64,000 nucleotides of DNA from Lactobacillus isalae. Its GTDB lineage: Bacteria; Bacillota; Bacilli; Lactobacillales; Lactobacillaceae. Under the pieces are notes generated by a model, which did not search any database, was not told the origin of the DNA, and was given only the letters and a program-made list of their open reading frames with translations. The stretch lies in assembly GCF_947539375.1 (NCBI RefSeq), contig NZ_OX443569.1, positions 806,001-870,000 of the forward strand. Reading direction: 5' to 3'. Made by a program: the position numbers and the translations under genes. Shown one piece after another: positions 1-64,000 of the stretch; within the stretch, counting starts at the first letter, position 1, and the number at the start of each line of letters is the position of its first letter.

Positions 1-930
1 GCATCAACACCATCTTGGCCTGCTTGAGCTGCTTCGTTGTTTGTCGTAGCCGTTTCAATATTGTCTTTAGCCTTATTGGCTTCAGTAGTTGCTTGATCAA
101 TTAGATCTTTCTTTTCTGCATCACTAAGATTATCAGCTTTATTAATTACTTCAGTTTGAGCAGTAAGAGCATCATCTACTGCTTTAGTTGCTGCCTTCTT
201 GGCATCTTCTAAGCTTGGAACAGTAACATTATTAATATTAGTTGTTCCTTGATCTTGTGCAGTCTTAATTGCATCAGCTGTGATTGCTTTATCAATAGCT
301 TCCTTAGCAGTATTAGCTGCATCGGTTGCTTCTTTGATTAATTGATCTTTAGTTGTTTGATCAATATTATTAGCATCGTTGATTTCCTTAGTCTTAGCGT
401 TAAGGGCATCATCAATTACATCTTTTGCAGCATTTTGACTATCAGTAACGCTTGGTACCTTTACATTGTTAATTGCATCTACACCAGCTTGGCCTGCTTT
501 AGTTGCTTCGTCATTAGTTGTAGATTTTTCAATAGCATCCTTTGCTGTATTAGCTGCATCAGTTGCTTCTTTAATTAACTGATCTTTAGTTGTTTGATCA
601 ATATTTTCTGCGTTATTGATTTCCTTGGTCTTATCAGTTAATGCTTGATCAATTTCTTTGGCTGCGTTAGTTTTAGCATCATCTAAACTTGGAACAGTTA
701 CATTGTTAATGTTCGTAATTCCTTCAGTCTTAGCAGTATTAACTGCATCGGCATCAGTTGCTTGATTAATCGCAGTATTAGCATCATCTGCTGCCTTCTT
801 AGCATCAGCAATTAATTGATCCTTAGTAGCTTGATCGATATTAGTAGCGTCAATGATTTCGGTAGTCTTAGTATCTAAAGCCTTTTGAATATCTTCAGTA
901 GCAGTATTCTTAGCATTTGCAAGGTTAGCA
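1..930 (-). repeat. DUF1542-like tandem protein repeats in adhesin
   Basis: About four units with a period near 237 bp (79 residues). They are visible from recurring phrases such as TINNVTVPSLDDAK and DQTTKDQLIKEATDAANTAK. Compare the segments near 10 and 485, and near 245 and 717. Alternating units carry NNVTVPS and NNVKVPS variants, suggesting a two-unit higher-order repeat. The array continues past the window edge, so copy number is unknown. Confidence 0.75.
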
Positions 931-3900
931 TCACCATTCAAGCCAGTAATTGCATCGGTAATAGCCTTTGCTGCACTGTCTACTTGTGCCTGAGTTGCAT
1001 TAGTATTCTTTAAGATCTTTTGACCAGCAGTAATCGCATTATTAAGAGCTTCTTGGTTTGCTTTATCAGCATTAGTGTAATTACCAGTTTGCTTAGCATT
1101 ATTTGCATTGGTTAAAGCTGTTTCCAAGGCTTCAATATTAGTAGCCTCACCTTTAAGGTTATCTTTTGCTGCATTAATTGCATCTAAAGCATTCTTTACT
1201 TCACTTGCTGATGGATTTGCTTGATCCAAGACTGCTTGACCTGCGTTAATTGCATTATTATATGCTGTTTGAGCTTCGATAGTACCGTTGTAGAATGCAG
1301 GCGTATCTCTTACGTTTGGTGCATCTTTGACAGCAGCTTCTAAGGCAGCCTTGTTTGCAGCTTCAGTCTTCGCATCCCCATTTAGGTTATTATTCGCAGT
1401 TTCAAGATCTTGAAGAGCTTGGTTTACTTCTGCTTGAGTTGCATTAGTTTTATCTAAAACTGCTTGTGCATCAATAACTGCATTATCATACGCAGTCTTT
1501 TGTGCTTCGTCGGCATTAGTGTAATTATTGCTTGCCTTTACAGTATCAGAATTTTTTACTGCTGCTTCAAGAGCATCTTTATCAGTCTCCGTACCATTTA
1601 ACTTACTTTCTGTAGTTGTAATGGCTGTTAAAGCATTTTGAAGATCTGCTAAAGTTGGATTCTTCTCACTAAGAATATTATTTCCTGCAACAATTGTATC
1701 TTTATATGCATTTTGCAAATCTTCAGTTGCATTGTAGTACTTAAAAGAATTTTCAACATTTGTAGCATTATCAACCGCTTTTTGTAATGCATCTTTTGCA
1801 GCAGAAATATTACTATCACCGTTTAAAGCTGCTTTAGCATCAGTAATTTGCTTAATTGCTGCTTCTAGTTGAGGTGAAGTTGCACTAGTATTTTGAAGAA
1901 GGGTATTTCCTTCACTAATTGCACTTGTGTAAGCTGTCTTAAGATTTGGATCTGCTTGAGTATAGTTAGTAGTCTCTTCAATAGTCGGAGCCTCAGTAAC
2001 TAATTTTTGCAATTGATCACGGTATGAATTAGTCATCCATTCAGAAACTGTCTTGGTGTCAGTATCACTAGTTACAAAATCCTTAGCAGCATAAACAGAA
2101 ACCTTATCGTTGTCGTTTAACTTACCTAAATTAACACTAAATTTACCATCAGTACCAGTTTCAACACTATATGGTTCATTAGATGAAGTTGGATCACCAG
2201 TTTGACCAATAGTCCAAAGAGTTTTGTTATTAGTAGTAGCAACTTGATGAACTACGCCATTTACCGAAATATAAACAAATGCACCAGTAGCAGCAGCGTT
2301 ATTGGCAATACCACTCATAATGTAGTTTCCATCGGCATCCTTGGTAAAGCTAACATCAGTTAAATCAACTCTTGGACCGGAAGTAATTAAATTGATTGCA
2401 TTTTTAGCATTGTTGCCTGTTTCACGAGCGTCAATGGTCGTTTGCTTGTCATAACTAGTTACCTTGGTAACTGTTGGAGTACCATTAGCTGCATAAGAAA
2501 TATCAATTGTTCCGATTGGTTGACCTGATTCAGAAGTCTTTACAGCTTGGAATTGAACTTTACCATTCTTAATGGCAGTTGCACTTTCTGGCATTGTTAT
2601 ATTGAATAATGTTGGTTGAGTTGAAGTGAAGATACTACCACTACCTAAACTTACAGCAGTTGCTTGAGCCCCATCACCAGTTACTTGGAAAGTACCGTGG
2701 TGATTAATAGAAATTGTTGAAGTACCGGCAGAAACTAATAATGCTCCGTTATAATCATTTAAATTAGTACCATTAACGCTAAATTGGCCACCATTAACAT
2801 CAATTTTAGAGTCACCACTAATATAAATTGGTGCATCAATATCTTTGTTGTAAGGAACACCATCTACATTTACATTCAAAGTCCCTTTGTTTTCAATAGT
2901 AGCCCCCTTAGTCAAATATAATGCACCTGAAAGCCACTTATCTGTTGATAATTTGTTTAAACTAATAGTCAAATTGGAACTTTTGTCAATATTGATATTA
3001 GTGGTACCCTGTGATGCAATACCTCTACCAATCCTATCGACTCCCATAAAGTTTGGCTCAGGAGCAGTTTGAGTATGTGGTTCCAATGTAACTTGAGCAC
3101 CATTGACTCCATTATTACTCTGAAGGTTAATAGCGGTAGTTCCACCATCAATTTCGATTACATTACTACCATACGTTTTTAGGGTAACATTACTATCAGC
3201 CGCAAAATTAATAGAATTATTTCCTGATCTAAATTGAAGAACTTGTTGATTACCATTTCCTTGAGTAGTTTGATTCTTTTGATTTATCGGACTGGTATAT
3301 CCATTCACAGATTCAGCTGTAACATTTCCCTTAAAGTTAACAGTTACGCTTGGTACTGAAGTATCAGTATAAACTAATTGAGAGCCATGAAAAGTGACAT
3401 TATCAAATGTATATTCCTTAGCATTTTCAATTGGACTCCAATACGACCGATCATATAAATCAAGCTTACTAAAGGTAACCCCACTTTTACCTGCCATATT
3501 AAATGAATACCCATTAAAGTCAACAATGTATTTCTTATTATCATCTGCAGATTTAATTACGATATCTCTATAATTTTTAATATTCACAATGTGACTTTGA
3601 TTTATACTCTTAGTACCTAAATCAATATCCGAACCGACATTAATAGTAGTAGCAGTTCCATTTTGAATAGCATCAATTAAACCATCAGCATCTCTAACAG
3701 TTACTGAAGTAGTATCTTCACTATCATCAGATGCAACGGCAACTTTACTTTCAGTAGCTGATTTTGCACTTAAGAAAGAAGCGCTCTTAACTATGTCATT
3801 CAACTTAAGTGTATTAGTTGATACATCAGAAGTTTCATTAGTTTTTACATCTGCTGCGTTATTAGTATTAGAAATAGCATCTGTCTTTATAGTTGATTCA

Positions 3901-4442
3901 GTCTTCTTATTTGCTACTTCATTGGTATCGTCATTTACTTTTGCTTGTTGAGTTGCATTAACAGTCTCTACCTTAGTAGAATTTTCTGCATTTTCAGTAG
4001 CAACATTCTTTTCTGAATCTGCTTTTTGTTCAGCGGTAGTATTAGTCTTAGCAGTTTCTGTAGCAGTCTTTTCATCTTGCTTGGTTTCAGTAGCGGTATT
4101 ATTGCTCTCAGTTTTAGCTGAGTCAGTAGTAGCGTTAGCTTCATAACTAGCAACAACTGTACTCTGATCAAGATCATCAGTTACTGTACTTTTAGCTTGA
4201 TTAGTATTTGATTTTTCTTCACTCTTATTTTGAGTAGCTTGATTATTATCATTGGTATTTGCTACAACTGTTTTATCGCTGTTATCAACAGTATCAGCTG
4301 ATACTTGCTGACCAGTATATAGGCTAAAGCTTAATCCAATTAAAACAGATGCAGCCCCTACACTAAATTTACGAATAGAGAAACGCTGTTTTTCGTCTCT
4401 AACTTTTTCATTTTTCATCTTAATATTATTTTTTGAGACCAT
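1..4442 (-). CDS. Giant YSIRK-type cell-wall adhesin, C-terminus beyond window
   Basis: Continuous frame of 1480 codons with no stop that I found, entering from the left edge, so the C-terminus (an LPXTG anchor is expected) is missing. The ATG at 4442 follows a strong GGAGG site. Residues 20-39 form a YSIRK-type signal (RFSIRKFSVGAASVLIG) with likely cleavage after VSA49. Residues 50-210 are Ser/Thr/Asn/Val-rich. About 245-690 resembles the beta-helical pectate-lyase-like adhesive domain of lactobacillar surface proteins, followed by an Ig-like stretch to about 800. About 815-1170 holds five units of roughly 74 residues of FIVAR type. From about 1170 onward are units of about 79 residues resembling DUF1542. 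Known role of such proteins: sortase-anchored stalks with an N-terminal binding head. The ligand (mucin, glycan or another cell) cannot be told. Domain names are from pattern recognition, not a search. Confidence 0.85.
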   Translation of the reverse strand, partial: MVSKNNIKMKNEKVRDEKQRFSIRKFSVGAASVLIGLSFSLYTGQQVSADTVDNSDKTVVANTNDNNQATQNKSEEKSNTNQAKSTVTDDLDQSTVVASYEANATTDSAKTESNNTATETKQDEKTATETAKTNTTAEQKADSEKNVATENAENSTKVETVNATQQAKVNDDTNEVANKKTESTIKTDAISNTNNAADVKTNETSDVSTNTLKLNDIVKSASFLSAKSATESKVAVASDDSEDTTSVTVRDADGLIDAIQNGTATTINVGSDIDLGTKSINQSHIVNIKNYRDIVIKSADDNKKYIVDFNGYSFNMAGKSGVTFSKLDLYDRSYWSPIENAKEYTFDNVTFHGSQLVYTDTSVPSVTVNFKGNVTAESVNGYTSPINQKNQTTQGNGNQQVLQFRSGNNSINFAADSNVTLKTYGSNVIEIDGGTTAINLQSNNGVNGAQVTLEPHTQTAPEPNFMGVDRIGRGIASQGTTNINIDKSSNLTISLNKLSTDKWLSGALYLTKGATIENKGTLNVNVDGVPYNKDIDAPIYISGDSKIDVNGGQFSVNGTNLNDYNGALLVSAGTSTISINHHGTFQVTGDGAQATAVSLGSGSIFTSTQPTLFNITMPESATAIKNGKVQFQAVKTSESGQPIGTIDISYAANGTPTVTKVTSYDKQTTIDARETGNNAKNAINLITSGPRVDLTDVSFTKDADGNYIMSGIANNAAATGAFVYISVNGVVHQVATTNNKTLWTIGQTGDPTSSNEPYSVETGTDGKFSVNLGKLNDNDKVSVYAAKDFVTSDTDTKTVSEWMTNSYRDQLQKLVTEAPTIEETTNYTQADPNLKTAYTSAISEGNTLLQNTSATSPQLEAAIKQITDAKAALNGDSNISAAKDALQKAVDNATNVENSFKYYNATEDLQNAYKDTIVAGNNILSEKNPTLADLQNALTAITTTESKLNGTETDKDALEAAVKNSDTVKASNNYTNADEAQKTAYDNAVIDAQAVLDKTNATQAEVNQALQDLETANNNLNGDAKTEAANKAALEAAVKDAPNVRDTPAFYNGTIEAQTAYNNAINAGQAVLDQANPSASEVKNALDAINAAKDNLKGEATNIEALETALTNANNAKQTGNYTNADKANQEALNNAITAGQKILKNTNATQAQVDSAAKAITDAITGLNGDANLANAKNTATEDIQKALDTKTTEIIDATNIDQATKDQLIADAKKAADDANTAINQATDADAVNTAKTEGITNINNVTVPSLDDAKTNAAKEIDQALTDKTKEINNAENIDQTTKDQLIKEATDAANTAKDAIEKSTTNDEATKAGQAGVDAINNVKVPSVTDSQNAAKDVIDDALNAKTKEINDANNIDQTTKDQLIKEATDAANTAKEAIDKAITADAIKTAQDQGTTNINNVTVPSLEDAKKAATKAVDDALTAQTEVINKADNLSDAEKKDLIDQATTEANKAKDNIETATTNNEAAQAGQDGVD
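930..2000 (-). repeat. FIVAR-type three-helix repeats in adhesin
   Basis: Five diverged units of about 222 bp (74 residues). Each has a conserved LNGD/LNG turn followed by a Leu/Ala-rich helix and an NATQ-A-V-D-type motif. Unit boundaries fall near 1815, 1590, 1380, 1152 and 930. They probably form a rod between the adhesive head and the DUF1542 stalk. The domain name is my recognition of the pattern. Confidence 0.6.
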
Positions 4443-4968
4443 ATTTTCCTCCAGCATCAAAAATTTAAGTTCGTTCAATTATAACGAAGTATATTTATTG
4501 ATATTAGCTTAAACTTTGAGTTTATTAAATTATATTTTTATCATCCCTTATTAACCTATTTAATCTAACATCATTGACCTTAACACCATCAATATACTAT
4601 CGAATACAATAAATTACAAACGATATAGTAACATACATCGTCACCCAATCATATACATTTATAGAATTTATACGAATTTCTTTATAATTTATTCTATGTT
4701 CTATATCTTATAGGAGTAGCAAATCTTACCGACAATTTTTTACTATTCACTTTTCTTATTTGCACATATTACACTCTTTTAAATAACAAAATTAAGAGTT
4801 GATACGCGCCCATTTTAATTTCTGTCAAGTTCTCCACAAAAATTGGTTATGTCCTTCATACTATTATTCTTACTAACTACTTTTTAACCATAAAAAAATG
4901 GAGCTTTCACATTTACTGTGAGCTCCATTTTCTATACAACCTATCAAATTTTACTTTTGCTCTCTTGC
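4443..4968. other. AT-rich intergenic region, adhesin promoter and ABC-F terminator
   Basis: 526 bases without a gene. On the minus strand TATAAT at 4478-4483 is a good -10 for the adhesin, about 36 bases before its start codon; the -35 is unclear. The ABC-F terminator is at 4892-4931. Between about 4550 and 4890 I see only AT-rich sequence with no convincing ORF or structured RNA. Confidence 0.6.
4892..4931 (-). terminator. Rho-independent terminator of the ABC-F gene
   Basis: Perfect 11-bp stem (4895-4905 with 4921-4931, AAAATGGAGCT) followed on the minus strand by a run of seven T. It lies 38 bases after the ABC-F stop codon. Confidence 0.85.
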
Positions 4969-6471
4969 CTATATTACAATCCGTTGAGCTGCAACTTGTT
5001 CAATAAAATACTCATCATGTTCAACCAACAACATAGCTGGTTTTACTTCTTTTAACAGTCTAATCAATTGATCTTGATTAAACACATCTAAGTAATTCGC
5101 TGGCTCATCCCACAAGTATAAGTCAGCTTTCTCAACTAATGACTTAGCAATAGCAACCCGCTTTTTCTGCCCCATACTCATCTTTTCAATCGGCGTCTCA
5201 AAGCTTGAACGCGGGAATCCCATCTTTTTCAACATATTAAGCAAGTCTTCATATGATATCCCCTGCTCTTGAGTAAATTTTTTTAAGCTTCCTTTATATG
5301 TAGTGAAATTCTGAGGTAAATAGGAAATTAACAAACCACTAGCTAAGCTATACTTTCCCTGATGTTTAACTTCTCTTGCTTTTCCCAGCAATAACTTTAG
5401 CAATGTCGACTTACCAGCTCCATTCTTACCTTCAAGCGAAACTACGCCGTGATTCCTTACCACTAAGTTTAGATCAGTAAACAATTCCTTATCTTGAATG
5501 CTTAATCTTAACTTCTCTGTTTCAAGCAGAACTTGATGGTAATTAGGGCAATAATTCATCGTTAGGCTTGGTACATCTTCAATATTAACCATTAATCCTT
5601 CTTTTTCTTCGATCCGCTTATCCATTCTGTTTCTAGCACTAATGGATTTCTTCATCATCTTCGCTGACACATGGCCTAAAGCTGCCTTATTGATTCTAGA
5701 CCTCCGGTTAATAATGTACTGCGTTTTTTGACCAAGTTTCTTTTTAGCCTCTATCTTTTGCGCCCAATGATAGAACTGCTCTTTTTGATTGTGAAGATTA
5801 CTAATTTCACCAGCTAATTTCTGATTTTTTTCACGGTTGAACTCGTCGCGTGCATTCTTAACTTCTTCATAGGTCGCAAAGTTTCCTTGATATAAGTGAA
5901 TTTCACTATTCTCAATTGCTAAGATATGATCCGTTACCTGATTCAAAAAGTCCCGATCATGGCTGACCACAATATAGCCTTGCCGATGCCCACGCAAATA
6001 ATTACTTACTTCCTTACGACTTGCTTCATCTAAGTGATTCGTAGGTTCATCAATTAAGGGAAACGAATTTTGATCAGTGAAAGACAAAGCCAGCAAGATC
6101 TTCGTCTGCTCTCCTCCGCTTAAGCTATTAAACGATTGCCAAACTAGATTTGGATCGGCACCTAATAAATTCAACTCACGCTCTAACTCCCATTGTTCGA
6201 ATTGCATCTGATTTTGCAGTTCATATAAAGTAATATTTTTAGGATCATTAATTGAAACAGGATAGTAAGAGAATCTCAATCTAGTTTGTATCTTGCCTCT
6301 TCCTAGTAATTTCCTATTTAATATCTTCAGAAACGTTGTCTTCCCACGTCCATTTCTACCAACTAAGCCTAAACGCCAAGAACTGTCTAAATCCAAATTC
6401 AAATTATTGAAAATATTATCGATACTGTCTTCATACCTAAATGATAAGTTTGAAATTTTAATACTACTCAT
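4969..6471 (-). CDS. ABC-F ribosome-protection ATPase, Lsa-like
   Basis: A 500-residue soluble protein with two ABC ATPase domains and no membrane segment, the ABC-F layout. Walker A 1 is GRNGRGKTT (about 38-46), signature LSGGEQ (about 117), Walker B LIDEPTNHLD. The second domain has GKNGAGKST (about 352) and LWDEPANYLD. The charged linker at about 190-290 is the expected ribosome-contacting interdomain region. The N-terminus (NLSFRYEDSIDNIF, VGRNGRGKTTFLK) resembles the Lsa/lmo0919 branch, which displaces lincosamides, streptogramins A and pleuromutilins from the ribosome. Substrate range here is inference. The ATG at 6471 is preferred over TTG at 6474 because GAGGTGA is well spaced. Expression is probably inducible through the leader upstream. 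Confidence 0.85.
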   Translation of the reverse strand: MSSIKISNLSFRYEDSIDNIFNNLNLDLDSSWRLGLVGRNGRGKTTFLKILNRKLLGRGKIQTRLRFSYYPVSINDPKNITLYELQNQMQFEQWELERELNLLGADPNLVWQSFNSLSGGEQTKILLALSFTDQNSFPLIDEPTNHLDEASRKEVSNYLRGHRQGYIVVSHDRDFLNQVTDHILAIENSEIHLYQGNFATYEEVKNARDEFNREKNQKLAGEISNLHNQKEQFYHWAQKIEAKKKLGQKTQYIINRRSRINKAALGHVSAKMMKKSISARNRMDKRIEEKEGLMVNIEDVPSLTMNYCPNYHQVLLETEKLRLSIQDKELFTDLNLVVRNHGVVSLEGKNGAGKSTLLKLLLGKAREVKHQGKYSLASGLLISYLPQNFTTYKGSLKKFTQEQGISYEDLLNMLKKMGFPRSSFETPIEKMSMGQKKRVAIAKSLVEKADLYLWDEPANYLDVFNQDQLIRLLKEVKPAMLLVEHDEYFIEQVAAQRIVI

Positions 6472-6480
6472 CAAATCACC

Positions 6481-6640
6481 TCGAAAAAAGAGCCTGCACT
6501 TATGACAAGTACAGACTCTTTCTATTTTTAAGATATCAAAAAGAAGATAGTGCCTAACTTTAATCTTGTCAAAAGTGCATAGTCTTTCCTACTAAAATAG
6601 AATCCTTATTTAACTATGCTTATTTTCACAAGATTAAAGA
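6481..6640 (-). promoter_or_regulatory. Putative antibiotic-responsive transcription attenuator
   Basis: The leader has two competing structures. Proximal is a terminator-like hairpin (6488-6501 with 6507-6520, two mismatches) followed on the minus strand by six T at 6484-6489, directly abutting the GAGGTGA ribosome site. Distal is a long stem pairing 6558-6583 with 6613-6639 (12 bp, then AAAA/TTTT and 7 bp). The distal stem contains a 3-codon ORF. This is the architecture of ribosome-mediated attenuators known before several ABC-F genes (lmo0919, vga(A), vmlR). Confidence 0.7.
6569..6580 (-). CDS. Three-codon leader peptide MHF in ABC-F attenuator
   Basis: ATG CAC TTT TGA lies in the ABC-F leader and is preceded by AGGA six bases upstream of the ATG. 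Its start codon is within the long leader stem, so ribosome arrest here could open that stem and prevent the terminator from forming. A very short ORF is easily random. The ribosome site and the position inside the structured leader are what support it. Confidence 0.5.
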   Translation of the reverse strand: MHF

Positions 6641-6689
6641 CGCAACGGCGACCCTTCTTTCTAAGAGATGAATTTCAATTGATAAAATT

Positions 6690-6718
6690 AGAATATCATG
6701 AAATATTATCGCCTTCAA
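6690..6718 (-). promoter_or_regulatory. Promoter of ABC-F transcript
   Basis: On the minus strand TTGAAG (6713-6718) and TATTCT (6690-6695) are separated by 17 bases. The start would fall near 6683, giving a leader of about 210 nt that contains the whole attenuator. Confidence 0.55.
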
Positions 6719-6739
6719 TAAGAAATATACTAGTTTTTA

Positions 6740-7591
6740 TCATTTATTCCATAAAAACTTAATCAAAGAGCGATCAACTTGAGCATTTTCGTGTAATTTT
6801 GAATGTTGTGCATATCGACCATTAACTTTTAAAACTCGATAAGTACTATGGCCACTACCAATTAGGTATTGGAGAGATAAGGAAGAAATATTATCTACAC
6901 GACCATCACTACGGTTACCCAGGTCACCAATGATATTTAACACCTTAACATGTTTCTTATTATAAAGACTTCTAACTTTAGTCATTTGCTTATAAGTTGA
7001 ATTCATCTTATTTGGTTTACCATTACTACTCAACTTCATCCCTTTAGGTTGCTTTATTGACTTAGGAATCCCATCAAAAGTCAAACCAGCAAAATGTCCA
7101 GCAATATCAACCTGTTTCTGAATTTGTGGCATGTGTTTTTTATCACCATTTTGAAGCATATAGTAAATAATTGAAATATTACCTAAAGAGTGACCAACCA
7201 TGTTGATCTTCTTAATTCCATACTTCTTTTGCAATGCTTTTACTACGTTGGTTGCATATTCGCCATGCTTATCAAAATTAAGTTGACGGTTATTTTCATA
7301 ATTAACTTCACAGATTGGGTTCTTAGCTCCTTTATTCCAAGTTCCAACTAAAGTAACCTTACCTGTCTTGGATACTTCTGCACGAATAACCGACTTAGTT
7401 ACACCAGCCTTTTTGGCAGCATCAACCATATGCTCTTCAGCATGGTAAGAAGAACCTCCACCATGAAAGAACAAGGTTGGCGTTGAAGTAATTTGCACCT
7501 TTTTACTACTATTATTACTTTGGCTTGAACATCCTGCCAAAATTAAAAGGATGCTGGCCATCAATAAAATAAATAAATTTTTCTTCTTCAT
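6740..7591 (-). CDS. DUF915-type alpha/beta-hydrolase lipoprotein
   Basis: 283 residues with a lipoprotein signal: KKK, hydrophobic segment 6-18 and lipobox LAGC with Cys21, so the protein is likely anchored on the outer face of the membrane. The alpha/beta-hydrolase fold shows an HGGG oxyanion motif (43-46), nucleophile elbow GHSLG with Ser135, a late Asp (about 229-233, RSDGRVD) and a C-terminal His (about 267). This resembles the DUF915 family of surface hydrolases. The substrate is unknown; esterase or lipase activity is a family-based guess. The ATG lies 2 bases after the stop of the DUF2255 gene, so it is the last gene of the oxidoreductase cluster. No terminator was seen downstream. 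Confidence 0.8.
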   Translation of the reverse strand: MKKKNLFILLMASILLILAGCSSQSNNSSKKVQITSTPTLFFHGGGSSYHAEEHMVDAAKKAGVTKSVIRAEVSKTGKVTLVGTWNKGAKNPICEVNYENNRQLNFDKHGEYATNVVKALQKKYGIKKINMVGHSLGNISIIYYMLQNGDKKHMPQIQKQVDIAGHFAGLTFDGIPKSIKQPKGMKLSSNGKPNKMNSTYKQMTKVRSLYNKKHVKVLNIIGDLGNRSDGRVDNISSLSLQYLIGSGHSTYRVLKVNGRYAQHSKLHENAQVDRSLIKFLWNK

Positions 7592-7595
7592 TTTT

Positions 7596-7970
7596 CTACT
7601 TTTTCACAATTGCAATCGTTGCCTTAGCAACTGGATCTGATACCATCAAATCAATTGGATATTGACCATGATATTTATTATTAAAAGCATCGGTAACGTC
7701 TTGAATTAAAGAAGCATTATTAACTGGTTGATATTCAACTTCAAATTTTCGACCATTAATTTCTACTTGGCCACCATTTTTAGTGCCTGCTTGATACCAC
7801 TTAGTATCCTTAATTCCTTTAGCACCACGAATAAAAACTTGCTTATCTACAACTACTTCCCAAACTGGATTATCTTCCGCAAAGCTTGATTGGTCATCGT
7901 TATAAGGACGATTCTGCAAGGTTTGCGCATTCTTAAAAGCTGCTATTTCTTCATCAGTCCATTGTGCCAT
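7596..7970 (-). CDS. DUF2255 family protein
   Basis: 124 residues starting MAQWTDEE at the ATG at 7970, which has AGGTGAT in front; an upstream GTG in frame lacks a ribosome site. Small soluble protein with DEEIAAF near the start and a compact beta-rich core (WEVVVDKQVFIRG, KWYQAG, GQVEINGRKFEVEY), as in DUF2255. The family fold resembles a flavin/nitroreductase-like barrel in my memory, but no function is established. It lies 11 bases after the alcohol dehydrogenase gene and shares its transcript, so a redox-related role is plausible by context only. Confidence 0.7.
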   Translation of the reverse strand: MAQWTDEEIAAFKNAQTLQNRPYNDDQSSFAEDNPVWEVVVDKQVFIRGAKGIKDTKWYQAGTKNGGQVEINGRKFEVEYQPVNNASLIQDVTDAFNNKYHGQYPIDLMVSDPVAKATIAIVKK

Positions 7971-7981
7971 TAATATCACCT

Positions 7982-9022
7982 TTAATCACTAACTTTAATG
8001 TAGGATTTAATTACTTTTCTATCTGCCATATCTTGGTAGGCTTCATTAATTTGATCTAAAGAATAAGTCTTAGTAAATACTTTACCGGGATTAATCTTGC
8101 CATCTAAGACTGCCTTAAGTAATACTTCTTTATCATAAGTTGTAACTGATGCAGGTCCACCAGCAACACTCATATTCTTAAAGAAAATTAAACCTGGATT
8201 TAATTCTGCTCCGTGTGGTAACCCAACACGACCAACCAATGAGCCAGGTCGACCTACTTGAATAGCTTCTTCATTTGATAACTTACTACCAACACATTCT
8301 AATACTGCATCAGCTCCGCCATGTGTAATAGCAAGCAAGTTTTGAATTCCTTCTTCATCACGCTGCACTACATTATCTGTAGCTCCAAATTCACGAGCCA
8401 ACGCTTCACGGTCGGGGTGACGACTAGTTGAAACAATTTGTTTTGCTCCACGCAACTTAGCCGCAATAATTGCTGATAAACCTACAGCACCATCGCCTAA
8501 GACGATTACGGAATCACCTGGTTGAACATTAGCAACTCGAGCCGCATGATAACCTGTTGCCATTACATCTGCTAATGCTAAAAACGACTTAAGCATCCCT
8601 TCACTGTAGTCTTCGGGCTTACCAGGAACCTTAACTAATGACCATTGTGCATGTTGAAAACGCACATATTCAGCTTGATAACCACTGGAGAAATTGTCAC
8701 CCAAGTCATGATTCATACATACACCGTCAAAGCCAGCTAAACATGCTCGGCAGTGTCCACATCCATGAGTAAATGGTGCAATTACAAAATCGCCTTTTTT
8801 AACAGTAGTAATATCTTTGCCCACTTCTTCAATCACACCGATGATTTCGTGACCAGCATTTTCATGGCCTTGTTCTTCTAAACCACGATATGCCCATAAG
8901 TCAGAACCACAAACACAGGTACGAAGGACCTTGATGATTACATCGTCATCCTTTTCAATCTTTGGCATTGGCTTATCAACAACTTTCATTTCGCCAGCTT
9001 TAACAAATTCTGCATATTTCAT
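7982..9022 (-). CDS. Zinc-dependent alcohol dehydrogenase (MDR family)
   Basis: 346 residues. N-terminal GroES-like domain with catalytic-zinc ligands Cys38 and His58-Glu59 (GHE) and four structural-zinc cysteines at 88, 91, 94 and 102. The Rossmann domain has the nucleotide loop VIVLGDGAVGLSA (about 172-184). It oxidises or reduces an alcohol/aldehyde with NAD(P); the substrate is not deducible. Start ATG at 9022 with AGGAGAT upstream. It follows an FMN reductase gene and precedes DUF2255 in one transcript divergent from a LysR regulator, the usual arrangement of a small stress or carbonyl-detoxification operon. Confidence 0.88.
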   Translation of the reverse strand: MKYAEFVKAGEMKVVDKPMPKIEKDDDVIIKVLRTCVCGSDLWAYRGLEEQGHENAGHEIIGVIEEVGKDITTVKKGDFVIAPFTHGCGHCRACLAGFDGVCMNHDLGDNFSSGYQAEYVRFQHAQWSLVKVPGKPEDYSEGMLKSFLALADVMATGYHAARVANVQPGDSVIVLGDGAVGLSAIIAAKLRGAKQIVSTSRHPDREALAREFGATDNVVQRDEEGIQNLLAITHGGADAVLECVGSKLSNEEAIQVGRPGSLVGRVGLPHGAELNPGLIFFKNMSVAGGPASVTTYDKEVLLKAVLDGKINPGKVFTKTYSLDQINEAYQDMADRKVIKSYIKVSD

Positions 9023-9034
9023 AAATAGATCTCC

Positions 9035-9571
9035 TTATTTAATACTCCTACCTAATTTATAAGCCTTTTGAGCAAACTTTTCTAATTTTTGATCGTTCCA
9101 TGAATCATCCGCATAAATTTCATCAATTATTTGCCAGCGCATATAATCACTTAACTTATGTATATGTAATTTCACAGCATCCATATCTTCTTGCGTACCA
9201 TACCCAGCCATCATAAAGACCATCTTTTTATCTTTAAGTTCATGATTATAATCATAAAAACGATCAATGACTGCCTTAAGTTGGGCATTAAGACCAAAAT
9301 AATAAAGGGATGAAACTAAAACAACAATATCAGCTTCTAGCAGCTTAGGAATTACTTCTTTTTCTACTATGTCATTATCTGGAATGCCAACTTCCATACC
9401 TGGTGCGTGTTCTAACTGCAAAAAATGAGGTGCACTTTCGCCTTGCAAACCTGCATCATAGCGATAAACTTTATTTTCAGTTTCTCTTATTCCTTTTTCA
9501 AATTTATCAGCTAATTTATTAGAAGCACCATTAAAGTGCGGACTTCCAGTTAAAATTACTACTTTCGTCAT
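9035..9571 (-). CDS. NAD(P)H-dependent FMN reductase / flavodoxin-fold oxidoreductase
   Basis: 178 residues from the ATG at 9571, which has AGGAGG ahead; a start 24 bases further out lacks one. The N-terminus KVVILTGSPHFNGASNKLA is the phosphate-binding loop of flavodoxin-like reductases. The SSLYYFGLNAQLKAVIDRFYD segment (about 95-115) is typical of the iron-sulfur-flavoprotein/NADPH-FMN-reductase group, but no iron-sulfur cysteines are seen. It is the first gene of the minus-strand cluster. The LysR regulator starts 120 bases away in the other direction and is the likely controller. Confidence 0.82.
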   Translation of the reverse strand: MTKVVILTGSPHFNGASNKLADKFEKGIRETENKVYRYDAGLQGESAPHFLQLEHAPGMEVGIPDNDIVEKEVIPKLLEADIVVLVSSLYYFGLNAQLKAVIDRFYDYNHELKDKKMVFMMAGYGTQEDMDAVKLHIHKLSDYMRWQIIDEIYADDSWNDQKLEKFAQKAYKLGRSIK

Positions 9572-9691
9572 AAAGCCTCCTTCTTTTATATTCAATTTTC
9601 ATAATTAATTATAGTTAGTCGTCTAATACTTGAAAAATCACAGTTTTTAATGCTAGTATAAATTGAATTTATTGTAACGAGGTACATATAG
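9572..9691. promoter_or_regulatory. Divergent promoter region, LysR regulator / FMN reductase
   Basis: 120 bases between divergent genes. The minus strand has TATAAT at 9608-9613 as a -10 for the reductase operon. It overlaps an AT palindrome (ATAATTAATTAT, 9601-9612). LysR-type regulators usually bind such intergenic dyads, but the exact operator is not certain. Confidence 0.45.
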
Positions 9692-10561
9692 ATGATCGAA
9701 AATTACTTATTAGAAGAACTAGTAACCTTCGCAAAGTACGGAACGGTTGCCAAGACAGCAGAAGTTCTTGGATTAACTCAACCAGCCGTTACTCATTCTA
9801 TGAAAAAGCTTGAGGAAGATTTAGGCGTTACTTTATTCATTAGAAAGCCAAACAGACTCTACTTAAGTGAGACCGGCAAATACACAGCACGTGAAGCAAA
9901 AAAGTTAATCGACGATAATCTTGATTTTACTAAACGGGTCAAACAATTTGAAAAAGACCAAACCACGTTAATTGTCGGCATTAATGCACCTGGTCCTGGT
10001 ATTGTTTTACGATCTTTACATGATAAAAACATTCAAATTGTAAGTGAGTTAGTTGAATCAAATTTTAAAAATTTATTAGCTGAGCACCAAGTGACCTGTC
10101 TTTTGCTTAACTTTCCTATTAACGATCGGGATATTGGTTCAACTTACTTAGGGACAGAATCCATGTCTGTTAACTTGCCAGCTAATTGTAATCTCAATCA
10201 ACATGAGCAACTGTCATTTAAGATGCTCAAGGGGAAGACAATCTTAAGTCCATCGCCAATTGGATTTTGGTCTAAAATTTATCAAGAGAAAATTCCAGAT
10301 AGCAAAATTATTTTTCAAAATGAATCAAGCGAATACAGTGAGATTCTTCAATACTCTGTTTTACCTTTCTTTACAACAAACTTGACGAGTTTAGATTCTA
10401 AGTGGGGACATAATTTGCCTGATAACCGTAGCGTGCGTCCCTTAAAAGACGAAGTAGCACATCAGAAATTCTACGCTTGTTACTTAAAACACAATAAGGA
10501 TCGAGTTCAACCTTTAATTGAAAAGTTGCAAGATCAGTGGAGTAAATATGATCAAAAGTAA
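9692..10561 (+). CDS. LysR-family transcriptional regulator
   Basis: 289 residues. Residues 1-60 are the winged helix-turn-helix (LLEELVTFAKYGTVAKTAE, LTQPAVTHSMKKLEEDLGV, LFIRK). Residues 90-285 are a periplasmic-binding-protein-like effector domain, less typical than usual. The ribosome site GAGG lies about 10 bases before the ATG. Divergent placement beside the FMN reductase/alcohol dehydrogenase operon suggests it controls those genes and itself. The effector is unknown. Confidence 0.88.
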   Translation: MIENYLLEELVTFAKYGTVAKTAEVLGLTQPAVTHSMKKLEEDLGVTLFIRKPNRLYLSETGKYTAREAKKLIDDNLDFTKRVKQFEKDQTTLIVGINAPGPGIVLRSLHDKNIQIVSELVESNFKNLLAEHQVTCLLLNFPINDRDIGSTYLGTESMSVNLPANCNLNQHEQLSFKMLKGKTILSPSPIGFWSKIYQEKIPDSKIIFQNESSEYSEILQYSVLPFFTTNLTSLDSKWGHNLPDNRSVRPLKDEVAHQKFYACYLKHNKDRVQPLIEKLQDQWSKYDQK

Positions 10562-10616
10562 ACCTCTAATCAAACAGATCACTCTATAATAATTTCTTTT
10601 AGATACATCCTTAAAG

Positions 10617-10655
10617 TAAAAGCTAGTGCATCAATTAACATACACTAGCTTTTTG
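10617..10655 (+). terminator. Terminator after LysR gene
   Basis: AAAGCTAGTG pairs with CACTAGCTTT across a 14-base loop, followed by T on the plus strand. It lies 56 bases after the regulator stop. Confidence 0.75.
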
Positions 10656-10769
10656 TATATTCAAAATTCAACTTTTAAACCGATTAATTTTTAAAATTTA
10701 CCGATAATTGCAATAGTAAGATATTTTCATGTTTATCAAATATAATTTTTCTTGAAAGGAGCTAAAAAG

Positions 10770-11207
10770 ATGAAATTTAAATTGCTAATTAATCCTCACA
10801 AAGAGGAAATAATTCAAGCACAAGTACATCAAAAAAGTATTTTTACTGATAATTTAGAAAAGTTTGTTTTAACAAATGGTAATTCAAATTCAATTATTGC
10901 TTACGACGATAAAGATATTATTATTTTGCAACTAGAAGACATTATTATGATCACAATACTTAGTAATAAGGTATTTGCAATTTGCGTAAACAATAAAAAG
11001 TACCATCTACGTAAACGTATCTATCAATTAATTAATGAATTGCCAGATAATTTTTGGCGCATTAATAAATCTTCAATTGTTAATCAAATCTATATTGATC
11101 GCTTTGAAGAAACTAAGACAGCGGGTGTAAACATTGTTATGAAAAATGGTCTTACAGATTATGCTTCTAGACGTTGTTTCAAAAAAATACGAAAGGAGCT
11201 AGATTAA
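10770..11207 (+). CDS. LytTR-domain DNA-binding regulator
   Basis: 145 residues from the ATG at 10770, preceded by AAAGGAG; the longer TTG start at 10752 would place the ribosome site inside the gene. The C-terminal 100 residues show the LytTR pattern (IMITILSNKVFAIC, YHLRKRIYQLINELPDNFWRINKSSIVN, RRCFKKIRKEL). There is no receiver domain, so this is a stand-alone regulator. It is followed 1 base later by a DUF3021 membrane gene, as in the LytTR regulatory systems (for example the HdrRM/BrsRM type of streptococci), where the membrane partner restrains the regulator. The target genes are unknown. Confidence 0.85.
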   Translation: MKFKLLINPHKEEIIQAQVHQKSIFTDNLEKFVLTNGNSNSIIAYDDKDIIILQLEDIIMITILSNKVFAICVNNKKYHLRKRIYQLINELPDNFWRINKSSIVNQIYIDRFEETKTAGVNIVMKNGLTDYASRRCFKKIRKELD

Positions 11208-11208
11208 A

Positions 11209-11622
11209 ATGAAAAAATTTATCTTAGATTTTATCAAAAGAGGTCTAATTGCAGCTGGCTTCGGTCCCTTAATCTTAACTATTTTCTATTACGGCTACAA
11301 TTTTGCGATCGGTTACAATCCAACTTCTGTTTTAGAAATTAACAAAAACATTTTATCTAGTTTACTTTTAGCCTTTATTGCTGGAGGTATCAGTGCTGTA
11401 TTTAAGATTGAAAAACTATCTCTTGGAATCGCTACTTTAATTGATGCTGTAGTAATTTATCTAGATTATCTATTCTTTTATTTATTTAACAATTGGATTG
11501 AAATGAGTTTTATGTCATTAATTATCTTTACACTTTGTTACATAATTGGCTATATTATAATTTGGTTATGTATTTACCACCAAGTTAAAACTCAGATTCA
11601 AAAAGTAAACCAAAAGTTATAA
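11209..11622 (+). CDS. DUF3021 membrane protein, likely LytTR partner
   Basis: 137 residues with four predicted membrane helices (about 12-32, 47-63, 73-92, 100-124) and a basic C-terminal tail. It begins 1 base after the LytTR stop, so the two are translationally linked. In known LytTR systems the membrane protein inhibits the co-transcribed regulator. That role here is inference from family and gene order. Confidence 0.75.
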   Translation: MKKFILDFIKRGLIAAGFGPLILTIFYYGYNFAIGYNPTSVLEINKNILSSLLLAFIAGGISAVFKIEKLSLGIATLIDAVVIYLDYLFFYLFNNWIEMSFMSLIIFTLCYIIGYIIIWLCIYHQVKTQIQKVNQKL

Positions 11623-11675
11623 ATTTAACGAATTTTAATTAAAATATGCTCTAATAATATAAGTAATTATTATAT

Positions 11676-11713
11676 GAAAAAGAGGTACGGAAATTATCCA
11701 TACCTCTTTTTCA
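11676..11713. terminator. Bidirectional terminator, LytTR operon and converging transporter
   Basis: AAAAAGAGGTA at 11677-11687 pairs perfectly with 11701-11711, with A and T runs on both sides. It can end the plus-strand LytTR operon and the minus-strand transporter transcript. Confidence 0.8.
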
Positions 11714-11781
11714 TTTTCTTTATCCTATATATCTAAACTAGCAAAAACGCAAAGCAATATTATATTTTATATCTTATCAGT

Positions 11782-12813
11782 TTAAAAGAATAATTTACTC
11801 ATGATAATCATAAAAATCATCAAACAAGTTGAACTAATTGCAGCAGCACCAAAGACTGTACCACCACGCTTAAAGATCACATTGAAATTAACAGAAATAC
11901 CTAAAGCGGCCATTGCCATTCCCAAGAATACGTATGCGGCTTGAACTAAACCATCCAAAACTACTGGTGGAAATGGTAAGAAAGTTCCCAAAATACTAGT
12001 TAAAATGAAGCCACCCAAGAACCATGGAATTGGTAATTTTTTAGGTGCTTGTGTATGATCTTGCGCACTTTCCTTAACTAGTCTTCTTTGGTACCAGTAA
12101 CCTACAATCAAGGCAACCGGTGCTAAAAGCAGAACGCGAGATAGCTTCATAATCAAGGCACTGTCTAAACTAGCTTCACCAAAAGCACTTCCTGCAGCAA
12201 TAGCGTGGGCAATTTCATGTAGAGAACCCCCAGCTACAATTCCAAATTGTGAATCAGTCAATCCCAGCATTGGCTTAATTACAATTTCTAAAAGCGTAAA
12301 GACTGTTCCCATCACGCAAACTACGGCAACTGCAAGAACTTCATTTTCTCTCTTGCGTTCTTCATCGCGGCTCTCAATTTGGGGAGAAACACCCATTACA
12401 GCTGCTGCCCCACAGATACCAGTACCGCAAGCAGATAAAACTGCTAATTCATCTTCAGCACCAAATTTTTTACTTAACCAGTAGGTTAAGACGATAGTAC
12501 CGCTAACGCCCAACATTGCAACTAAGATAGTCTTAATGCCGGCATCAGCTAACTTGGTTAAGTTAAGTCTAAAACCTAGTAAGATAATTCCAAGTCTCAA
12601 AAACTTATTAGAAATAAATCCGATTCCGGGTGCTGCTTCTTCTCTAACTCCAACTGGTAAAACTTGTAAAGAAATTCCTAGCAATAGTGCAATTACTAAG
12701 GCACCGATTAAGTTAACATATGGTAATTTAGCAAGAAAAATTCCTGCAACAGAACATATTAAAGTCATTACAGCAGCTAGACCAAATGATTTACTTTTAA
12801 CAATACTTATCAA
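11782..12813 (-). CDS. YeiH-type putative sulfate exporter family transporter
   Basis: 343 residues if started at TTG 12813, which sits 8 bases after GGAGG. The ATG at 12828 overlaps that ribosome site and would add five residues. About ten hydrophobic helices cover the whole length. The conserved segments LSACGTGICGAAAVMGVSPQI and GIVAGGSLHEIAHAIAAGSAFG identify the YeiH/YadS (Cons_hypoth698) family of inner-membrane proteins. The substrate is not proven; the sulfate-exporter name is only an annotation convention. Monocistronic between two terminators. Confidence 0.8.
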   Translation of the reverse strand: MISIVKSKSFGLAAVMTLICSVAGIFLAKLPYVNLIGALVIALLLGISLQVLPVGVREEAAPGIGFISNKFLRLGIILLGFRLNLTKLADAGIKTILVAMLGVSGTIVLTYWLSKKFGAEDELAVLSACGTGICGAAAVMGVSPQIESRDEERKRENEVLAVAVVCVMGTVFTLLEIVIKPMLGLTDSQFGIVAGGSLHEIAHAIAAGSAFGEASLDSALIMKLSRVLLLAPVALIVGYWYQRRLVKESAQDHTQAPKKLPIPWFLGGFILTSILGTFLPFPPVVLDGLVQAAYVFLGMAMAALGISVNFNVIFKRGGTVFGAAAISSTCLMIFMIIMSKLFF

Positions 12814-12992
12814 TAAAAATACCTCCATTTTAATTGTCTATTCCAACCCAGGAAAATTTACGGAATATACAATTATGTAATGTTATAAATTGATTCTCTC
12901 TAGAAAGTAAAATTCTATAGATATTATATTATCGAATTTTAAGCTAAAAGTAAATTGATATGCTCATAAAATCACAAATATTTTTACTGAAA

Positions 12993-13030
12993 TAAAAAGG
13001 ATGAAAGCCTAAATCACACTTTCATCCTTC
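12993..13030 (-). terminator. Terminator overlapping the 3' end of a membrane-protein gene
   Basis: AAGGATGAAAG (12997-13007) pairs with 13019-13029, with a T run on the minus strand. The upstream arm lies inside the last codons of the gene ending at 13009. Confidence 0.75.
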
Positions 13031-13470
13031 AATTTTGTGATATTATTCATAAAGTCTTTCAGATCAATTACCGTTTCAAAAGTAATAAAAAATAGTAATG
13101 CCTTAATCCATGATCGACTAAGCAAGAAAAAGAAAATTATTGCCACTATAATTAAGCCTACAGCCATAAATAAGGCTAAAATTGTCATCTTTGCCCCAAA
13201 TGCACTTATTATTTCCTTAAAGCTACTTGGTTCATTGTTAACTAATAAATATAAAGCACGATATTGCTTACTATTTCTTATTTTAAAAGAAAGAATTGTA
13301 AAAACAGTTGCAACTATAATCATTACTGAGCCAAGTAATCGAAACAGTATATCCATTGGAGCTTGCCTAAAAAGCAAAATACCACCAATAATTAGTAGCA
13401 CATCGGCGATTAAATTATAACGTAGACGCTTATGTTCTAATTTAGCAAAAATTAATTCATTTGAATCCAT
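13009..13470 (-). CDS. Small integral membrane protein of unknown function
   Basis: 153 residues with four predicted helices (about 21-36, 42-60, 93-117, 120-135) and a cytoplasmic-looking KxRNSKQYR loop between the second and third. No family was recognised. It starts with ATG, but the ribosome site is weak (AAAGGAT). The stop codon lies inside its own terminator hairpin. Confidence 0.65.
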   Translation of the reverse strand: MDSNELIFAKLEHKRLRYNLIADVLLIIGGILLFRQAPMDILFRLLGSVMIIVATVFTILSFKIRNSKQYRALYLLVNNEPSSFKEIISAFGAKMTILALFMAVGLIIVAIIFFFLLSRSWIKALLFFITFETVIDLKDFMNNITKLKDESVI

Positions 13471-13524
13471 AATTCATATCCTTTAATAGTTTCATTATTA
13501 TCAGTATACTGTCTAAAATAAAAA

Positions 13525-13556
13525 TGACCAAGAGTGATTTTGACTCTTGGTCACTT
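13525..13556 (-). terminator. Terminator after 36-residue small protein gene
   Basis: TGACCAAGAGT pairs with ACTCTTGGTCA across a short loop, followed by five T on the minus strand. It lies 9 bases after the stop of the small ORF at 13565-13675, which supports that ORF being a real transcription unit. Confidence 0.8.
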
Positions 13557-13564
13557 AATTTCAA

Positions 13565-13675
13565 TCAACGTCCTTTATGAACTGTATCGTTTTCAACTGG
13601 AATTAGTTTACTTTTAACATTAATTGCTACATATAAAAGACTCATTAATCCAGCTATTACAAATAATTGGGACAT
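13565..13675 (-). CDS. 36-residue small membrane protein
   Basis: An ATG at 13675 preceded by AAAGGAG nine bases upstream opens a 36-codon frame ending in TGA. Residues 3-20 (QLFVIAGLMSLLYVAINV) form one hydrophobic helix. The tail KSKLIPVENDTVHKGR is charged. A strong terminator follows directly. This looks like a single-span membrane microprotein of the kind often missed by annotation. No homologue was recognised. Confidence 0.6.
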   Translation of the reverse strand: MSQLFVIAGLMSLLYVAINVKSKLIPVENDTVHKGR

Positions 13676-13738
13676 ACTCAAGGTCTCCTTTCTTGAAACC
13701 TTCCCCCACCGCTTATCTTACAAGGATATGTCTACATT

Positions 13739-14302
13739 TCAAAACAAAAAGACTTGAGTTGCTGGCGTCAAAGACAGCCAAATCCAGTAAAAAGTCATCA
13801 TAACTACTGCAACATAAGATATAATGGTTAAAAATTTTTCGAAACAACCACCAACCTTATAATAAATTGGTGACTTTTTCTTTTTCTTATAAAATGGTGC
13901 TAGCCATTCTACTCCCTGCTTACTGAAACTATCTTGAACTAAATGTAAAAAGTAACCAATTATCAGTCCAAACCAAATGGCACTCCAATAGTTCTGCGAA
14001 GTAAGGTTATTTATCCGAATGGGGATAAACTTATTCATCAGATAATATAAACCACCGGAAAAGATTGCCCAACCAAGAAAAGAATGAGTGATTCCACGGT
14101 GTTTAAGGAAAAGACTAAAGTTAATCACTGACTTCTTGCTTGCTGAACTATTATATTCATCAATATCAGGTAAAGAAGCGCCGATTGCAGTTGCAGCTAG
14201 AATAATGATGTTATTAACTGGATCAATTAGCAAATGATTAGTTAATAATAAACTTAGTTCAACAATTGCAATACTGCAAATCCGATGCGACCTAGTCAGC
14301 AC
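13739..14302 (-). CDS. Membrane-bound metal-dependent hydrolase, YdjM/DUF457-like
   Basis: 187 residues, GTG start at 14302 behind AAAGGGTG. Motifs ASLPDIDE (about 43-50), HRGITHS (about 68-74) and HLVQDSFSKQGVEWLAPF (about 120-137) are the metal-ligand signature of the YdjM/DUF457 family. Hydrophobic segments surround them (about 10-30, 75-90, 105-120, 155-180). Members are predicted membrane-bound hydrolases; some are LexA-regulated in enterobacteria. No SOS box was seen here. The substrate is unknown. Confidence 0.8.
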   Translation of the reverse strand: MLTRSHRICSIAIVELSLLLTNHLLIDPVNNIIILAATAIGASLPDIDEYNSSASKKSVINFSLFLKHRGITHSFLGWAIFSGGLYYLMNKFIPIRINNLTSQNYWSAIWFGLIIGYFLHLVQDSFSKQGVEWLAPFYKKKKKSPIYYKVGGCFEKFLTIISYVAVVMMTFYWIWLSLTPATQVFLF

Positions 14303-14383
14303 TTCTTTTCACCCTTTCTATAGAACATACATTCTATTGTACCAAACTTAGCACTGGAATGGGAACTTGTATACACCAAGATA

Positions 14384-14419
14384 CAAAAAACGGCCAGCTT
14401 TTACACTGGACGTTTTTAA
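14384..14419 (-). terminator. Terminator after the lone substrate-binding-domain gene
   Basis: AAAACG-CCAG pairs with CTGG-CGTTTT with one mismatch and an 8-base loop, followed by six T on the minus strand. Confidence 0.75.
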
Positions 14420-14457
14420 ACTACTTAATTCAAGCAACTTAACATAATTATTTTAAT

Positions 14458-15060
14458 TTAATCAATAACTTCTTTTAATATCTTACTAAATTCTGCTACT
14501 TGCGAATTCTCTGGCTTAGCAAGCAAAACATATTTTTCACGCATTTGCTTACCATCCCTAAGCAAAAATAACTTCTGCAATTGGTCATCATTGATATGAC
14601 TTGCTGTTATTTCATTCATTATTAAGTAACCTGACCCAGATTCAACCATCAAAATTGCTTCACCTAAAGTTTCAACTGCAATCAGATCGTTCTCTATTCT
14701 TAAGATATCTTTTAGATAATGATATTCACTCTTCTCTTCCGCTACTGTAGCTACCATAATGCAAGGCATATTTCCTAGCTCAGTTAATTCAATAGTTTGT
14801 TGATACTTATTAAAATTACCCGCCTGAACTAACGCAAGTAAGGCAATATCACCCACTGAATAGCTTTTAAGTGTCTGATAAATGGTATTTCTAGCATTAA
14901 CTAAGACTGCATCTACTTTACCATCTTGAATTTTAGGCTCAATCTCATCATAGTTAATTGGTTCTAAATCTACTTTTGCATTTTTATGTAAAGTCTGCCA
15001 CTTAGCTGCCGCCTGCTCTAATTCATGTCTACCCAAATTCTTTAAATATCCAATTTTCAT
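14458..15060 (-). CDS. Stand-alone LysR-type substrate-binding domain protein
   Basis: 200 residues from the ATG at 15060, which has GGGTGA four bases ahead. MKIGYLKNLGRHELEQAAAKWQ and the two-lobe alternation (DAVLVNARN, PCIMVATV, AEEKSEYHYL, GSGYLIMNE) resemble the periplasmic-binding-protein fold of LysR effector domains. There is no helix-turn-helix, no signal peptide and no membrane segment, so it is cytosolic. Whether it is a derived regulator, a ligand sensor or a decayed LysR gene cannot be decided. A terminator lies immediately upstream, so it must have its own promoter or depend on readthrough. Confidence 0.6.
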   Translation of the reverse strand: MKIGYLKNLGRHELEQAAAKWQTLHKNAKVDLEPINYDEIEPKIQDGKVDAVLVNARNTIYQTLKSYSVGDIALLALVQAGNFNKYQQTIELTELGNMPCIMVATVAEEKSEYHYLKDILRIENDLIAVETLGEAILMVESGSGYLIMNEITASHINDDQLQKLFLLRDGKQMREKYVLLAKPENSQVAEFSKILKEVID

Positions 15061-15077
15061 TTTTTCACCCATATACA

Positions 15078-15112
15078 AAATAAGACTTTGATCTCTCAAC
15101 CAAAGTCTTAAA
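15078..15112 (-). terminator. Terminator after the epimerase-like gene
   Basis: AAGACTTTG (15082-15090) pairs with CAAAGTCTT (15101-15109) around a 10-base loop; TTATTTT follows on the minus strand. It separates the epimerase-like gene from the next gene, 18 bases before that gene's ATG. Confidence 0.75.
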
Positions 15113-15119
15113 TCTTTAA

Positions 15120-16007
15120 TTACTTAGCCTTATCATGGAAGGCAATTGTAAATCCATTCTCCCAAACTTCATTTGGAGCAATGTGATTCATGCCACGCTT
15201 GTGCTCTAATTGACCATCACTATCTAAAGTATCAGCAATACCCCACCAAGGTTCAATACAAATGTAATTACCGGACTTAGGATATTGTGACCATAAACCT
15301 ACAAATGGTGCATTTTCCATCTTCACATTGATATGATATTCACTCTTATCAGTTCTGATCGAAATCTTGTTAGGTTGCTTTAATTCAAAGACCCAAGCAT
15401 CGTCTTTAAATAATTCATCACTAATTTCAAACATTGAGTCAGTGGCAAGTAGTGAACGATTATCCCAATCAAGATATGGAGCCTTTAATGGGATCTTCAC
15501 ATGGTCAATTGAAGGATCAAACTTGAAGTAATAATCATTCTTCGTCAAACCGTTATCAGTTGGCAAGTTAAAGCCTGGGTGACCACCAATACCAAAGATC
15601 ATTTCCTTAGTATCAGTATTAGTTACAGTAAAGTGTTCTTCAAGCAAGTTATTAACTAAGCTATAAGAAACTCTTAGCTCAAAATCGAATGGATACATCT
15701 TTTTAGTATCTTCATTAGAAGTTAGAAGAAAAACAATGTGCTTATCATCTTGTTCTTCAACAGTAAACTTGGAATCTCTAGCAAAACCATGTTGTCCCAT
15801 ATGATAAGTCTTACCATCATAACTATATTGATCATCTTTTAATCGACCAACTACTGGGAATAAAATTGGTGCATGACGACCCCAGATTTCAGGATCAGCT
15901 TGCCACATATATTCACGACCACTGTTTACATCTTTAACGCTTTGAATTTCAGCACCCTTATCAGAAAGCGTTACTGTTAAAAAATTATTTTTTAATTGAT
16001 AATCCAT
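15120..16007 (-). CDS. Aldose 1-epimerase family protein (LacX-like)
   Basis: 295 residues, beta-sandwich sugar mutarotase pattern: GREYMWQADPEIWGRHAPILFPVVGRL, MGQHGFARDSKF with the conserved His-Gly-Phe-Ala, GIGGHPGFNLP with the second His, and ENAPFVGLWS. This is the LacX/YphB branch of galactose mutarotase-like proteins, thought to interconvert anomers of hexoses. The exact sugar is unknown. It lies 27 bases after hslU and is probably the last gene of the trmFO-xerC-hslV-hslU transcript. Confidence 0.85.
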   Translation of the reverse strand: MDYQLKNNFLTVTLSDKGAEIQSVKDVNSGREYMWQADPEIWGRHAPILFPVVGRLKDDQYSYDGKTYHMGQHGFARDSKFTVEEQDDKHIVFLLTSNEDTKKMYPFDFELRVSYSLVNNLLEEHFTVTNTDTKEMIFGIGGHPGFNLPTDNGLTKNDYYFKFDPSIDHVKIPLKAPYLDWDNRSLLATDSMFEISDELFKDDAWVFELKQPNKISIRTDKSEYHINVKMENAPFVGLWSQYPKSGNYICIEPWWGIADTLDSDGQLEHKRGMNHIAPNEVWENGFTIAFHDKAK

Positions 16008-16034
16008 AATTTAACTTCTCTTTATCTACTAAAA

Positions 16035-17429
16035 TTACAAAATAAATTTTGTTAAGTCTTTATTAATAATTATATCACTCAATTTTTGGTCAACATACTT
16101 TTGAGTAATTGTAATTTCACCCATGTTCATATCTGGACCTTCGTAAAGCACATCTTCAAGTAATTTTTCTAAGATAGTAGCTAAACGACGGGCACCGATA
16201 TTGTCAGTTCCTTGGTTTACTTCAAAGGCAATTTGAGCGATACGATCAATTGCTTCTTGAGTGAAGACCAATTTAATGCCATCAGCCTTAAGAAGTGCAA
16301 TATATTGCTTCAAAAGTGAGTTTTGAGGATCCTTCAAAATCTTGACAAAATCTTCTTGAGTTAAGGCATTTAATTCAACACGGATTGGAAAACGACCTTG
16401 CAATTCTGGAATTAAATCGCTTGGCTTGCTCTCAGCAAAAGCACCCGCTGCAATAAAGAGAATGTGGTCAGTTGATACAGGACCATACTTAGTAGAAACA
16501 GTTGATCCTTCAACGATTGGCAAGATATCTCTTTGTACACCCTCACGAGAAACTTCACCAGAAGTCTTCTTGTTACCAGCAGTAATCTTATCAATTTCGT
16601 CGATAAAGATAATTCCGTTTTGTTGGGTACGTTCAATAGCGCGTTGATAGAGAGAATCATAGTTAATTAACTTCTTTGACTCTTCTTGAATTAAAACTTC
16701 ACGTGCATCTGAAACCTTTAAAGTACGCTTAACTGTCTTCTTAGGCATTAAGTCACCCATCAAGCTCGACATATCAATTCCCATTTGGCCCATCATATCG
16801 CCCATTGGGTTAACCTTTGGTGCTTGTTCAACTTCAATTGTAACTTCACGATTTTCAAGCAAGCCCTTATTAAGTTGATCAGCTACGCTCAGACGTTCAT
16901 TACGAATATCATCAGTTACTTCTTCATTGTCTTGTGGCTGATTCATATTGAAGTTACCAGAAAGCATTTGCATCATTTGCTGCATCGAGTTTTCACGGTT
17001 TTCACGCTTAATACCTGGCACAATCAATTTAACTAAACGGTTATTAGCCTTTTTAGTTGCTTGAAGCTTAACACGTTCGAATTGGTCTTTTTCTTCCATG
17101 CGAACAGCTTCTTCAACTAAATCACGGACCATCGATTCAACATCGCGTCCAACGTAACCCACTTCAGTAAACTTAGTTGCTTCAACCTTTACAAATGGTG
17201 CGTCAACAATTTTAGCCAAACGACGGGCAATTTCTGTCTTACCAACACCAGTAGGACCAGCCATTAACATGTTCTTTGGCGTAATATCTTGTTGCATTTG
17301 CTTAGGTAGCTGCAAACGACGGTAGCGGTTATATAGAGCTACCGCAACAGATTTTTTAGCTTCGTTTTGGCCAATAATATATTTATCAAGTAATTCTACA
17401 ATTTGTTTTGGAGTTTTTTCTTCAGTCAA
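16035..17429 (-). CDS. hslU: HslU (ClpY), ATPase subunit of HslUV protease
   Basis: 464 residues, AAA+ unfoldase. N-terminal [21 protein letters not shown], Walker A GPTGVGKT (58-65), the [17 protein letters not shown] pore segment and a Met/Gln-rich intermediate domain (about 110-245). Walker B is [10 protein letters not shown], with sensor regions after it. The C-terminal LTKFIL tail is the type that inserts into HslV. It forms a hexamer that unfolds proteins and feeds them to HslV. It lies 10 bases after hslV. The length is normal for Firmicutes. Confidence 0.97.
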
Positions 17430-17439
17430 AATATTTCAC

Positions 17440-17964
17440 CTAGATTTCATCAGTAGTAATGTGGTCATCAGTAAAGACATCAATTCCAGAAGCAATCTTA
17501 ACTGCTTCTTTTGCAATTTCACTTGCGCTCATTCCATTGCTGTGGCGAGTCATTGCAATGGCTGCTGCTTGTGCAAAATTACCACCTGAACCAATAGCTA
17601 CCACATCTTCATCTGGTTCAAGAACTTCACCATTACCAGAAATTAATAATAGATCCTTATCGTTAAAAGCAATTACCATAGCTTGTAATTTAGCTAAAGT
17701 TGGATCCTTTCTCCAGCTTTGTGCCATTTCAACAGCGGCTCTACGTAAGTCACCTGAGTAAGTTTCAAGCTTGCCTTCAAGCATATCTTGCAAGCTCACT
17801 GCATCTGCAACACCGCCGGCAAAGCCAATTACTACTTGATCATGGTATATTCTTCTAATTTTTTTAGCAGTTGCTTTAGCGATTACCTTTTCGCCTAAAG
17901 TAACTTGACCATCACCTGCGATGGCAGTTTGGTTGTTATATCTAACAGAACAAATTGTTGTCAT
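17440..17964 (-). CDS. hslV: HslV (ClpQ), peptidase subunit of HslUV protease
   Basis: 174 residues. Begins MTTICSVRYNNQTAIAGDGQVTLG. After removal of Met1, Thr2 is the expected N-terminal nucleophile of this proteasome-like peptidase (Bacillus CodW uses Ser instead). GFAGGVADA and AIGSGGNFAQAAA are conserved core segments. It forms a dodecamer capped by HslU. It begins 4 bases after xerC and precedes hslU, the conserved codV-codW-codX order. Confidence 0.97.
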   Translation of the reverse strand: MTTICSVRYNNQTAIAGDGQVTLGEKVIAKATAKKIRRIYHDQVVIGFAGGVADAVSLQDMLEGKLETYSGDLRRAAVEMAQSWRKDPTLAKLQAMVIAFNDKDLLLISGNGEVLEPDEDVVAIGSGGNFAQAAAIAMTRHSNGMSASEIAKEAVKIASGIDVFTDDHITTDEI

Positions 17965-17968
17965 ATTA

Positions 17969-18892
17969 TTATGCCTCGTCTTTCTTATCTTTTCTTGGGA
18001 AAAATTTTTGATAATCTGCTTGTAAATGTTTCATCGTAACATGCGTATAAATTTGCGTTGTTGATAAGGACTCATGTCCCAATAATTCTTGGACACTCCG
18101 TAGGTCAGCTCCATTATTAAGCATTTCAGTTGCAAAAGAGTGTCTAAGCATATGGGGATGAACCTTTCCACCAACTCCAGCCTTAATGAAGACTTGCTGC
18201 ATAATATATTCAATTCCGCGACCAGTTAACCTTTGCCCGCGATTATTTAAAAATACATAGCCTAAGTCTTTATTTTGATCAAGCAAAGCCGGCCGGGCAG
18301 TATCACGATATTCTTTTAAAGCATCAAATGCATCTTTTCCAAAAGGAACATAGCGATCTTTATTACCCTTCCCATGAACTAAGATAATCTTTAAATCAAA
18401 ATCAATCTGATCTAGCTTCAAAGATGCCATCTCACTTAAACGCATCCCTGTCGCGTAAAAAAGTTCAAACATTGCGCGATTTCTCACTACCAGCTTGTCA
18501 TGTCCGACAAGACTATCAAAGACTTGCCGCATCTCTTTTTCATAAAAGAACTGTGGTAGTCTCTTCTCGCCCAATCTCAAACTAATCGTCTGCATGGGAT
18601 CAATTTCTAATACTTCTCGCTTAACGAGAAAGCGATAAAAAGATCTCAAGCTCGACATCTTACGTGCCTGGGTTGTTCTGGACCTCTTTTGACTAGCTAA
18701 ACTTTGTAAAAAAATTTCGACATCGCGACTTTTAACTTGGCCCCAGCCGCTAAAGCCTCCATTTTCTTTAAAAAATTGCTTAGCTTCATCTAAGTCATTT
18801 AAGTAAGAGCTTACAGTATTTTTACTATAATTGCGTTCATAGTTCAAGTAATCCTGAAATTGTTTGATTAATTTATCATTTTCTTTAGACAT
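17969..18892 (-). CDS. xerC: Tyrosine recombinase XerC
   Basis: 307 residues. N-terminal SAM-like core-binding domain to about 100, then a catalytic domain with Arg151, Lys175, His247-x-x-Arg250, His273 and Tyr282 (IYTHV). With XerD it resolves chromosome dimers at dif during division. It lies 2 bases after trmFO and 4 before hslV. XerC rather than XerD is assigned from this codV-like gene context; a second recombinase with XerD context is at 60376. Confidence 0.93.
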   Translation of the reverse strand: MSKENDKLIKQFQDYLNYERNYSKNTVSSYLNDLDEAKQFFKENGGFSGWGQVKSRDVEIFLQSLASQKRSRTTQARKMSSLRSFYRFLVKREVLEIDPMQTISLRLGEKRLPQFFYEKEMRQVFDSLVGHDKLVVRNRAMFELFYATGMRLSEMASLKLDQIDFDLKIILVHGKGNKDRYVPFGKDAFDALKEYRDTARPALLDQNKDLGYVFLNNRGQRLTGRGIEYIMQQVFIKAGVGGKVHPHMLRHSFATEMLNNGADLRSVQELLGHESLSTTQIYTHVTMKHLQADYQKFFPRKDKKDEA

Positions 18893-18894
18893 TA

Positions 18895-20211
18895 TTAATC
18901 AAGCTTCTTTTCTTCCTTAAATGCTTCAAGATCTTTCAATGCTCGCTTAGAAATTTCCAAGTGTCTTTCTTGCTTATTTCTAACCTTGTAATCTAATTTT
19001 GGTAAAAGAGCATAAGATGCATTCATTGGTTGGAAGTGCTTAGCACTAGTAGTTGTAATATAGTGGGCCATTGAACCTAAGGCTGTTGACTTCGGAAAGA
19101 CTAATGTTTCTTCACCTAAAGCCTCTCTAGCTGCATTAATCCCAGCAACTAACCCAGATCCTGCACTTTCAACATAACCTTCAACGCCAGTCATTTGTCC
19201 AGCAAAAAATAAACCAGGTTGTTTTCTAGCTTCATAGTTTGCATTTAAAACTTCCGGACTAGCAATGTAAGTATTGCGGTGCATCTTGCCGTAGCGTACG
19301 AATTTTGCGTTTTCAAGACCTGGAATCATTGAAAAGACTCTCTTTTGCTCGCCATATTTCAGGTGGGTTTGGAAACCAACGATATTGTACATCGTGCTTG
19401 CTGCATTGTCTTGACGCAATTGCACAACTGCATATGGAGTTTTTCCTGTCTTAGGATCCTCTAAACCAACCGGCTTAAGTGGGCCAAAGAGCATAGTTTT
19501 TTCTCCTCTTTTAGCCATAACTTCAATTGGCATGCAGCCTTCAAAGACATTTTTATCTTCAAAACCATGCAAAGTAGCTGTTTCTGCCCCGACTAAGTTT
19601 TTATAGAAATTATAGAATTCTTCCTTAGTCATTGGGCAGTTTAAGTAAGCAGCTTCACCTTTGTCATAGCGAGATTTTTTATAAACAATGTCACGATCAA
19701 TTGAGCTTGCAGCAACAATTGGCGCAGCCGCATCAAAGAAATGAAGTGAATCAGTGCCACAAAATTCTTTGATTTGCTCAGCCAAAGTATCGGATGTTAA
19801 CGGACCAGTTGCAATAATTGTAATGCCCTCTTTTGGTATCTCAGTAATTTCTTCTTCGTGAACATGCACATTTGGCAAGTCTTTTAAGGTCTGAGTTACT
19901 ACCGAGCTGAACTTATCTCTATCAACTGCTAACGCTCCACCAGCAGGAACTGCTGTCTCATCAGCTGCCTTCATAATTAAAGAATCAAGCTGACGCATCT
20001 CTTCTTTTAATAAACCAACGGCGTTTGAAAGTTGGTTAGATCTCATTGAATTAGTACATACTAATTCCGCAAAATTTGCAGTTTCATGAGCAGGCGTATT
20101 CTTCTTTGGTCGCATTTCATATAAATTTACTTCGATGCCACGTTTAGCTAATTGCCATGCAGCTTCACTTCCTGCAAGACCTCCGCCAATTACGGTTACA
20201 TTCTTTACCAT
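18895..20211 (-). CDS. trmFO: tRNA U54 C5-methyltransferase TrmFO
   Basis: 438 residues. The FAD-binding GxGxxG ([20 protein letters not shown]) is at 7-26, followed by [28 protein letters not shown] and the C-terminal [23 protein letters not shown]. It uses methylenetetrahydrofolate and FADH2 to make ribothymidine at tRNA position 54. It is the first gene of the trmFO-xerC-hslV-hslU transcript, after the topA terminator. Confidence 0.97.
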
Positions 20212-20249
20212 GTAATCTTTCCTTTCTGCTCGACTCTTTCAAGTCTATA

Positions 20250-20300
20250 TAAAAATGATATCATTAAACCGCTTTCGTTTTAATGATATCATTGATTTTT
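20250..20300 (-). terminator. Terminator after topA
   Basis: Long stem AATGATATCATTAAA paired with its complement, a short GAAA-type loop and T residues beyond on the minus strand. Each arm contains the self-complementary ATGATATCAT. Confidence 0.75.
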
Positions 20301-20308
20301 ATAATAAT

Positions 20309-22390
20309 TTAATTTTCTTCTGGCTCTTCACGATAATCGCCGTTTGGACAAAGAATGACTAAGCCCTTCTTATTCTTCTTTTGAACTAAAAAATGACCAT
20401 CATTTGGACAATTACGACCAATTGGTTGATCCCAAGATACAAAGTCACAATCTGGATAGCGAGAACAACCATAGAACTTACGATTACGCTTAGACTTCTT
20501 TTCGATAACTTCGCCTTTGCCACACTTAGGACAAGTTACGCCGACCTTTTTAACAATTGGCTTAGTATTACGGCAGTCTGGGAAACGTGAGCAGGCATAG
20601 AACTTACCATAGCGGCCCATCTTGATAACCATTGGTGCCCCACAAATATCGCAATTAAAACCAGCTGGTTCATCTTTAATTTGAACCTTTTCAATTTGTT
20701 GATCAGCCTTAGCTAATTCTTTAGAAAATGGCTTGTAGTATTCATCTACTACCTTAATCCAGTTCTTCTTTCCTACTTCAACGCCATCAAGATCGTTTTC
20801 AAGTTGAGCAGTGAAATCAACATTAACAATATCTGGAAAGAATTCCTCAATTAACTTGTCAACAATTTCACCTAACTCAGTTGGTACAATTGATCTACCT
20901 TCAAGTTTTACATAGTAACGTTTTTGAATCGTATCAATTGTTGGCGCATAAGTTGATGGACGACCAACACCGTTTTCTTCAAGTGCTCGAACCAAGCTAG
21001 CTTCAGTATATCTTGCTGGTGGTTGAGTAAAGTGCTGACGATCATCAGTCTTTTTAAGCTTAACCTTATCGCCTTCATTTAATTCAGGCAATTCATTGCT
21101 CTTTTCTTTTTGATTATCGTAAACTTTGGTAAAACCAGCAAACTTAAGTTTTGAACCAGTTGTTCTAAAGGTTACATCATTTTGTTCAATATCAGCTCTT
21201 ACTGTATCGTAAACAGCTGGTGTCATTTGACTGGCAATAAATCTTGACCAAATCAAAGTGTAGAGACGATATTCTTCAGTTGTTAAATATTCTTTGACTG
21301 AAGCTGGCGTTCTGAAAGCTGAAGTTGGACGAATTGCTTCGTGCGCATCTTGAGCATCAGCATCATTTTTAAAATGTTGCGGCTTAATTGCAGCGTAATT
21401 TTCGCCATATTCTTCATGGATGAATTTTGAAGCTTCATGCTTAGCAACATTAGCAATACGCTTAGAATCAGTACGCATATAAGTAATTAAACCGACCGAT
21501 CCTTTACCAAGGTTAACACCTTCATAAAGAGATTGAGCAATTCTCATTGTTCGACGAGTACGATAGCCTAAACGTTTGTTAGCTTCTTGTTGCATAGTGG
21601 AAGTAGTAAATGGAGCTGCAGGCTGACGTCTTCTTTCCTTTTTGACTACCTTTGTAACTTCAAAGTTCTTCCGCTTATCAATGCGTTTTAAAACATCCTG
21701 AACTGCTTCATTATCTGGCAATTCTTGCTTTTTACCTTTAATGCCATAAAAGGCACCCTTGAACTTTTCCTTGCCTTTTTCAAAATCAGCATCAATTGTC
21801 CAATATTCTTCTGGCTTAAAGTTTTTAATTTCGTTTTCGCGATCAATTACTAACTTCAAGGCAATTGACTGAACACGTCCAGCAGACAAGCCTTTCTTAA
21901 CCTTTTGCCACAAAATTGGACTGATTGAATAACCAACCAAACGATCAAGAACACGACGTGCTTGTTGAGCATCAACGATATCCATATCAATTGTTCGTGG
22001 ATTCTTAAAGGCATTTTTAACAGCGTCTTTAGTAATTTCATTAAAGGCAACTCGGTTATGCTCTTTAGGATCTAAGTTCAAAGCATGCGCAACATGCCAA
22101 GCAATAGCTTCTCCTTCACGATCGGGGTCGGAAGCAAGATAAACGTATTTAGCCTTTTTAGCTTCACTTTTTAATTCTTTAATCGTATCGCCTTTTCCAC
22201 GAATGGAAATATATTTTGGTTGATAATCATGGTCTACATCAACTCCCATTTGGGACTTGGGTAAATCACGAATATGACCTTTTGAAGCGATAACATGATA
22301 ATTTCTACCTAAATATTTTTCAATTGTCTTAGCCTTGTGAGGCGATTCGACAATAACTAAATTCTTTTTATTTTTTCGTTTAGTAGGCAT
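20309..22390 (-). CDS. topA: DNA topoisomerase I
   Basis: 693 residues, type IA. The Toprim domain has [18 protein letters not shown] with Glu15 and [13 protein letters not shown] (DPDRE 88-92). The catalytic Tyr304 is in [11 protein letters not shown]. The C-terminus has three zinc-ribbon modules: CDICG...CSRFPDC, CPKCG...CSRYPDC and a reduced third with CPNDG...CPNGD. It relaxes negative supercoils. It lies 65 bases after dprA and is probably co-transcribed with it, a common Firmicute arrangement. Confidence 0.97.
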
Positions 22391-22455
22391 AAAATGCCCC
22401 TTCCTTGCACAATTTCTACCAAATTCTAAAATACCAAAAATTTCACTCTTGTCAA

Positions 22456-23301
22456 CTAAAGTAAGTTTTTAAAGTCAGCATTAACTAGTGGATAAGCACC
22501 TGCTGCAATCAACTCATTAGGCCCTTCAGATAAGGGACTAGAAACAGGGCCAGGAACTGCAAAAATATTTCGATTTTCTTCTAAAGCAATATTTGCAGTT
22601 ATTAAAGAGCCTGATCTTTTTCTGGCTTCAGTGACAATAATATTTTTACTTAATCCCGCAAGGATACGGTTTCGTTCAGGGAATCTATAAGGACGCGGCG
22701 GAGTATCTGGCAAATATTCGCTAATTAATAAGCCATTAGCCACAATTTCTTCTTGCAATTTCCTATTTTCTTGCGGATAGAAATGATTAAGTCCATTCCC
22801 AACCACAGCAATTGTCTTACCATGGTTATTTAACGTTTCTCGATGAGTAATTCCATCAACTCCACGCGCTAACCCACTAGCAATGACAAAATCCTGCTCT
22901 ATTAGCTGCGGAATTAACTGTTTCAAAACAAAGCGGCTATAGCTTGTGGGCTGTCTTGCGCCAACTCTAGTCGTAATTTCTTTTTTAAGCAAGGATAAAT
23001 CTCCCCTAGTAAAAAGAATTGTCGGCGCATTATACATCTCACGGAGTTTGCCTGGATAAATCGAATCAAAGATAGTAACTACATCGCACTGTAATTCGAT
23101 TCTCTCAATCCAAAAATTAAATTTATCATTTTTCATTGCAGCTAATACAAGATTTTTGATATTTGATTTTAATTGTAAACTTTCTATTTTGTCAACTGTT
23201 ATTTCTTCGCTAGCAGTGAAATTTTCTACAATTTTTCCTAAAGTTGTAATTCCGATACCTTTTTGCAACTTTAGTCTCAAACAAAATTCTTTTAAATTCA
23301 T
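22456..23301 (-). CDS. dprA: DNA-processing protein DprA
   Basis: 281 residues. Rossmann-like domain with [14 protein letters not shown], the [31 protein letters not shown] motif, [47 protein letters not shown] and [15 protein letters not shown]. These are the diagnostic DprA blocks. It loads RecA on incoming single-stranded DNA during transformation. The usual C-terminal winged helix is absent or very short. It directly precedes topA. Confidence 0.95.
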
Positions 23302-23302
23302 A

Positions 23303-23348
23303 AAATAAAACCTCCACTATCAAGTACGCAAAAGTGAAGGTTTATTTT
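23303..23348 (-). terminator. Terminator after rnhB
   Basis: Stem AAACCT-CACT with AGTG-AGGTTT, followed by TTATTTT on the minus strand, placed between rnhB and dprA. Confidence 0.7.
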
Positions 23349-23352
23349 TTAT

Positions 23353-24105
23353 TTATTTTTCGTATTCGCTAACTGGAGCAAAAGATCGACGGTGAATTGG
23401 GGTTGGACCATACTTTTTCAAAGCTTCCATGTGTTCGCGCGTTCCGTATCCTGCATTATGTTTAAAGTCATATTCTGGGTAAACTTCACCATAAGCATCC
23501 ATTAAATTATCACGAAACACCTTGGCTACGATACTAGCAGCGGCAATTGAATTAGACTTAGCATCCCCATGAATTAATTTAACTTGCGGAATATTTAAAG
23601 GCACATTCATCGCATCAACTAATAAAGCATCTGGCTTAACTTTTAAGCCTTGAACTGCATGCGCCATTGCCACGCGATCTGCTTCATAAATATTGATTCT
23701 ATCGATCACGTCATTATTAGCTAATCCGACGCTAACGCTGACAGCTTTTTCTAATATTTTTGGAAAAAGTGCCTGTCTTTTCTTAGGAGAAAGTTTCTTT
23801 GAGTCATTAACATCAATTAAATCAAAATCGTGTGGCAAAATAACTGCCGCAGTAACTACAGGACCAGCTAGTGGTCCTCTGCCTACTTCATCTACTCCAG
23901 CGACAAGCTGATTTTTTTGCCAAAATTCCTGTTCATAAGAAAAACGATTTTGAAACTGAGCACGAGCTTGTGCAAGCTTAGCCTGTCTTTTTTCGTAGCT
24001 AATTAAGAGCTTTTGGACGCCTTTTCTTTCGTCAGCTTTTAATTCATCTAGTTGTTTGTCACTTACTTCTCCTTGAAGTAAGTTTTTTATTTCAGTAATG
24101 GTCAT
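23353..24105 (-). CDS. rnhB: Ribonuclease HII
   Basis: 250 residues. Catalytic carboxylates Asp72-Glu73 ([17 protein letters not shown]) and Asp164 (LLVDAMN), with the downstream [27 protein letters not shown] block. The N-terminal 65 residues are a Lys/Gln-rich helical extension typical of lactobacillar RNase HII. It removes ribonucleotides and RNA from DNA. The ATG overlaps the rbgA stop by 4 bases, showing translational coupling. Confidence 0.96.
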
Positions 24106-24941
24106 CGAAGATCAAACGTAATCCTTCCCAGTTTTCCTTTACGTAAGCGTTGAAGCATAAAGAGTGAAAACTTGTCGTAGTCATCTCTCATACCATATTT
24201 ATTAGTCATAGCTAACAATAAGTCTGGATTAGACATATTTTCAAGTTCTTCACTACTTGCTTGCGCAAATTTAGCCAGATCTTTTTCATAATTTTGCTTC
24301 AAAAATTCAATTACAAATAAGGCTACATCATCTGGATGAAAAATATCAGCCTTAATTGCTCCACAGGCAGCAAGCTTATAACCTACTTCTTGATCGGAAA
24401 ACTTTGGCCATAAAATTCCTGGCGTGTCTAATATTTGAACATTTGTCTTGGTCTTTAACCAACTTTGACCACGAGTGACGCCTGGCTTATCACCAACAAT
24501 TGCGGCATTTCTCCCAACCATTCGATTAATGATTGTTGATTTTCCGCAGTTTGGAATACCAGCAATAGCTACTCGAATCATTGGGTTTGATGCACCCTTA
24601 GCAATTAACTTATCGGTCTTTTCCTTGCCAGCTAACTTAATAATCTTAAATAGACTAGTCATATTCGTATTATGCTGAGCATCCATCGAGATTACAAAAT
24701 TACCCTCGTCTTGATAATAACGAGTCCATTTTTTAGTCTGAATTGGATCGGCTAGATCAGACTTATTCAAAATAATAATATGAGGTTTCTTCTTCGTTAA
24801 TTGTCCAATCATTGGATTACGAGAAGAAACTGGTAAACGTGCATCTAACACTTCAATTAAAACATCAATTAAGTCTAAATTATCTTCAAGTTGATTTTTA
24901 GCCTTATTCATATGTCCTGGATACCATTGAATAGTTGCCAT
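24102..24941 (-). CDS. rbgA: Ribosome biogenesis GTPase RbgA (YlqF)
   Basis: 279 residues, circularly permuted GTPase. G4 NKSD (59-62) precedes G1 GIPNCGKST (128-136), then G2 around GVTRGQSW and G3 DTPG (172-175). N-terminal [10 protein letters not shown] is typical. It is required for late 50S subunit assembly. It lies 2 bases after the protease gene and overlaps rnhB. Confidence 0.95.
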
Positions 24942-24943
24942 TT

Positions 24944-26395
24944 TTAGTCCTCCATATCCTTTAGATTTAAACTCAATGCTTTCTTTAAAGCAGGATTGTC
25001 ATCTTGCAATTTTTGAGCAACTGCTAAATAAAGTTGAGCTTGTACTTGCCCATTTACTATACCATCAGCTGTCAAGCCGTGAGACTTTTGGAACTCAATT
25101 ACTGCATTCTTTGTTTCATCATCGAATACACCAGTAACATGCTTTGGCATATACCCCAGAGCAGTCAAATACTGCTGCAATGTAGCTACATCAACGCCAG
25201 TCATATCTTTCTTCAAAATACTCATACTTTGGAATTGCGGCAATTTCGCCAAAGAAGATTCTGGAACTGGATACGTTGGTTTTATACCTTTTTGGTTAAT
25301 CCAAGTACCATTTGGAGTAAGCCATTTGGCAACTGTATACTTATACTCTGAATCTTCAGTTTGACCAACTTGTTGCACTGTTCCCTTACCGTAACTTGTT
25401 TGTCCCACTGAAACTGCACGATGGTTTTGAACTAGAGCAGCTGTAAAAATCTCGCTTGCACTTGCAGTATTTGCGTTAATTAAGATAATTGGTTTTAGGG
25501 ATGTATGGAAACCACCAGAAAGTTTTTTATCAGAACGAATCACTTCTTTTTGAGTGCGATCCTTATACTGCATAATAACCTTGTTGTTTGGCAAGAAATA
25601 AGATGCTGACTTCAAAGCCGCATTCATCTCGCCGCCTGGATTATCCTGCAAGTCAATAATTAACTTAGGGTACTTCTTAGTATCGATTGACTTTAAAGCA
25701 GTCTTCAAATCTTTAGCAGTATTTACATCAAACTGCGTAATTGTAATAATTGTCGCATTATCTTCTGTTCGCTTTGTTAAGCTAGATTGAGAAATTTTAG
25801 CCCGCGTTAAAGTAACATTAAAGGTTGAATTAGCACGCTTAAGTTTCAATGTCACCTTTGTTCCAATTTTTCCTCTAACTAAAGAAGCGACTTTAGCAAA
25901 TTGAGCTGCACTAACTTTTTTATTGTCAACGGCCACAATTTCATCGCCGGGCTTAATAGTACTTTTTGAAGCTGGAGAATTAGCAACAATCGAGTCCACA
26001 ACAACTTTATTATTGCGTACTGCCATCTGAATACCAACTCCACCAAAACTTGAACCTTCTAAGATATTATTAACCTGTTCTTGATTTACTCCACTTAAGC
26101 CTTCTGAAAAAGGATCATTAAGACTATTAAGCATCCCACTAATTGCCCCTTGGCGCAATGTTTGCGGTGAAACTTTTTTATAATATGAACCTTGTAATTG
26201 CTCATACACTTTTTCAACTTGATAAAAAGGCGACTTTAATTCCTTAACTTCCATTAATCCAAAGGTCAAACCTGCACCAATTGCCGCACCAGCTATACCG
26301 GTTAACAAAAATTGAGCATATTTGGGAAGATGCTTCTTTTTACGCTTTGAAGTTTCTTTATTTTGATGAGAATTATTGGGTTCTACTTCTGCCAT
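24944..26395 (-). CDS. S41-family C-terminal processing peptidase with peptidoglycan-binding domain
   Basis: 483 residues. One membrane helix (about 27-48) after a Lys-rich N-terminus, so the bulk is outside the cell. A PDZ domain is at about 105-190 (GGVGIQMAV...[12 protein letters not shown]). The S41 protease domain follows, with catalytic Ser in [11 protein letters not shown] and Lys in [12 protein letters not shown]. Residues 400-460 form a PG_binding_1 domain ([27 protein letters not shown]). This is the CtpA/CtpB family of signalling or quality-control proteases; the substrate is unknown. It lies 7 bases after yozE. Confidence 0.9.
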
Positions 26396-26402
26396 ATTAG
26401 CC

Positions 26403-26630
26403 TCAGTTCATATTGTCTAAATATAATTGATATGCCTTGTCAAAAACACTCATGCTTGGCAAATAGCCAGCATTTAGTTCTAAATATTCTGATAGCTTTT
26501 CATAATTTTCTTCTTGTTTTGGAAAAGAACTATCATGTTGCGCATTATTAGCAAATTGAGCAATATCATCTACGGATCCTGGATCTCTTTGCGTCATCAA
26601 AAAGCGATAAAAACTTTCACGATAGGCCAT
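26403..26630 (-). CDS. YozE/DUF1250 family small protein
   Basis: 75 residues: [12 protein letters not shown] near the start, then [34 protein letters not shown], the YozE SAM-like pattern found across Firmicutes. A small soluble helical protein with no established function. It overlaps the degV stop by 1 base and lies 7 bases before the protease gene, so it belongs to the degV-yozE-ctp-rbgA-rnhB transcript. Confidence 0.9.
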
Positions 26631-27487
26631 TAGTATTCCTCCATTGTATAGAAGACTGCATATGCACCGCTACCTGCGTGAGTTGCAATAATTGGACTGG
26701 TCACACGGGCCAAGACCTTAATATCTGGATTGATTTCTTTGATCTTTTCAGTCCAAACCTTCATATCTTCAGGAGTATCGACATAAGAAATTGCTACTTC
26801 TTTAATCTCATGCTTGTGTTCTTCGATGTCCTTCAAAATATGCTTGTCGCAGTTTCTAGAAAATTTCTTACCGCGTCCCTTTTTCGCAACCTTTAAATTA
26901 CCACCAGGCATCTGCAATTCAATTCTAATATTTAATAAGGTAGCAATCTTACCAGCAAGTGGCCCCAGACGACCACCCTTTATTAAATTATCAAGATTTA
27001 CAACCATCATATAAAGCTTTTGCTTTTCCTTAAGTTTTTCAACATGGTCAACAATTTCTTCAAGGCTCTTGCCCTCTTGAGCGTCCTTAGCTGCAGCTAA
27101 TACTTGATATGCCTCTGCTCGATCAGTTAATTCAGAATCAATGAAAGTTACTTCTTTACTCTTACCAATCAAGTCAGCAGCTTGTCTTGCAGCTTCAATC
27201 GTTCCACTTAAAGAGCGGGCAAGAAAAATACCTACAACTTGACTACCATCAGCAGTTAAGTCTTTGAATACTTTTTCAAAAATTCCGATTGATGGTTGAC
27301 TGGTCTTAGGTAATTCTTTTGATTCATCCATCTTTTTCACAAATTCTTCGCGGCTAATGTCGACGCCATCTGTGTAAGTCTGACCATCAATGGTAATGGT
27401 TAATGGAACCACAGTAATGTCATATTTATCAATTTCTTCAGGAGTTAATTGAACTGAGGAATCAGTTACTACTTTAATCTTAGCCAT
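26630..27487 (-). CDS. DegV family fatty-acid-binding protein
   Basis: 285 residues. [15 protein letters not shown] at the N-terminus, [26 protein letters not shown] and [18 protein letters not shown] are DegV blocks. The family binds a fatty acid between two domains. FakB members present it to the kinase FakA for incorporation into phospholipid. Whether this copy is a FakB is inference. It is the first gene of a five-gene minus-strand unit. Confidence 0.9.
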
Positions 27488-27627
27488 TCTAGCTCCTATC
27501 CCCTATTCTTCTTTAATTATTATTCTATGTTAGAATTTATTAAGTACAATCTCAAGTATATCAAAAATATAAAAATGAGTTAAAATTTATTAAATAGATT
27601 ATAAAGTATATAAGGCGGAATCAATGA

Positions 27628-28293
27628 ATGTCTTTTAAACAATTGTGGCAAGAGCCAAAAGATCGCTCAAAAACATACAACATTTTAAATAATATTTTTA
27701 GTGCAATTACTCACGGCATTGGCTTTGGCCTAGCAATCGCTGGCTTAGTCGTTTTAATCGTTAAAGCTGCTCGCACGGGAAGCGCCTTAAGAGTAACAGC
27801 ATTTACGCTCTACGGCTCTAGTTTGATTATTCTATATCTTTTTTCAACGCTCTACCATAGTTTGATTTTTACAAGAGCTAGAAGAGTTTTTCAGGTATTT
27901 GATCATTCCTCGATTTTTATTTTAATTACTGGAACTTATACACCCTATACTTTGGTTGCAATTGGCGGGGCCAAAGGTTGGATAATGTTTGGAATTATCT
28001 TAGCTTTAGCAATTTTCGGCATCTTGTTTTACATCTTTAATCAAGGAAAGCATATTGTTTTAGATACGATTCTGTATGTATTAATGGGATGGATCGTAAT
28101 TATTGCTTCTAGCACTCTTTATCCAGTTCTGGGACCAACTGGTTTTTGGCTCTTAGTTTGGGGCGGGATCGCCTATACAGTTGGCGCCATCTTATTCTCA
28201 ATGCGCGGAGTTCCTTACATTCATGTAATTTGGCACATGTTTGTTTTATTGGGTTCGATCTTGATGTATTTTTCAATTTTACTTTACGTTTAA
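27628..28293 (+). CDS. trhA: Hemolysin III / TrhA family membrane protein
   Basis: 221 residues with seven predicted helices. The conserved ITHGIGFGLAIAG, STLYHS, FDHSSIFILITGTYTPY and HVIWHMFVLLGS carry the Ser/His/Asp metal-site residues of the hemolysin III (PAQR-related) family. Bacillus members affect membrane fluidity; haemolysis is mostly a name. The ATG at 27628 lies behind AAGGCGG. Monocistronic, ending in a terminator shared with the converging cca gene. Confidence 0.9.
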   Translation: MSFKQLWQEPKDRSKTYNILNNIFSAITHGIGFGLAIAGLVVLIVKAARTGSALRVTAFTLYGSSLIILYLFSTLYHSLIFTRARRVFQVFDHSSIFILITGTYTPYTLVAIGGAKGWIMFGIILALAIFGILFYIFNQGKHIVLDTILYVLMGWIVIIASSTLYPVLGPTGFWLLVWGGIAYTVGAILFSMRGVPYIHVIWHMFVLLGSILMYFSILLYV

Positions 28294-28335
28294 AAAAGGC
28301 AAGTAGTGATTTTATCTCACTACTCGCCTTTTTTG
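28292..28335. terminator. Bidirectional terminator between trhA and cca
   Basis: AAAAAAGGC-AGTAGTGA pairs with TCACTACT-GCCTTTTTT (one mismatch) around a 7-base loop. A/T runs on both sides serve both converging genes. Confidence 0.85.
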
Positions 28336-28345
28336 TTAGCTATTA

Positions 28346-29542
28346 TTAATTATTTAAAGAAAGAAATTCGGTAATTGCCGCTTGGTTATTACTAATCATT
28401 CCTTCAAGAACTGCTTTTTTAATTTCTTCTAATAAAAGTCCAACTCTAGGTCCAGCTGGAATTCCATTTTTTAATAAAAAGTGTCCATCAACTACTAGGT
28501 CATGATTATTCTTAATTGGAAGAGCTTCATAGCGGTCTACTAAAGCACTACCATTAATTGGCTGTCCTAAAATATGAGCTAGGTCAATAGTCGAAACAAT
28601 AGTTTCTAAGCCTGCTTTGAACAAGTCGTAATTATTTGGAGCACGTGAACTAATTAAGTCAAAGAATGCCACGATGTCAGCAACTTCTCGCTCCATTGCA
28701 TTAGAGTTTTTCCACATTCTCATGAAATGAGGGATCTTCTCATTTGGCAATTTTAGTAAAATAATCATTAAAGCCCATAGATTAGCTTCATTAGTAGGAC
28801 TAAAATTAAGTTGAGGATAGAGAGACAAGTTCTCTTTTTTACCTTTAAAACCTGGAACCTCTTCTGATAAACCAGTATCTAAGAACACCTGGAAGGCCTT
28901 TTGACTACCAGGTGCAATTCCCATCTTTACAAATTCATCACGAATACGTTCAACAGAAATCTTGCTAAGCAATTCATGGTTGTCACTAATTGCTTGTTCA
29001 GTTTCTGGCTCAAGTGTAAATTGCAACTGACTCATAAAGCGAACTGCACGCATCATTCTTAAAGCATCTTCATGAAAACGATTTTCGGCCTTACCAACTG
29101 CGCGAATAAGATGCTTTTCTAAGTCGCCTAAGCCATCAAAGTGGTCAATGATATTACCATCAACGTCCATTGCCAAAGCGTTAATTGTGAAGTCTCTTCT
29201 CTTCAAATCTTCTGACAGATTTTGTACAAAGGTCACATGATCGGGTCTGCGGAAGTCTTGGTAACCAGATTCAGTCCTGAAAGTTGTAATTTCATAGCTT
29301 TCATCATTATACAGAACTGTCACAGTCCCATGCTTGATTCCTGTATCAATTGTCTTTTTAAAAATTTGTTTAACTTCTGCTGGATAAGCACTTGTTGCAA
29401 TGTCAACATCATGAATATGACGCTTCAAGAGCAAGTCTCTAACACTTCCTCCGACAAAATAAGCTTCATATCCCGCTTCATTAATTTGTTTCAAAACTGG
29501 AAGCGCAGCGGTAAAAACTTCCGGTAAATTAGTGATTTTCAT
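28346..29542 (-). CDS. cca: CCA-adding tRNA nucleotidyltransferase
   Basis: 398 residues, class [14 protein letters not shown] (GGSVRD 31-36), catalytic DVD (45-47), [19 protein letters not shown] and the RFMSQLQF region. It adds or repairs the 3'-CCA end of tRNAs. Start ATG at 29542. The YitT gene begins 59 bases away in the opposite direction. Confidence 0.96.
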
Positions 29543-29601
29543 ATATTCCCTATTCCCCTTAATTATTTCTTCGTTTGCAATATAAGAAAGAAGGAAGTAA
29601 C

Positions 29602-30492
29602 ATGACTAAGATTTTCAATAAACAACTCTTCAAACAATTATTTTTCATAACTCTTGGGTGTAGTATTTATGCTTTTAGCTTAGATGCCATCAGCATCCCT
29701 AATAAACTAGCTGATGGTGGAATAAGTGGTATTGCGCTTTTACTTAGATATTGGTTCCATATCAATCCTGGTCTATCAACGTTACTTCTAAATATCCCTT
29801 TAATTATAATCGGATATCGTTTTATGGGCAAACGGCTGCTTGCTCTGACCATTTGGGGTACGCTTTGTCTATCCTTCTTTTTATCATTTTGGTTGCACAT
29901 TCCTATTATAAACCAATTAGATTTAGAACATGATCTTTTTATTGCCGGTGTCTTAGCTGGTCTGTTTTCTGGCTTTGGAATTGGTATTGTCTTTAAATAT
30001 GGTGGAACGACCGGTGGAACTGATATCATTGCAAGAATCTTAGACTTAAAATTAGGTATTCCTGTTGGTAAAACACTTCTTGCGCTTGATGCCTTTGTTC
30101 TAACAATCTCACTATCTTACTTAGACATTAAACATATGATTTATACCTTACTTGCTAGCTTTGTATTATCTCGGATCACAGATTCGATTCAAGCCGGTTC
30201 TTATGCTGCACGCGGATTGTTTATTATTTCAAATAAGTATGAAAAAATTGCCAAGATGATTGATATACAACTAGACCGCGGCTATACATTCTTAGATGCC
30301 GAAGGTGGTTATGATCGCTCTGCTAAAAAGATTATTTATTGCGTAGTATCCCCTCGAGAAATTAGTCAAGTAAAAGATTTAATCTTGCGTGAAGATCCTA
30401 ATGCCTTTGTTTCCGTAGTTGATGTTCACGAAGCATTAGGTCAAGGCTTTACCTACGAAAGAAAAAAGAGACATATTTTCTTTAGAAGATAG
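29602..30492 (+). CDS. YitT family membrane protein (DUF161/DUF2179)
   Basis: 296 residues from the ATG at 29602, which has AGAAGGAAG ahead. The longer frame start at 29575 contains that ribosome site. Five or six helices span about 15-180, including [23 protein letters not shown]. The cytosolic C-terminal DUF2179 domain (about 215-295) has [25 protein letters not shown]. Function is unproven; related proteins are annotated as putative transporters. It ends at a terminator. Confidence 0.88.
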
Positions 30493-30501
30493 TAGTTAAG
30501 A

Positions 30502-30537
30502 AGAAACTAGTCGTTGTGGTTAGTTTCTTTTTTTGTA
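30502..30537 (+). terminator. Terminator after YitT gene, first copy of a 36-bp repeat
   Basis: AGAAACTA pairs with TAGTTTCT and is followed by seven T on the plus strand. The same 36 bases recur exactly at 33619-33654. The element also forms the 3' end of the pseudogene on the other strand. Confidence 0.75.
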
Positions 30538-31091
30538 AGCATAAGTTCATGCATAGCATCCATTGGAAAAAACAATGAATTATCTTCAAAAATTGGCTGA
30601 TCAAATTTTTCGCTGCTATGGATATAAGCAAGGTGTTTTTCTACATTCTTTCTATACTCAATCGCGTCTTTATAAATGATTTCAAAGTATAATTTATTAA
30701 CTAAGGTATCATTTATATCATAATAAGCAGCTAATCCATTGTCTCTAAAAGCTGTTCTATTACTTGATCACTCTTCGTTTGATTCTATATGAATTCCAAT
30801 GCTCCATGCTCTATCTTTCCAATACCATATTGCTTGTTCAAACCATTCATCTTCATTGGTCTCATTAAAAGCTTGGCTTATATTTTGATCATTCTTTAAA
30901 CAGAGATAATTATAGTGAAAAGATTTGGAAAAATGAGGCAAAAGCATTATTGCTTGTTCCATTATGTATTGAGGTTCTTCATCAATAAGTTTTTTATTTT
31001 CTTTCTTAGTAACATCTATCGTCTCAAAATCTATTTTTTCTTGATCTGCTTCAAGCCAAAAGTTTATCCCACTTAAATTTAGATTTTTCAT
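30507..31091 (-). pseudogene. Unknown gene, copy A, interrupted by one in-frame TGA
   Basis: The frame from ATG 31091 (AAAGGAAT before it) stops at TGA 30768-30770 after 107 codons. It then continues in the same frame for another 86 codons to TAG 30507-30509. The second part (SSNRTAFRDNGLAAYYDINDT...) is plainly the same protein. The decayed paralogue at 33637-34034 has TGG (Trp) at the aligned position (ETNEDWSTN versus ESNEE-stop-SSN), so the ancestral protein was about 194 residues. It is acidic, aromatic-rich and soluble; no family was recognised. Function unknown. The truncated 107-residue product could still be made. Confidence 0.7.
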
Positions 31092-31129
31092 ATTATTCCT
31101 TTCGACATTATATTTAAAATATCTTCATT

Positions 31130-31151
31130 AGTTTGGAGTTAACTCCAAACT
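31130..31151. repeat. 22-bp perfect palindrome upstream of copy A
   Basis: Self-complementary sequence centred on GGAGTTAACTCC, 38 bases before the ATG of copy A. Its central 18 bases recur at 34081-34098 before copy B. It may be an operator or an RNA hairpin. Confidence 0.6.
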
Positions 31152-31241
31152 TTTATTTATCAAATATAGCGCCCTATTTTACATCAATTAAAAAACGAGT
31201 ATTATAAATTAAGGATTTTATTTATAATATGGAGGAAAATA

Positions 31242-32159
31242 ATGGAAAATAAGATTACTTGGGCAGCCTTCTACGAACTATCAGAAATTTATATTGCACC
31301 TTTAAATCTAATTTGGTTTTTATTTGCCAGTGCAATTGCCTATCAAGACTTTCACTATCTAAACATTATCAATATTTTACTTTGTTTCTTAGATGTATTT
31401 TTATTTGATCTAGCAGTTAATATTGCAGATGACTATTTTGATTATTTGCACGGTAAAGATCCACATTTTTTAACTGTTACTAGTACTATTGGTCGAATGA
31501 AACTTTCACTACCGGCAGTTAAAAAATTAATGGTCATTATGTACGTTGTTTCATCTATTCCAGGTCTAATTTTAGTATACCGAACTAACTATATCGTTTT
31601 GATACTAGGGATGATTGGCTATTTCTTCGGGATCTTTTATACTGCTGGTCCTAAGCCGCTTAATGCAACCAAATTTTGTGAATTAATTGTTAGTGGGATG
31701 ATTTCAGTTTTTATTATTGAAGTCGGCGTGTATGTTGCCATTTGCGGACAATACACTTTTACCTGGACCACTTTCTTAACTACCCTACTTAAGTGTTTAC
31801 CAATATTCTTCTTATTTTTTGCCACGCAACTAGCTAATAATACATGTGATTTACAAGAGGATATCACAAATGGTAGACGGACATTTGCCAGTTATCTTGG
31901 AACCCAAAAATCTGTTTATTTACTGAAGATCCTTACGATCCTGGCCTTTATTACTCCGATTCTTTTAGCAGCTATAAACCAAATTAGGTGGCTTAATACC
32001 CTAGTTGTGCTCATAACACCATTTTTATGGAAAAATTTACAGACTTTCTTCAATAATCCAGACAAACACAAAACCTATATGATCTTCATCAAAAACGAGT
32101 CACTATACTTCACAATTTATATTGGTCTATTTTTCATTTTGGCCTTAATAAAAAGATAG
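31242..32159 (+). CDS. MenA-like UbiA-family prenyltransferase
   Basis: 305 residues with eight or nine helices. The first Asp-rich motif NIADDYFDY (60-68) and the second NNTCDLQED (about 199-207) bind the prenyl diphosphate through magnesium. This matches the UbiA superfamily, closest by pattern to 1,4-dihydroxy-2-naphthoate prenyltransferase (MenA). Lactobacilli of this group lack the full menaquinone route, and MenA can act on scavenged DHNA to make demethylmenaquinone for extracellular electron transfer. That use is inference. The ATG has GGAGG ahead. An ISL3 element begins 9 bases after the stop. Confidence 0.82.
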   Translation: MENKITWAAFYELSEIYIAPLNLIWFLFASAIAYQDFHYLNIINILLCFLDVFLFDLAVNIADDYFDYLHGKDPHFLTVTSTIGRMKLSLPAVKKLMVIMYVVSSIPGLILVYRTNYIVLILGMIGYFFGIFYTAGPKPLNATKFCELIVSGMISVFIIEVGVYVAICGQYTFTWTTFLTTLLKCLPIFFLFFATQLANNTCDLQEDITNGRRTFASYLGTQKSVYLLKILTILAFITPILLAAINQIRWLNTLVVLITPFLWKNLQTFFNNPDKHKTYMIFIKNESLYFTIYIGLFFILALIKR

Positions 32160-32173
32160 CAAAAAACGGCTCT

Positions 32174-32225
32174 ATAAAAAATCCTGTTGATGGATATCTA
32201 TGATATTCTATCGACAGGATTTTTT
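32174..32225 (+). terminator. Terminator-like hairpin at IS left end
   Basis: AAAAAATCCTGT pairs with ACAGGATTTTTT across a 26-base loop. It overlaps the left inverted repeat and would end transcripts from the prenyltransferase gene and protect the IS from outside transcription. Confidence 0.6.
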
Positions 32226-32302
32226 ATTGCATAAATAAAGAGGCATAAGCCTCACTGCATTAAATCTTCTGATTCCACTCTAAAGAATAAAAGTGATTGC
32301 TT

Positions 32303-33563
32303 ATGTCCTCTAACAATGATTGTATTAAATTTCATCTCAATATTGAAGACCCTAATATTGTTTTTTCTGATTATTTTAAAAAATTTATTAACGGCAAGTT
32401 TCATAAGGTCTACGTAGCCGAACTGGTTCTGCCTGCTTGTCCTTTTTAAGCATAATGGCCACTATACTTCTAACGTGCGTTTTATTACTGCTGATGCTAG
32501 CCATCCAGTTACTATCAGACTTAATAAACAGCGTGTTTTATGCAATGACTGCCTGAAAAGATCTATGGCTCAATCTAACCTTGTTAATAAATATTGCCAT
32601 ATCTCTAACGCATCCAAGCGTAAAGTATTAGCCGCTCTAACAGAAGATCGCTCTATGACCAGCATTGCTCGTGAGCATAACTTATCAGTTAATACGGTTC
32701 AAAGAGTCTTGGAATCTTGTTCTTCTAAGTTCTACGATGGTTTAGATCACCTTCCTGAGCACTTAGCTTTTGATGAGTTTAAAGGCGTTGGCAAGAAGCT
32801 CCACTTTATTTGTTTAGATGGTGATTCTCACCAAGTAGTCCAAATCCTTAGAACGCGTTTTAAGCCTGAGATTTTGCGCTACTTCTATAAGTTTACTCCG
32901 AAGGCTCGGGCTATGGTTAAGACAGTAACCATGGATCTTAACTGCTATTATCCAATCGTGACTAGAAAGCTATTTTCTAATGCTCAGATTGTCATCGATC
33001 GTTTTCACATCGTGCAAATGCTCACCAGATCTTTTAATAGCTTACGAGTTCAGACTATGAAGCATTTTAAGAAGCAAAGCCGTGAATATAAGCTATTAAA
33101 ATCTACCTGAAAGCTTTATCTCATGAAGTATGATAAGCTCAATAAGAAAACGCCTTGCTATTACTGGCATTTCAAAGACTATCTGACTCAAGAGCACGTT
33201 GTTTTAGATGGCTTAGACTGCAATCAAGAGCTTGAAAACACATATTGGGTTATGCAGAACTTTATGGCTGCTATCCAAAACAAAGACGAAAAGCAAATTA
33301 TTCACTTCCTTCATTCAAAACAAGCTGTCGGCAAGCAAATGCATCAGACATTATTAACTTTTAAACGTAATTATACTGGCGTACTAAACGGCTTCTCTTC
33401 CAGCTATTCTAATAGCTGTCTTGAAGGTGTCAATCGTAAAATTAAGCAAATTGAACGTACTGCCTATGGCTATAGCAGTTTTAGACATCTATTAATTAGA
33501 ATCAGACTGGAAGAAAATATCATAAAAGAAAAGGAATCAAACAACTATTCTTTAGTTGCTTGA
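32303..33563 (+). pseudogene. ISL3-family transposase, frameshift plus nonsense
   Basis: Three collinear pieces. 32303-32449 gives MSSNNDCIKFHLNIED...LVLPACPF, then a frame change after CCTTTTTA. The second frame (KHNGHYTSNVRFITADAS..., zinc finger, a helix-turn-helix around NLSVNTVQRVLESC, and DDE-domain segments AFDEFKG and VIDRFHIVQM) ends at TGA 33108-33110. The third, in the same frame, runs to 33563 (GVLNGFSSSYSNSCLEGVNRKIKQIERTAYGY), containing the last catalytic Glu. The TGA replaces a likely Trp (LKST-stop-KLYL). Intact ISL3 transposases are about 420-430 residues. The element should be immobile unless helped by a relative. Confidence 0.8.
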
Positions 33564-33618
33564 TTCTCATTCAAAGCTATTCATCAACAGGATTTGCAAA
33601 ACAGCCAAGATATAAGAA

Positions 33619-33654
33619 AGAAACTAGTCGTTGTGGTTAGTTTCTTTTTTTGTA
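33619..33654 (+). repeat. Second copy of the 36-bp terminator repeat
   Basis: Exact copy of 30502-30537. The two copies are direct repeats flanking the prenyltransferase gene and the IS, 3.1 kb apart. Confidence 0.85.
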
Positions 33655-34034
33655 CTTAAGCATAAATTCATGTATCGCGTTCATTGGAAAAAATAGCGAA
33701 TTATCCTCATGTATAGAATTAGAATATGCTATTTCATAATAAGATGCTATTGCGTCCTCACCAACTCCTATTCTATTGGTGGACCAATCTTCATTTGTTT
33801 CAAGATGAATTCCTATCGCCCAAGCTTTATTTTTCCAATTTCATATTCCACGCTCAAACCATTCATCACCATTCGTTTCATCACAATTATCAATTATATC
33901 TTGATCATTTTTTAGGCACAGATAATTATATTTAAACTATTCTCGTTTCTAGTTACGTCTAAAACATTAAAATCGATTTTTCTTTTATCTGCTTCGCGCC
34001 AAAAATTGACACTAACTAAATTTATTTTTTTCAT
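33637..34034 (-). pseudogene. Unknown gene, copy B, heavily decayed paralogue of copy A
   Basis: Starts MKKINLVSVNFWREADKRKIDFNVLDVTRNEN, aligned with MKNLNLSGINFWLEADQEKIDFETIDVTKKEN of copy A. A deletion of roughly 70 bp then breaks the frame. The remainder (FKYNYLCLKNDQDI, GDEWFERGI-stop-NWKNKAWAIGIHLETNEDW, SYYEIAYSNSIHEDNSLFFPMNAIHEFML) aligns with the rest of copy A. TGA at 33841-33843 sits where copy A has Trp. A second deletion shortens the C-terminal part. Not functional. Confidence 0.75.
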
Positions 34035-34080
34035 ATTGCTTTATTAAAGTCCTATTTTATTTACTAAATGTAAGTAGCGA

Positions 34081-34098
34081 TTTGGAGTTAACTCCAAA
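34081..34098. repeat. 18-bp palindrome upstream of copy B
   Basis: TTTGGAGTTAACTCCAAA, identical to the core of the palindrome at 31130-31151 and also about 45 bases before a copy of the same gene. Conservation while the gene decays shows it belonged to the ancestral promoter or leader. Confidence 0.6.
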
Positions 34099-34242
34099 CT
34101 TTTTCTGTTTTTTATATATTTTTAGAATATACTTAATCATTTCAACTAAACTCTTGCGAGAGTTAAAATAAGAATCCTATGATATCAATGATTTTCAATA
34201 CTTTAAAAAACAAAAGTTTATTTTTCAATCTATTTACGGTTA

Positions 34243-34295
34243 AAAAAACGGTCGAAAAGCTTTTCAACCGTTTTTACAACCGCATTGTGGTTGTA
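34243..34295 (-). terminator. Terminator of the alpha-mannoside operon
   Basis: AAAAACGGT-GAAAAGC stem with one mismatch pair, followed by T on the minus strand. A smaller hairpin (ACAACC...GGTTGT, 34276-34294) lies between it and the GH125 stop. Confidence 0.75.
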
Positions 34296-34297
34296 AA

Positions 34298-35569
34298 TTA
34301 ATTTATATCTAAATAAGCTAATAGAAGCTCACAAAACATCATATCTGCCCAAGAAAACCATTCTCGAGTATATTTTCTAGGATTATTAGGATCAAAACTT
34401 TCATGCATTGAGTTGGTTCCACCAGTTGTATGACTTAATACATCTAAAATATTTATTTGCTCTGCTTTCTCCGGTTGAGTTAATGCCAATATTATCATCG
34501 CAAGTGGCCAAATATATCCACGAGGAGAATGTTGACTTCCTTGTCCGCACCAATATTGACCAAAATAAAAATACGGATTTTCACTTGATAATAAAACTTT
34601 TCGCGTATTTAAATAAATTGAATCATCTTGTGAACAATATCCAATATAAGGTGCAGCAAGTAAACTAGGAATATTAGCATCATCCATTACTACTGAATTA
34701 CCTAATCCATCAACTTCATATGCATATATTTTATGTCCATCTTTCTTTACGATGCCATATCTTTGTATGCCGTCTTCGATTTCTTTTTCTAACTGCTTAG
34801 CGCAAAAAACAATGTCATCATTTTTTAAAATATTCGAATATATTTCTTGAATATACTTTAATATCACCACCGCAAACATATTAGCTGGTATCAAATAATT
34901 ATACCTACATGCATCATCACTAGGTCGAAAACCACTCCAAATCATTCCAGTGTATTTTACTTTATTTCCTCTACCATGGTGTGCCAGAGTTTCTGTTACT
35001 AAATCTGTATCTCTTTCGAAATAATAATTTGAAATTTCATGATGTTGCTCAGTTTTAAACACGTTTAATAATTTTAAAACGCCTTGATTAAATTGTTCAT
35101 CAAACTGAGATATTTCACCGACTCTTTTATACAATAAATAAGCTAATTGAATTGGATAGCATAAAGAATCAAGTTCGAATTTCCTTTCCCATATCCAATC
35201 TGTCATGTCAGTCTGATCCTCTGCATAATGCTTCCCATTAGGAAACTGATTAAAAGCATTAGCATACGGATCTAAATTCATATTAAAAAATTGTCGTTTA
35301 AGAACCTTTAGAATAATCTGCTTTATTGCTGGATCTTTCTTGGCTAAAGAAATAAAAGGACGTAATTGAGCAGATGAGTCTCTCTGCCACATTGCTGGAA
35401 TATCGCCAGTTATAACAAATATTTTATTGTCTTTATCAGGATACAGTGTTTCATTTAAAGTCTTTAAATATCCTTTTTTGAAAATTTTATATAAGTTTTG
35501 ATGAAAATCACATCGATTTTCTACTTTTTCTAAGTAAGAATCGAGTATATGATCATCTAAATTTATCAT
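34298..35569 (-). CDS. GH125 exo-alpha-1,6-mannosidase
   Basis: 423 residues, no signal peptide, so cytosolic. The blocks VITGDIPAMWQRDSSAQLRPF, NAFNQFPNGKHYAEDQTDMTDWIWERKFELDSLCYPIQL, TGMIWSGFRPSDDACRYNYLIPANMFA and TTGGTNSMHESFDPNNPRKYTREWFSWADMMF are those of GH125 (formerly DUF1237). Members release alpha-1,6-linked mannose, for example from N-glycan cores. It starts 5 bases after the GH38 gene and is the last gene of the PTS-GH38-GH125 operon. Confidence 0.9.
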   Translation of the reverse strand: MINLDDHILDSYLEKVENRCDFHQNLYKIFKKGYLKTLNETLYPDKDNKIFVITGDIPAMWQRDSSAQLRPFISLAKKDPAIKQIILKVLKRQFFNMNLDPYANAFNQFPNGKHYAEDQTDMTDWIWERKFELDSLCYPIQLAYLLYKRVGEISQFDEQFNQGVLKLLNVFKTEQHHEISNYYFERDTDLVTETLAHHGRGNKVKYTGMIWSGFRPSDDACRYNYLIPANMFAVVILKYIQEIYSNILKNDDIVFCAKQLEKEIEDGIQRYGIVKKDGHKIYAYEVDGLGNSVVMDDANIPSLLAAPYIGYCSQDDSIYLNTRKVLLSSENPYFYFGQYWCGQGSQHSPRGYIWPLAMIILALTQPEKAEQINILDVLSHTTGGTNSMHESFDPNNPRKYTREWFSWADMMFCELLLAYLDIN

Positions 35570-35574
35570 TTAAA

Positions 35575-38178
35575 TCACTTCTTTAAAAAAATTCCATAAC
35601 TTCTAATCTCACCAGGTCTAAAATTATAAAGTTCAAAACTATTGGCATCTACAGCGAGTGTTTTTTCTACCTTATTATTTAAATCCATTTTTAACACATT
35701 AACTATAGATTTAAAATTCAGCCTCCCTGCTTTTTTTAGCGTATATTTATTAGGATTATAAATTCTCAGCACAAGTCCAGTATTGTCATTACTAGTATAT
35801 AAACTAGAAACTACTAATTCATCACAAGTTAGATTAAATAATTTTTTATGTGTTAATAATTCTGAATTTTCATTAATCCAAAAATGTTGTAGTGGATTAG
35901 TATATTCATCAATCTTTTGCTCCTGGAACCATAAAAATGGTGATACCATTTGACTTCTCAAATTTTGTAAATTTGCAGGATCAAATTTTGTATTTATGAC
36001 TAACCCACAAGATATATGCTGCATTCCCTGTAGTTGACTATCTGGCGTTGGAACCCACTTATTAATTAATCCAGAAGCGTCACCTGGACGTCTAATCATA
36101 TCTGGACGTCCCAAAAAACCTACACATCTAAATAAAGTTATAGCAATTTGTTGAAATTTTTTACCAATTAATTGATATGCTTTTTGTCCGTTAGATAATA
36201 CACTCCAACTGCTTTGCTTATCATGACTGTTAACAAAATGAAGAAGTGGACGGATAGCAGTTGGCTCTTCATGATAACCTATTTCTTTCCAATCATATAA
36301 ATGCTTATCAATAACCGGTCGTTTGATGTATCCAAACGCCGTATCAGCATATGAATATGTAGCTTTTACATTGGTATTAACAATCAATCTTAAGCGGTGA
36401 TCCTTCACCTCATTATCTATATCAAAATTGAGTTCAATTACTGGCGAATTAGCTTTTAATATTAGAGTAAGACAATATTTTTCTTTCTGATTTCTAGCTT
36501 TCTCTGATCGAGCTTTTAAGTCTTTAGGTAGGATCCATGTGCCTTTTATGATTAATTTAGAATATATTTTTCCTTTGTATGCCTTAACGTCAGCATCCTT
36601 AAAATCAAGATCTATAATCCAATCCTCATAAGCTGGTGAATAATCATATCCATCACCCTCATCTCCACCATCTTCTAACTGCAAAATATTTTCATATTTT
36701 CTTTTACTTCTTTTATCCAAAAGACCTATTTTTCCATTACTAAAACTTAACGAATAATTATTATTTTCAATTGTTTTACTGTCAATAAACTCAATACTAA
36801 ATGATCCAGATTCTTTTATTTGGTAACTGGTCCAATCTAAAGCATCTACTTCGACCAAAACAGCAATAGTAGTTCTATAATAAATATCCTGTTTCATCTC
36901 AGCTTTATTTTTACGCAATTCAGCTGCATTAACTTTTTCTTGGCCTAACACATCGAAATCTACATATTTTCCAGTTGAATTTAAGAGTTTAAAATATTTA
37001 CTTTTTGTACTTAAGATTACTTTTACTACTTCACTCATCTTTTGAGGTTTTACATTCCAAAAGAATAAGTCGCCATTATCAGAATTAGAAGATAATTTTC
37101 TCAAAATATAGTATTTTAAAGCATCTGCTAGCTGCAGAGCAATTTTGCCTCGTTGCTTAATATCTTGATTAGTTAAATCAGAATTGCATCCACCGGAAGA
37201 ATCATGCGCCATTCCTCTACAAATTGTCTTCCAAATCATATCAAGCATACCCGTCTCAGTCTCAATGCCATGATATTTAGCTATTGCCATTAAAGGCTCA
37301 ATTTCATTAATCATTTCATCTTCTAATTTATTATAAAGATATTTAATATCAGCTCTTGAGGAATAAATGCCTCTATGAATCTTTGAAGAACTAGGATCAA
37401 TAAATTCTCCAGTATATTCTGGTAAATTTGAATTAGCTATCTGTTCAAAATAGGATGGATAGTTATCCTCCACTAATCTATAATCCTTCTGAATTCCATT
37501 AATATAATTAATTCGGTCCTTCAAGTTGAAATCAACTGGACGTTGATCTCCTCCTGCTGGATAAACCAAATCATCTAGTTTTGTATCCGATGAAATTTGA
37601 TGTAATAACTTAGGATAATCTTCATTTTCAATCAACTGTGATCCCATTGCATAACTATTTTTGATCTCAGCAACCAATACTTTAGATTTATCATCAGAAG
37701 TCCAATAGAAATACCTTGCATTCTTTTCTTTCGGCATTCCTCGCCAAAAAACTGCATTTTCTATTCCAAAACCTTGATAAATCTTAGGCATGTCTTGCCC
37801 TTGTCCAAATGAATCAGGTAAATATCCAATTTTCATTGCTCCACCTAATTTATCAGCTTCTCTAATACCTAATTGCAGATTTCTTACTATTGATTCACCT
37901 GGGGAAAGCAACTCATCAATTTGTGTAAACCATGGTCCAACAAATAATCGACGTTCTCTAACAAATTTTTCAATCGTTTCTTTCTTATCAGGATTAGTTT
38001 CTAGATAATCTTCAATAATTGCCATTTGTCCATCTAACAGGTAATAATCTAGTTTATTTTCTTCTAAAGCTTTTAAGACTTCATTTAAATGATATGCGAA
38101 TTGAACACGCGCATGCTGACGAGTAAAATACCATTCATAGTCCCAATGGGTATGTGCAATTACATGTACTTTTTTCAT
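35575..38178 (-). CDS. GH38 alpha-mannosidase
   Basis: 867 residues, cytosolic. N-terminal VHVIAHTHWDYEWYFTR carries the zinc ligands His9-x-His11 and Asp13. The nucleophile Asp122 is in GYLPDSFGQGQDMPKIYQGFGI. AGGDQRPVDFN and AHDSSGGCNSD are further active-site blocks. C-terminal beta-domains fill the remaining half. It cleaves alpha-mannosides (alpha-1,2, 1,3 or 1,6), possibly 6-phosphorylated ones if the PTS delivers them. It lies 20 bases after the PTS IIC gene and 5 before GH125. The pairing of GH38 and GH125 is known from streptococcal N-glycan loci. Confidence 0.92.
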   Translation of the reverse strand: MKKVHVIAHTHWDYEWYFTRQHARVQFAYHLNEVLKALEENKLDYYLLDGQMAIIEDYLETNPDKKETIEKFVRERRLFVGPWFTQIDELLSPGESIVRNLQLGIREADKLGGAMKIGYLPDSFGQGQDMPKIYQGFGIENAVFWRGMPKEKNARYFYWTSDDKSKVLVAEIKNSYAMGSQLIENEDYPKLLHQISSDTKLDDLVYPAGGDQRPVDFNLKDRINYINGIQKDYRLVEDNYPSYFEQIANSNLPEYTGEFIDPSSSKIHRGIYSSRADIKYLYNKLEDEMINEIEPLMAIAKYHGIETETGMLDMIWKTICRGMAHDSSGGCNSDLTNQDIKQRGKIALQLADALKYYILRKLSSNSDNGDLFFWNVKPQKMSEVVKVILSTKSKYFKLLNSTGKYVDFDVLGQEKVNAAELRKNKAEMKQDIYYRTTIAVLVEVDALDWTSYQIKESGSFSIEFIDSKTIENNNYSLSFSNGKIGLLDKRSKRKYENILQLEDGGDEGDGYDYSPAYEDWIIDLDFKDADVKAYKGKIYSKLIIKGTWILPKDLKARSEKARNQKEKYCLTLILKANSPVIELNFDIDNEVKDHRLRLIVNTNVKATYSYADTAFGYIKRPVIDKHLYDWKEIGYHEEPTAIRPLLHFVNSHDKQSSWSVLSNGQKAYQLIGKKFQQIAITLFRCVGFLGRPDMIRRPGDASGLINKWVPTPDSQLQGMQHISCGLVINTKFDPANLQNLRSQMVSPFLWFQEQKIDEYTNPLQHFWINENSELLTHKKLFNLTCDELVVSSLYTSNDNTGLVLRIYNPNKYTLKKAGRLNFKSIVNVLKMDLNNKVEKTLAVDANSFELYNFRPGEIRSYGIFLKK

Positions 38179-38198
38179 AATGTTGCTTCCTCTTTAAT

Positions 38199-39566
38199 TT
38201 AAGCAGTTGCTCTTGCACCGGCATGTTTACCTTCAGCTTGAGCTTTTTTATGAGCTTTCATTTCTTGTTTTTGGTTTGCCAAAACAAATGGTGCATACAA
38301 GAAAGTATCAAGAATTACTAAAACCAATGTTAATACAACGGGACTTAAGTGAAACGCACCCAAAATCCATGTACTTACAAAGATAGGTTCACTACCAGTA
38401 TTAAGGACAACTAATGGAACTACCCAACCAATCTTAGTGACAATATAAGCTATTACTGCATTGATAATTGGAACAAATACCCATGGAATAAACATAATTG
38501 GATTTAAAACGATTGGAAGACCGAATATAATTGGTTCGTTAATCCCAAAGCATCCAGGAATAAATGCTAATTTTGCCACTTCACGCTCCATAGATTTCTT
38601 TTTACAGAAAATTAAAATTGCAAGTAACAATCCAAAAGTAGCACCAGAACCACCAATCATGGCATAAACATTAGTCATGGTATTAGGAGCAATCATAATT
38701 CCTTTAAAACTTTGTGTTTTAGCATATTTCGCTACTTGCTCCAAGAAAAGTGGTAGCCAAAATCCTGAAATAATTCCCCAAACGATATTAAATCCATGCA
38801 ATCCAACAAACCATAAAAGCTGTTCAGCTAAAATAACGATAATAATAGCTGGTAATCCAGTACCTACAGAAAGTAAAGGCTTCATTAAAATTTGAGAAAT
38901 CATTTGTACTAATGAATTAAATCCTAATGCTTCAAGACCTAATCTTGCAACACCAAAGATAAGCAATACTTCAAGCATCGGAATCAAAGCAAAGAATGAG
39001 TCAAAAATATTTTGTGGCACGCTAGAAGGCATTTTAATTGCAAATTTCGATCTACTAAACCGAGAATATAGAAATACGGAAATCATGCCTACTAGTAAGG
39101 CTGTAAACATCCCCTCGTAACTGAAAAAACTTGTAGCAAATCCTTCAACTACTTTAGCTTTAGAATTATTAAAGTTAACATTATTTGGCACCATTACAAA
39201 ATACGTTGCAAAGGAAAGTAATGTTGCAATAAAGATATTCATGTTCTTATTTTTAGGATCTTTATGTAATTCCTTAGCATAAGAATAACCACTTGAAAAT
39301 AGAACTGTTATACCGATCATTCCTAACGTAGCGGTACCAATATAGCCACAAAGTTTATCTAATTCAACCAGCCAAAACCAAGTAATATGTTGATTATTAA
39401 TTAAATTATCTAGTTCTGTTTTAATTAAATTTGAAAATGACCCAATAACAGTAAACGGAATAATTCTGATAAAAGCATTCTTTAATGCTTGTAATACACT
39501 ATTGCCATTTACCCATTCTGAAATAGCAAGTAATCTTTGTTGGAGTTTATTCAGATCGAATTTCAT
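38199..39566 (-). CDS. PTS IIC permease, lactose/cellobiose family
   Basis: 455 residues, about ten membrane helices. NGNSVLQALKNAFIRIIPFTVIGSF at the N-terminus, then GLHGFNIVWGI and PGCFGINEPIIFGLPIVLNPIMFIPWVF (the conserved NEP substrate loop) mark a CelB-type IIC. There are no IIA or IIB domains in the protein or in this window, so it must borrow them. Placed first in an operon with two mannosidases, it probably imports a small mannose-containing glycan; that is inference. Confidence 0.9.
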   Translation of the reverse strand: MKFDLNKLQQRLLAISEWVNGNSVLQALKNAFIRIIPFTVIGSFSNLIKTELDNLINNQHITWFWLVELDKLCGYIGTATLGMIGITVLFSSGYSYAKELHKDPKNKNMNIFIATLLSFATYFVMVPNNVNFNNSKAKVVEGFATSFFSYEGMFTALLVGMISVFLYSRFSRSKFAIKMPSSVPQNIFDSFFALIPMLEVLLIFGVARLGLEALGFNSLVQMISQILMKPLLSVGTGLPAIIIVILAEQLLWFVGLHGFNIVWGIISGFWLPLFLEQVAKYAKTQSFKGIMIAPNTMTNVYAMIGGSGATFGLLLAILIFCKKKSMEREVAKLAFIPGCFGINEPIIFGLPIVLNPIMFIPWVFVPIINAVIAYIVTKIGWVVPLVVLNTGSEPIFVSTWILGAFHLSPVVLTLVLVILDTFLYAPFVLANQKQEMKAHKKAQAEGKHAGARATA

Positions 39567-39616
39567 CGTTCTTTCCTCACATTCTATGAATATATCTCCC
39601 TAAATATACCTTTTAT

Positions 39617-39630
39617 AGAAAGCGCTTTCT
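39617..39630 (-). promoter_or_regulatory. cre site (CcpA) in PTS-mannosidase leader
   Basis: AGAAAGCGCTTTCT is a perfect palindrome with the AAAGCGCTTTC core of catabolite-responsive elements. It lies 10 bases downstream of the -10, so CcpA binding would block the operon when glucose is present. Confidence 0.7.
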
Positions 39631-39639
39631 TCATTTTTA

Positions 39640-39668
39640 GTTATACACCCGTTTTATATAATTGACAA
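39640..39668 (-). promoter_or_regulatory. Promoter of PTS-GH38-GH125 operon
   Basis: TTGTCA (39663-39668) and TATAAC (39640-39645) on the minus strand with a 17-base spacer. Confidence 0.7.
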
Positions 39669-39678
39669 CGTATATCTC

Positions 39679-39700
39679 AAAATTTGTAAATACAAATTTT
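39679..39700. promoter_or_regulatory. Operator 1 for the GntR/UTRA regulator
   Basis: 22-bp palindrome with 10-bp arms (AAAATTTGTA, inverted) between divergent PTS and regulator promoters. Its 20-bp core AAATTTGTAAATACAAATTT shares 16 of 20 bases with the dyad at 42893-42918. It overlaps the regulator's -35 region, which suggests autoregulation. Confidence 0.7.
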
Positions 39701-39708
39701 AAGAATGG

Positions 39709-39714
39709 TATAAT
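39709..39714 (+). promoter_or_regulatory. -10 of the GntR regulator gene
   Basis: TATAAT, 35 bases before the regulator ATG. The matching -35 lies within operator 1. Confidence 0.6.
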
Positions 39715-39748
39715 AGACTTAGATTAAACATAGAAAGAACTGAGATAG

Positions 39749-40486
39749 ATGAGTTTATATCTAGATATATATAATGATATTAAGAGTAGTATTCTAACCA
39801 ATCATTATCGTGCTGGAAAACCTCTTCCCACTCAAGAAACTTTAATAAAAAAATATAATACTAGTCGAGTTACTTTAAAAAAAGCACTAGATAAACTTCA
39901 AGAAGAAGGACTAGTTTATAGTCATCAAGGATCTGGGACCTTTGTAAGACCACATTTATTTGACACTGATGATGAATTGCTCCCTTTAGATTTGCCAATT
40001 GGAACCACCTATACTCACCGTGATCAAAAAATAACCAGTAAAGTTTTATACTTTAATGCACGACTCCCAAACGAAGTTGAACAAAAGAAATTACATCTCT
40101 TTCCAGAAGAACCTGTATATGAAATTAAACGTATCAGATATATTAATGATAAATTCCATAGCTATGAACACACTATAATGCCTACTAAGATAGCCGTTAT
40201 AGATAAAGATGTCTTAAATCAGTCAATTTATGGATATTTAGGATCTAAAAATATCTTTTTAACTGATGCAAGAAGAATTATTTATGCAGAAAGCACAACT
40301 CAAGAGTTGGCTAAACTTTTAGAAATTAAAGTCAATACACCCTTACTAGTTATTGAACAAGTTGCTTTTAATCAAAATGGAATTCCTTTTGAATATTCCA
40401 AGTCCCGTTTTATTGGAAATCACTCTCATTTTTCTATTGATATTCATCGTGATATGAATGATATTTTAAATTATTCTCAAAAATAA
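39749..40486 (+). CDS. GntR-family regulator with UTRA domain
   Basis: 245 residues. Residues 1-70 are the GntR winged helix (YLDIYNDIKSSILTNHYRAGKPLPTQETLIKKYNTSRVTLKKALDKLQEEGLVYSHQGSGTFV). Residues 95-240 are a UTRA effector domain (KRIRYINDKFHSYEHTIMP, LLVIEQVAFNQNGIPFEYSKSRF), which usually senses a sugar or sugar phosphate. It is divergent from the PTS operon and converging with the GH3 gene. Both of those carry the same dyad, so it probably controls all three. Confidence 0.9.
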   Translation: MSLYLDIYNDIKSSILTNHYRAGKPLPTQETLIKKYNTSRVTLKKALDKLQEEGLVYSHQGSGTFVRPHLFDTDDELLPLDLPIGTTYTHRDQKITSKVLYFNARLPNEVEQKKLHLFPEEPVYEIKRIRYINDKFHSYEHTIMPTKIAVIDKDVLNQSIYGYLGSKNIFLTDARRIIYAESTTQELAKLLEIKVNTPLLVIEQVAFNQNGIPFEYSKSRFIGNHSHFSIDIHRDMNDILNYSQK

Positions 40487-40489
40487 AAA

Positions 40490-40551
40490 GCGATAAGTCT
40501 TAATTGTGAAGCTCATATCTACACTTCGCAATTGGATTTATCGTCTTTTTT
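40490..40551. terminator. Bidirectional terminator between regulator and GH3 genes
   Basis: Long imperfect hairpin (AAAAGCGATAA...AATTG-GAAG with CTTC-CAATT...TATCG-CTTTT) between converging genes, A-rich on one side and T-rich on the other. Confidence 0.65.
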
Positions 40552-42838
40552 ATATATTTATAATTTTAGATATATTTCCTACCTGAAATTTAACCTGATT
40601 AGCTCTAACTTTCTTCATTTGATAATCATAGATGCTGAGACTAGTTTTAGATATTTTAAATACAATCACTTTAGATTGTCTCGGTGGGATAGAAGTCCGC
40701 TTAAAGCCTTTTAGCAACTTATATCTTGGTAATACGTTTCCTCCAAACAGAGTAGCAAATAATAAAATTGATGTTTTAATTAAATACTGACCTGTATTTT
40801 CTACCTCTATTTTTATTTTAATTAGGTCCTCAATGTTTGAAATTTTTAAATTCTTGTATTTTAAAGTAGAGTAAGATAAGCCAAATCCAAATGGATACAA
40901 TGGTAATCCAGGCTCATCTACATAATTATACTGTTTAGAGTTTTTTCGCTGATAATAATAAACTGGTAATTGCTGACTATTTCTTGGATATGAAATAGTC
41001 AAACGTCCTGAAGGAATTGCATCTCCTTTTAATAAATTCGCTATAATTTCTCCACCTTCTTGACCAGGATACCAACCAATTAAGACAGCCCTTGATTTTT
41101 TAGTTGCATTTCTAATATCATATGGTCTTCCTTGAATCAAAATAGAAACAATATTCTTATTCACTTCATGCAGCGCATTTAATAATTTATCTTGATTACC
41201 ACCTAATGACAGATCAGCTAAATCCAAATTCTCACCTGTATCCATATTTTTATCAGATGACTTAACTGCCCCGTTGTCTAAAAAATCCGCCCCGAAATTT
41301 CTTGTACTCGATCCACCAAGAACCAAGATAATTATGTCACTTTCTTTAGCTAACTTAATGGCTTGGTCGAAATTAGATATATCATTAATACTTCGTACCT
41401 CACACCCCTGACAATACCTAACTTGTGACTCTTTAAACTGGTATTTAATTGAATTATATATAGTCTTCTTTTGAAAAAATTTGTTTTGTGGCGAAGTATA
41501 ATCTCCTAACATATTATAAAAATGATCAGCATTTGGACCAATTACTGCAATTTTTTGATGGACTTTATCATTTAAAGGTAAAAAGCTATCATTTTTAACC
41601 AAAGTAATACTTTCTTCAGCTAACCTTTTATTAATATTTTTTGATTTTTCCTGTATTTTATGTAATTTTTCTTTGGGATCAGTAATATAGGGATGATCAA
41701 AAAGACCAAGAAGGAATTTAATCTGTAATACATGTCGAACAGCTTGATCTAAATCAAATTCAGAAATGACTTTCTTTTTTATTCCCTCTTCCACTTTAGT
41801 ATATGTATCATCCCATAAACTTAGATCGACTCCAGCTTTTAAGGCTAAACTTGCTGCATAATTTGGATCAGAAATTGCATCACTTAAGCGATCTAAAGCT
41901 AGACCATCTGCCATAATTATTCCCTTAAATTTATATTTTTCTCTCAATATATTCTTCAATAGACGTTGATTTATGTGACATGGCACTCCATTGATATCAT
42001 TATAAGCAGCCATAATACCAATTGCATTTGCACAAGATTTAAGAAGTGAATAATATATTTCTTTAAAATCTCGTTCTCCAATAACTACCGTCCCAGAGTT
42101 GTGCCCACCTTGGGCCTCTCCTTGAGCTATGCAGTGTTTTAAAACAACCCCTATACGCTTATGATTCGGATTAGCTTGTGCAACTGTTTTTAGTGTAAAA
42201 TCTCCCATTTCATTTATTAAGCCATTTTGAAATCCATCAACCGTAGCTGTAGTCATTTCACTAGTCAAATACGGGTCTTCTCCGAAACACTCTTCAGTTC
42301 TTCCCCAACGAGGATCCTTAGCTAGATCTAAAGTAGAAACTAATGCAAGATTCACACCTTTACATGCTAATTCTTCAGCTATTAAATGCGAGCTACTTCT
42401 AATTAATCGTGTATCAAAAGAATTTCCTTTACCAATATTAGTAGGATAAGAGATCGAATCTAAGCCTTGATGACCATGTGGGCACTCTTCTACTAATAAA
42501 GCCGGAATATGCAATCTAGAGTTTTCAATTACAGTCTTTTGAATTTTATTAGCAACCTTCCAAGCATCTTGAGGTAAAACACCATTTTCATAATTAATTT
42601 GCGACCAAGGATCTGCTCTAAATACACCATAAAGTGCACCAATACCTCCGCCCCATTTAATATGATCAATAAAGTCTTTTTTTATTTTAATCGCTTTACT
42701 TTGATGATCAAATGAGTAAGTTTTCCAACCATAAAGGTGTTGGTTAATTTGACCTACTTTTTCTTTAATCGTCATTCGTTTTAATAAATCTTCTACTCGC
42801 TCTCTGATAGTCAAATCTTTGTTTTGGTATGGTAGCAT
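40550..42838 (-). CDS. GH3 family beta-glycosidase
   Basis: 762 residues, no signal peptide. N-terminal TIM barrel with PALLVEECPHGHQGL, DPRWGRTEECFGEDPYL, KH (234-235) and the nucleophile Asp311 in KGIIMADGLALDRL. The second domain begins at about 400 (SITLVKNDSFLPLND...AVIGPNAD). A C-terminal fibronectin-III-like domain follows SYPRNSQQLPVYYYQRKNSKQY...PLYPFGFGLSYS. GH3 enzymes usually release terminal glucose, xylose or GlcNAc. The link with the mannosidases through the same operator suggests a role on the same glycan, but the linkage is unknown. ATG behind GAGGTGAT. Confidence 0.9.
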   Translation of the reverse strand: MLPYQNKDLTIRERVEDLLKRMTIKEKVGQINQHLYGWKTYSFDHQSKAIKIKKDFIDHIKWGGGIGALYGVFRADPWSQINYENGVLPQDAWKVANKIQKTVIENSRLHIPALLVEECPHGHQGLDSISYPTNIGKGNSFDTRLIRSSSHLIAEELACKGVNLALVSTLDLAKDPRWGRTEECFGEDPYLTSEMTTATVDGFQNGLINEMGDFTLKTVAQANPNHKRIGVVLKHCIAQGEAQGGHNSGTVVIGERDFKEIYYSLLKSCANAIGIMAAYNDINGVPCHINQRLLKNILREKYKFKGIIMADGLALDRLSDAISDPNYAASLALKAGVDLSLWDDTYTKVEEGIKKKVISEFDLDQAVRHVLQIKFLLGLFDHPYITDPKEKLHKIQEKSKNINKRLAEESITLVKNDSFLPLNDKVHQKIAVIGPNADHFYNMLGDYTSPQNKFFQKKTIYNSIKYQFKESQVRYCQGCEVRSINDISNFDQAIKLAKESDIIILVLGGSSTRNFGADFLDNGAVKSSDKNMDTGENLDLADLSLGGNQDKLLNALHEVNKNIVSILIQGRPYDIRNATKKSRAVLIGWYPGQEGGEIIANLLKGDAIPSGRLTISYPRNSQQLPVYYYQRKNSKQYNYVDEPGLPLYPFGFGLSYSTLKYKNLKISNIEDLIKIKIEVENTGQYLIKTSILLFATLFGGNVLPRYKLLKGFKRTSIPPRQSKVIVFKISKTSLSIYDYQMKKVRANQVKFQVGNISKIINI

Positions 42839-42856
42839 ATTATCACCTCTACAGTC

Positions 42857-42884
42857 ATTTTAGACCCGTTTTTATAATTGTAAA
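42857..42884 (-). promoter_or_regulatory. Promoter of GH3 gene
   Basis: TTTACA (42879-42884) and TAAAAT (42857-42862) on the minus strand, 16-base spacer. Operator 2 lies 8 bases upstream of the -35. Confidence 0.55.
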
Positions 42885-42892
42885 CATATTTT

Positions 42893-42918
42893 ATGAAATT
42901 TGACTATACAAATTTCAT
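42893..42918. promoter_or_regulatory. Operator 2 for the GntR/UTRA regulator
   Basis: Perfect 10-bp arms (ATGAAATTTG and CAAATTTCAT) around ACTATA. The core AAATTTGACTATACAAATTT matches operator 1 at 16 of 20 positions. The spacing to the GH3 -35 (8 bases) is like that of operator 1 to the PTS -35 (10 bases), suggesting the same mode of control. Confidence 0.7.
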
Positions 42919-42922
42919 AAAA

Positions 42923-42954
42923 CAAAAAAAACGCTACTCTAGTAGCGTTTTTTA
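42923..42954 (-). terminator. Terminator after fumarate-reductase-like gene
   Basis: AAAACGCTAC pairs perfectly with GTAGCGTTTT around TCTA, with eight T on the minus strand. Confidence 0.85.
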
Positions 42955-42990
42955 TACGACAAATACTATAAGAATTAGTACTCCTTATGC

Positions 42991-44802
42991 TTATTCCTTC
43001 ACATTCTTCAAAGCCTTGCGGACGGCTTCGCTGATTGCGCGACTTGTAGCAGATGCACCCGAAACTGCATCAACATCTGGAGTGTTTTCTTTAACAATCC
43101 GCTCTGGAATGACCTTTAGTGCTCGCTTGCCGACATCTTCACTTTCGTGATTTTGTACAACTTCGACATTCTTAATTCCATTGTCATAGGTGACACGCAC
43201 AACAAGCTTGCCACCAATACCGGCATTAGATTCGCCCAAATATTGGTCCTTATCAAGCTTAATATCCTTAATCTTATCACCGTCAGCTAATTCGTTAATT
43301 CCGTTATACTTATCAGAAGCTTCAGCCGTAACCTCATCAGTAACGTTAGCTGCTTGCTCGCCTGCAATCTTACCAAAAATCAAACACTCAGCTAAATTGC
43401 CACCGCCTTGATACTGATTTGCGTTAATACCACCTAATTCACCAGCACCATACAAGTGCGGAATTGGATTGTTATTAACATCCAGAATTTCAGCTTTAGT
43501 ATTTCTTTCTGGTCCTCCCTGCGTATTCAAAACATTGTAAGCCATCTTAATTGCATAAAATGGACCATCTTCCGCAAATTTAGCCATTGACTTAATATCT
43601 CGACCAAATTGATCATCATGACCATTTTCTACAAAACGGTTAAACATCTCGACTTGTTCCTTTAAGCCGTTTGCATCAACGCCTGTATTTTTAGCCAGCT
43701 CTTCAAGCGTATCAGCCTTAATCAATTTTTCATTGAACTTATCGTATGGAATCTGCCCTGCTTCAATAGTTTCATATTGTTTTTGATCAAAAATAATATA
43801 TGGCTTCTCATGACTGCGTGGAACGCGCCAAATACCGTGATCGAAAATGTGTCCATGACGGTTGGGACCAGCTTCGTTAAAGTAGCGCTTACCATCATCT
43901 ACTACCATCAATACGCTACCGTGGTTAAGCTCAGGCCAACTGAGAACTAGCTTAGATCTCTCGCCTTCTGGTGTATCAAATGATAAACCATGCAGTAAAC
44001 CAAGCGACTCGTAATTATACATATGCCACATCTTAGCGCCGACTTCTTGTGCCATCGAAATACCATCACCCTTGTTGTAAATAGTACCTAATGGAGCAAG
44101 TTTAGGAGCAGCCAAGTAGTTTTGTATCATTTCCTTGTTATTTTCAAAACCACCTGTTGTCAAAATAACGCCTCGTCTAGCTAGGACATTGATCTTTTGA
44201 CCTAATTTTTCAATCTGAACACCCTTGATCACTTTAGAAACTGGATCTTGAATCAAATGACTAGCACGTGCCTCATACCAGACATCAATCTTATCTTTAC
44301 GATCTAGAATTTTTTGTCTTAAAAGTTTCCAAAGAGCTGCATCAAACCATCCATTATGAACCAATGTATAGTCATGTGCTTCATGTCCCTTTAGTTCAGG
44401 ATATTCTTGAGCAACTTCAGCCCGATATTCCTTTGGTATCTTACTAAAGTCATTAATAAAACTAACTGGTTCAACGCCTAAGTACTTCTTCACATATTCC
44501 CGCATGTTACACATTCCGCGTACATAGGTTTCAACCATATCTTCTGGCAAATCCATCGGATGCGTTAAGCCATGATAGTATTCCTTTAACTTGTCATAAT
44601 CGGTCCCGGTGCCAAGAAGCTGGGCAGAATATCTAGTGTTGCCGCCTTCATGACCATAAGGAGCAACATCAACAATTAATACTTTAGCGCCATTATCAGC
44701 TGCGAATCTTGCAGCAGTTGCGCCTGCTCCACCAAAACCTAAAACAACAACATCATAATTTGCTTTCCAGTCAATAACTGGAGACTTTGTTTCTTGTTCC
44801 AT
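42991..44802 (-). CDS. Flavocytochrome-type FAD/FMN fumarate reductase-like oxidoreductase
   Basis: 603 residues. The FAD_binding_2 domain starts at DVVVLGFGGAGATAARFAADNGA (17-39), with GGFENNKEM, HGHIFDHG and YQGGGNLAECLIFGKIAGEQA. C-terminal FMN_bind domain (about 525-603) with the ApbE flavinylation motif D578-AVSGAS584, so FMN is probably attached covalently to Ser584. No signal peptide and no haem motif, so it is a cytosolic soluble reductase. Substrate could be fumarate, urocanate or a related enoate; not decidable. ApbE must be encoded elsewhere. Monocistronic, with a cre site at its promoter. Confidence 0.85.
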   Translation of the reverse strand: MEQETKSPVIDWKANYDVVVLGFGGAGATAARFAADNGAKVLIVDVAPYGHEGGNTRYSAQLLGTGTDYDKLKEYYHGLTHPMDLPEDMVETYVRGMCNMREYVKKYLGVEPVSFINDFSKIPKEYRAEVAQEYPELKGHEAHDYTLVHNGWFDAALWKLLRQKILDRKDKIDVWYEARASHLIQDPVSKVIKGVQIEKLGQKINVLARRGVILTTGGFENNKEMIQNYLAAPKLAPLGTIYNKGDGISMAQEVGAKMWHMYNYESLGLLHGLSFDTPEGERSKLVLSWPELNHGSVLMVVDDGKRYFNEAGPNRHGHIFDHGIWRVPRSHEKPYIIFDQKQYETIEAGQIPYDKFNEKLIKADTLEELAKNTGVDANGLKEQVEMFNRFVENGHDDQFGRDIKSMAKFAEDGPFYAIKMAYNVLNTQGGPERNTKAEILDVNNNPIPHLYGAGELGGINANQYQGGGNLAECLIFGKIAGEQAANVTDEVTAEASDKYNGINELADGDKIKDIKLDKDQYLGESNAGIGGKLVVRVTYDNGIKNVEVVQNHESEDVGKRALKVIPERIVKENTPDVDAVSGASATSRAISEAVRKALKNVKE

Positions 44803-44822
44803 ATCTATTCCCTCGTCTTTTT

Positions 44823-44836
44823 TGTTATCGCTTACA
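44823..44836 (-). promoter_or_regulatory. cre site upstream of fumarate-reductase-like gene
   Basis: On the minus strand TGTAAGCGATAACA fits the Bacillus-type consensus TGTAANCGNTNNCA at every fixed position. It lies a few bases downstream of a TATAAT -10 (about 44843), so CcpA would act as a roadblock. Confidence 0.7.
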
Positions 44837-44916
44837 AGAGATATTATAAGCGTTGACTAAAGCTTTGTATAATAATTAGCTATGTGGTGGGGATAGTTGT
44901 TATTTAATTTTAAAGT

Positions 44917-46011
44917 TTATGCAAAATAATTAAAATAAATAGTTTCTAAGTCAGGCGATAACTTATTTTCTCTAAATGCTTGTATCAATTTGCGTTTTAT
45001 TTTATTTTTAATATCTTTATCTGAAGAAACACTTTCTAAAATATTTACTTCGAACTCTTTCAACCAATCTAATTTAAACTTATTATAATCAAAATTCTGA
45101 TAATTAATTAACCACTGATCTGCGGGCATACCATATCTCTTAATAACATCTCTCACATCTTCACTCGTATATTTACTTCTTACAACACATAATCTTGTTA
45201 AGAGATGCGTTAGTTCTTTTACTTTATTTGGTAGCTCTTTTACTTGAAAAGCCGAAATGTCTTTACTTCGCAAATAATTGATTAAACTATTTTTTTCTTC
45301 TTCATCTAAGTTAATAATATTAAAGATAGCAAGATACAATTTTATCCTAAATCTATCATAGTCATTGTTAAATTCTTTATCTTTAAAATAATTTTTTATC
45401 TTATTTCTAACGCTATTATTAGCCAACCCATATAGAGAAATTATTACCTCATCCATATTATTTTTTATAGCTTGTTCAACTAGTGATATATTATCAAATG
45501 ACTCATCAATGCTTTTCAAATATTCATTTAAGAAGCAGACTCTCTCTGAAGCCATTGCTAACTTATTTTCAATAATCAAATTTATATTTTTGATTATTAT
45601 CTTTTTTAACTTCTCTTTGTTTTGATTATTAATTAATTTTTGGCGTTTAATATTGATCAAAAACTGGCTAATGAGATTTTGATTAGTGACAACATAAGAA
45701 TATATCAAGTAATCATCAATAGAATTCAATATTTTATTAGCTATTTTAGTATTTAGTTTTAAAAAACCACATAAAGCTATTAATTTCCAATATAAATCAT
45801 TTCTTATATCATCTTTATAATGTGCCTCGATGATATTAGGAATAATCGTTTCCAAATAATCGATGCCCTTTTCGTTTAGATTAATGAATGGTTGATATTG
45901 ATACTTATCAAATAGTTCATATATACTTTTGGAGCTTGAAGAATATTTAATTATTAAAAACAAATCAAAAGCATCTAAATATTCTTTTTTTATATTACCC
46001 GTATGAATCAA
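44917..46011 (-). CDS. C-terminal part of split DSR2-like protein
   Basis: 364 codons from TTG 46011, mainly helical, AT-rich coding. The frame is open further upstream through KKDTFDPL, joining the SIR2 ORF at the A7 tract (46027-46033). The C-terminus NFDYNKFKLDWLKEFEVNIL...IYFNYF resembles the end of Bacillus DSR2 as I remember it (NFDYKKFIPSWLKNYNDKLL...MNYF). In DSR2 the C-terminal region senses phage tail-tube protein. No ribosome site precedes the TTG, but the 4-base overlap with the SIR2 stop would allow coupled restart. It may be made separately, by frameshift, or not at all. Confidence 0.65.
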   Translation of the reverse strand: MIHTGNIKKEYLDAFDLFLIIKYSSSSKSIYELFDKYQYQPFINLNEKGIDYLETIIPNIIEAHYKDDIRNDLYWKLIALCGFLKLNTKIANKILNSIDDYLIYSYVVTNQNLISQFLINIKRQKLINNQNKEKLKKIIIKNINLIIENKLAMASERVCFLNEYLKSIDESFDNISLVEQAIKNNMDEVIISLYGLANNSVRNKIKNYFKDKEFNNDYDRFRIKLYLAIFNIINLDEEEKNSLINYLRSKDISAFQVKELPNKVKELTHLLTRLCVVRSKYTSEDVRDVIKRYGMPADQWLINYQNFDYNKFKLDWLKEFEVNILESVSSDKDIKNKIKRKLIQAFRENKLSPDLETIYFNYFA

Positions 46012-47810
46012 TGGATCAAAAGTATCTTTTTTTCATCGGACGCAACAGAAAAAAGTATAGTGCGAATATATAACTTATAATTATCATTAATATCTCTATA
46101 AAAATCTAATAATAAATAATTTTTGAAAACAAAATTATATAAGTCCATTGCTTTAATCTGAGCTTGTTCATAACCTGGAACACCGTGAAAAAACATATAA
46201 TCTGTATTTGCTTGTTTAGAAGTTTTTAGGTTTAAATCATACAAATCTTGAAATATAGTATAAGAATAGCTCCAATGATCAATATCCCTTATTAGGGGGA
46301 CTTTATCATTTATGTCATCCGATCTTTTACTAAAATCAATATTACTTATTTCATCTTTAATCGCTTCGACTGCAGATTCATCAATCTCAAATCTATAAGA
46401 TGCCTCGGTAATAATTTTACCAATCCATTTTCTATTAAATTGTGAAATATAATATAATCCATATGCTCTTTCTTCAAAAAGTGCAATACTTGCTTGTTTT
46501 AAATAATTATAGCTAGACAACAGATCTCCCAAGTAATAAGCTATGCTCGCCTGCTGAAGAAGAACTTCACCACTATTTTTTTCTAATAAAATCTCGTTTT
46601 TATTTTTTAATTTATTAAGCATTTGCCAGTTAAAAGTATATACATACTCCTCTATATTTGTCTTTTTCGTAGGAGTATCAAATGTTATCTTTTTATTATC
46701 ACTTTTTATTCCCTGAATCATGCTTTTATGTAGTATATTTAAAATTGTTTTTACTTTTTGTTTTTCAACAGGATCTTGTATATCATCTAAATCAGAACAA
46801 AGTATATTCAGCGTTTTTTGTATCTTCTTACTAGTATTACCTGCAGATAAAAACAAATTATCTGCAATATAAAAACCACGCTTCCATAGTGCACTATTCA
46901 AATGCTTTATAGTTATATAAGGAAAGTCATTATACTTTTTTAGTTCAATATATATATCATCAATTAAATTAGACGTTCTATCCGGTAACAGAAAATAATC
47001 TAAAACATTATTAAGATTCATACCGACATTCGTTGAATCAAAGCTATCTTGGTTTAATTCGCTTGCATATATAATTTTTACCCCAAGATTTTTATAATAT
47101 AACTCCTCATTTTCATCATATATACTATCAGCATTAACTAAATAAGAGAATCGCATATTCTCACCAACAATATTTTTTACCCAAGTAAAGATCTGTTTTA
47201 AATCTGGATCATTAAAAGAATAACCAATAAATAAAAGAACTTTAGATCCTATGATTGATTTAATATAATTCTCTATCAGCTTGAAATTTTTAGAATAATT
47301 TAAATAATCTTCTTCTTTCAATACAAAATTATCATGTGCGAAGTCCCCATGCATTTTTATTAATTCTTTATTGTATTTTCTATATGGTATATCTTTATCT
47401 TGCGAAATTATCTGTCTAATTTCTCCATATTCTTCTGATGCACGTTCAATAAGATTATCATAATTTGTAGTAATAATAGAGCGCGCATTAAATCTTAAAA
47501 TTTTACGATGAATATCAGATACTGGCAAATTTATACCATCTTTAAATATTTCTCTCATTAAAGTATTGTATGCTTGTTTTCCATGAGAATTATAGTAATA
47601 TTGTGGTATTTTTAGAAAATCACTGTTTTCAATTTTACCAAGTCCAAGTAAATTTCCTATGTGTTGCACTGCATCTTTCCAAATAGGCATACCAGAATTA
47701 ATTGATACACCTGCTCCAATAAACAAAACTAATTGATCAGCATCTTTGGCTTCTTGAATGATTCTTTTCGCTTCTCTGTATGAATTTGGAATATTTATTT
47801 CTCTATTCAT
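46008..47810 (-). CDS. SIR2-domain NADase, DSR2-like N-terminal part
   Basis: 600 codons. SIR2 domain with LVLFIGAGVS (GAGVS 32-36), TTNYDN (114-119), KMHGDF with catalytic His154, and FIGYSFNDPDL. After about 290 it becomes helical. Defence SIR2 proteins deplete NAD+ when a phage trigger is sensed. Sequence order and total length with the next ORF (964 residues) match DSR2 (about 1000). The frame ends nine codons after GAA AAA AAG, where A_AAA_AAG is a canonical -1 slippery heptamer. GAGGAG lies 11 bases before the ATG. It follows the GIY-YIG/DUF2075 gene by 25 bases. Confidence 0.8.
   Translation of the reverse strand: MNREINIPNSYREAKRIIQEAKDADQLVLFIGAGVSINSGMPIWKDAVQHIGNLLGLGKIENSDFLKIPQYYYNSHGKQAYNTLMREIFKDGINLPVSDIHRKILRFNARSIITTNYDNLIERASEEYGEIRQIISQDKDIPYRKYNKELIKMHGDFAHDNFVLKEEDYLNYSKNFKLIENYIKSIIGSKVLLFIGYSFNDPDLKQIFTWVKNIVGENMRFSYLVNADSIYDENEELYYKNLGVKIIYASELNQDSFDSTNVGMNLNNVLDYFLLPDRTSNLIDDIYIELKKYNDFPYITIKHLNSALWKRGFYIADNLFLSAGNTSKKIQKTLNILCSDLDDIQDPVEKQKVKTILNILHKSMIQGIKSDNKKITFDTPTKKTNIEEYVYTFNWQMLNKLKNKNEILLEKNSGEVLLQQASIAYYLGDLLSSYNYLKQASIALFEERAYGLYYISQFNRKWIGKIITEASYRFEIDESAVEAIKDEISNIDFSKRSDDINDKVPLIRDIDHWSYSYTIFQDLYDLNLKTSKQANTDYMFFHGVPGYEQAQIKAMDLYNFVFKNYLLLDFYRDINDNYKLYIRTILFSVASDEKKILLIH
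46026..46032 (-). other. A_AAA_AAG slippery heptamer at the SIR2 ORF junction
   Basis: Read on the minus strand in the SIR2 frame, the codons are GAA AAA AAG. A -1 shift places the ribosome on GAT ACT TTT GAT, which is the frame of the next ORF, giving a continuous 964-residue product. Equally, gain of one A in the A7 run would restore one frame. No strong stem or internal Shine-Dalgarno was seen nearby. Confidence 0.6.
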
Positions 47811-47835
47811 ATGATTTAATGCTCCTCTTTCATCC

Positions 47836-49659
47836 CTAATTGTTTTTCGCTTTCTCTAACGCCTTTTGCAGCTCTGGATCAACAGCATGAATATACAAAC
47901 CATGCACACCACGTGTCATTAAAACATTGAATTCATTTTTTAATAACATATCAGCATAACTCTTAGTTGAATCACGTTTCTGCGTCGCTTTACTGTTAGA
48001 ACTTTCTGCTGGATCATGGATAATTCGACCATTACGATATTTTACAGAGGGACCAAGTTCAACACCAACATAGTTCAAATCAAAACCTTGTACTGTGTAG
48101 GTTGATCCTATTTCCGCAATAGTATAGTCTTTTTCTGCCCATGATTGATTACTATATTTTACGGTTCTATGTGCTCTATGCTTGCTTTCATATTTATCTC
48201 GTTTATTAATCTCATAGTTCCATGGCATATGCCAATCGCCCTCAGATACTTCCCAATATTTTTGATTTTTTGGCGGTTGTGTTTTTCCTCCTGAATATTC
48301 CCAATCAAAAGTTGCAACCATTCTGCTAATTCCATTTTTTTGATCTTTGTTCTTTTCCTCAATGGCCTTTTGCATTTCCTCAGGAGTCTTAAAAACTTTG
48401 ATTTGATATTTACTATCTTGAGGTATTTTATTAATGATTCCATTATCAATAAGATTACGAAGCCAATCTATTGTAGCTTGAGAAGCGTCAATTCTCATTT
48501 GATTTTTCAAATAAATAATATTTTCCTTACCTGCTTTTCGTTCCAAATCAGCAAATTTTTCATCTTCTAAAACAGAAGCTATTGACAAAACTTGCGCAGG
48601 ATCATAAACGGCCATAACTACTTTTGCTCGTTTTAAAATATCTTCTAACATATTCTTTCCGTACTTAGCATATGCTTGATTTCTTTGTGTCAGTAGTAAA
48701 TGCGCTTCATCAATCAAAGCTATATCAATTTTTTTCGATGGCTTAACCTTATTTATAAATGTAATTGGCTTAGCCACCAGTACTTGTTCATCTTTATCAA
48801 AGAGTTTCTGTGATATTTTTTCATATACCTTAAGTTGTTCATTTTGGTTAACAATCATTGCTACTGATAATCTTTCAGCTTTTTTACCTCCTCTTTGCTC
48901 TTTTGCAGAAATTTGATCTTCATGTACCAAATCATAAAAAATATTGCTCATTAACACAGTTTTACCTGATCCGGCATTTCCCTCAACTAAAATCAATTGA
49001 CCTTCAGGCAGATTTTTATTTTTTTGAACAAATAAAGTTTCATTGATTTTATCTATAACCTTAGATTTTGCTAACAATTGTTCATTCGTTAATTTATTAA
49101 ATGGTGAAGCTTTAAATATAGCTGAAGATTCAATAATTTTACGTGCAGGAAATAAATCGTCATTTTGGTTACCTAGTTTTTTCCAAATCAGATTAAATAA
49201 ACTATTAAATTCATCTGAATCATAGTATCTATTTTGCTCATTATGACGTCTATTATTTAAACGATGTACAGCTGGCACACTACTTAGATACTGCATCAAT
49301 CTATTTTCTATGTCTAAAGTCATAGATTTATTAAAATGCTCGTGACCAATTACAAACATATTTGCATTTTTTGAATTTTTGAAGTTAAAAAAATCATCAC
49401 GTTTAGCTGGATCTGCATCTAAATGCTGTAATGTACGTCTTTGAATATCATTCGTTTCACCAACATAAACTGTGTATTGTGACCTTTTACTATTTATCGG
49501 ATCATTAATGACATAAACAGTCGGGAACTCAGTTAATAAAACTCTTTTTGTTTCATCCGTAGCATATTCTTCACTAATCTGTGTATTTAATTGACTAGCT
49601 GTTTGAACGTTATATTTAGTTTTATATATTACCGGTGATTTTAGATTTCTTTTTGTCAA
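47836..49659 (-). CDS. GIY-YIG nuclease fused to DUF2075 helicase
   Basis: 607 residues. Residues 45-130 form a GIY-YIG nuclease: TVYV (47-50), YTVYVGETNDIQRR (62-75, Arg74) and Glu118 in DIENRLMQYL, all catalytic positions present. Residues 185-600 form a DUF2075 SF1-type motor: Walker A EGNAGSGKT (226-234), IALIDEAHLL (DEAH 317-320), AVYDPAQ, STYTVQGFDLNYVGVELGP and NVLMTRGVHGLYIHAVD. This suggests a DNA-cutting translocase, often found in defence islands. TTG start with only GAGAG ahead, so initiation is uncertain. It lies 25 bases before the SIR2 gene in the same direction, so it is likely co-transcribed. Confidence 0.8.
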   Translation of the reverse strand: MTKRNLKSPVIYKTKYNVQTASQLNTQISEEYATDETKRVLLTEFPTVYVINDPINSKRSQYTVYVGETNDIQRRTLQHLDADPAKRDDFFNFKNSKNANMFVIGHEHFNKSMTLDIENRLMQYLSSVPAVHRLNNRRHNEQNRYYDSDEFNSLFNLIWKKLGNQNDDLFPARKIIESSAIFKASPFNKLTNEQLLAKSKVIDKINETLFVQKNKNLPEGQLILVEGNAGSGKTVLMSNIFYDLVHEDQISAKEQRGGKKAERLSVAMIVNQNEQLKVYEKISQKLFDKDEQVLVAKPITFINKVKPSKKIDIALIDEAHLLLTQRNQAYAKYGKNMLEDILKRAKVVMAVYDPAQVLSIASVLEDEKFADLERKAGKENIIYLKNQMRIDASQATIDWLRNLIDNGIINKIPQDSKYQIKVFKTPEEMQKAIEEKNKDQKNGISRMVATFDWEYSGGKTQPPKNQKYWEVSEGDWHMPWNYEINKRDKYESKHRAHRTVKYSNQSWAEKDYTIAEIGSTYTVQGFDLNYVGVELGPSVKYRNGRIIHDPAESSNSKATQKRDSTKSYADMLLKNEFNVLMTRGVHGLYIHAVDPELQKALEKAKNN

Positions 49660-49833
49660 ACTAATGTACTCTCTTTCTACTCATTAAATTAAAATATATC
49701 ACAGTATTCATTAAACAAAAAAGCCCATTTTCAATTTATAGAACTCATTTTATACAACTTCACATAATTAAAAATATGAATTGCACTAAAGCCTAACCTT
49801 CCCTAAAATATATTCCCGTGTTCGCTTCCTTTA

Positions 49834-49847
49834 AGAACATACGTTCG
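49834..49847 (+). promoter_or_regulatory. LexA-like SOS box before DUF3800 gene
   Basis: AGAACATACGTTCG resembles the Gram-positive LexA box CGAACRNRYGTTYC: both GAAC and GTTC half-sites are intact with the 4-base gap, and the first and last positions differ. It sits 1 base before a TATAAT -10 (49849-49854), the standard repressing position. Confidence 0.65.
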
Positions 49848-49848
49848 A

Positions 49849-49854
49849 TATAAT
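49849..49854 (+). promoter_or_regulatory. -10 of the DUF3800 gene
   Basis: TATAAT, 30 bases before the ATG at 49884. No good -35 at 17 bases; LexA-controlled promoters often have weak -35 elements. Confidence 0.6.
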
Positions 49855-49883
49855 GCTCATATAAATTACTTGTAGGTGAAATC

Positions 49884-51029
49884 ATGATTCTGAAAAAACT
49901 TTTTCAACCACGACGGCATGCTAAAGAATTCCATATTTTTATTGATGAAAGCATCTCGTTTCAATCTCACTCAAATAATACAACTGAACAGTTTTATACC
50001 GGTTTTTTAGTCATTCCAACTTTTCAGCTCAGAGAGCTATATGATAGGTATTTTCAAAAAATCTATCGCTCACATCGTAAAAGAGAGAAAAAGAGTGTAA
50101 ATGTTTCAGACACGATGAATCGGTTAGCTTTAGATATTGTTAACCCCTTTCTAACTAGCGCTTATATTTATCAACGCCCTACTTACCATAAGCAGGATAC
50201 TTCACTTGATAAAGCTATTGTGCAGCAAGTGTTAATGCTTCAATCTTACATTTACCCAATTAAAAAAATTATTGCAGATCTACGCCACCACAATCCTACT
50301 GTTGACTTAAAATTACATATTTATCTTGATCAAACTAATTTGAATTCTCAGCTTGAAAGTGAATATTTTAGCTGTAAGTTACTTTCCCAGATTATCAAAA
50401 GTTTAGGCGAAGAAAACCATATGCTTTTCAGCTATCAAACGTGCGACAGTAAGAAAGAGTTAGGTATTCAAATGGCTGATATGCTCGTTGGGGTCTATCG
50501 CAAGCAAGAAAAACATGGCGTAAATGATGAGAATACCACTATCATTCCTTTTAAAGTTACATCAATGATTGATACTCTAGATTTTCAAGATCAAGACACC
50601 TTTTTGAAATTATATGTTTTAGTAAGTCTTACAATGAAAAGTCCTACTAAAAAAGATTTAACAGCTTTTAAAAAAGTACTTAAGAATAAGCTAGACTTGG
50701 ATTCTCACCAACATCAAAAAACAAATAACTTTAATACTATAAGAATGAAATTAACTAAGGCAAAAACTAAAACGGATGAAGAAAAATTTAACCGCAAATT
50801 TGTCAAAATTTTAATCTCATTGAATAAATTCCTACTTAAAATTTATGGGCAAGAAGTGCCAAGTGCGTACATTAACAACTTAAGTCGAAAATATAATCAT
50901 AAAAGCTGTAATCGTTCAATCACTAATATGCAACGAAATATAAACAAAGTACAATTAAGTAAACTTAAGATTTTTATACTTAAATTAGGTGTTAGAAGAT
51001 TTAACAAACAACTGGATAAATTATTATAA
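49884..51029 (+). CDS. DUF3800 family protein, possible SOS-induced nuclease
   Basis: 381 residues. DUF3800 core: FHIFIDES with Asp21-Glu22, IYLDQTN with Asp149, and GIQMADMLVGV with Asp199, an acidic set like that of RNase H-fold nucleases. The last 150 residues are Lys-rich and helical, a probable nucleic-acid-binding extension. ATG behind AGGTGA. It is divergent from the GIY-YIG/SIR2 operon and appears to be under LexA control. The family is frequent in defence islands, but its function is not established. Confidence 0.75.
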   Translation: MILKKLFQPRRHAKEFHIFIDESISFQSHSNNTTEQFYTGFLVIPTFQLRELYDRYFQKIYRSHRKREKKSVNVSDTMNRLALDIVNPFLTSAYIYQRPTYHKQDTSLDKAIVQQVLMLQSYIYPIKKIIADLRHHNPTVDLKLHIYLDQTNLNSQLESEYFSCKLLSQIIKSLGEENHMLFSYQTCDSKKELGIQMADMLVGVYRKQEKHGVNDENTTIIPFKVTSMIDTLDFQDQDTFLKLYVLVSLTMKSPTKKDLTAFKKVLKNKLDLDSHQHQKTNNFNTIRMKLTKAKTKTDEEKFNRKFVKILISLNKFLLKIYGQEVPSAYINNLSRKYNHKSCNRSITNMQRNINKVQLSKLKIFILKLGVRRFNKQLDKLL

Positions 51030-51031
51030 AT

Positions 51032-51069
51032 AAAATATCCCTCAAATTATCTTCGAGGGATATTTTTTA
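51032..51069. terminator. Terminator after DUF3800 gene
   Basis: AAAATATCCCTC pairs with GAGGGATATTTT, six T following on the plus strand, 3 bases after the stop codon. Confidence 0.85.
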
Positions 51070-51105
51070 ATATCAAAGTCTATTACTTTCTAAACAGTTG
51101 CTATA

Positions 51106-52365
51106 CTACTCTTCACTATTCAATTCATCTAGCATATCTTGCATATCAATATCGTCAGGTTGAACTTGCAAATACTTCTTAATTAATTCCTTAGTCGTTG
51201 GAATTTCACGCAATTCATAGAACAAGCTAATCATTTGTCTCAAGAAGCTTGCATTTTGTTGAAAGGCAGGATAAGCAAGTAAGAATTCACTCTTAGCCTT
51301 ATCATAGTCTTCAAGTCTTTGATATGAGATAGCCATATTCCAGTGAGCTTGTGGTTCAAGCTCTTCATCATCAAGATCCTTAAATAAGGCAATATTAGCC
51401 TCATCTTGGTGCTGGTGAAGATACAAGTTAGATAGTTGCAAGCGCAAGTCACTATTGTCTGGAGCGATTTCTAGGCCCTTCTTAAGCAAGCGTTCTGCTT
51501 CATCCAGTTGATTTAAATTAGCAGCTGCTTTAGCACCCAAACTATACAAGACTTCATCTAGTTCATTATAAGAAAGACCTGTCTGAGCCGTTCTCAATAC
51601 TTCTTCATTATTATCTTCTGCGACATAAGCTTGAGCAAGCAATGGATATGCATTTACATAGTCCGGTTGAGTTTCGATCACTTGATCTAAGTACTTAATT
51701 GCGGCTTTGTTGTCGCCAGCAGATAACATAATTAGACCTGCTTCATACAAAGCATCAATACTCAAGATATCATTTTCATGACTCTTAATTTCGTTTGCTG
51801 CTTCTTCGTACTCACCTAACTTAGCAAGACAAGCGGCGATTCTTTGGCTTAAAACTACCTCACCAAAGGTCTTGTTTTCTTTTGCAAGCTCACGATACAA
51901 GCCTAATGCTTCACCATAGTCGCCACTTAAATAATCAAGTTCAGCTAAGCCAAAGTTAATTGCATCTTCTTCAGGAGCCAATTTATGAGCTTCCAAGAGC
52001 TTTTGACGAGCTGTTTCGATCAGGCCATTACTTTGGTAATAATCAGCCAAATCAAGCAAACTTTCGACATAAGCATCACTTTCTGGCTTTACATCATATA
52101 AAAGCTGCAAGCCATCGTCTTCATCGCCATCATTTAACAAAATCTCAGCTAAGTATACCTTAAACAAATCTTCTCTTGGAAATTGTGCAATCAAATAACG
52201 ATAAACTTCCTTAGAAAGATCAGTAAAACCAAGATCAGTTAAATTTTCAGCTAACGAGGCTAAAACTTCTGGATCATCATTATCAAGTGCTTTTTTAAGA
52301 AGAATTCGATTATCAGAAAAATCGTGATTTTGAATTGCATCTAATAGTTGTTCAGAATAAGTCAT
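51106..52365 (-). CDS. Tetratricopeptide-repeat protein
   Basis: 419 residues from the ATG at 52365 (GAGTGAAAAA before it). About ten helical-pair repeats of TPR type, for example AINFGLAELDYLSGDYGEALGLYRELA, AIKYLDQVIETQPDYVNAYPLLAQAYV, AERLLKKGLEIAPDNSDLRLQLSNLYL and AHWNMAISYQRLEDYDKAKSEFLLAYP. Acidic and soluble, without signal peptide: a scaffold for protein contacts, with unknown partners. It follows hup and its terminator, the usual gene order in lactobacilli. Confidence 0.88.
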   Translation of the reverse strand: MTYSEQLLDAIQNHDFSDNRILLKKALDNDDPEVLASLAENLTDLGFTDLSKEVYRYLIAQFPREDLFKVYLAEILLNDGDEDDGLQLLYDVKPESDAYVESLLDLADYYQSNGLIETARQKLLEAHKLAPEEDAINFGLAELDYLSGDYGEALGLYRELAKENKTFGEVVLSQRIAACLAKLGEYEEAANEIKSHENDILSIDALYEAGLIMLSAGDNKAAIKYLDQVIETQPDYVNAYPLLAQAYVAEDNNEEVLRTAQTGLSYNELDEVLYSLGAKAAANLNQLDEAERLLKKGLEIAPDNSDLRLQLSNLYLHQHQDEANIALFKDLDDEELEPQAHWNMAISYQRLEDYDKAKSEFLLAYPAFQQNASFLRQMISLFYELREIPTTKELIKKYLQVQPDDIDMQDMLDELNSEE

Positions 52366-52406
52366 TTTTTCACTCTTTTCGTTTGTGCTAACACAATAAT
52401 TGTACA

Positions 52407-52446
52407 CAAAAAACGTGCCAAGCTATACAACTTAGCACGTTTTTAT
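52407..52446 (-). terminator. Terminator after hup
   Basis: AAAAACGTGC-AAG pairs with CTT-GCACGTTTTT around an 8-base loop, T run on the minus strand. Confidence 0.8.
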
Positions 52447-52465
52447 TTTGCTAGTAACTGAACAA

Positions 52466-52741
52466 TTACTTAACAGCATCCTTAAGAGCCTTACCTGGCT
52501 TGAATGCAGGAACCTTAGAAGCTGGGATTTCGATTTCAGCCCCAGTTTGTGGGTTACGACCCTTACGAGCTGCACGGTGACGTACTTCAAAAGTACCGAA
52601 ACCGATCAATTGAACTTTTTCACCCTTAGCAAGATCTTCTTGAATAGAGTTAAAGATTGCATCAACTGCAGCAGCAACTTCTTTCTTGGTTAAGTCAGTT
52701 TTAGCAGCAACTTCAGAAACTAATTCTGCCTTGTTTGCCAT
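52466..52741 (-). CDS. hup: Nucleoid protein HU
   Basis: 91 residues: [28 protein letters not shown] and the DNA-gripping arm [41 protein letters not shown] are the full HU signature. It bends and packages DNA as a homodimer. AGGTGAA lies before the ATG. Own terminator downstream and a 163-base AT-rich promoter region upstream. Confidence 0.98.
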
Positions 52742-52904
52742 TCCACTTCACCTCCCGAAATGAACTAATAATATTTTAAAACAAAACCTTTGAAAATAAG
52801 AAAAATGATTTATTCATTTATTCCCTGCAATAAAATTAGCACACTAAGACGCTTAGTTGCAAGCTTTTTCGCAGATATATCCTTATTTTTTTGAAATTTA
52901 AAGC

Positions 52905-54212
52905 TTATTTACGTTTTCTAGCTAAGATTTTAATCGGAGTTCCTACAAAATCAAAGTTTTGACGTAACTGATTAATTAAGAATCTTTGATATGAGAAGTG
53001 CAATAATTCAGGATCATTTACAAAGACAACAAATGTTGGTGGAGTCACTGCAACTTGCGTCATGTAATAGATTCTTAATCTCTTTCCGTTAACAAGCGGA
53101 GTTGGTGTGATTCTTGTCGCTTCAAGAAGCAAGTCATTCAAGACGCTAGACTTAATGCGACGAGTTTGATTATCGTGAACTTCCTTAACCAGTTTCAAGA
53201 TATTTGGAACTCTTTGACCAGTTTTAGCGGAAACAAAAATAATTGGCGCATAGTCCAAGTATTGGAACTCTTGTCTAATTGTATTTTCAAAATCCTTCAT
53301 ACTTGTACTATCTTTTTTAGGGAGATCCCACTTATTTACGACAATAATTACGCCTCGGCCTGCATCATGAGCATATCCAGCAACGTGCTTATCTTGCTCA
53401 CGAATTCCTGTGCTAGCGTCTAAAACTAGCAAGGTAATGTCACTTTCTTCAATAGCGCTTATTGCTCTTAAGACAGAATACTTCTCTGTCTTCTCATACA
53501 CCTTCCCACGACGTCTAATACCAGCCGTATCGACAATAGTATACTTTTGCCCATCATTAGTAAAAGTCGTGTCAATGGCGTCTCTCGTCGTTCCTTCGAT
53601 GTTAGAAACAATAACACGCTGTTCACCTAAGATAGCATTCACAAGTGAAGACTTACCTACGTTAGGACGACCAATCACACTAAAGCGAATTGAATCATCT
53701 TCATGTTGATTAGCTTTATCACCAAACTCACCAACAATGGCATCTAGCAAGTCACCCATTCCAGTTCCGTGACTACCAGAAACAGGAATTGGGTCACCTA
53801 GACCTAAACTATAGAAATCATAAATATCAGTTCTTTGTTCAGGATTATCAGCCTTATTAACAGCCAAAATAACTGGCTTCTTAGTTCGATAAAGCATTCT
53901 AGCAATTGTTTCGTCCATGTTAGTCATGTGTTGGGTAACATCCCCTAACATCACAATTACATCAGCTTCATCAATCGCGATTTCAGCTTGAGCTTTAATT
54001 TGCTCTTCAATTTCACCAGAGTCTAAAGTAATACCACCAGTATCAATTAGGATAAATTCATGGCCCATCCATTCAGCACGGGCATAAATTCTATCTCTGG
54101 TAACTCCGGCCTTATCTTCAACAATAGCTACACGAGAATTAATAATTCTGTTAAAAATAGTTGACTTACCAACATTTGGTCGTCCAACTAAAGCAACGAT
54201 AGGTAATGACAT
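52905..54212 (-). CDS. der: Ribosome assembly GTPase Der (EngA)
   Basis: 435 residues with two tandem GTPase domains ([14 protein letters not shown] at 10-23 and [15 protein letters not shown] at about 180), each with DTGG/DTAG and NKAD/NKWD motifs, then a KH-like C-terminal domain ([24 protein letters not shown]). Essential for 50S subunit maturation. It follows rpsA after a terminator. Confidence 0.97.
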
Positions 54213-54246
54213 ATTATTTCTACCCCTTTCTATTTATCTAAGAAAT

Positions 54247-54277
54247 AAAAAAAGCTGACCGGAGTCAGCTTTTTTTA
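54247..54277 (-). terminator. Terminator after rpsA
   Basis: AAAAAAAGCTGAC pairs perfectly with GTCAGCTTTTTTT around a 4-base loop, 13 bases after the rpsA stop. Confidence 0.85.
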
Positions 54278-54289
54278 GACTAATGACGA

Positions 54290-55492
54290 TTAATCCTTAT
54301 CTTTAAGTTGATCACCAATAATGTCACCTAAAGCAAAACCGTTGTCATTGTCATTCATGTACTTATCAGCTACAGAATCTTGACGACGACGTGGACGTGA
54401 GTTGTTTTCACTCTTAGCAGCATTAGGATCAGCTTGCTTGATTGACAATGAGATTCTTCTGTCACTTGGGTCAACACTTAAAACTTTAACTTTAACAGTT
54501 TGACCAACCTTTAAAACATCACTTGGCTTATCAACGTGCTTGTTAGCAATTTCTGAAACGTGTACTAAGCCTTGAATTCCATCAGCTACTTCGATGAATG
54601 CACCGAATGAAGTCAAAGTCTTAACTTCACCTTCAATGATGTCACCTTCGTGTAAGCCTTCAGTAGCTTCTTCAAATGGGGATGGTAAAGTTTGCTTAAT
54701 TGACAGGGAGATTCTGTGTCTATCGTCATCAATACCGATAACTTTAACCTTAACATCTTGACCAGCCTTCAAAACATCGCTTGGCTTGTCAACATGCTTG
54801 TAAGAAATTTCTGAAATGTGAACTAAACCGTCCACACCACCAACGTCAACAAAGGCACCAAAACCAGTTAAACGTGATACTTTACCTTCAACAGTATCAC
54901 CTACAACCAATTGTGAAGCAACGTTTTCGAATGCTTCTTCACGTTCTTTTTCGATTAAGTCTTTTCTTGAAAGAATTAATCTGTTCTTGTTAGGATCAAT
55001 TTCAGTGATCTTCAAGTTCATCTTCTTGCCAATGTAAGGCTTCAAGTCAGAAACGTAACGGTTAGAAATAAGTGATGCTGGTAAGAATCCACGTGTACCA
55101 ACGTCAACTAATAAACCACCGCGAACAGCACCAGTTACAGTACCTTCAACAGTCTTGCCTTCTTCGAAGACCTTTTCTAATTCTTTGTAAGCTTCTCTTT
55201 CCTTCAAACGAGTAACTGAGAAGAAGAATTCACCGTTTTCTTTATCGCCACCAGCTCTTCTAAGAACTAAAGCTTCAAACTTATCACCAGGTTTTACCAA
55301 TTGGTTCAAATCTGCATTACGGTCGTTAGTGAATTCACGCTTAGTGATTACACCTTCAACACCTGCATTTTCAACACCAACAGCGATTTGACCATCTTCA
55401 ACACTTAAAACTTCAACGTTAACAATGTTGCCGACTTCAACTCCCTGCATTTCTTTTAGAGCATCTAAGAATTGATTACTATTATCTGTCAT
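54290..55492 (-). CDS. rpsA: Ribosomal protein S1 homologue
   Basis: 400 residues with four S1 RNA-binding repeats, for example VEGTVTGAVRGGLLVDVG, VEGKVSRLTGFGAFVDVGGVDGLVHISEIS and IEGEVKTLTSFGAFIEVADGIQGLVHVSEIA. The short Gram-positive form (four domains, against six in E. coli). It lies 62 bases after cmk, the standard cmk-rpsA order. Confidence 0.95.
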   Translation of the reverse strand: MTDNSNQFLDALKEMQGVEVGNIVNVEVLSVEDGQIAVGVENAGVEGVITKREFTNDRNADLNQLVKPGDKFEALVLRRAGGDKENGEFFFSVTRLKEREAYKELEKVFEEGKTVEGTVTGAVRGGLLVDVGTRGFLPASLISNRYVSDLKPYIGKKMNLKITEIDPNKNRLILSRKDLIEKEREEAFENVASQLVVGDTVEGKVSRLTGFGAFVDVGGVDGLVHISEISYKHVDKPSDVLKAGQDVKVKVIGIDDDRHRISLSIKQTLPSPFEEATEGLHEGDIIEGEVKTLTSFGAFIEVADGIQGLVHVSEIANKHVDKPSDVLKVGQTVKVKVLSVDPSDRRISLSIKQADPNAAKSENNSRPRRRQDSVADKYMNDNDNGFALGDIIGDQLKDKD

Positions 55493-55554
55493 AATTACCT
55501 CCCAATATCATACTTTATTTTAAAGTACTTGATATCTTTTTTCCACACTTTTGT

Positions 55555-56220
55555 TTAATTTTTTTGCTTTTTTTGAATTATCTCGCTTATTTTGGCTACA
55601 ACCTCATCAATTGTTAGGTTTGTCGTATCTAATTCGATCGCATCGGCTGCCTTTTTTAAGGGAGAAATTTTACGGTGAGAATCTTTATAGTCTCGAACTT
55701 CAATATCATGTTCAATATCTTTTAAGTCTTGATGGATTCCCTTTTCTTGAAAATCTAAAAAGCGTCTTTTAGCTCTTGATGCAACACTTGCAATTAAGAA
55801 AATCTTTACCTCTGCATCTGGTAAAACTGTCGTTCCAATATCACGACCATCCATAATTACATCGTGCTTACCTGCCATCTCACGCTGCAATTCAACCATC
55901 TTTTCACGAATTGACTTCAAGGCTGATACTTGCGAAACATTTTCGGTAATTTCCGGTGTTCTAATAGCAATCGATACATCCTTGCCATTTACATAAACCT
56001 TTTGTTCACCGTCTTCTTGCTTAAAATCAATTGTGCTCTTGTCAACTAGGTCTAAAATTGCCTTCTCATCCCCATAGTCAACGTGATTGTCGTGTGCAAT
56101 TAATGTACATGCTCGATACATTGCACCAGTATCGATATAAATATAGCCCAAATTATGTGCGATAATTTTAGCAACTGTACTTTTACCCGCAGATGCAGGA
56201 CCATCAATAGCTACTTGCAT
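55555..56220 (-). CDS. cmk: Cytidylate kinase
   Basis: 221 residues. P-loop DGPASAGKSTVAKIIA (5-20), YIDTGAMYRA, DGRDIGTTVLPDAEVKIFLIASVASRAKRRF and RDYKDSHRKISPLKKA with the NMP/LID elements. It phosphorylates CMP and dCMP. First of the cmk-rpsA pair. Confidence 0.97.
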   Translation of the reverse strand: MQVAIDGPASAGKSTVAKIIAHNLGYIYIDTGAMYRACTLIAHDNHVDYGDEKAILDLVDKSTIDFKQEDGEQKVYVNGKDVSIAIRTPEITENVSQVSALKSIREKMVELQREMAGKHDVIMDGRDIGTTVLPDAEVKIFLIASVASRAKRRFLDFQEKGIHQDLKDIEHDIEVRDYKDSHRKISPLKKAADAIELDTTNLTIDEVVAKISEIIQKKQKN

Positions 56221-56271
56221 TAAATAATTGAGTCCTTTCTTTTTTCATATAGAATAAATTTTACCACAAAA

Positions 56272-56302
56272 CAAAAAGCAGAAGTCAATCGACTTCTGCC
56301 TA
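56272..56302 (-). terminator. Terminator after ribU
   Basis: GCAGAAGTC pairs perfectly with GACTTCTGC around AATC; TTTTTG follows on the minus strand. Confidence 0.8.
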
Positions 56303-56314
56303 AACATAATTCTT

Positions 56315-56908
56315 TTAGAAATTACGTCTTACGAATTTTTCTAAGACTGGCAATAAAGTCTTAGCTAATAGTAAAACGACAATACTGTTAATTAAACCCT
56401 TAATTAAATTGAAAGGAATAATTGCAGAAACAACATAAGTTAAAAGCGATGAATTTAACTTAAAGCCCATTAGGGAAATATACATTGGAGTTAAAACAAA
56501 GTAATTAGCTAATGACATCACAACTGTTAAAGCTAATGTTCCTACAACTAAGCCTAAAATTTGGTATTTAACCTTGTCTTCATGCTTTTTACTAATGTAG
56601 TAGAAAGGCAAAATATAGGCTAGACTTGCTAGAAATGCTGCTAATTGTCCAATCATTGAAATTGGATTAAAGCCTGAAATAAAAAGGCTCAATAAGGACT
56701 TAAATAATGCAATCATGGTTCCGCCCAAAGGGCCAAAAACCAAGGTACTTAGTGCAACTAACGAATCAGAAAAGTCCATCTTTAAGTAATCAAAGCCTGG
56801 AATAATTGGTACTTCAATTTTCATAATTAAAAATGCTAATGCACCAATCATTGCCCAAGCGAGCCAATAAGCGAGTCTCACATGACTTAAACTAGTTTTT
56901 CTTTGCAT
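56315..56908 (-). CDS. ribU: Riboflavin ECF transporter S component RibU
   Basis: 197 residues from the ATG at 56908, nine bases after GGAGG. Six predicted helices. AWAMIGALAFLIMKIEVPIIPGFDYLKMDFSDSLVALSTLVFGPLGGTMIALFKSLLSLF is the RibU signature region. It binds riboflavin or FMN and works with the shared EcfAA'T module encoded elsewhere. The upstream FMN riboswitch confirms the vitamin. ATG rather than the longer frame start, which would overlap the leader terminator. Confidence 0.95.
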   Translation of the reverse strand: MQRKTSLSHVRLAYWLAWAMIGALAFLIMKIEVPIIPGFDYLKMDFSDSLVALSTLVFGPLGGTMIALFKSLLSLFISGFNPISMIGQLAAFLASLAYILPFYYISKKHEDKVKYQILGLVVGTLALTVVMSLANYFVLTPMYISLMGFKLNSSLLTYVVSAIIPFNLIKGLINSIVVLLLAKTLLPVLEKFVRRNF

Positions 56909-56932
56909 GGTATATTTCCTCCATAACATACA

Positions 56933-56965
56933 AAAGGCCTGTTGCTTCAGCAACAGACCTTATTC
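56933..56965 (-). terminator. Regulatory terminator of the FMN riboswitch
   Basis: AAGG-CTGTTGCT pairs with AGCAACAG-CCTT (one mismatch), TTTT following on the minus strand, between aptamer and ribU. It should form when FMN is bound and stop ribU transcription. Confidence 0.75.
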
Positions 56966-56992
56966 ATCTAAATCATGTTTAGTTTTTAAGTC

Positions 56993-57097
56993 TGTCTTCT
57001 TCCATCTAGACTTTAACTATCGGTACCTGAGGTTCAACTACATCGTAGCTCGCGGACTCTAACCGCCGGTCGGGAATTTCGCCCTGCCCTGAAGACA
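56993..57097 (-). ncRNA. FMN riboswitch (RFN element)
   Basis: 105-nt aptamer on the minus strand. The P1 stem pairs GTCTTC (5') with GAAGAC (3'). The conserved RFN blocks AGGGCAGG, AAATTCCCGACCGGCGGT, AGTCCGCGAGC and TGAACCTCAGGTACCGATAG follow in order. A terminator hairpin lies 28 bases downstream and ribU follows. Confidence 0.97.
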
Positions 57098-57171
57098 ACA
57101 TCCTATTATTTACTTTTTACAAGTAAATAATAATACTTATTAAGTTGATTGTAAACAATATTGTTTGCAAT

Positions 57172-57909
57172 CTATTTTAATTTAATTGATTGACCAATAC
57201 TAATACTATCAGCTGATTCTAAACCATTAAGTTGCTCTAGGTGATGCACTGAAGTGTTATTTTCACGAGCAATCTTTGATAAAGAGTCACCTTCTTGAAC
57301 TGTATAAGAACTTGGTGCTCTGTGTTCAGTCTCAGTAGAACTATTTTGCCAAGTATTTTGATTAGTTTGGTAGTTTTGCGTTCCTTGTTGAGTTTGATCC
57401 TGAGTAGTGGTTTGACTAGTACTTGACTGGTAAGTCTGCGTACTGCTTTGGCTAGATTCACTACTTTGAGATTGTGATTGACTAGTTACTACTGGCGTTA
57501 CGTCTTGCGATTGACTTGAAGATTTTCTTTCTTCTTTCTTGCTACTACTCTTAGACTTACTCTTCTTGGATGAGCTACTCTTGCTCTTTTTGCTCTTATG
57601 CTTATGAGACTTAGAAGAAGAGCTCTTAGAAACCTTAACACTCTTTTCAGCTAAGTTATTAGAGCTAGAATGCAATTTTGAAGATACAATCGGAATTAAG
57701 GCAATCAAAATTATCGCAACAATAATTAAACCTGCCCATAGTTGACTATGGTTAGTACCCTTTGAATTATTTTCTGGTCTGCTAGGAGTTGGTTCAGGCG
57801 CAGGCTCTGAATGACGATGATGCATCGCACTTCTAGACGTTGTTGGACGCTCAAAATGCTTGTAAGGGCCCTTAGGTTCTTTATTGTCCTGAGATTTATT
57901 TTCCTTCAT
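57172..57909 (-). CDS. Membrane-anchored LysM-domain protein
   Basis: 245 residues from the ATG at 57909 (GGAGG eight bases ahead). Cytosolic Pro-rich N-terminus of about 60 residues, one membrane helix (about 61-80, LWAGLIIVAIILIALIPIV), a Ser/Lys/Gln/Thr low-complexity linker (about 90-200), and a C-terminal LysM domain (YTVQEGDSLSKIARENNTSVHHLEQLNGL...ISIGQSIKLK). LysM binds peptidoglycan, so the protein bridges membrane and wall, with a type II orientation. The position downstream of rluB parallels ypbE-like genes. No enzymatic domain. Confidence 0.85.
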   Translation of the reverse strand: MKENKSQDNKEPKGPYKHFERPTTSRSAMHHRHSEPAPEPTPSRPENNSKGTNHSQLWAGLIIVAIILIALIPIVSSKLHSSSNNLAEKSVKVSKSSSSKSHKHKSKKSKSSSSKKSKSKSSSKKEERKSSSQSQDVTPVVTSQSQSQSSESSQSSTQTYQSSTSQTTTQDQTQQGTQNYQTNQNTWQNSSTETEHRAPSSYTVQEGDSLSKIARENNTSVHHLEQLNGLESADSISIGQSIKLK

Positions 57910-57970
57910 TCCAAAATCCTCCACAATTTAAGTTTATTAGTTTTATTCTATCATAGCTTTTAAATGAGCG

Positions 57971-58690
57971 TTAGTCGGCTAAGTGATTTAAACGAAAGAC
58001 TTCTTCATGGGTTAATTCACGATATTCACCAGAAGTAAGTGACTTCAAAGTCAAAAAGGCATACTTTTCACGAGATAGTTTTTCAACAAAATGATGAACT
58101 GCTTCAAACATTCTTTTAACTTGGTGATAGTGGCCTTCATGAATTGTCAATTGTACAATTTGAGTCTTCTTCTTTTCATCAGTCTTTAAGATCTTCAACT
58201 TAGCTGGAGCGCTCTTGCGACCATCAATTCGAACTCCATGAGTAAGAGAGCGGATGTCTTCTGGAGAAAGAATCCCCTTAATTTTTGCTACATAAACCTT
58301 TGGCACTTCATTGCGTGGGTGCATTAGCTTATTAGCTAACTCCCCATCATTTGTCATTAACAATAAACCAGAGGTGTCATAATCAAGTCGACCAACAGGA
58401 TATAAACGATATGGTACATCCTCAAAAAAGTCGACCACTGTCTTCCTGCCCTTATCGTCTTTTACAGAAGAAATTACACCACGTGGCTTGTAAAACAAGT
58501 AAGTATGGAGTGCTTCTTTTTCAATCGGAACCCCATTTACTTCAATCTTGTCACTTGGTTCAACTTTAGTTCCAAGCTCTGTAATTCTTTTACCATTAAC
58601 AGTTACTTGCCCAGCCGTAATCATCTTTTCTGCTTTACGTCTTGAAGCAACACCTGCCTGAGCAATTACTTTTTGTAGTCTTTCAGCCAT
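57971..58690 (-). CDS. rluB: 23S rRNA pseudouridine synthase RluB
   Basis: 239 residues from the ATG at 58690 (AAGGTGA ahead); the frame is open 93 bases further but without a ribosome site. S4 RNA-binding domain (1-60), then the RsuA-type catalytic domain with GRLDYDTSGLLLMTNDGELAN, catalytic Asp103. Makes pseudouridine in 23S rRNA. Start is 1 base after the scpB stop: scpA-scpB-rluB is one transcript. Confidence 0.95.
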   Translation of the reverse strand: MAERLQKVIAQAGVASRRKAEKMITAGQVTVNGKRITELGTKVEPSDKIEVNGVPIEKEALHTYLFYKPRGVISSVKDDKGRKTVVDFFEDVPYRLYPVGRLDYDTSGLLLMTNDGELANKLMHPRNEVPKVYVAKIKGILSPEDIRSLTHGVRIDGRKSAPAKLKILKTDEKKKTQIVQLTIHEGHYHQVKRMFEAVHHFVEKLSREKYAFLTLKSLTSGEYRELTHEEVFRLNHLAD

Positions 58691-58691
58691 T

Positions 58692-59282
58692 TTATTCACC
58701 TTCATCAAAATTAATTTCTTTATTATTTCTATCATCCTGATCAAACAAGTTAACCGGATTATCATCTGCTTCAAACTCTTCAATCACTGGTAGATCAGCT
58801 AAGCTCTCATAGTTGAAGTATTGTAAGAAATAATCTGTTGTCACATACAAATTAGGATGTCCAGGGACGTCTTTTTTACCATCTACCTTAACTAATCCAC
58901 GCCAAACTAGCGTCTGCAAAGCTCCAGACGAATTCACTCCTCTTAAATCATCAATTTCAACTCGAGTAATTGGCTGCCGATATGCAATAATAGACAGAAT
59001 TTCAAGTGCTGATTGACTTAGATTCTTTGACAAATCTTTTTGGAAAAATTTAGAAATAACATCCCCGCACTTAGCACTCGTAGTTAACTTGTATGTTTCG
59101 TTAATACAAATCAGTTGCAATCCTGAATTTTCGTCATTCCCTAATCGATTCTTTAAATGCCCAGCCAATTCTCTTAAAGCAGATGGAGAAATCTCTAATA
59201 ATTGCAGCAAACTATCTGTCTCTAAGCCATCATCCCCTGCTGCATATAGTAAGGCTTCTAATTGTGCTTCTTTACTTGCCAT
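58692..59282 (-). CDS. scpB: Segregation and condensation protein ScpB
   Basis: 196 residues from the ATG at 59282, [21 protein letters not shown]. Two winged-helix domains with [44 protein letters not shown] and [20 protein letters not shown], plus an acidic tail. Part of the SMC-ScpAB condensin. Its start overlaps the end of scpA by 11 bases. Confidence 0.96.
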
Positions 59283-60015
59283 TAGTCTCAACTTTCTCTA
59301 ACTCTAGATCACCAAAGTCTCTGTTTTGCTTTACTAAAATTTTATGATCACGACACAACTCTAAAACTGCTAAAAATAGCCCAATTACTTGATCCAGATC
59401 TTGAAAATTTTTAATACAGTTAAAGAAGCTGGTTGATTTTTTGTGATGAAGTCTTTCTTTTAGAAATGTTGTCATTTCTTCAATTGAGGTTTCGTGAACT
59501 TCAATTTTACCTACTTGTGGTTTTCTTAACTTAAATCGTTCTAAAACGACTTTAAATGTATTTGCAAGTTCATCACTGGTAATTTCTCCTAAAGGAAGTG
59601 GTTCAACCTCTTTTTTAGGAGAAACGGAAGGATCTTTAGCCACTGTAATTGGCATTTCTTCGTCTCTCTTTTTAAAGTATTCCGCAATTCTTTGAAAAAC
59701 AGAATACTGAACCAATTGCTCAACTAATTCAGCACGCGGATCTTCTTGATACTGATCTTCTTCAATAAAGTCATTTTTTGGAAGTAAATATTGTGACTTA
59801 ATCCTTAAAAGAGTTGACGCCATCACAAAATACTCGCCAGCAATTTGTAAGTCCAAAGTTTGCCAGCGAGCTAAATTAGCTAGATACTGCCCCGTAATTT
59901 TTGCAATTGGAATATCATAGATATCAATCTTCTGCGATCTGATTAAATGCAAAAGTAAATCTAATGGTCCCGTAAAGTTAGGAAGATCTAAAGTTAATTC
60001 GTCAACGTTATTCAT
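59272..60015 (-). CDS. scpA: Segregation and condensation protein ScpA
   Basis: 247 residues, kleisin. N-terminal [35 protein letters not shown] binds the SMC neck. The C-terminal winged helix ([26 protein letters not shown]) binds the SMC head. It overlaps scpB and the ribT-like gene by 11 and 8 bases, showing a tightly coupled operon. Confidence 0.96.
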
Positions 60016-60370
60016 CGGTTTTCTTTTCCTTTAAATAATTTAATAGAAAGGCCCAATCAGGCAAAGCAGTAATCATTTTATCAGGATAAAGATGCTTTAA
60101 ATCATTCATTATTAATTGTTCTGTTTCTTGGTCTCGCATAGTTGGATCAAGAGACAAATAACGAATAATAATAAAATCTTTCTCTTCTTGGATACCAATA
60201 ATTCCTCTTGCATTACCTTTTTGCTTATAAATAAGAACTTCAAACTGATTAGAGTCGCTAGTGTACAGCTTCATTTCTTCCTGTAAGTTCTTAATATTTT
60301 TAAAATCTGGAAGATAAGACAAATATCCCATCACAGTTTTTTCGTAATCTTTTTTATATTTGCTGATCAT
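60008..60370 (-). CDS. RibT-like GNAT-family protein
   Basis: 120 residues: YEKTVMGYLSYLPDFKNIKNLQEEMKLYTSD, VLIYKQKGNARGIIGIQEEKDFIIIRYLSLDPTMRDQETEQLIMNDL. This fits the small RibT/GNAT acetyltransferase-like proteins found beside scpA in Bacillus-type genomes, whose reaction is not established. It lies between xerD (5 bases) and scpA (overlap of 8). Confidence 0.7.
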   Translation of the reverse strand: MISKYKKDYEKTVMGYLSYLPDFKNIKNLQEEMKLYTSDSNQFEVLIYKQKGNARGIIGIQEEKDFIIIRYLSLDPTMRDQETEQLIMNDLKHLYPDKMITALPDWAFLLNYLKEKKTDE

Positions 60371-60375
60371 AATAG

Positions 60376-61281
60376 TTAGGCACGTGGATGTGCTTGATTA
60401 TAAACCTCCAAAATATGTTTCTGCGTCAGATTAGTATAGATCTGCGTAGTAGTAATATCACTATGTCCCAAAATTTCTTGGACCACACGTAGATCTGCCC
60501 CATTTTCTAGCAGATGCGTAGCAAAAGTATGTCTAAGCGTATGCGGTGTTACATTTTTTGTTATTCCAATAATTTGGCAATACTTTTTAATCTTTTGCCA
60601 AACAGCCTGCCTTGTCAATTGATGACCATGATTATTCAGAAAAATCACGTCAGTAAATTGACCGCTTTTTAAAACTTGCGCATCTCTGACATCTTTTTGA
60701 TACTTTTCTAGCCATGATAACGCAACTTCAGTAATTGGCACAAGTCGTTCTTTCGAACCTTTACCAAGAACTCTAATAATTTTCAAATCAGCGTGAATAT
60801 CACCAGTTTTCAAATTTATTAGTTCGCTAACCCGCATACCAGTTGCATAGAGGACTTCTAACATCGCCCGATCTCTGATTCCTAATGGAGTTGTCGTGTC
60901 AGGAGCAGCGAGAAGTTTGTCAACTTCTTCCTCGCTCAAAGCAGTTGGTAATCTACGCTCACTTTTTGGTGAATCAATTTTCACTAAGGGATCACGTTCA
61001 ATTATATCTTGTCTTAAAAGCCATTGATAGAATTTCCGCAAGCTTGAAATCATTCGACTAATTGAAGTAGTCGCCTTCCCCTTGTCTTTTTGAGTAGCAA
61101 GAAAGGCATCGACAACTAAATAATCAACTTCCCAGCTTGTTTCATTTTCATCTTGTAAGTAATTTAGGTATTCTTCTAAATCAGTCCGGTAGGAAATAAT
61201 CGTATTAGGACTTAATCCGCGTTCTACCTGACTAAACCGTAAATAATCCTCCAAATTATCCTTCATCATCTGCGTCTGCAT
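60376..61281 (-). CDS. xerD: Tyrosine recombinase XerD
   Basis: 301 residues as an open frame from 61281; the start may instead be one of the Met codons at residues 5-6, giving 296-297, as no clear ribosome site decides it. Catalytic set: Arg150, Lys174, His247, Arg250, His273, Tyr282 (numbering from the long start). With XerC it resolves chromosome dimers. Assigned XerD from its place between cvfB/pyk and scpAB, the usual Firmicute xerD (ripX) neighbourhood. Confidence 0.93.
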   Translation of the reverse strand: MQTQMMKDNLEDYLRFSQVERGLSPNTIISYRTDLEEYLNYLQDENETSWEVDYLVVDAFLATQKDKGKATTSISRMISSLRKFYQWLLRQDIIERDPLVKIDSPKSERRLPTALSEEEVDKLLAAPDTTTPLGIRDRAMLEVLYATGMRVSELINLKTGDIHADLKIIRVLGKGSKERLVPITEVALSWLEKYQKDVRDAQVLKSGQFTDVIFLNNHGHQLTRQAVWQKIKKYCQIIGITKNVTPHTLRHTFATHLLENGADLRVVQEILGHSDITTTQIYTNLTQKHILEVYNQAHPRA

Positions 61282-62146
61282 CTTTTTCTACCAAACTAAT
61301 TGTTCCAGCATCCTTATCTTCAGTAATTAATCCATTTTTCAATAAGTGACCTAGAGCACGCTTAAAGGCTGACTTGGAAATTCCAAAGTGATTCTTAATT
61401 TCTTGAGCATCACTCTTATCATAAAATGGCAAAGTCTTAGTAGCTTCACGACGTAAACTTACTAAAATCATTTGAGCATCATCATCAATCTCTTCAAATG
61501 CACGAGGTAGAACACTCAAATTCAATCTACCATATTGACTAACTCCAATCACGCGAGCCTTAATTTTTTGACCTATACGTAAAGGACGGAACATTTCTGA
61601 CTTATGGACAAAGGCTAAATAATATTGATCAGTAATTACAAAAGAACCAACTTCATAGTTTCGATAAACTGTTCCTGACATATTCTTATTTTCTAGATGT
61701 GCAGGAAAATTAGCAGCTAATTGTTCAAATACATCTTCTTCTGCCATTTTAGCCCAAATACGTTCTTTATCATCAGTTTCAAGCCGTACGAGTAAACGAT
61801 CATCTTTCTTTGGCCATTGATCCTTTTCAAGGGGAAGATCATCTAAAGAAACAACGACATCTTTGTCATTTAAACCAATGTCTAAGAATACACCAAGGTC
61901 ACGACGTACTTCAGTTACTGTAGCCCAACCGTATTGGTCCTTTTGAGCAAAAGGATAAAATTGCGTCATTTCCTTCTTTTTATCTTTATTTTCATAAATA
62001 AAGCCTTGTACTTCATCGCCTAAATGGATTGGTTCATCTTGCGTAATTTCAATTTTTTTCAGTTCAAAAGTTACGCCATCAACTTGTACATAAAAAGCAG
62101 ATTCATTTTCATCAGTAACTTTTCCTTTTCTTATTTCACCTAACAT
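61256..62146 (-). CDS. cvfB: S1-domain RNA-binding regulator CvfB
   Basis: 296 residues. Three S1-like domains (GKVTDENESAFYVQVDGV, WATVTEVRRDLGVFLDIGLNDKDVVVSLDDLPL, IGQKIKARVIGVSQYGRLNLSVLP) and a C-terminal winged helix (IKNHFGISKSAFKRALGHLLKNGLI), the CvfB/YitL layout. Binds RNA; the staphylococcal relative affects virulence gene expression. The Asp-rich C-terminus overlaps the xerD start by 26 bases. Confidence 0.92.
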   Translation of the reverse strand: MLGEIRKGKVTDENESAFYVQVDGVTFELKKIEITQDEPIHLGDEVQGFIYENKDKKKEMTQFYPFAQKDQYGWATVTEVRRDLGVFLDIGLNDKDVVVSLDDLPLEKDQWPKKDDRLLVRLETDDKERIWAKMAEEDVFEQLAANFPAHLENKNMSGTVYRNYEVGSFVITDQYYLAFVHKSEMFRPLRIGQKIKARVIGVSQYGRLNLSVLPRAFEEIDDDAQMILVSLRREATKTLPFYDKSDAQEIKNHFGISKSAFKRALGHLLKNGLITEDKDAGTISLVEKDADADDEG

Positions 62147-62211
62147 ATTAGTGCCTCAATCCTTTTAAATTGTCTGTCATCTTATAGTATAAGGAAAAAA
62201 AGACAAAAATA

Positions 62212-62241
62212 AAATAGCCAGCTTTCGCTGACTATTTTAAT
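62212..62241 (-). terminator. Terminator after pyk
   Basis: AAAATAG-CAGC pairs with GCTG-CTATTTT (one mismatch) around TTTC, T-rich beyond on the minus strand. Confidence 0.75.
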
Positions 62242-62258
62242 AAGCTATTTAATTCAGA

Positions 62259-64000
62259 TTAAAGGTTAGTTGCTTCACCTTGGTAAACAGCACCACGACG
62301 AGCATCAACAGTAATCTTAGAACCATCCTTGATCTTTTCTACTGCATCAGTAGCACCAACGATAACTGGGATACCAAGTGAAAGACCAACAACAGCTGCG
62401 TGGCTAGTTAAACCTGAAGCTTCAACTACCATACCTGAAGCCTTCTTGATTGCTGGTAAGTAATCCTTATCAGTAGTCTTAGCAACTAAGATGTCACCAT
62501 CTTGAACTTTGTTGTTAGCTTCTTCAGCAGAAGTTGCAACTACAGCTTTACCAATAACTGATTGTTCACCAACGCCTAAACCTTTAACAAGTTGGGTACC
62601 GATTAATTGTAACTTCATCAAGTTAGTAGTACCAGTTTCACCCAAAGGAACACCAGCAACGATAATTACTAAGTCGCCGTCTTTTGCAAGACCAGTTTCT
62701 TTAGCAAGTTCTGCTGCCTTGTCAAACATTTCTTCAGTAGTCTTAGGCTTTTCAACCAACATTGGCTTTACACCCCAAACAACACCTAATGAGTGTTCAA
62801 TCTTTTCGTTGAATGTCATTGCGATGATGTCAGCGTTTGGACGGTACTTAGAAATCATACGTGCAGTGTAACCAGATTCAGTTGCTGCGATGATAGTCTT
62901 AACGCCCAATTCTTCAGCAGTTCTAACAACTGATTCACCAATAGCTTCAGTAACGTTTGAACCCTTGTATTCTTCAAATCTTTGAAGAGCTAACTTGTTA
63001 CGCTTAGCAAGTTGCTTTTCAGTACGCATGTCAATTTCAGCCATAGCCTTAACAGCTTTAACTGGGTAAAGACCGTTAGCAGATTCACCTGAAAGCATAG
63101 TTGCGTCAGTACCATCAAGAACAGCGTTAGCAACGTCAGTAACTTCGGCACGAGTTGGACGTGGATTTTCTTGCATTGAGTCAAGCATTTGAGTAGCAGT
63201 AATAACTGGCTTACCTAATGCGTTACATCTTCTGATTAATTCCTTTTGTACAAATGGAACATTGATAAATGGAATTTCAACACCCATGTCACCACGAGCA
63301 ACCATTAAACCATCAGAAACCTTTAAGATTTCGTCGATGTTGTCAATACCTTCTTGTGATTCAATCTTAGGGAAGATCTTTACGTATTCACAATGTGCTT
63401 CTTCAAGCAATTGACGAATGTCAAGAACATCTTGTGCTTTACGAACGAATGAAGCAAAGATAAAGTTGATACCTTCCTTTAAACCGAACTTAATATCGTT
63501 AGTATCTTTTTCAGTGATACCTGGGAGGCGAATTTCAACACCAGGAGCGTTAACACCCTTCTTAGAACCAATTAAACCAGTGTTTTGAGCTTCACAAACT
63601 AATTCTCTCTTAGCATCGTCTTTGTCTTTAATCAAAAGGTCAACTAAACCATCATCGATTAATACGTGACCACCAACGTGGGTATCATCGTAAAGACCAT
63701 CGTAGGTAACGTGGATCATGTCCTTGTTACCCTTCTTAGTGTCGTCCATAGAAATACGGATAGTGTCACCAGTGTTAATAGTGAACTTGCCGCCTTCTTG
63801 TTCAGTAGTTCTAATTTCGGCACCCTTAGTATCAAGTGCAATGCCAAGAAGTTTACCAGTCTTCTTTTCAACTTCACGAACCATGTTCATACGTGCACGG
63901 TGTTCATCATGGTCACCATGTGAGAAGTTGAAACGGAATACGTTTGCGCCTGCTTCAGCTAATTTAGTAATAGTCTCAACATCATTTGAGGCTGGCCCTA
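62259..64000 (-). CDS. pyk: Pyruvate kinase, N-terminus cut by window edge
   Basis: The frame runs to the right edge with GPASNDVETITKLAEAGANVFRFNFSHGDHDEHRARM, so only about ten N-terminal residues are missing; an internal Met at 63890 is not the start. Catalytic blocks: IFPKIESQEGIDNIDEIL, GLMVARGDMGVEIPFINVPFVQKELI, PVITATQMLDSM and ATMLSGESANGLYP. After the allosteric domain an extra C-terminal PEP-utiliser-like domain is present (about 90 residues, ASGMVVEASGLTSHAAVVGLSLGIPVIVGA), as in lactobacilli and bacilli. Converts PEP and ADP to pyruvate and ATP. Confidence 0.97.
   Translation of the reverse strand, partial: GPASNDVETITKLAEAGANVFRFNFSHGDHDEHRARMNMVREVEKKTGKLLGIALDTKGAEIRTTEQEGGKFTINTGDTIRISMDDTKKGNKDMIHVTYDGLYDDTHVGGHVLIDDGLVDLLIKDKDDAKRELVCEAQNTGLIGSKKGVNAPGVEIRLPGITEKDTNDIKFGLKEGINFIFASFVRKAQDVLDIRQLLEEAHCEYVKIFPKIESQEGIDNIDEILKVSDGLMVARGDMGVEIPFINVPFVQKELIRRCNALGKPVITATQMLDSMQENPRPTRAEVTDVANAVLDGTDATMLSGESANGLYPVKAVKAMAEIDMRTEKQLAKRNKLALQRFEEYKGSNVTEAIGESVVRTAEELGVKTIIAATESGYTARMISKYRPNADIIAMTFNEKIEHSLGVVWGVKPMLVEKPKTTEEMFDKAAELAKETGLAKDGDLVIIVAGVPLGETGTTNLMKLQLIGTQLVKGLGVGEQSVIGKAVVATSAEEANNKVQDGDILVAKTTDKDYLPAIKKASGMVVEASGLTSHAAVVGLSLGIPVIVGATDAVEKIKDGSKITVDARRGAVYQGEATNL

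Follow-up and report, generated by a model that had tools for sequence, protein, structure and literature searches.

DSR2 is activated by phage tail tube protein and inhibited by DSAD1. The closest described protein is DSR2 of Bacillus subtilis (PDB 8k98, WP_029317421), a polypeptide of 1005 aa (PMC10981675, PMC11087589, PMC11263360, PMC11290490, PMC10973363). The function of the N133, Y134 and D135 residues of its SIR2 pocket has been described (PMC10981675, PMC11263360), and one boundary between its middle region (MID) and C-terminal domain (CTD) is placed at residue 627 (PMC11290490).

The gene considered here lies on the minus strand of the window, the whole stretch of 64,000 nucleotides of Lactobacillus isalae DNA that was analysed. 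Like DSR2, it has an N-terminal SIR2 domain with the N/Y/D/H pocket, followed in collinear order by MID and CTD, which are detected by profile; its two open reading frames (ORF1 and ORF2), if fused by a −1 shift, would give 964 residues (the length proposed in the initial annotation and recovered by computation) against 1005 in DSR2. Unlike DSR2, its coding frame is broken in the L. isalae genome, its C-terminal part can be recognised only through profiles, and ORF1 shares only 26% identity with a DSR2-like Priestia protein (residues 18–460). DSR2 is moreover a single-protein system (PMC11290490), whereas a GIY-YIG/SLFN-g3 helicase gene precedes the gene here.

Other systems resemble the locus in part. 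ThsA of Thoeris is the best PADLOC match (E=1.2e-39) and has the SIR2 NADase domain in common with it, but the match spans only residues 22–228 of ORF1, and ThsA is a protein of ~480 aa with a SLOG-like domain. SIR2-HerA (Nezha) likewise joins a SIR2 protein to an adjoining helicase gene (PMC11559045), but the helicase here is not HerA but of the SLFN-g3 type with GIY-YIG, and among 44 loci it stands beside MazG-like genes in 22. The −1 frameshift signals of IS3 type also place A_AAA_AAG in the overlap of two ORFs (PMC4066793); unlike them, the present site has no hairpin, no Shine-Dalgarno-like (SD-like) stimulator and no conservation.

A divergent DSR2-family gene in two frames

ORF1 (46008–47810, minus strand; 600 aa) begins with ATG and encodes the SIR2 NADase domain (SIR2_2, E=5.9e-24) and a MID-like connector, ending in ..ILLIH at 46008; by eye, an SD-like GAGGAG (47822–47827, minus strand) lies 11 nt before its ATG. 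ORF2 (44917–46011, minus strand; 364 aa) begins with TTG and encodes the C-terminal sensor-like region. The two frames of 600 and 364 codons overlap by 4 bases and the heptamer A_AAA_AAG stands in the zero frame (46026–46032, minus strand), just as initially annotated; the heptamer falls inside an A7 run (46027–46033, minus strand), and the gene has three more A7 tracts. A −1 shift could join the frames anywhere within 25 nt, from a TGA in the ORF2 frame (46033–46035, minus strand) to the ORF1 stop. The frame-broken gene is present in one copy in the genome.

Judged from its sequence, the gene is a divergent member of the DSR2 family, an assignment already made in the initial annotation and borne out here. 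The intact 979-aa homologue in a genome of the same genus (G044, locus L002) has DSR2 as its best PDB sequence match (E=6e-42, query residues 16–341). Profile comparison with DSR2-like proteins (hhalign) gives a probability of 93.4% and E=2.5e-7 for MID, and 90.6% and E=1.3e-6 over 327 columns for CTD; column-shuffled controls, run for CTD only, reach at most 0.5% in eight trials, and the probability is only 3.4% for a second homologue group. HMMER, applied to CTD alone, gives a borderline result: E=0.013 for one profile and no match for the other. The SIR2 pocket is kept by alignment: N116, Y117, D118 and H154 correspond to N133, Y134, D135 and H171 of DSR2, the Asn116 codon lying at 47463–47465, ahead of Tyr117 and Asp118, and the His154 codon at 47349–47351 (both minus strand). 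Two tetramer contacts of DSR2, Y71 and D188, are changed to G56 and E167. The PADLOC and NCBIfam 'Dsr2' models match the SIR2 part only; these models (1222 and 1215 positions) also miss, at E 1e-5, a 1005-aa near-identical relative of the solved DSR2, and so appear to name another lineage.

Fourteen full-length loci could be compared, matches covering the SIR2 part or less being left out (open frames of 53 to ~600 aa, plus 1063, 1132, 1215, 1216 and 1239 aa), as were the matches of one plasmid search, none of which covers 80% of ORF1. A single polypeptide of 915–1005 aa, around the ~1000 aa expected of the family, is encoded at 12 of the 14 (G044, G748, G740, G498, G157, G747, G753, G499, G779, G1290, G1382 and a Priestia plasmid, whose homologue measures 983 aa by its CDS). 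The other two are the L. isalae gene, which is split, and a multiply broken copy in Eubacterium plexicaudatum, on a contig where the adjoining genes look broken too. The L. isalae gene is thus a frame-broken member of the DSR2 family, not an intact DSR2.

The nearest homologue, that of G044, runs straight through the break. Residues 7–595 of ORF1 align with its residues 7–600 (41% identity) and ORF2 with its residues 603–978 (28%); it follows ORF1 up to ..KK and ORF2 from three residues later, so that homology passes from one frame to the other within ~2 residues of the A tract. Its codons there, GAT AAA AAG GAT, are in frame and form no heptamer. The E. plexicaudatum copy likewise stays in frame at this point, where its codons read GCT GCG GAT ACT and form no A tract. 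Homologues that are normally two separate proteins, the case which the initial annotation had named as contrary to its reading, were not what was found: all 13 other full-length loci are continuous here (codons inspected in two, G044 and E. plexicaudatum). Only these two exceed 40% identity (44% for G044; 47% in the best segment for E. plexicaudatum), and ORF2 used as a query finds itself alone among 397 genomes of Lactobacillaceae. No match turned up in plasmids or phages at the DNA level, nor in phages when a DSR2-like protein served as query; viral contigs scanned with three proteins contained no relative, and the scan of genome contigs returned the E. plexicaudatum copy as the only one.

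Origin and consequence of the frame break

A recent loss of frame in the A tract, by real mutation and with the defence off or nearly off, is the probable explanation, though far from an assured one. That the break coincides with the A tract is more than chance. The ancestral gene would have been a single DSR2-family ORF of ~960–980 codons, and a change in A-tract length near the point where the middle connector gives way to the C-terminal sensor would have cost it the frame. Of the A8-to-A7 slip proposed in the initial annotation, it is the change in tract length that fits the observations. There is no nonsense codon in 958 codons, which argues that the break is recent (at most ~77 substitutions, or 2.7%, at the 5% level, if the gene has been unselected since). 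The SIR2 gene that occupies this chromosomal site in a sibling has decayed too, with an 11-base deletion and three in-frame stops.

By analogy with what is published for Bacillus DSR2, the SIR2 NADase of the whole protein would be kept inactive, and binding of a phage protein by the middle and C-terminal regions would release it to destroy NAD+ and abort the infection. The broken gene would yield a SIR2 and connector product with no sensor, and slippage on the A tract may add traces of full-length protein. The SIR2 domain of DSR2 alone cleaves no NAD+ even with the activator present, and DSR2 without its last subdomain is substantially impaired in cleavage (PMC10973363); the defence is for these reasons expected to be off. 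This state is not certain, because point mutations in the H2 subdomain activate DSR2 without a trigger; a SIR2-MID truncation is not among the constructs in the accessible portion of that paper (PMC10973363).

Homopolymers are a common place for sequencing and assembly errors. Were the break such an error, the gene would be one unbroken ORF in the living strain and its DSR2-type defence would work; this is unlikely, though it deserves serious weight. Singleton frame breaks in prokaryotes have been ascribed to indel mutation or sequencing error, and those confirmed by BLASTP were expected in a prokaryotic genome survey to be mainly sequencing errors (PMC3711429); the E. plexicaudatum copy, broken among broken-looking neighbours, points the same way. 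Yet in 324 kb around the window no frameshift occurs among 163 orthologues shared with the sibling G033 or 76 shared with G014 (4 of the former and 2 of the latter carry a flag for a possible internal stop, and the partial matches number 3 and 2), and 54 A or T tracts of at least 7 (44 A runs, 10 T runs) stand within 157 intact genes. By the rule of three at 95%, the error rate is at most ~1.8% per gene and 5.6% per tract, values compatible with one error. The converse case also exists, one gene being intact here and frameshifted in G014. Between the two, an assembly error is the less likely and we infer a real mutation.

A tract of A7 is short for slipped-strand switching. Reversible phase variation, in which tract length would switch the defence on and off, is a special case of recent frame loss, so that their odds overlap and all the evidence for a change in tract length serves it as well; a switch could also profit a costly abortive-infection gene, but a single allele has been seen, the collections searched containing no second strain of the species, and this version is improbable. 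Programmed −1 frameshifting or regulated slippage on the A tract, dosing a toxic full-length NADase, would account for a zero-frame heptamer inside a 25-nt overlap, for a −1 shift that unites the two homologous regions exactly, and for a break that adjoins the effector/sensor boundary (PMC11290490); the break falls at about DSR2 residue 626–630, within about 1–4 residues of that published MID/CTD boundary. Still, the heptamer is no independent evidence, since an A run in this register yields it automatically once shortened, and 17 in-frame copies occur in 157 genes that are intact in this genome; of the in-frame X_XXY_YYZ sites (Y = A/T), ORF1 holds 13, two of them A_AAA_AAG, and ORF2 holds 8, with one. 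It is missing from G044 and E. plexicaudatum. In E. coli, A_AAA_AAG is among the most slippery heptamers when stimulators are given, but shifty heptamers without them do not rise above 10 times the 0.055% background (PMC4066793). Neither stimulator was seen here: inspection by eye of the 25 nt upstream showed no SD-like site, and pseudoknot-free folding found no structure 3' of the heptamer. Compared with shuffles, the downstream sequence folds worse over 65 nt (z +2.04) and 85 nt (z +1.15) and alike over 125 nt (z 0.01), and a hairpin score as good or better is reached at 88 of 120 positions drawn at random from the gene; the initial annotation was right to see no clear stimulatory stem. The 77 tRNA genes in the genome stretches read include two tRNA-Lys(CUU) besides two tRNA-Lys(UUU) genes, and the former should lower slippage on AAG. 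Programmed frameshifting, which the initial annotation had also put forward, thus gains no support from a site that is neither conserved nor stimulated and whose homologues are single ORFs, and is highly unlikely, although recoding confined to this lineage is still compatible with the conservation data, as only two homologues exceed 40% identity. The open-access literature searched gave nothing that ties programmed ribosomal frameshifting to phage defence beyond one unrelated match.

The gene might also act in two pieces. A DSR2 of two polypeptides, with effector and connector from ORF1 and the sensor from ORF2 by translational coupling at the TTGA overlap, would agree with the 4-base stop/start overlap, with the break beside the MID/CTD boundary and with the lack of further nonsense codons in either frame. 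Its TTG start, though, has no SD-like site in the 30 nt ahead of it (by eye), the 13 other full-length loci show no split here, and a two-polypeptide DSR2 is the least probable of these accounts. Complementation between the ORF1 and ORF2 pieces is conceivable. A further reading is a natural split at the effector/sensor boundary, giving mostly sensorless SIR2-MID, a sensor from a coupled start and a rare −1 fusion, with assembly set by recoding; the proximity of the break to the MID/CTD boundary would be predicted by a functional split as well, and the chance of such an arrangement is slim. If the split were functional, DSR2 would be under translational control; we know of no other DSR2 controlled at translation. 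If the frame has simply been lost, one event in AT-rich DNA has both disabled the frame of a defence gene and created a textbook slippery heptamer, and slippery motifs at breaks in A tracts should not be taken as recoding without conservation or stimulators.

The helicase gene and the SIR2 cassette

The helicase gene (47836–49659, minus strand; 607 aa) lies 25 nt upstream of ORF1 and encodes GIY-YIG (PF01541, E=7.6e-6) and SLFN-g3 helicase (PF09848, E=2.7e-85) domains. DNA similarity to the sibling G033 ends at 44911 and restarts at 47849, which delimits a SIR2 cassette of 44912–47848. An obligate partnership between the helicase and this SIR2 family was considered and rejected, the helicase not being found near any of the 13 other full-length loci: tblastn at E 1e-5 gave no match around 12 of them (L061–L069, L183, L184 and L005; flanks of unequal length, only ~1.4–1.5 kb for L183 and L184), and at the thirteenth, on the Priestia plasmid, no such gene is annotated among the neighbours.

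Nor is SIR2 the ordinary partner of the helicase. Among 44 helicase loci, a part of all matches that comprises the best 30 and 14 of the ~15 that follow (a locus at the end of a contig was left out, and G069, which has a SIR2 gene of 1099 aa, falls outside the set), the gene behind is MazG-like in 22, SIR2 in 2 (the L. isalae locus and G023) and other in 20, with classes set by peptide motifs drawn up for this analysis and one MazG-like member checked by Pfam. In the open-access literature searched, DUF2075 was not found together with defense, nor Schlafen together with prokaryotic and GIY-YIG. The surroundings suggest, as a lead for testing, a single helicase gene followed by SIR2 genes that can be exchanged. 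In three sibling genomes the helicase gene is kept while the gene behind it differs, and in two of them that gene is another SIR2 gene.

Gene identity and the reading-frame junction

In content, the locus is most likely ordinary: a DSR2-family defence gene whose reading frame was lost recently. Its two halves lie on the minus strand, ORF1 at 46008-47810 (600 aa) and ORF2 at 44917-46011 (364 aa), and overlap by four bases as called in the window. The junction codons in the ORF1 frame are GAT GAA AAA AAG ATA. Upstream, the ORF2 frame ends at a TGA (46035-46033, minus strand), the final A of which also starts the A7 tract at 46027-46033; only 25 nt are thus open to a shift, and the tract is where they begin. 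Re-reading of the sequence bears out the junction coordinates, the zero frame and the 964 fused residues given in the initial annotation, whose observation of the junction as such was correct and well placed.

In another genome of the genus (G044), the homologue is a single ORF of 979 aa. ORF1 7-595 aligns to its residues 7-600 (41% identity) and ORF2 2-364 to residues 603-978 (28% identity), and because these alignments are consecutive, ORF1 and ORF2 represent both parts of one ancestral protein. The alignment passes from ORF1 to ORF2 within about two residues of the tract, in agreement with the split first placed at this slippery sequence; judged from the sequence alignment, the break position is the A tract, to about two residues. 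The gene beside the intact G044 homologue (L061 9914-11320, 468 aa) resembles one for an AbiH-type abortive infection protein.

ORF1 carries a SIR2_2 domain with all four residues lining the DSR2 pocket; two of the tetramer-contact residues of DSR2 are not retained. Among solved proteins, B. subtilis DSR2 comes closest to the G044 homologue. When the gene and the G044 homologue are compared as profiles with four DSR2-like proteins (L067, L068, L069, L183), the MID region matches at 93.4% probability. The CTD, the region to which the controls apply, matches at 90.6% for the same protein sets, against at most 0.5% for eight column-shuffled controls and 0.4% for the C-terminus of another SIR2 protein. 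Pocket residues and both profile matches thus agree with the DSR2-like identity first proposed. Against it count the two lost tetramer contacts and the CTD, which plain HMMER detects marginally or not at all and which matches at just 3.4% in a second homologue group (L062, L063, L065, L184).

Two models named Dsr2, PADLOC PDLC02184 (1222 positions) and NCBIfam NF041819 (1215 positions), match only the SIR2 part of this gene. At E 1e-5, neither matches the 1005-aa protein of genome G1290 (L183 1432-4449), which is nearly identical to the solved DSR2, so their partial match here is not evidence against DSR2 membership. Two lineages apparently share the name Dsr2, and the one in the cryo-EM papers would be overlooked if genomes were annotated with these models.

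Origin of the frame break

The initial annotation offered two readings, an A-tract change and programmed frameshifting. Fourteen full-length homologous loci were found: 12 single ORFs of 915-1005 aa, which answer the proposed search for intact homologues of about 960 residues, the present locus, and one in Eubacterium plexicaudatum (L005 5965-8831). The last has several breaks and lies on a contig whose adjoining genes also look disrupted, a sign of error-prone assembly there; its frame is continuous across the present break site. All 13 other full-length loci are therefore unbroken at this site, whereas homologues that are normally two proteins would have counted against the initial reading. 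Codons at the site were read in G044 (GAT AAA AAG GAT) and E. plexicaudatum (GCT GCG GAT ACT), the remaining homologues being compared as proteins. A passage of PMC3711429 requires programmed sites to be conserved within a cluster and assigns singletons to indel mutation or sequencing error. Pseudoknot-free folding finds no downstream structure better than shuffles or random positions, as the initial report of no clear stimulatory stem had it, and no SD-like stimulator is seen ahead of the tract. The genome has two CUU and two UUU tRNA-Lys genes. For E. coli, part of PMC4066793 gives heptamers without stimulators at most 10 times a 0.055% background. Moreover, when an A run in this register becomes shorter, a zero-frame A_AAA_AAG (here 46026-46032) arises automatically, and -1 slippage on it restores the former frame; the motif is thus a consequence of the break and no explanation for it. 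With no conserved break and no stimulator, programmed frameshifting is disfavoured, and an A-tract change agrees with the observations.

A break of this kind might also be an assembly error, the second explanation in rank, to which the singleton rule applies equally. Against it, 324 kb around the window contain 0 frameshifts in this genome among 163 (G033) and 76 (G014) orthologues; internal stops are flagged in 4 and 2 of these and partial matches in 3 and 2, and conversely G014 has a frameshift in one gene that is intact in L. isalae. In addition, 54 runs of at least 7 (44 A, 10 T) sit in 157 intact genes. The assembly is therefore not generally error-prone in this way, and a recent real change is favoured. 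No nonsense codon occurs in the gene's 958 codons; if unselected, decay since the break is at most about 77 substitutions (2.7%). Because phase variation would be one form of tract-length change, the odds of the rival explanations overlap.

Across the 157 intact ORFs (contig positions 706001-1030000), A_AAA_AAG occurs in frame less often than synonymous shuffling predicts (17 vs 31.4 expected, sd 4.1), and so do A runs of at least 7 (44 vs 84 expected).

Position and predicted effect of the break

The G1290 protein matches solved DSR2 over 1-1005, gapless in the printed part of the alignment, so residue positions can be transferred to DSR2 numbering. K595 of ORF1 is aligned with DSR2 residue 626 in the profile alignment; the CTD profile alignment, as read by the author, puts the equivalent position up to about 630. 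An excerpt of PMC11290490 sets the MID/CTD boundary at 627, and other papers use other divisions of the helical region (a HEAT domain at 548-858 in PMC11263360; H3 at 551-860 in PMC10973363), so the coincidence of break and boundary depends on the scheme. It is also not very surprising, since the gene has only four A7 tracts, two of them near the DSR2-equivalent boundary.

In the relevant passages of PMC10973363, the SIR2 domain alone does not cleave NAD+ even with activator, loss of H4 substantially impairs cleavage, and H2 point mutations activate DSR2 without trigger. Judged by position, most of H3 and the whole of H4 are missing from ORF1 on its own, and its product is predicted to be inactive.

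Variable island and helicase neighbourhood

The gene lies in a variable island (42991-52407) between TPR-like (51106-52407) and flavoprotein (42991-44802) genes, both assigned by eye. Seven siblings (L082-L088) carry other gene sets at this site, including type I restriction genes (named from protein starts). The helicase gene (GIY-YIG and SLFN-g3; 47836-49659, minus strand), 25 nt upstream of ORF1, is kept at the site in the relatives G033 (95%), G069 (83%) and G023 (81%), the sibling stretches being L083 11516-13987, L088 9061-14200 and L085 9946-15065. It is followed in G033 by a 198-aa protein, in G069 by an intact protein of 1099 aa whose SIR2 domain is of another kind (PF13289, E=5.8e-13) and which resembles ORF1 in the SIR2 domain only, and in G023 by a decayed copy of the G069 type that has lost 11 bases in one deletion and contains three in-frame stops. 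That one slot has received two differing SIR2 genes suggests a working helicase/NADase link, being two events and no proof, and a module with an exchangeable effector is possible.

Among 44 helicase loci (the best 30 matches and 14 of the next ~15; L139-L177), a MazG-like nucleotide pyrophosphohydrolase gene directly follows the helicase in 22, often overlapping it (e.g. L142 3252-3599); one open-access library yielded no paper on the helicase family in such a setting. Upstream of the helicase, a divergent gene at 49884-51029 encodes a DUF3800 protein (PF12686, E=7.1e-8), present in the sibling stretches of G033 and G022 and absent in the other five.
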